Shown: positions 1 through 16,317 of the stretch, in pieces
Layout: each line of letters begins with the position of its first letter
Numbering within the stretch: position 1 is the stretch's first letter
NCBI GenBank assembly: GCA_003139735.1
Contig: PLGA01000510.1
Coordinates: 1 to 16,317, forward strand
Source of the DNA: Bryobacterales bacterium
GTDB taxonomy: Bacteria > Acidobacteriota > Terriglobia > Bryobacterales > Bryobacteraceae
DNA: 16,317 bases
Reading direction: 5' to 3'
The notes under the pieces: model-generated
What the model was told of the DNA's origin: nothing
The model's input: the letters and a program-made list of their open reading frames with translations, nothing else
Databases searched by the model: none
Position numbers and translations under genes: made by a program

Positions 1-199
1 CCACCCACTTGGCGATTTCCAGTCGCATCTTGACCGCGATTTCGCTCTGATGGATCGCGACGGATTCGGTATAGCAGCAAGGCGCCAAAACCGCATGTTC
101 CAAGCGGTCGACCCTCGCCCGCGGCTGTTCCGCAGTCTCCGCTGGTGCCAGTAGCGGCAACAAGGTTAGAAAAAGTATTTGTAAGGATTTTGACATCAT
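1..199 (-). CDS. CcmH-like cytochrome c biogenesis protein, N-terminal part (runs off window)
   Basis: The reading frame starts with two consecutive ATGs at 199 and stays open to the window edge, giving 66 residues. The first ATG has a GAGG motif six bases upstream, which favours it. Residues 3-20 form a hydrophobic signal peptide. The following mature part has a Pro-Cys-Cys-Tyr motif (Cys41, Cys42) and then an Ser-Glu-Ile-Ala...Met-Arg-x-Glu-Ile pattern. This resembles the region around the CxxC site of CcmH/CycL, which helps reduce apocytochrome c thiols in the periplasm before haem attachment. The two cysteines here are adjacent instead of spaced CxxC. The start lies 20 bases after the repaired chrA stop, so it is probably the last visible gene of the minus-strand operon. 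The family call rests on a short N-terminal segment. Confidence 0.6.
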   Translation of the reverse strand, partial: MMSKSLQILFLTLLPLLAPAETAEQPRARVDRLEHAVLAPCCYTESVAIHQSEIAVKMRLEIAKWV

Positions 200-219
200 G
201 ATTTTCCTCGGTATACAAA

Positions 220-1334
220 TCATGGGAGCAGCCCGAAATACCCCGCCGCCGCACCGATTGCCAGAACGGGCGCCGGATGCCATCGCAACCCGGCAAGCAA
301 AGAGAACGACAGCGCGAGAAGAGCGAACCCGTGCCACGAGCCAGAAAGCGCTGGGCGCGGCGGTCATCCCGGAAACGGGCGTGTTGGTGACTGATTGCCA
401 GCATCAACATCATGCCGGGAGCGAATAGCGCGACCGTAGCCGCCAGGGCGCCGGTTACGCCAGCCAAGTGAAATCCGGCGAAAGTGGCTAGAACCGCGAT
501 CGGCCCCGGAGTCAGATTGCTGATCGCGACGCCGTCAAGGAACTCTTGCGGCTTCAACCAACCCAGTTGGGTGACCAGCCTGTTGTGGAGAACCGGCACG
601 AGCACGAATCCGCCGCCAAAAAACACCAGACCAATCTTGAAGAACGTGGCGAACAGGTTCGATACCGGCCCCGCCGCGAAGAATGCGAAGGGCGTCAAGT
701 TTACAGCCCCGCTGCCAGACGCCTTCCCTGGCTGGCGCGGCTGTCTTGGAGCAGTCAATCTCGCGGGCAGGAGGAAGCCTGCGGCTCCTGCCGCGACGAG
801 CACCCAGACTGCGTTCCACTGGGCGACTCCGGCCGCCAAGGCGCCAGTTGCGATCAGCATAGCCGGCCAAGAGCGCAGTACCTTGCGGCCAATAGACCAG
901 CCGGCATCCAGGATCAAGGCGATCACAACCGGAGCGAGCCCAGCTACAGCGCCCTGCAAAGCAGGCACGGCGTGGTAGCGGAAATAGAGATCCGACAAGA
1001 TGATGACGAGAGTGATCGATGGGGCCAGGAATGCGCCAGCCGAAAGCAGCGCACCGGCGACGCCAAACAGACGGTAGCCGATGAAGATCGCCACGTTCAC
1101 GGCGAACGCCCCCAATACCTGTCCCATTCCCACGCCATGGACGAATTCATCGAGGGGGATCAGGCGGCGCTTTCGCACGAACTCTTGTTGCATGAGCGCG
1201 ATTACAGCCATGCCCCCTCCGAAACCGATGCTGCCGATCTTCAGAAACGCCAGCAGCAGACGGACGAGAGAAATCGAACCAGTCGGTTCGCGGACACGCC
1301 CAGCGCTCGCCTCCTCCTTACCCCCAAGCGTCAT
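220..1334 (-). pseudogene. chrA: Chromate transporter ChrA, two-domain, with a C-terminal frameshift
   Basis: ChrA is an inner-membrane transporter that exports chromate, usually about 400 residues made of two homologous halves. Here the frame begins at ATG 1334, with a strong GGAGGAG Shine-Dalgarno four bases upstream. Both halves carry the family's Phe-Gly-Gly-Gly signature (residues about 38-41 and 239-242), each followed by long hydrophobic segments. From about 331-338 the frame loses its hydrophobic character and would run through the downstream gene to the window edge. The third frame restores a typical hydrophobic ChrA end, closing with Gly-Leu-Leu-Pro and TGA at 220-222. Restoring one missing base gives about 371 residues. 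It lies 28 bases after the methyltransferase gene and 20 before the CcmH-like gene. Family assignment is firm; whether the frameshift is biological or an assembly error is open. Confidence 0.85.
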
Positions 1335-1361
1335 GGAACTCCTCCGCCGTTCTTGAGGCCA

Positions 1362-1979
1362 TCACCGCTTCTCGAAGAACAAGAAATATTGATAGGGCAA
1401 CGTATCCAAACGCTTTTTGAGGGCGAAGCCCGCCTTCCGAAGCTCTGCGATGACTTGTTGGTTCGAGAGTTTCATCGATGGTGGAGGGCCGATTGGGAGG
1501 GCTCGCTTATAGAAATCAATGACCACAATACGCCCGCCTGGCTTCAATACCTTGGCGAGTTTGGCATAGTATGCCGGCCGGTTCTCTATGTGGTGGAGCA
1601 CGTCACAGAAGAAGATCGTATCGGCCGACTGTGCCGGCAGACGAGGGTCGTCTGGAGCAGCAACAATAGTCACCAAATTGGCGGGCGCTTTGGCGCGCAC
1701 GATCGCGAGCAATTTCTCGTCAATATCGACCGCATAGACTTTGCCTGCGTGAAGCGCAAAGCGACGAGCGAAATATCCGGTTCCAGCCCCGATGTCCGCG
1801 ACGGTGTCGGTCGGTTTGAAATCCAGCGCCATGATGACATCGTGAGGTTTCTGCCATTCATCACGCGAGGGATCCTCCAACACCTTCGCGTACTCGCCCG
1901 ACGATGGCGGGTGGTGCTGATGGGGCACTTGCCCAAGTGCCACAACCGCAAGAGTCAACATCCATGCGTAACGTTTCAT
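1362..1979 (-). CDS. Exported class I SAM-dependent methyltransferase
   Basis: This 205-residue protein has a clear Rossmann methyltransferase core. Motif I is Val-Ala-Asp-Ile-Gly-Ala-Gly-Thr-Gly (about 60-68), an acidic motif-II loop Ala-Val-Asp-Ile follows, and a Asp-Val-Leu-His-His segment precedes the post-motif region Lys-Pro-Gly-Gly-Arg. Unusually for a SAM enzyme, residues 1-16 look like a signal peptide, followed by a short His-rich stretch (Pro-His-Gln-His-His). If exported it would need SAM outside the cytoplasm, so the hydrophobic leader may instead anchor it facing inwards. The start at 1979 is supported by AAAGGAGAG six bases upstream. The substrate is unknown. Its position between the lipoate ligase and chrA suggests a role with the rest of the operon, such as methylating a metalloid, thiol or small metabolite, but that is inference. 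Confidence 0.8.
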   Translation of the reverse strand: MKRYAWMLTLAVVALGQVPHQHHPPSSGEYAKVLEDPSRDEWQKPHDVIMALDFKPTDTVADIGAGTGYFARRFALHAGKVYAVDIDEKLLAIVRAKAPANLVTIVAAPDDPRLPAQSADTIFFCDVLHHIENRPAYYAKLAKVLKPGGRIVVIDFYKRALPIGPPPSMKLSNQQVIAELRKAGFALKKRLDTLPYQYFLFFEKR

Positions 1980-2640
1980 AATCGCTCTCCTTTACCAGCC
2001 CGAACACCTGTCGCGTGGCGTCGAGCGCTATACGTTCTATGGCGGCCCGGTCCGCATTCACCCCCAGCGACCGGAATGTCGTAAGGAAGTCCCGGTGAGT
2101 GCGCCCTCGCCGGTAAGCGGGCTCTCGCGGAGGATGTTTCAACACGGCTTCGGCAAGTTCGTGGTCGAAGTCGGCGAGCAGCGTCCCGTGGACGAGAAGC
2201 GCCTTCCAACGCCGGGCCTGAGCGCTGCCGGAGATCTTCCGGTCGCCCACCGCCACATCCGATGTCCCTTCCGGCCTGCCCACCACACCGAAGGCCGCGA
2301 GGATCGCACAAATCAGATCGATGCCCGGACGAAAACCGGCCTTCGGGTCCAAGTTCGCGGGAGCGGGCGTTATCAGCGAGTAGTTCAGCACACCGCCGGT
2401 CTGGAGCACGCTGCCTCCGCCGGTGGACCGTCTGAGTACATCTACTCCCAGCCTGGCGCACGCTTCGGCGTCCACCACTTCTTCCGGTCGCTCGCTGGAG
2501 CCAATGACCACGGCTGGCGGTCCTCCCCACCAGAACCGCAGTTGGCGGAGTCCCGTCGTACATGCCGAACGCGCTGCAGCATCATCAATGGCGAGATTGT
2601 CAGCTACAGTCGGGGCCGACCAGAACACTACTTCCATCAT
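1861..2640 (-). CDS. Lipoate-protein ligase A / lipoyltransferase family protein
   Basis: This protein has the BPL/LplA fold that attaches lipoate or octanoate to a carrier lysine. Visible landmarks are the Arg-Arg-x-Thr-Gly-Gly-Gly nucleotide/lipoyl-binding loop (about 70-76), the Leu-Asn-Tyr-Ser strand, and the Lys-Ile-Ser-Gly-Ser-Ala-Gln motif holding the catalytic lysine (Lys135), followed by His-Gly-Thr-Leu-Leu. Its ATG overlaps the stop of the preceding DGC gene (ATGA), so the two are translationally coupled. The obvious carrier is the H-domain protein encoded three genes upstream. As read, the ORF is 259 residues and overlaps the methyltransferase by 119 bases. If the GGG at 1999-2001 were GG, the protein would end in Phe-Gly-Trp at a TAA (1992-1994) next to the methyltransferase ribosome site, at about 215 residues. 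The C-terminal end is therefore uncertain. Ligase, octanoyltransferase and amidotransferase activities cannot be separated from sequence. Confidence 0.82.
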   Translation of the reverse strand: MMEVVFWSAPTVADNLAIDDAAARSACTTGLRQLRFWWGGPPAVVIGSSERPEEVVDAEACARLGVDVLRRSTGGGSVLQTGGVLNYSLITPAPANLDPKAGFRPGIDLICAILAAFGVVGRPEGTSDVAVGDRKISGSAQARRWKALLVHGTLLADFDHELAEAVLKHPPREPAYRRGRTHRDFLTTFRSLGVNADRAAIERIALDATRQVFGLVKESDYETLRMDVDSCGCGTWASAPSAPPAIVGRVREGVGGSLA

Positions 2641-3338
2641 TTCGCCGGCTGGGGGCCGCTCCTGAAGGCCTGGTAGGCCGCAAGCAAAGCGCTCCGATAC
2701 CCGGTTTCTTCCTCTGGCAGGATGCGGCGGTAAATTCTCACCGCCTCAACCAAAGCGGAGCAGCCGCCGGTGTCAGCGGGGATGTCGCGTTCGACGCATT
2801 GCTCAAAGATCAGCGGCAAACCAGGGATGCTGACGGCGACGCCCAGGACGATCAACTTCCCGCCCGACGCCGGGCTTGAGCACGAACACTGGGCGCCGCT
2901 CGACCCGGCCGCGATGTCATCGCGCGGCCCCGTCTCCGCCAATACGGTGTCCACCTCGGCGGCAATCCGCTCCGCGACAGCCCAGACCGCTTCTTTATCT
3001 GGCTGGGTCGCGTCCCGCGACGCGCGATGGCAGCCCACTGCCCGGGTTCCGAGGATGCCGGTGACCACCAGTGCGGAGCTGACCGGGCCGCTGTGCTCTT
3101 CCGTGCCCCATTTGGCGCACTGCTTCTCGCACCCGTCGATGGTGATGGTTGGATGCGTCTTGGCGAAGTTTCGCTCCGCTTCATTCCCGGCGAGGAACAG
3201 CGGCAAACAAAGGGTGACCGTCGCATTGGGCCTCAGCAGTTCCAGGACCCGGCGTGTCGCCAGGCGCGAAATCGTCCCTTCGGGGATCGCTTCCCCGCTG
3301 CATGAGATGATGCCGACCTTCGTGGTTTGCGGACTCAT
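2637..3338 (-). CDS. DGC-domain putative zinc-binding protein, 233 aa
   Basis: The protein belongs to the DGC family (PF08859-like), named after a conserved Asp-Gly-Cys. Near the N-terminus is a Ser-Cys-Ser-Gly motif (Cys13). A Cys-Leu-Pro-Leu segment follows, and then Ile-Thr-Ile-Asp-Gly-Cys-Glu-Lys-Gln-Cys around residues 67-76. The C-terminal half is longer than in the neighbouring paralogue and carries a Cys-Ser-Cys pair near residue 150 and two later cysteines. The family is proposed to bind zinc through its cysteines; its biochemical role is not established. The ATG at 3338 overlaps the preceding stop, and the stop overlaps the lipoate ligase start, so three genes are coupled in series. 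It is the last of three DGC-containing genes in this operon. Confidence 0.8.
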   Translation of the reverse strand: MSPQTTKVGIISCSGEAIPEGTISRLATRRVLELLRPNATVTLCLPLFLAGNEAERNFAKTHPTITIDGCEKQCAKWGTEEHSGPVSSALVVTGILGTRAVGCHRASRDATQPDKEAVWAVAERIAAEVDTVLAETGPRDDIAAGSSGAQCSCSSPASGGKLIVLGVAVSIPGLPLIFEQCVERDIPADTGGCSALVEAVRIYRRILPEEETGYRSALLAAYQAFRSGPQPAK

Positions 3339-3763
3339 CGAATCGCCTCCTCACTGGCGCACAAGCTCGCCGCCTCGCAAGCAACCGAATCGGCAATCTC
3401 CCGTGTGATGGTCCACCCGTCATCGGTCAGCGCTGTCGCGTTGCCCGGTTTCGCGCCCCGGTGGTTCTTGAACGCTTCGGCCACCTGGATCGCTTTCGCC
3501 ACGCGTCCGCCGGCCATCGCCACGTTCTTCTCCGCGCAGGCCTTGACGCACCCGTCAATGGTGATGCAGGCGTGGCTTCGCACCGCCGCAACCGCTTCGG
3601 AGTCTCCCTTTACCAACAAAGCCAGACACAGCGTGTCCGTCTGGGCCGGGGCCAACTCGTCGGTCACCAGATAGGTGGCTTCGCGACTCATCAGGCCATG
3701 CACTTTTCCAATCCCGCTGCACGGGATGACCAACACGGCGTTCTTAATAGGCTCGTTTCCCAT
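3335..3763 (-). CDS. DGC-domain putative zinc-binding protein, 142 aa
   Basis: This compact DGC-family protein has Pro-Cys-Ser-Gly close to the N-terminus and Ile-Asp-Gly-Cys-Val-Lys-Ala-Cys in the middle, the two cysteine motifs expected for the fold. An upstream in-frame start would add 17 polar residues that overlap the preceding gene. I chose ATG 3763 because AAGAGGA lies seven bases upstream and the protein then begins just before the first conserved strand. It starts 13 bases after the DGC-H fusion stop and its own stop overlaps the next DGC gene in an ATGA. It resembles the N-terminal domain of the fusion, so the trio probably arose by duplication. No enzyme activity can be inferred from the sequence. 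Confidence 0.8.
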   Translation of the reverse strand: MGNEPIKNAVLVIPCSGIGKVHGLMSREATYLVTDELAPAQTDTLCLALLVKGDSEAVAAVRSHACITIDGCVKACAEKNVAMAGGRVAKAIQVAEAFKNHRGAKPGNATALTDDGWTITREIADSVACEAASLCASEEAIR

Positions 3764-3776
3764 TCGACTGTTCCTC

Positions 3777-4615
3777 TTACTCCTCGGCAGCCTTGCGCTT
3801 GACGATTTCCGCATACGCAGCCGGGTCTAGCAGCAGTTCCCGGTCTTGCGTGAAAGACGTCAGTTTCACTTCGACCAGCCAGCCGGCGCCGTAAGGATCT
3901 TCATTGATGAGGCCAGGGTTATCGATCACGGCGGGATTGACGGCAGTCACGTTGCCGGCGACCGGGGCGATGATCTCAAACACCGCCTTGGCCGACTCCA
4001 GGCTGCCCAGTTCGCCGAACTGTTCGACGGCCGCATCGACTTTAGGCGGATCGAAGTAGCTGATGTCGGTCAGCTTCTGCTGCATGTAGTCGGAGATCCC
4101 CACCCGCGCCACACCGTCCAACACGCGGGCCCAGACATCGTTCTCGTTAAACACGTAGTCCACTACCGGAATCCGGAACTCGAACTTGTCGTGGGTCACG
4201 ACAAGGTACTCCGTCGGCGTATCAAACTCTGAAGCCGGCTCAACGGCAGGCGCGTTGAGGTTGCGGACCAGTTCACCAACGATCGACTGGGCCAGCAAAA
4301 TGCCCTTGGGCCCCAGGCTGAGTGTGGATTCCAGGGCCTGGCCCGAGGCTTTGACGGCATCCGACACCAACACCTTCCGCTCCACCTTCGCTTCCAGCCG
4401 GGCGGCGAGTTTCGTGGCGCACCGCGTCGAACATCCATCGACAATGATCAGCAAACTATCGTTGAGGGCCTCCTGTAACGCGCCGGCGCACGATTCAAGA
4501 GTACGGGGCAGATGACTTCACTCCCGGTGGCCTCGGCGCCGCGGATCGCCACCTCCCGCGTCACGGAGCCCTCGGCCTTGTCCAGGCCGTTGCATGAGAG
4601 AATCGCCCGCTTCAT
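3777..4615 (-). pseudogene. DGC domain fused to glycine-cleavage H-protein (lipoyl carrier) domain, frameshifted near the N-terminus
   Basis: From ATG 4615 the first 40 or so residues form a DGC N-terminus (Ser-Cys-Asn-Gly motif), ending out of frame near 4493-4500. The adjacent frame continues the same fold with Ser-Cys-Ala-Gly and Ile-Val-Asp-Gly-Cys-Ser-Thr-Arg-Cys. Restoring one base gives about 279 residues. The unbroken downstream frame then runs directly into a full GcvH domain: Val-Gly-Ile-Ser-Asp-Tyr, Glu-Ser-Ala-Lys (predicted lipoyl lysine, codon 3987-3989, about residue 210), Ala-Pro-Val-Ala-Gly and an Ile-Asn-Glu-Asp-Pro-Tyr-Gly signature. The fusion itself is real because the linker and H domain share one frame with the DGC motif. 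The ATG overlaps the ferredoxin stop (ATGA). No gcvT, gcvP or lpd gene is nearby, so a role outside glycine cleavage is likely. The nearby lipoate ligase is its probable modifying enzyme. Confidence 0.85.
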
Positions 4616-4901
4616 TTAACATTCTCCCGTTCGCGGATCTGTTTGATCAGCGCGATGGTTTCCGGCTTGCTCGGGAAAGAGATTGCGTCTGGGCCGCACG
4701 TTTTCGAGCAGGCTCGACAAAACGCGACGCAATTCGCAGGATTGGCCACCACCAGCTTAAGATCGCCCTCCCGCCGCTCGAAAACGCGATGGGGGCAGAA
4801 CGTGTCGCACTCCATGCAGAAGGTGCATTTGTCATATAGCCGATCGTGGGAAACCAGGGGATTTGAGCCCGCGGCACGCCCATAAACGTGGTCTCAGCCA
4901 T
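4612..4901 (-). pseudogene. Two-cluster 4Fe-4S ferredoxin, frameshifted between the N-terminal segment and the first cluster
   Basis: The C-terminal frame holds two cluster motifs: Cys-x2-Cys-x2-Cys-x3-Cys-Pro, then a less usual Cys-x3-Cys-x2-Cys-x3-Cys-Gly-Pro. In that frame there is a stop upstream and no start before the first cluster. The neighbouring frame from ATG 4901 encodes a fitting N-terminus ending in Trp-Phe-Pro-Thr-Ile-Gly-Tyr. The two join at a TATAT around 4826-4832; removing one AT gives Ile-Gly-Tyr-Asp-Lys-Cys and a 95-residue protein. A two-base duplication therefore explains the break. Ferredoxins of this kind pass electrons between enzymes in the cytoplasm. The stop overlaps the start of the DGC-H fusion, so this protein is a likely electron partner of the lipoyl carrier, although that is inferred from position only. 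Confidence 0.78.
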
Positions 4902-5039
4902 CTTTTTCCACCCCCATCTCATGCAGCGCGGTGGAAACTTTCTGGATAGGCTGAAACAGGACAATTGGCGAGATCTTTCCTGCCGCCCCTTGGGCTTGTA
5001 TAGCTATCTGTTGGTTGCCTCGGCGGAGTAAGGCCGCAT
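4894..5039 (-). pseudogene. Possible small unknown protein of about 48 aa, frameshifted
   Basis: The zf-HC2 gene ends in TAATG, so an ATG at 5039 is coupled to its stop. That frame reads only 11 codons before TAG. A neighbouring frame is open through the rest of the gap and encodes a plausible amphipathic sequence containing Ser-Pro-Ile-Val-Leu-Phe-Gln-Pro and Ala-Leu-His-Glu-Met-Gly, ending at a TGA that overlaps the ferredoxin ATG. The spacing at both ends is that of a real operon member. The length of 146 bases is not a multiple of three, so one indel is required. I do not recognise the family, and the gap could instead be non-coding. Confidence 0.4.
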
Positions 5040-5320
5040 TATGTCCCCCGGTTCGGGCCAATCGGCCGGGCGGCGAGCGTCTTTTGCCAAGCCCTCTCGA
5101 GTTCGGCCCTGGCCGAGGGATGGAGCGGTTGGGGTTTCACGCTTGGCTCGTATGCGTGGCAGACTTCGATGGTTCGACGCAAGCTATCGGCGAGCGCCAG
5201 GCATCTCACGCAGACGCGGAGATGCTTCTCCACTTCGGCTGCGGTTCCCGTGTCCAGATCTTCATCGAGATAGTCTGAGAGCCAAGCCGTGACCTGCTCG
5301 CAGGCGCTCAGATGTCTCAT
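5039..5320 (-). CDS. Soluble zf-HC2 anti-sigma-factor-like zinc finger protein
   Basis: The 93-residue protein starts with a zf-HC2 domain. Cys7 and the His33-x3-Cys37-x2-Cys40 motif are the expected zinc ligands of ZAS-type anti-sigma factors, and the spacing between them fits the family. No membrane segment follows, so unlike many family members it should be cytoplasmic. The C-terminal half is polar and of unknown role. No sigma factor gene is in the window, so its partner would have to be encoded elsewhere, or the domain acts as a redox-sensitive metal site. It begins 24 bases after the osmC-like gene and ends in TAATG. Placed near the front of the operon, it may regulate it, but this is not shown. 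Confidence 0.7.
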   Translation of the reverse strand: MRHLSACEQVTAWLSDYLDEDLDTGTAAEVEKHLRVCVRCLALADSLRRTIEVCHAYEPSVKPQPLHPSARAELERAWQKTLAARPIGPNRGT

Positions 5321-5344
5321 GATGCTTGGCGGCCAAGCCGCACA

Positions 5345-5755
5345 TCAGGCGGCGGGCATCTCGACCGGCGCATTGAGAACAACGTCGATCGCCGGCGCAT
5401 TCAGCAGCGTGTTGTGGACCAGGCACAGCTTTACCGCCCGAAGAATACCGGCCTGATGCTGTGGATCGAGTTCGGGCGCGGTCACCTCAATCCGAAAGCG
5501 CCCCAGCCTCGCGGGCTGCGTAGCCTTTTCCGCCGTGACCATGACTCTCAGTCCATCGGAGGGTAGGGACCTCGCCTTGAGGTATTGCGCCGCGTAATAC
5601 CCAGCGGATGTCCCCAACGATACCAGGAGAAACTCAGGGGGCGTCATGCCGCTGTCGGAACCGCCATTGATGGCCGGCTGATCGCAGATCACGCGATGGC
5701 CGCGCGCGATCGCCTCAAACTTTGCTTCGCCTAGATATAGGATTTCCGCTTCCAT
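5345..5755 (-). CDS. OsmC-family protein with Ser in place of the usual first cysteine
   Basis: This 136-residue protein matches the OsmC/Ohr fold: an N-terminal strand region, the Thr-Pro-Pro-Glu-x-Leu-Leu helix start (about 38-44), and the late Val-Lys-Leu-Cys-Leu-Val-His motif carrying the second conserved cysteine. Active OsmC/Ohr thiol peroxidases reduce hydroperoxides using two cysteines. Here the position following Leu-Gly-Thr is Ser50 (codon TCC, one base from TGC), so classical peroxidase activity may be lost or altered. It is the first gene of the minus-strand operon, directly facing the divergent regulatory region. The start at 5755 follows a GAAGG motif at modest spacing. The role may be thiol, persulfide or small-molecule binding instead of peroxide removal. 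Confidence 0.8.
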   Translation of the reverse strand: MEAEILYLGEAKFEAIARGHRVICDQPAINGGSDSGMTPPEFLLVSLGTSAGYYAAQYLKARSLPSDGLRVMVTAEKATQPARLGRFRIEVTAPELDPQHQAGILRAVKLCLVHNTLLNAPAIDVVLNAPVEMPAA

Positions 5756-5775
5756 AAGGAATTGCCTTCATCCAC

Positions 5776-5834
5776 CAAGATGCAAGATATTCGAGAACGT
5801 GACGGCGTCACCAACCGGCGGAATTTGCATCTTG
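5776..5834. promoter_or_regulatory. Divergent intergenic region with two concentric inverted repeats (candidate operator)
   Basis: Between the osmC-like gene and the outer-membrane efflux gene, a perfect 10-base inverted repeat (CAAGATGCAA at 5776-5785, TTGCATCTTG at 5825-5834) encloses a second perfect one (GTGACG at 5799-5804, CGTCAC at 5806-5811). Both have their centre of symmetry at 5805. A direct repeat CAAGAT occurs at 5776 and 5783. The placement between divergent operons suggests a shared control site, bound by one dimeric regulator at two levels or by two regulators. No regulator gene of a classical operator-binding family lies beside it, and I could not assign -35/-10 boxes with confidence. 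Confidence 0.55.
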
Positions 5835-5867
5835 AGGGATGAAGCGGAGTTCCAAGTTCCGAATATC

Positions 5868-7202
5868 ATGAGAAAGTCACTGTTTTTGATCCTGGCTGTA
5901 CCCTTATTCGCGCAGGACGATTCGCTCTCGCTGCGCGATGCGGTCCGGTTGGCCCTGCGGGAGAACAAAGCCATTGCGGGCGCCAATGCGGCCGTGCGCG
6001 CCGCGGAAACGGGAATCGGCGAGGCCCGCTCCGGCAGGCTGCCCAAGCTGAACTATTCCGAATCGATCGTACGAAGCGACAACCCGGTGTTTGTTTTCAG
6101 CTCGCTGCTGACGCAACACCAGTTCGGCATGGCGGACTTCAACATCGGTCCCCTGAACCGGCCGGGTTTCATGGACAATTTCCAGTCGCTGGTCACGGTA
6201 GACCAGTCGCTCTACGACGGCGGGATGACGCGCAACGCGTTGAAATCGGCTGGTCTTACGCGGCAGATGACCGGAGAAGAGCAGCGCCGCACCCAGATGC
6301 AAGTGATCGCCGGCGTGGTGCGAGCGTATTACGGCGTGGCGCTGGCGGCGGAGAGCCTGAAGACAGCGGAGCAGGCGCTGGAAAGCGCGAAGGCGGACCT
6401 GGCGCGCGCGGAATCGGTGCAGGCGGCCGGCATGTCGACGGATGTCGATGCGCTCTCGATACGGGTGCATCTGGCGGCCGTTACCGAAGAGCGCATACAA
6501 AGGGCGGCGGATCTGGATGTCGCGAAATCCGCGCTGAACGACGCGATGGGACTGCCGCTGGACGCGGGCCATCGGCTGACGACATCGCTTGCCCCGATGA
6601 ACCTGCCGGAGTTGACGCTGGCGTCGCTTGAAAAAGACGCTTCCTCGACGCGGCCGGAGGCGCGCCAGGCGCACCTGGCCGCGGACCTGGCCGGCGCGCA
6701 GGCGGACAACGCCCGTAGCGCGCTGCTCCCCCAGGTGGGTTTTCACGCGGCCTTTGAGGCGGATCGCCGGCAGTTCGCCGACAATGGCGGGGCCAACTGG
6801 CTGGCCTCCATTGGATTACATTGGAACCTTTTCAACGGGCTGGCCGATAAGGCGCGCATCGCGGAATCGGGCCAGTCCGTGGTTCGCGCGCACGCCGACG
6901 AAGAGCGCGTCGATTCGGCGGTGCGCCTGGAAGTACGGCGCGCGTTTGCCAATTTGCAGGCGGCGCAGCAACGGATCGCCGTGGCGGAGGCGGCGGTAGC
7001 CGAGGCGGAGGAAAGTTTGAGGATCACGCAGAACCGCTACCAATCCGGAATGAGCAATGTGACGGACCTATTGCGTACTGAAACGGCGGTGCTGGAGAGT
7101 CGGACCCGGCGCCTGGCGGCGGTGCACGACCAACGCATCGCCGCGGTGATGTTGGATCTGGCGGCCGGGCAGCTTTCGCCCGATTCGGAGGTATTGAACT
7201 AA
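5868..7202 (+). CDS. TolC-like outer membrane efflux protein
   Basis: This is the outer-membrane channel of a tripartite efflux pump, spanning the outer membrane and periplasm. From ATG 5868 the protein is 444 residues with a signal peptide (residues 1 to about 15, ending Ala-Gln). Two repeated OEP domains follow, rich in Ala, Glu, Arg and Gln in long coiled-coil helices, as usual for the TolC family. A longer frame from GTG 5799 exists but would bury the signal peptide behind 23 residues and start inside the inverted repeat, so I reject it. The ribosome site before 5868 is weak (GGAG about 15 or more bases away). The stop overlaps the adaptor start in TAATG, showing coupled translation. Confidence 0.9.
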   Translation: MRKSLFLILAVPLFAQDDSLSLRDAVRLALRENKAIAGANAAVRAAETGIGEARSGRLPKLNYSESIVRSDNPVFVFSSLLTQHQFGMADFNIGPLNRPGFMDNFQSLVTVDQSLYDGGMTRNALKSAGLTRQMTGEEQRRTQMQVIAGVVRAYYGVALAAESLKTAEQALESAKADLARAESVQAAGMSTDVDALSIRVHLAAVTEERIQRAADLDVAKSALNDAMGLPLDAGHRLTTSLAPMNLPELTLASLEKDASSTRPEARQAHLAADLAGAQADNARSALLPQVGFHAAFEADRRQFADNGGANWLASIGLHWNLFNGLADKARIAESGQSVVRAHADEERVDSAVRLEVRRAFANLQAAQQRIAVAEAAVAEAEESLRITQNRYQSGMSNVTDLLRTETAVLESRTRRLAAVHDQRIAAVMLDLAAGQLSPDSEVLN

Positions 7203-8353
7203 TGCGATTCTCGACGATTGTTCCCGTTCTTCTTTCGGCCGCAGGGCTTATCGGATGCGGCGGCGGCGAGCCTCAGCGCAAAGCGGACGCAAGCGCAGCC
7301 GCCGTTCCGGTGCGGACGGCGACCGCAAGCGTCGCGGAGTGGCCAGATGCGTACGAAGCCACCGGAACGGTTCGCGCCCGCACGACGACGGTGCTTTCGA
7401 GCAAGGTGATGGCGTACGTGCGGCAGGTCGCCGTTCAGGTGGGCGACCGCGTTCAGGAGGGCCAGCTTTTGGTCACCCTGGACTCGCAGGATCAGGACGC
7501 CCAGGTTCGCCTAGCCGAGGCCGGGGAGGCTGAGGTGGTGAGCGCCATCCCCGAAGCTGACAACGGCGTGGCCGGGGCCAAAGCCAACCTGGATCTGGCG
7601 CAGAGCACGTTCCAGCGCATGCAGGAACTCGCGTCCAAGAAGTCGATCTCTTCCCATGAGTTCGACGAAGCGTCGGCGGCCCTCAAGTCGTCCCAGGCCG
7701 CCTACGAGATGGCCCGCGCCAAGCGCGCCGAGCTCGATTCCAAACGGGCGCAAGTGCAGCAGCAAATCCGGGCCGCGGGCATCATGCGCGATTACACGCG
7801 GATCTCGGCGCCATTTTCGGGCATCGTCACCGCGAAATCCGCTGAGGCGGGAACTCTGGCCGCTCCCGGCGCGCCTCTGCTGACGGTCGAGCGCGAGGGC
7901 GCCTATCGGCTGGAGGCGTCCGTGGATGAATCCCAGCTTCCGTTCGTGAAAACCGGGCAGAGCGTCGATGTCGCCCTGGACTCGATGGACCGCCGATCGA
8001 GCGCACGCGTTTCGGAAATCGTTCCGGCGGTGGACGCGGCCTCGCGCGCCTATATCGTGAAGATCGATCTGCCGGACATGCCGAATGTACGGTCCGGCAT
8101 GTTCGGGCGGGCATGGTTTCCCAAGGGCATTCGCAAAGTGGTGGCGATTCCACCGGCGGCCCTCGTCGAGCGCGGGCAACTGCAATCGGTGTTCGTAATG
8201 GAAGGCGGCATCGCGCGTTCGCGCCTGGTGACTACCGGCGAGCGCGGGCCACGCGGCGTGGAAGCGCTGTCGGGGTTGAACGCGGGAGAGAAGGTAGTCA
8301 GCCCGCCGCCCCCCGGGCTGACCGATGGCGCACGCGTGGAGGAGCGGCAATGA
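7202..8353 (+). CDS. RND efflux periplasmic adaptor (membrane fusion) lipoprotein
   Basis: The 383-residue protein links the inner-membrane pump to the outer-membrane channel. A lipoprotein signal peptide ends with Leu-Ile-Gly-Cys, so Cys19 should be lipidated. A lipoyl-like half-motif (Val-Gly-Asp-x-Val-x-Glu-Gly-Gln-Leu-Leu) sits near residues 80-90. An alpha-helical hairpin follows, then the second half-motif Ile-Ser-Ala-Pro-Phe-Ser-Gly-Ile-Val, then beta-barrel and membrane-proximal domains. This domain order is standard for the HlyD_D23/AcrA group. It overlaps both neighbours (TAATG before, ATGA after), so the three pump parts are made together. Confidence 0.92.
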
Positions 8354-11300
8354 GCGGGCCGACTTCCGGGCCGCGGCGTCTCGGGCCGGCCGGACGCTTC
8401 GCGCATGCGTGGATCTCTTCCAAGCTGACGCCGCTAATCATTGCTGCCGCCCTGCTGCTGGGCGGTTTCGCGGTGTGGAAGTTACCGCGCGAGGAAGAGC
8501 CGCAGATCATCGTGCCGATGATCGACGTTTTCGTGCAGATGCCCGGGGCGTCGCCGCGCGAGGTGGAAGAGCGCGTCACGAAGCCGATGGAAAAGCTGCT
8601 GTGGGAGATCCCCGGGGTCGAGTACATCTACTCGACTTCCAGCCCAGGGCAGTCGCTCGCTATCGTGCGTTTCTACGTGGGCCAGGACGAAGAGAAAAGC
8701 GTCGTCCGCCTCAACCAGAAACTGGCCGCCAATTTCGATATCATCCCGCCGGGCGCCTCGCGGCCTCTGGTAAAGCCGCGGTCGATTGACGACGTACCGA
8801 TTCTGGCGCTCACCCTCTCCAGCAAGCGGTACGGAGATTTCGAGCTGCGCCGGATCGCGGCCCAGGTGGACGACACCGTCAAGCAGGTACCGGATGTTTC
8901 CGCAGTCACGTTGATCGGCGGGCAGCGACGGGAGATCCGTATTGTTCTGGATGAAGGAAAGCTGGCGGCCTATAATCTCTCGCCGCTCCAGGTTGCCGGA
9001 GCGCTCGGGCTTTCGAACCAGCGTCTGCCTTCCGGACAGTTCGATATGGCGAACCAAGAGTACCTCCTGGAGACCGGCGAGTTTCTGCGAACCACCGAAG
9101 ACGTGCGCAACATGGTGGCCGGCGTGGCCAACGACAAGCCCATTTTCGTCCGCGACGTCGCCGCGGTGAGCGATGGAGGCGAAGAGCCTTCCCAATATGT
9201 TCGCATGGCCCATGCCGGGTCCAGTGAGTTTCTACCTGCCGTGACCATCGCCATCGCCAAGCGTAAAGGAACGAATGCCGTCATTGTGGCGGACAACGTT
9301 CTCCGGCGTATCGAGACGCTTAAGGGCGGCGTAATTCCCTCGGATGTCCAGGTGGATATCACGCGCGACTATGGCGAAACAGCGGCGGAGAAATCGAACG
9401 AACTGCTGTTTCATATGCTGATTGCCGTGGTATCGGTAAGCATACTGATTGCCATTACGCTGGGTTTTCGCGAATCGCTGATCGTGTTCATTGCCATTCC
9501 GGTGACTCTCGCCCTGACGTTGACGGTGTTCTATCTTTACGGCTACACGCTGAACCGCATCACGCTGTTTGCTCTGATTTTCTCCATCGGCATTCTGGTG
9601 GACGACGCCATCGTGGTGGTGGAGAATATCGTGCGCCACTGGCGTATGGCCGCGAACCGTGAGCGGCCGCCCTACGACGTTGCCATCGAGGCCGTGGATG
9701 AAGTGGGAAACCCGACCATTCTGGCCACCCTGACAGTCGTCGCGGCCATTCTGCCGATGGCTTTCGTAGGCGGGTTGATGGGGCCGTACATGCGTCCGAT
9801 CCCGATCGGCGCGAGCGCGGCCATGGTGTTTTCGCTACTGGTGGCTTTCATCGTGACGCCGTGGGCGGCGGTCCGGATTCTCAAATCGGGCCATTCCTCG
9901 AAGCACGGGGAAAGAGAGGACCTCGTGACGCGGGTCTATCGCGTCGTGATGGGAAAGATATTGCACGTTCCGGCGGTGCGTTGGAGCTTTCTGCTGGGGG
10001 TGGTGGTCCTGCTGCTCGGCTCGGTTTCCTTGTTTTATTTCCAATTTGTAAAAGTGAAAATGCTGCCGTTCGACAACAAGAGCGAGTTCCAGGTGATTGT
10101 GGATATGCCGAACGGAACGACCCTCGAAGAAACGGCCCGCGCCACCAATGCTCTGGCGCGCGCCACTCTCGATCAGCCGCAGGTGGTGAACCTTCAGACC
10201 TATGTTGGCACCGCATCCCCATTCAACTTCAACGGGCTGGTGCGGCACTATTATCTCCGCCAGGGGTCGAACGTCGCCGACATTCAGGTTAACCTGCTGC
10301 CGAAAGGCGACCGCAAACTACAGAGCCACGCCATCGCCAAAGAGGTTCGGCAGCGGCTGCTTCCCGTGGCCGAGCAGTATGGGGCCCGCATCAAGGTGGC
10401 GGAAGTGCCGCCGGGACCGCCGGTGCTCGAAACCTTGGTGGCCGAGGTCTATGGGCCGGATTTGAACGAACGCACCGGCATCGCGCGGCGCATCCGCGAT
10501 TTGTGGAAGCGCACGAACGGCGTTGTAGATGTGGATTGGTACGTGGAGGACGACCAGCCGAAGTACCAGTTGACGGTGGATAAAGAGAAGGCCGCGCTGA
10601 ACGGGATTTCCGAAGACGACATTGCCCAAACCGTGGCGCTCGCTTCTTCCGGATACCAGGCGGGCCTGCTCCATTCGGATTCCGCTAAGGAAGATATACC
10701 TCTGATGCTGCGCCTCGACCGCGCCACGCGTTCGGACCTGGAAAAGATCCAGAACCTCAAGGTTTCCGGACGAACAGGCCGGTTGGTGGCGTTAAGCGAG
10801 CTGGTGCACAGCAAGGAAGTGGTCGCAGACAAGAGCATCTACCACAAGAACCTGATGCCGGTTACGTACGTAACGGGAGACGTGGCGGGCGCCATGGAAA
10901 GCCCGGTGTACGCCATCCTTAAGCTTGGACCGGAAATGGACAAGTTCCGGGCGCCAGGCGGGTATGCAATCGAGCAACATATGGCGACGCTCCCCACCGA
11001 CGCCGAGCACTATTCCATGAAATGGGATGGGGAATGGCACATTACCTACGAAGTGTTCCGTGATCTGGGAATCGCCTTCGCGGCGGTCTTGATCCTGATC
11101 TACGGCTTGGTGGTGGGATGGTTCCAATCGTTCGTCACGCCGCTCGTCATCATGGCGGCAATTCCGTTTTCGCTCGTCGGCATCCTGCCTGCGCACGGTC
11201 TGATGAACGCGTTTTTCACAGCCACTTCGATGATCGGGTTCATTGCGGGGGCGGGGATCGTGGTGCGTAATTCGATCATTCTGGTCGATTTCATCGAGCT

Positions 11301-11541
11301 TCGATTGCAGGAAGGGATGCCGCTGGATGAAGCGGTGATCGACGCGGGAGCGGTCCGCTTCCGTCCCATGATGTTGACCGCGGCCGCCGTGGTAGTCGGC
11401 GCCAGCGTGATCCTTTTCGACCCGATCTTTCAGGGCCTTGCCATAGCGCTAATGGCTGGAGAAGTCGCGTCTCTGGCACTGTCGCGCGTGACGGTGCCCG
11501 TTGTCTACTTTGTTGTAAATCGAAGGAGGAAAACCGTATGA
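8350..11541 (+). CDS. RND efflux pump permease, HAE-type, AcrB/AcrF family
   Basis: This is the proton-driven inner-membrane pump. I start it at ATG 8350, overlapping the adaptor stop; the upstream open frame is a shadow of the adaptor gene. The product is 1063 residues, the usual size, with an N-terminal membrane segment, two large periplasmic loops and two blocks of transmembrane helices. The Gly-Ile-Leu-Val-Asp-Asp-Ala motif in the fourth helix supplies the two proton-relay aspartates. The position matching AcrB Lys940 appears to be Arg (Val-Val-Arg-Asn-Ser-Ile), which may mark a subfamily. The Glu-Glu-Glu-Pro-Gln segment after the first helix is typical of this group. Substrate specificity cannot be read, although pairing with a DUF2892 gene recalls efflux loci in sulfur-metabolising bacteria. 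Confidence 0.93.
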
Positions 11542-11741
11542 CCGTCGAACGTTACTTACGCCTGATTGCCGGCTTTTTCGTGATGCTGAGCGTGGCCCTG
11601 GGTTATTGGGTCAATCCTGCATGGTTCTTGTTTACCGCCTTTGTCGGCGTGAACCTGTTCCAGTCGGCATTCACCAACTGGTGTCCCATGATGACATTCC
11701 TCCGGAAGGCGGGTGTCGGTACGTCGCCTAAGCTCTCGTAG
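11538..11741 (+). CDS. DUF2892 (YgaP-type transmembrane) small membrane protein
   Basis: This 67-residue protein has two hydrophobic helices separated by a short loop and the Asn-Trp-Cys-Pro-Met-Met motif, typical of DUF2892. In YgaP the same transmembrane unit is fused to a rhodanese domain that carries sulfane sulfur, but no rhodanese domain is present here. ATG 11538 overlaps the pump stop in ATGA and follows an AGGAGG-like stretch inside the pump gene's end, so expression is linked to the pump. The conserved cysteine may bind a thiol or metal group. The role is inferred from family and position. Confidence 0.82.
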
Positions 11742-11768
11742 GCGGAACCTTGGATCGGAGAACGGAAA

Positions 11769-11855
11769 ATGTCGGACTATTGGTTGCTGCTGCCGATTGC
11801 GGCGAATATTATTCTACTGCGTTGGATACTGCCGCGGTTTGGGGTGCAGACTTGA
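11769..11855 (+). CDS. 28-aa single-helix membrane peptide
   Basis: A short frame starts at ATG 11769, 27 bases after the DUF2892 stop, with GGAG eight bases upstream. It encodes 28 residues: a polar start, a hydrophobic run long enough for one membrane helix (Trp-Leu-Leu-Leu-Pro through Leu-Leu), and a basic Arg-Trp-Ile-Leu-Pro-Arg end followed by TGA. It could be a genuine small subunit of the efflux operon. It could also be the N-terminal anchor remnant of a longer protein, for example a membrane-anchored rhodanese whose remainder is lost. I do not recognise a named family. Confidence 0.5.
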   Translation: MSDYWLLLPIAANIILLRWILPRFGVQT

Positions 11856-11867
11856 ATGTCCAAATCC

Positions 11868-11886
11868 TGCGTCGAGTCTCGACGCA
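11868..11886. repeat. Perfect 9-base inverted repeat with one-base centre
   Basis: TGCGTCGAG and CTCGACGCA flank a single T. The loop is too small for a normal hairpin without opening some pairs, and no T-tract follows. It lies 12 bases after the small membrane peptide stop. It may be an operator-like dyad or part of the operon's 3' end. Confidence 0.45.
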
Positions 11887-11969
11887 ATGAGAAGGATGCG
11901 GAATCTGAGGCCGAGCATCGCGGCACTGGAATCGGACAGTCGCGCTGAGGCAGCGCCTTAGCAGGTCAC

Positions 11970-11994
11970 GAGCTTGGGCATTTTGCCCAAACTC
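11970..11994. terminator. Candidate bidirectional terminator hairpin after the efflux operon
   Basis: Arms GAG-C-TTGGGCA and TGCCCAA-A-CTC pair over 10 of 11 positions around a TTT loop. It lies between the plus-strand efflux operon and the minus-strand stress-protein fragment, where a convergent terminator would be expected. No long T-run follows on either strand, so its strength is uncertain. Confidence 0.45.
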
Positions 11995-12054
11995 GTTTGC
12001 ACCGACTTTACCCCTTTCCCGAGGATAGCCCTGGCATCGTTGCCGATCCTGTGC

Positions 12055-12238
12055 TTAATCCGACGCTGCAGGACCGGATCCTACCGTCAGCACCGGGCAC
12101 GGCGCATGGCGCACCGTTCGCAGCGTGGTCGTTCCCAGAACCATTCCATCGAAAAAGCGTCGGCGCGCCGCTCCCAACACGACCAGGTCGTACGGCTCCT
12201 CCGTGGCGAGCTTGACGACCTCCTCGGCCGGATCTCCA
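12055..12238 (-). pseudogene. Universal stress protein (UspA family), C-terminal fragment
   Basis: On the minus strand about 60 residues match the C-terminal half of UspA-type proteins: Gly-Asp-Pro-Ala-Glu-Glu-Val, then Asp-Leu-Val-Val-Leu-Gly-Ala, then Leu-Gly-Thr-Thr-Thr and the closing Ala-Pro-Cys-Pro-Val-Leu-Thr-Val, ending at TAA 12055-12057. Upstream of about 12238 the same frame becomes low-complexity Arg/His-rich antisense of a histidine kinase gene. The N-terminal half of the stress protein is absent. The gene is therefore a remnant cut by a rearrangement, with its break point at the kinase fragment. Confidence 0.75.
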
Positions 12239-12579
12239 TGGAGGCGCTGGCCGTAGCGCTGCGAAACCTGGTGGACAACGCGCTGAAGTATTCGCCGGAT
12301 CAGCCGGCGGTGTGGGTGGAGTGGGGGCCTGAGAACGGGCGTGTGGCGATCCGGGTGCGCGACAAGGGGATGGGCATCGCGGAATCGGAACGCAACGCGA
12401 TCTTCCGGAAGTTCGTGCGCGGCAGCGCGGCGGCGGCGGGCAACGTGAGAGGCACGGGCGTGGGACTGGCGATGGTGCGGCAAATTGTCATCGCGCACGG
12501 CGGAAGCGTTCGGGTGGAGAGCGATCCTGGCCGGGGTAGCACGTTCACGATGCTCCCGCCGGCGAGCGGAAGAGTATGA
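12239..12579 (+). pseudogene. Histidine kinase, C-terminal ATPase-domain fragment
   Basis: This stretch encodes the ATP-binding half of a sensor kinase: the N box Asn-Leu-Val-Asp-Asn-Ala-Leu-Lys-Tyr, the G1 box Asp-Lys-Gly-Met-Gly-Ile, and the G2 box Gly-Thr-Gly-Val-Gly-Leu. The frame is open further upstream to 11974, but that part is antisense to the stress-protein fragment and has no kinase character. There is no phosphoacceptor (HisKA) or sensor domain, so the gene is cut at about 12239. The stop overlaps the response regulator start (ATGA), the normal arrangement for a kinase-regulator pair whose order here is kinase first. Confidence 0.8.
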
Positions 12580-13253
12580 CGCGCATCCTGGTGGTGGAAG
12601 ACGAGCCCGGTATTGCCCTCGGCCTGGAAGATGACTTGAAGATGGAGGGCTACGAGGTTGAGGTTGCAGGGGACGGAGTGACGGCTTCGCGGCGGGCGCG
12701 GGAAGCCGGGTTCGATCTGATCCTGCTCGACGTTATGCTGCCTGGCAAGGACGGGTTCGAGGTTTGCCGCGAGCTGCGGCGGGCGGGCCTGCGGACGCCG
12801 ATTCTGATGCTGACGGCCAAGGCGCAGGAGGCCGAGAAGGTGATGGGCTTCGAGCTGGGCGCCGACGATTACGTAACCAAGCCTTTCGGCACGCGCGAAC
12901 TGCGTGCGAGGATCAAGGCGCTGCTGCGGCGCGCGGCCGGGGAGCGGGAGACGGAGCGTTACGCCTTCGGCGAAGTGGAGGTGGATTTCACGCGTGGCGA
13001 GTTGCGGCGAAACGGCTAGGCCGTGGAACTGACGCCGATCGAGTTCAAGCTGCTGGGCGTTTTCATTCGAGCGCGCGGGCGCGTGCTGAGCCGGGATCAG
13101 TTGATGGACAGCGCCTGGGGGTCCGAGACGTTCGCCTCCGCGCGGGTGGTGGACAACCACATCGCGAATCTCCGCAGAAAGATCGAGCCGGACCCCGCCG
13201 AGCCACGGTATCTGGTGAACGTCCGCGGGATGGGTTACCGTTTTGATGGCTGA
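12576..13253 (+). pseudogene. OmpR/PhoB-type response regulator with an in-frame TAG between domains
   Basis: The receiver domain is complete: acidic pair Glu8-Asp9, phosphoacceptor Asp52, a Leu-Thr-Ala switch region and Lys in Val-Thr-Lys-Pro-Phe. After about 147 codons the frame meets TAG at 13017-13019, then continues uninterrupted in the same frame through a full winged-helix DNA-binding domain (Leu-Thr-Pro-Ile-Glu-Phe-Lys-Leu-Leu, Val-Asp-Asn-His-Ile, Arg-Gly-Met-Gly-Tyr-Arg-Phe) to TGA at 13253. A single CAG-to-TAG change would explain it. As read, only a receiver would be made, unless the stop is suppressed or translation restarts. Together with the truncated kinase this two-component system looks inactive, or the base is an error. 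Confidence 0.85.
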
Positions 13254-13331
13254 AATCTTACGCTTTTCTGACAATTTCGAGGCGGTATTCCCGCACTGGT
13301 TTTCTATTCTGCCAGCGAGGGGGAAAACTCA

Positions 13332-15411
13332 ATGAAGCTTCGATATGCAACATGCTTCCTGCTGGCAGCGGCTGTGCTCGCGGGATTCCAACAGTCCGGG
13401 GAGGCCGAAAAGGAACTGGAAGCCGCTATCCACAAGGAAGTCGTGCAGGGCGACCTGAAGGCCGCCATCGAGCAGTACAAGAAGCTGGCCCAAGGCGCCA
13501 ACAAGCCGGTGGCCGCGCGGGCGCTGGTGCGGTTAGGGGAGTGCTACGAGAAGCAAGGCAACGCCGATGCGCGCAAGACATACGAGCAGGTACTAAGTAA
13601 ATTCGGCGACCAGAAGGAGCCCGTGATGCAGGCGCGGGCCAGGCTGACGGCGATGGGCGGCGGCGGGACGGCGGCGCCGGAAACCGGAGTGAAGAGCGTC
13701 CGGGTCTGGGCCAACTTGCCCGGTGGGTTCGCGGACGAACTCGGACTTTCTCCCGACGGCCGCTATGCCGCTTACATCGACTGGGACACCGGCGGGAGCC
13801 TCGGCGTGCGCGATCTCCCCTCCGGCACGGATCGGAACCTGACACACGCCGACCCGGCCAAGAAGGACAACATCGCCGAAGACCCGGTCTTCATGCCCGA
13901 TAGCCGGCGAATTGTCTACTTTTGGTCCACGGGGGACGTCTATGAGCTCAGGATCGTTGGGGTCGACGGCTCGGGCGAACGAACAATCCTGCGCAATCTG
14001 GAGAACCAGCCGTACGTGGAAGCAATATCGCAGGACGGAAAGCTCGCCGCCGCGCAGTTTGGTGGAGGAAGGGGCAAGCCCGACCCGCTCGCATTGATCT
14101 CCCTCGACGCGGGGGACTTGCGCGTCGTCAAGAACTTTGCGGGGGTGGACCCCTGGGGTCTCCGCATCGGCAACTTCTCACGCGATGGCCGTTGGTTGGT
14201 ATGTTCGCTTCAAACTCACCAGGGTTCGCTGGAGTATGAGGCATACGCCATAGCGACGGATGGAACGGTCGCATCCAAACTGATTCCGGCTCCTGGTGTA
14301 TCCGGCACTCCGTTTTATACGCCTGATGGCTCCCGCGTGGTGTTTGAGGCTGATCGGGCCGGGCGCACGGACCTCTGGTCCGTGCCGGTTGCCGATGGAA
14401 AGGCGCTGGATGCGCCGGAACTTCTGAAGGCCGGAGTCGGCGAGCATTTTACTGGCCTCGGGTTCAGCCAGGACGGTTCCTTCTATTTCCAGCAGTGGGT
14501 TCCCCGCTCCGGAGTATACGTCGCTGAAGTGGATCCGGCCACATGGAAGCTAAGAGCAGTTCCCAAGCAGGTTTCCGATGGTTTTCGGGATTTGACGGTC
14601 GCATCCCCGGCCTGGTCGCCAGACGGGAAGTCTCTGGCGTATGTGTCGAATCCCCCATCGGGCACGGGTCGCGGCGAGGTTACTTTTGTGATCCGCAACG
14701 CAGATTCCGGCCAGCGAAAAGAGGTTTCCGCGCACTACGACAACGTAGGCACTGCGGTTAATTTCCGCTGGTTCGCGGATGGCAAGTCCCTGATACTCAA
14801 CGGCCCTCCCAGCCCGCGGCTACTCGACATCGGCGCCGGTCGCGACCGCGTGTTATTCGACAAGCGCGTCGGGGGCGCGGTAAGCTCGCCGGACGGACGT
14901 TCCCTGTTCTACACTACAGTGGACGCGGGTATGGACTCGTCCGTGAGCTGCAAACCCCTTGCACCTTCTCCGCCGCGACCTGGAAACCGGCGAGGAGCGG
15001 GAATTGTACCGCAAGGACTCTTGGATTGGCGGCCTGTGGCCATCTCCGGATGGCCGCTACCTTGCGTTTACCGCTGGATCTCCCATAAAGCCCTGGCTGC
15101 TGTCGACATCTGGCGGTGAACCTCGTGAACTTGATCTCCCGACGAGGTCGCTAGTCGTGTCAATCGCGTGGGCGCCTGACAGCAAGGCGGTGATCTTCTT
15201 CCGAAGGGTTTCCTCCGACAGTTCGGAGATCTGGGCCCAGCCCATCGACGGCGGCGAACCGCACGGGGCTGGAATCGTTCCGAAAGGCGTGTCGCCTTCA
15301 GGCGCGCCCAGCATGCTTTCCGACGGCCGCATCGCCTTCTTGGCAACAGGTCGGACGTACGAGGTCTCGGTTCTGAAGAACCTCTTCGCGATCTCTCCCG
15401 CCGCCAAGTGA
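13332..15411 (+). pseudogene. Exported TPR plus TolB/PD40 beta-propeller protein, frameshifted near 14955
   Basis: The frame starts at ATG 13332 after a GAGGGGG ribosome site and begins with a signal peptide (about 20 residues). Residues 25-110 form TPR-like helical repeats. The rest shows repeated Ser-Pro-Asp-Gly-(Arg/Lys) strands typical of PD40/TolB-like beta-propellers. The first frame degenerates after about 14945 and ends at 15119. The propeller continues in another frame from about 14959 to 15411, with further Pro-Asp-Gly-Arg repeats. Reading CCCC near 14955-14960 as CCC joins them seamlessly, giving about 690 residues. Such proteins are common in Acidobacteriota, probably binding partners or substrates in the periplasm, but their function is unknown. 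Confidence 0.8.
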
Positions 15412-15666
15412 GGGATGCGTCTTGACAGCTTCAATCTTAGGCTGCGGCGCTTGGACACTCAGTGTGGTGGGCGGCCTGCTGCCGTCCAATTGGGCGCTCT
15501 CGGAGCGGACCGGTTAACCCCGGCCCGCCTCCTTGAGACAGGCTTTATGTTAGCCGAGCGCGCTCGTGCCGGATCTATTGGGGCTCCTATTCTGACTGAA
15601 TCCTGACCAAATTCCGACGCAGTCCAGGTCCATCGCGCCTATACTACAATCGGCTGGATAGTCTTA
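15412..15666. other. Intergenic stretch without a recognisable gene
   Basis: I see no supported gene or strong terminator in these 255 bases. A small open frame at 15415-15606 has the composition of non-coding sequence. The AT-richer TATACTACAAT just before the kinase start could hold a -10 element, but no -35 box at proper spacing is evident. Confidence 0.4.
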
Positions 15667-16146
15667 ATGCTCCGCTGGAATCGATGGTTTGAACCCGACC
15701 GCCGCCTGCTCTCCCTGATCCTGGCGGTGGCCTTGATTCTGGGGGGAACGCTTCTCTGGCTGGGCTGGATCCTGGTCCAGCAGGATCGCGCTTCGACCGC
15801 GCAGCGGCTTCAGGACCAGCGTGACATCGCCGCCGATCTGGCGGTCACCGCGCTCCAGAAGGCGTTAGCCCGCGCCGAGGAGCAACTGGCCGATCTCGCG
15901 GGTCTTCCGCCGTCTAAGGCACCGCAGCGGTTCGCCGAATTCGCCGCCGGTCTCCCAGGCGATAGCGTTCTCATCGCGGACGCCGACGCGGAGGTTTTGG
16001 CTTATCCCGACCGGCGGCTTCCGTTTTATCCCGTGCGGCCCGCCGAGCGCGAGCCGCCCGCGTCTCTGTTCGCGGAGGCCGAGAAGTTGGAATTGCGACA
16101 GAAAGACTATCCGCGCGCCCTGGCCCCGTTGCGGGAAATGGCCAAG
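15667..16146 (+). pseudogene. Sensor histidine kinase, N-terminal fragment
   Basis: From ATG 15667 the protein begins with a basic segment and one strong membrane helix (about residues 14-37). An extracytoplasmic coiled region rich in Gln, Ala and Asp follows, and then a domain ending in Tyr-Pro-Arg-Ala-Leu-Ala-Pro-Leu-Arg-Glu-Met-Ala-Lys. This layout is familiar from membrane-anchored kinases of Acidobacteriota. After residue 160 (about 16146) the frame turns into low-quality sequence and stops at 16251, with no second membrane helix, HisKA or ATPase domain. No clear Shine-Dalgarno site is visible before the ATG. It appears cut by a rearrangement or insertion. Confidence 0.6.
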
Positions 16147-16317
16147 TGCCTGCTGGGCGGGAGAGGCCATCGTCTTCCTGTGGCCCTCCCGCCGCTCCAA
16201 ACCCACGGGCGGAGGACAGAAAGCGGTCGTCTGTCCCGCTTGGCGCGCTAGGTCAGCGGTACCCTGACTCAGCCCTGCGTGTAACCTGACGGTTCTCCAC
16301 TATGAGTTGGAGCAACG
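16147..16317. other. Unidentified sequence replacing the kinase gene; possible edge of a mobile element
   Basis: The kinase frame loses coding character at about 16147. The remaining 171 bases have no recognisable protein on either strand; the longest minus-strand frame entering from the right ends at a TGA near 16238. This would fit the 3' end of a gene or element lying beyond the window. I found no terminal repeat that would prove a mobile element. Confidence 0.3.

Follow-up and report, generated by a model that had tools for sequence, protein, structure and literature searches.

Glycine cleavage, the oxoacid dehydrogenases and the sHdr system are lipoyl-dependent, and arsenite classically targets protein-bound lipoamide. 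Known ars operons bring together families such as ArsR, ACR3, ArsM, ArsP and ArsE-type thioredoxins. In the available part of PMC6205960, lipoic acid is among the thiols that bind arsenite. No paper joining DGC proteins, lipoyl carriers and arsenic was among the literature matches listed (e.g. the best 12 of 108 and the best 6 of 785), which were mostly open-access and do not imply absence from print. Here, we analyse a stretch of 16,317 nucleotides from a Bryobacterales bacterium (the window), for which the initial annotation had proposed a lipoyl-dependent redox or thiol/metal system separate from glycine cleavage, and we compare it with related loci from bacteria and Asgard archaea.

The module copy in the window

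All module genes of the window lie on the minus strand:

1362..1979, minus strand: SAM-dependent methyltransferase with a hydrophobic N-terminus (205 aa; PF08241, 67.6 bits)
1861..2640, minus strand: Lpl, large domain of an LplA-type lipoate ligase (259 aa; PF21948, 117 bits)
2637..3338, minus strand: DGC1, DGC domain with a C-terminal extension (233 aa; PF08859, 55.7 bits)
3335..3763, minus strand: DGC2, DGC domain (142 aa; PF08859, 52.1 bits; start from the alignment with L014)
3777..4615, minus strand: DGC-GcvH fusion, lipoyl carrier as judged by sequence (frame change at 4469-4508; found in two frames by tblastn with the L014 fusion)
4612..4901, minus strand: 8-Cys ferredoxin of the 2x4Fe-4S type (tblastn, two frames; frame change near 4836)
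4897..4947, minus strand: remnant of an HdrA-N-like gene, final 17 codons (76% identical to L014 protein residues 109-125 by tblastn)
4948..4953, no strand: junction, end of homology to relatives (blastn against 11 relatives)

The H domain and the lipoate ligase-like gene of the initial annotation were confirmed: the fusion piece 3777-4490, cut by the frame change, matches PF01597 with 106.6 bits and has the lipoyl lysine, and Lpl, in addition to its Pfam match, is similar to lipoate-protein ligase A (PDB 2ars, E=4.4e-13). The three DGC domains were also recovered, the third in the same piece (PF08859, 29 bits); however, this domain and the H domain belong to one fused gene. Similarly, the ferredoxin has the reported eight cysteines, all of which are invariant in 23/23 aligned relatives, but the window copy does not keep a single frame. 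The overlapping stop and start codons at 2637/2640, 3335/3338 and 4612/4615 agree with the coupled operon that had been proposed, except at its 5' end, where OsmC (PF02566, 47.9 bits) and zf-HC2 (PF13490, 42.2 bits) genes, both on the minus strand, had been included. DNA homology to 11 relatives stops at ~4952 (blastn), and neither of these two proteins has a match at E <= 0.01 in the 11 relatives. Thus, 5039-5755 is an unrelated neighbour beyond the junction. At the other end, the methyltransferase is also found 3' of the ligase in two of 11 relatives (L013 and L014; 80 and 86% identity) and is missing from the other nine; it is possibly a member of the module.

The DGC-GcvH gene is a single open frame in 10/10 acidobacterial relatives (L005-L014), and an HdrA-N-like gene lies 5' of the ferredoxin gene in 11/11 close relatives. 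In the window, the former changes frame and the latter is cut to 17 codons. An HdrA-N profile, in a search without a positive control, found no copy in the same genome at E <= 0.01, and a second copy of the module in this genome was rejected since the DGC1 profile matched DGC1 and DGC2 of the window alone. The window itself contains none of the arsenic genes described below, i.e. no ArsR with a cysteine site and no efflux or methylation gene, and the only ArsM of the genome lies on a different contig without the module. Given the two frame changes, the truncated gene and the junction, together with a draft source genome of 661 contigs and 81.85% completeness, we consider it rather likely that this copy reflects decay or an error in the draft assembly and is not a working operon, even though four genes (DGC1, DGC2, Lpl and methyltransferase) have frames open throughout and encode proteins 70-86% identical to those of relatives. 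This concerns the window alone and not the relatives. In total, the window copy is truncated and probably non-functional or mis-assembled, and is without arsenic genes.

A dedicated lipoyl carrier and its partner proteins

A profile of DGC1 only locates the module in Acidobacteriota, Asgard archaea, delta-proteobacteria, Firmicutes and Chloroflexi, most phylum names being taken from sequence-record titles and not from lineage. The gene set is therefore conserved across phyla, and because the gene order is repeated in relatives, the gene set of the window goes beyond chance. We compared a discovery set of 59 loci and a later hold-out set of 15 loci with 63 GcvH control loci (L020-L082), which were included without taxon matching; loci inside one phylum are not independent. 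Genes were labelled from single-sequence phmmer matches with thresholds chosen after viewing the first 59 loci. Among Asgard archaea, 37 genomes had matches and 21 were taken (20 plus G399, which has two loci); among Firmicutes, 19 had matches, of which the 13 above 150 bits were taken and the six at 61-72 bits left out. A single DGC1 has 2248 relatives at E <= 0.001; the cultured Syntrophus gentianae is among the organisms that encode a DGC1 relative. Spread on plasmids was considered and rejected, as one DGC1 gave no match at E <= 1e-8 among 72,556 plasmid records.

A lipoyl H gene lies beside DGC1 in 57/59 discovery and 13/15 hold-out loci, and in 43 of the 45 DGC1-profile loci that were not first detected via H. 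Among the positive loci, L223 is scored as such though its H gene adjoins its other DGC1 copy, and the H protein of L197 is a divergent fragment. The two discovery loci without H (L186 and L192) sit near contig ends; the hold-out loci without H are L228 and L231, the latter also being without a DGC2 label. The lipoyl-acceptor lysine is present in 57/57 loci having H. Moreover, 56 of the 57 module H proteins form one branch (support 99/94) apart from the 63 control GcvH proteins; the exception, L197, is placed elsewhere with a very long branch of its own, and the 57 therefore do not all lie on one side of a single branch. GcvP and GcvT were detected in none of the 59 discovery or 15 hold-out loci, compared with 36/63 and 34/63 control loci, respectively. 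The H protein of the window exceeds the Pfam GCV_H cut-off (106.6 vs 22.2) and stays below the NCBI GcvH cut-offs (95.9 vs 115.85 for TIGR00527; 113.7 vs 117 for NF002270), as does that of L015 (102.4 and, barely, 116.8); these cut-offs were applied to H proteins of the module only. Altogether, these sequence comparisons show that the carrier is a dedicated GcvH paralogue, either a free protein or part of a fusion with a DGC domain, and they support a lipoyl system separate from glycine cleavage, as originally suggested. A structure model of one protein, the DGC-H fusion from L013, has a mean pLDDT of 85.8 and a pTM of 0.54.

DGC1 and DGC2 are both present in 59/59 loci. Four cysteines of DGC1 are invariant in all 59, and each of three cysteines of DGC2 is kept in 58/59. 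Selenocysteine in DGC proteins was considered and rejected; the TGA codons flagged in some DGC matches are probably ordinary stops at the frame end. Many loci also carry lipoylation genes (LplA-type, or LipA together with LipM/LplA-like; LipA in 6/59 vs 1/63 controls, p=0.056, not significant) and genes for electron input (HdrA-N-like plus 8-Cys ferredoxin, or Lpd). The HdrA-N-like protein, a single domain of 125 aa weakly related to HdrA N-termini (PDB 7bkb, E=0.0047), accompanies the ferredoxin in 23/59 loci. The ferredoxin is weakly HgcB-like (27.7 bits in the window and 36.9 in L007, vs a cut-off of 99), and mercury methylation was rejected as a function on these ferredoxin scores. Lpd, whose reference protein passes TIGR01350 (481 over 408.8), is near 8/59 discovery and 3/63 control loci, which is not a significant difference (p=0.12), and is present in 7/15 hold-out loci as read and 6/15 within 8 kb. 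Thus, the reported absence of Lpd and HdrA holds for the window, apart from the 17 codons, but not for its relatives. Of the glycine-cleavage or dehydrogenase genes whose presence in relatives, by the initial annotation, would have spoken against a separate system, GcvP and GcvT are missing, but Lpd (E3) occurs in some; no recurrent E1/E2-like cluster was noticed when the discovery loci were looked over without an E1/E2 model.

An OsmC-like gene, as in a second type of locus, is near in 24/59 discovery loci (0/63 controls). These proteins have the first catalytic cysteine in 24/24 cases and the canonical second one, its position judged from PDB 2onf and 2d7v, in 0/24 (serine in 22), while 22/24 have another cysteine 21 columns past the first. 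The OsmC of the window, by contrast, has serine at the first catalytic place and cysteine at the second.

Arsenic genes beside the module

The metal direction of the earlier proposal was borne out by the neighbours of the module, which are arsenic genes. Within 8 kb, and with identical reference proteins for all three sets, ACR3, ArsM, ArsP or ArsG was detected in 31/59 discovery, 11/15 hold-out and 1/63 control loci; ArsR in 43/59, 13/15 and 0/63; ArsR with CxC or a C-terminal TPCxC in 38/59, 9/15 and 0/63; and either marker, i.e. an arsenic gene or an ArsR with a cysteine motif, in 45/59, 12/15 and 1/63. Adding five reference proteins shifted the discovery totals little (30 to 31, 42 to 43 and 37 to 38, with 45 unchanged). 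Either marker is found in 24/24 loci of Acidobacteriota, 13/22 of Asgard archaea and 8/13 of the L015 type. ACR3 (21/59) is commoner than ArsM (14/59 vs 1/63 controls), and ArsP is not significantly enriched (3/59 vs 0/63, p=0.11). The reference proteins pass the respective family models: ACR3 TIGR00832 (457 over 282.8), ArsM NF008823 (347 over 263) and the ArsE-type thioredoxin TIGR00412 (105 over 62); ArsG scores 280 over 200. In the available part of PMC4562236, ELCVCDL is the metalloid site of ArsR. Locus L171 has ACR3, HdrA-N, ferredoxin, DGC-H, DGC2, DGC1 and ArsR on one strand; L220 has ACR3, H, DGC2, DGC1, OsmC, Lpd, LipA and LipM, with ArsM on the opposite strand; and the ArsM of L007 bears a fused ArsE-type thioredoxin domain.

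Several points count against an arsenic function. Regulators of the ArsR family respond to other metals and to sulfur as well. Both markers are absent from 14/59 discovery and 3/15 hold-out loci, part of which are on short contigs and part not, and just 7/22 Asgard loci have an arsenic gene. Furthermore, a sequence search found no solved-structure relative of the DGC family, and DGC proteins have, to our knowledge, no known chemistry.

Proposed function and relation to known systems

We propose, with a probability of about 50%, that the intact module is an arsenic-responsive lipoyl-dithiol system. Its dedication to arsenic, or to a similar metalloid, is very likely; a dithiol-relay chemistry is put forward tentatively. 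In other words, the arsenic link is well supported, while the chemistry is what we infer. The H carrier, lipoylated as its sequence predicts, would provide a dihydrolipoyl arm as the working dithiol, which may be kept reduced via NADH/Lpd or via the ferredoxin and HdrA-N. This arm could bind trivalent arsenic, or reduce a pentavalent or disulfide form. It would exchange arsenic with cysteine sites in the DGC proteins, from which ACR3 or ArsM/ArsP would receive arsenite to be exported or methylated. A further dithiol partner may be the OsmC-like protein present in loci of the second type.

Three other functions were weighed. Arsenic stress might induce a lipoyl-dependent peroxidase in which electrons pass from Lpd via lipoyl-H and an OsmC-like or CMD/AhpD-like protein to hydroperoxides, with the DGC proteins binding metal only. 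Lipoylated proteins do reduce Ohr and OsmC, according to the available part of PMC4486171, and OsmC-like genes are specific to module loci relative to controls, with Lpd adjoining them in several. However, most loci of the ferredoxin/HdrA-N type are without OsmC and yet DGC1 and DGC2 are universal, the OsmC-like proteins are uniformly without the canonical second cysteine and the CMD protein of L007, by eye, has one cysteine and no CxxC pair, leaving this explanation unlikely. We give still less weight to a supply of reductant for ArsM, in which lipoyl-H and an ArsE-type thioredoxin would restore ArsM thiols during methylation: the enrichment of ArsM and its thioredoxin fusion in L007 fit, but 45/59 loci are without ArsM at the threshold used and ACR3 is the commoner neighbour. 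Finally, the combination of a GcvH-like carrier, an HdrA-N-like protein and a ferredoxin is reminiscent of sHdr-LbpA, as described in the available part of PMC10332631, and could indicate a related handling of sulfur, e.g. from thioarsenates or in sulfane-sulfur oxidation; no HdrA-N-labelled ORF exceeds 300 codons, though, and an HdrB-type CCG motif occurs in only 2/59 loci (L172 and L199), several kb from DGC1, making such a role equally improbable.

The arsenic-responsive lipoyl-dithiol system, in its strongest form, might be an unprecedented lipoyl-dependent arsenic enzyme system of bacteria and Asgard archaea, in which a dihydrolipoyl cofactor captures or reduces arsenic with DGC proteins as transfer partners; we regard this as conceivable but on balance doubtful. 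If true, the lipoamide target of arsenite would become a tool, through a dedicated lipoyl carrier in arsenic clusters; a further lipoyl-dependent process would join the three named at the outset; DGC proteins would gain a testable role; and the module would serve as a marker of how anaerobes and Asgard archaea deal with arsenic.

Among known systems, the SAO/Tso selenoprotein clusters share a thiol/selenol and organometal theme with the module, but a term search of the available part of the review PMC13188914 gave no match for DGC, lipo or GcvH; the ArsP_1 permease of L007 scores 127.8 on SaoE, under the cut-off of 325. The families of ars operons neighbour the module, but in the available parts of two ars surveys a term search turned up neither DGC nor OsmC, and no ferredoxin or lipoyl component either. 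As in the peroxidase systems of Lpd-SucB with Ohr/OsmC, Lpd, a lipoyl protein and an OsmC-family protein adjoin in some loci; by contrast, the carrier of the module is GcvH-like and dedicated, its OsmC-like proteins are without the canonical second cysteine and its core consists of DGC proteins. With glycine cleavage the module shares a GcvH-family carrier with the lipoyl lysine and, in some loci, Lpd, whereas its H proteins form their own branch and have DGC partners, and neither GcvP nor GcvT was detected in any of the 74 loci. The combination of sHdrA with sHdrB/C did not occur in the 59 discovery loci, the set scanned. The module resembles sHdr-LbpA in having a GcvH-like carrier outside glycine cleavage, nearby lipoylation genes, an Hdr-related protein and iron-sulfur clusters; it differs from it in gene content, in that it combines an HdrA-N-like domain of 125 aa only with DGC proteins and arsenic genes.

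The window copy and its gene content

In the window, the module genes are all on the reverse strand and are given in transcription order, followed by the genes upstream of them.

4897-4947 (-), remnant of an HdrA-N-like gene, first in transcription order
4612-4901 (-), eight-cysteine ferredoxin, with a frame change within the gene
3777-4615 (-), DGC-GcvH fusion, with a frame change within the gene
3335-3763 (-), DGC2
2637-3338 (-), DGC1
1861-2640 (-), LplA-type ligase
1362-1979 (-), methyltransferase, last in transcription order
5039-5755, zf-HC2 and OsmC, beyond the homology end at about 4952

Unlike the window copy, the DGC-GcvH fusion is a single open frame in 10/10 acidobacterial relatives (L005-L014). 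The DNA homology of the window to 11 relatives (L005-L014 and L112) ends at about 4952, and the zf-HC2 and OsmC genes have no match in these 11 loci. Because of the frame changes, the homology end and these unmatched genes, we conclude that the window copy is damaged or mis-assembled; the gene set that the initial annotation placed at 1861..5755 is real, while its upper edge, which took in zf-HC2 and OsmC, is wrong. The window OsmC lacks both cysteines that its counterparts at the other loci with the module have in common, keeps the canonical second cysteine and, judged by its sequence, is of a different subfamily. The arsenic marker genes found near the module in relatives were lost from the window or were never there; the sole ArsM above cut-off in the genome is on another contig (C274).

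The truncated module adjoins a divergent efflux cluster at 5799-11741 (+) that encodes TolC, a membrane-fusion protein, an RND permease and a YgaP-like membrane protein (the latter two assigned by Pfam, the former two by eye). At 11974-12579, a short histidine-kinase-like C-terminus (+) overlaps, by eye, an apparent UspA-like C-terminus (-), as if two fragments were joined, perhaps another rearrangement. The genome also encodes a strong GcvH (C494) and further divergent GcvH-family proteins at C355:3679-4023 (74.8 bits) and C545:15569-15784 (30.1 bits).

Gene orders and spread of the module

In L005-L014 and L112, the gene order is HdrA-N-like, ferredoxin, DGC-H, DGC2 and DGC1, then Lpl where the contig extends; in most, ArsR, an ArsE-type thioredoxin or ArsM lies upstream, and a CMD-family gene is often found downstream. 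Three Firmicutes loci (L223, L227, L229) combine this type with Lpd upstream of HdrA-N. The 125-aa HdrA-N-like protein had no match in Pfam or NCBIfam and weak PDB matches (7bkb, E=0.0047; two others, 0.086 and 0.49), all to HdrA N-termini. Its five cysteines and the eight of the ferredoxin are invariant in 23/23. In L013, HdrA-N is separated from ferredoxin by an insertion. Within 6640-9860 of this locus, the inserted stretch has a partial HdrA-N end plus ferredoxin on either side and reads through in a single 866-aa frame that opens at the start of the first ferredoxin. The DGC-H fusion of L013 has 653 relatives among public proteins (E <= 0.001), and both Pfam domains are present in the 120 listed. 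L007:4237-5328 encodes an ArsE-type thioredoxin domain fused to an arsenite methyltransferase.

A second type has a free H protein in the order H, DGC2, DGC1 and OsmC-like, followed at some loci by Lpd, LipA and a LipM/LplA-like gene. It occurs in L015, L016, L018, most other loci of their phylum, many Acidobacteriota and some Firmicutes. Some Asgard loci have the order thioredoxin-like, DGC2, DGC1 and H. The Thorarchaeota genome G399 contains two module copies (L201, L202), and the Firmicutes locus L223 two DGC1/DGC2 pairs inside 20 kb. A radical SAM protein at L120:6399-7751 most resembles the tungsten-cofactor maturases (291.6 bits against a cut-off of 380), and its cluster recurs near DGC1 in 12/59 loci.

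Searched with profile A1, built from DGC1 alone, Acidobacteriota had matches in 15/396 genomes including the window's own (E <= 1e-10), and L015's phylum in 11/345 (E <= 1e-15). The phyla of a Thorarchaeota, a Dehalococcoidia and a Firmicutes locus had matches in 37/195, 2/301 and 19/299 genomes, respectively (13 of the last 19 >150 bits). Because its presence is sparse and scattered, this distribution suggests that the module spread by horizontal transfer.

Association with a lipoyl carrier and arsenic genes

The DGC1 profile contains no H sequence, and an H gene was found within 4 kb of DGC1 in 57/59 discovery loci. Ten of the 59 came from an H-based search and four (L198-L201) were re-fetched loci first met in it; H was present in 43/45 of the remaining loci and in 13/15 hold-out loci. 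The two discovery loci without H (L186, L192) are near contig ends. The lipoyl lysine is present in 57/57 H proteins. In a maximum-likelihood tree, 56/57 module H proteins share a branch (99/94) that excludes the 63 control GcvH; the L197 protein, a divergent fragment, is not part of it and has a branch length of 4.9.

Arsenic markers were scored identically, within 8 kb, in the discovery and hold-out sets and at the 63 control GcvH loci, which were not taxon-matched.

Loci with arsenic markers within 8 kb (discovery; hold-out; controls)
ACR3, ArsM, ArsP or ArsG: 31/59; 11/15; 1/63
ArsR-type regulator: 43/59; 13/15; 0/63
ArsR with CxC site (ELCVCDL-like) or C-terminal TPCxC: 38/59; 9/15; 0/63
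Either arsenic marker: 45/59; 12/15; 1/63

ELCVCDL is given as an ArsR metalloid site in PMC4562236, and the reference proteins behind the arsenic labels exceed curated cut-offs. Either marker was present in 24/24 Acidobacteriota, 13/22 Asgard and 8/13 L015-type loci, and an arsenic gene proper in 18/24, 7/22 and 6/13, respectively. ArsP, Lpd and LipA, each alone, did not differ significantly between the 59 loci and the controls. In L171, ACR3, HdrA-N, ferredoxin, DGC-H, DGC2, DGC1 and ArsR place the module within a compact arsenic cluster.

Possible mechanism and known systems

By sequence, many loci carry lipoylation genes and electron input beside a carrier with an acceptor lysine. Four cysteines are conserved in DGC1 (59/59) and three in DGC2 (each in 58/59). 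In one structure model, of the L013 DGC-H fusion, strands and helices alternate in the DGC part (pLDDT about 75-90; whole pTM 0.54); C8, C36 and C62 each come immediately after a strand, and C66 begins the following helix. Lipoic acid is named among the thiols bound by arsenite in the arsenic survey PMC6205960. Arsenic would encounter the dihydrolipoyl dithiol of the carrier, from which the DGC sites may take it over. The main rival is a peroxidase role, because lipoylated proteins reduce Ohr and OsmC (PMC4486171); however, an OsmC-like gene is near in just 24/59 loci, whereas DGC1 and DGC2 are in all 59, and the canonical second cysteine is absent from 24/24 OsmC-like proteins.

Searches with a single reference for GcvP and for GcvT (E <= 1e-10) gave matches near the module in 0/59 discovery and 0/15 hold-out loci, and in 36/63 (GcvP) and 34/63 (GcvT) controls. 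Since these gene neighbours are missing, the H proteins scored fall short of the curated GcvH cut-offs and the H branch lies apart from the control GcvH, the module is not glycine cleavage. Its gene neighbours also differ from those of sHdr-LbpA. Among the matches listed, no literature joined DGC, a lipoyl carrier and arsenic, and a term search of two arsenic surveys returned no DGC, OsmC or ferredoxin. Every protein family in the module is known; with this reservation on literature coverage, the novelty lies in how these families are combined, in the separate H clade and in the link to arsenic.
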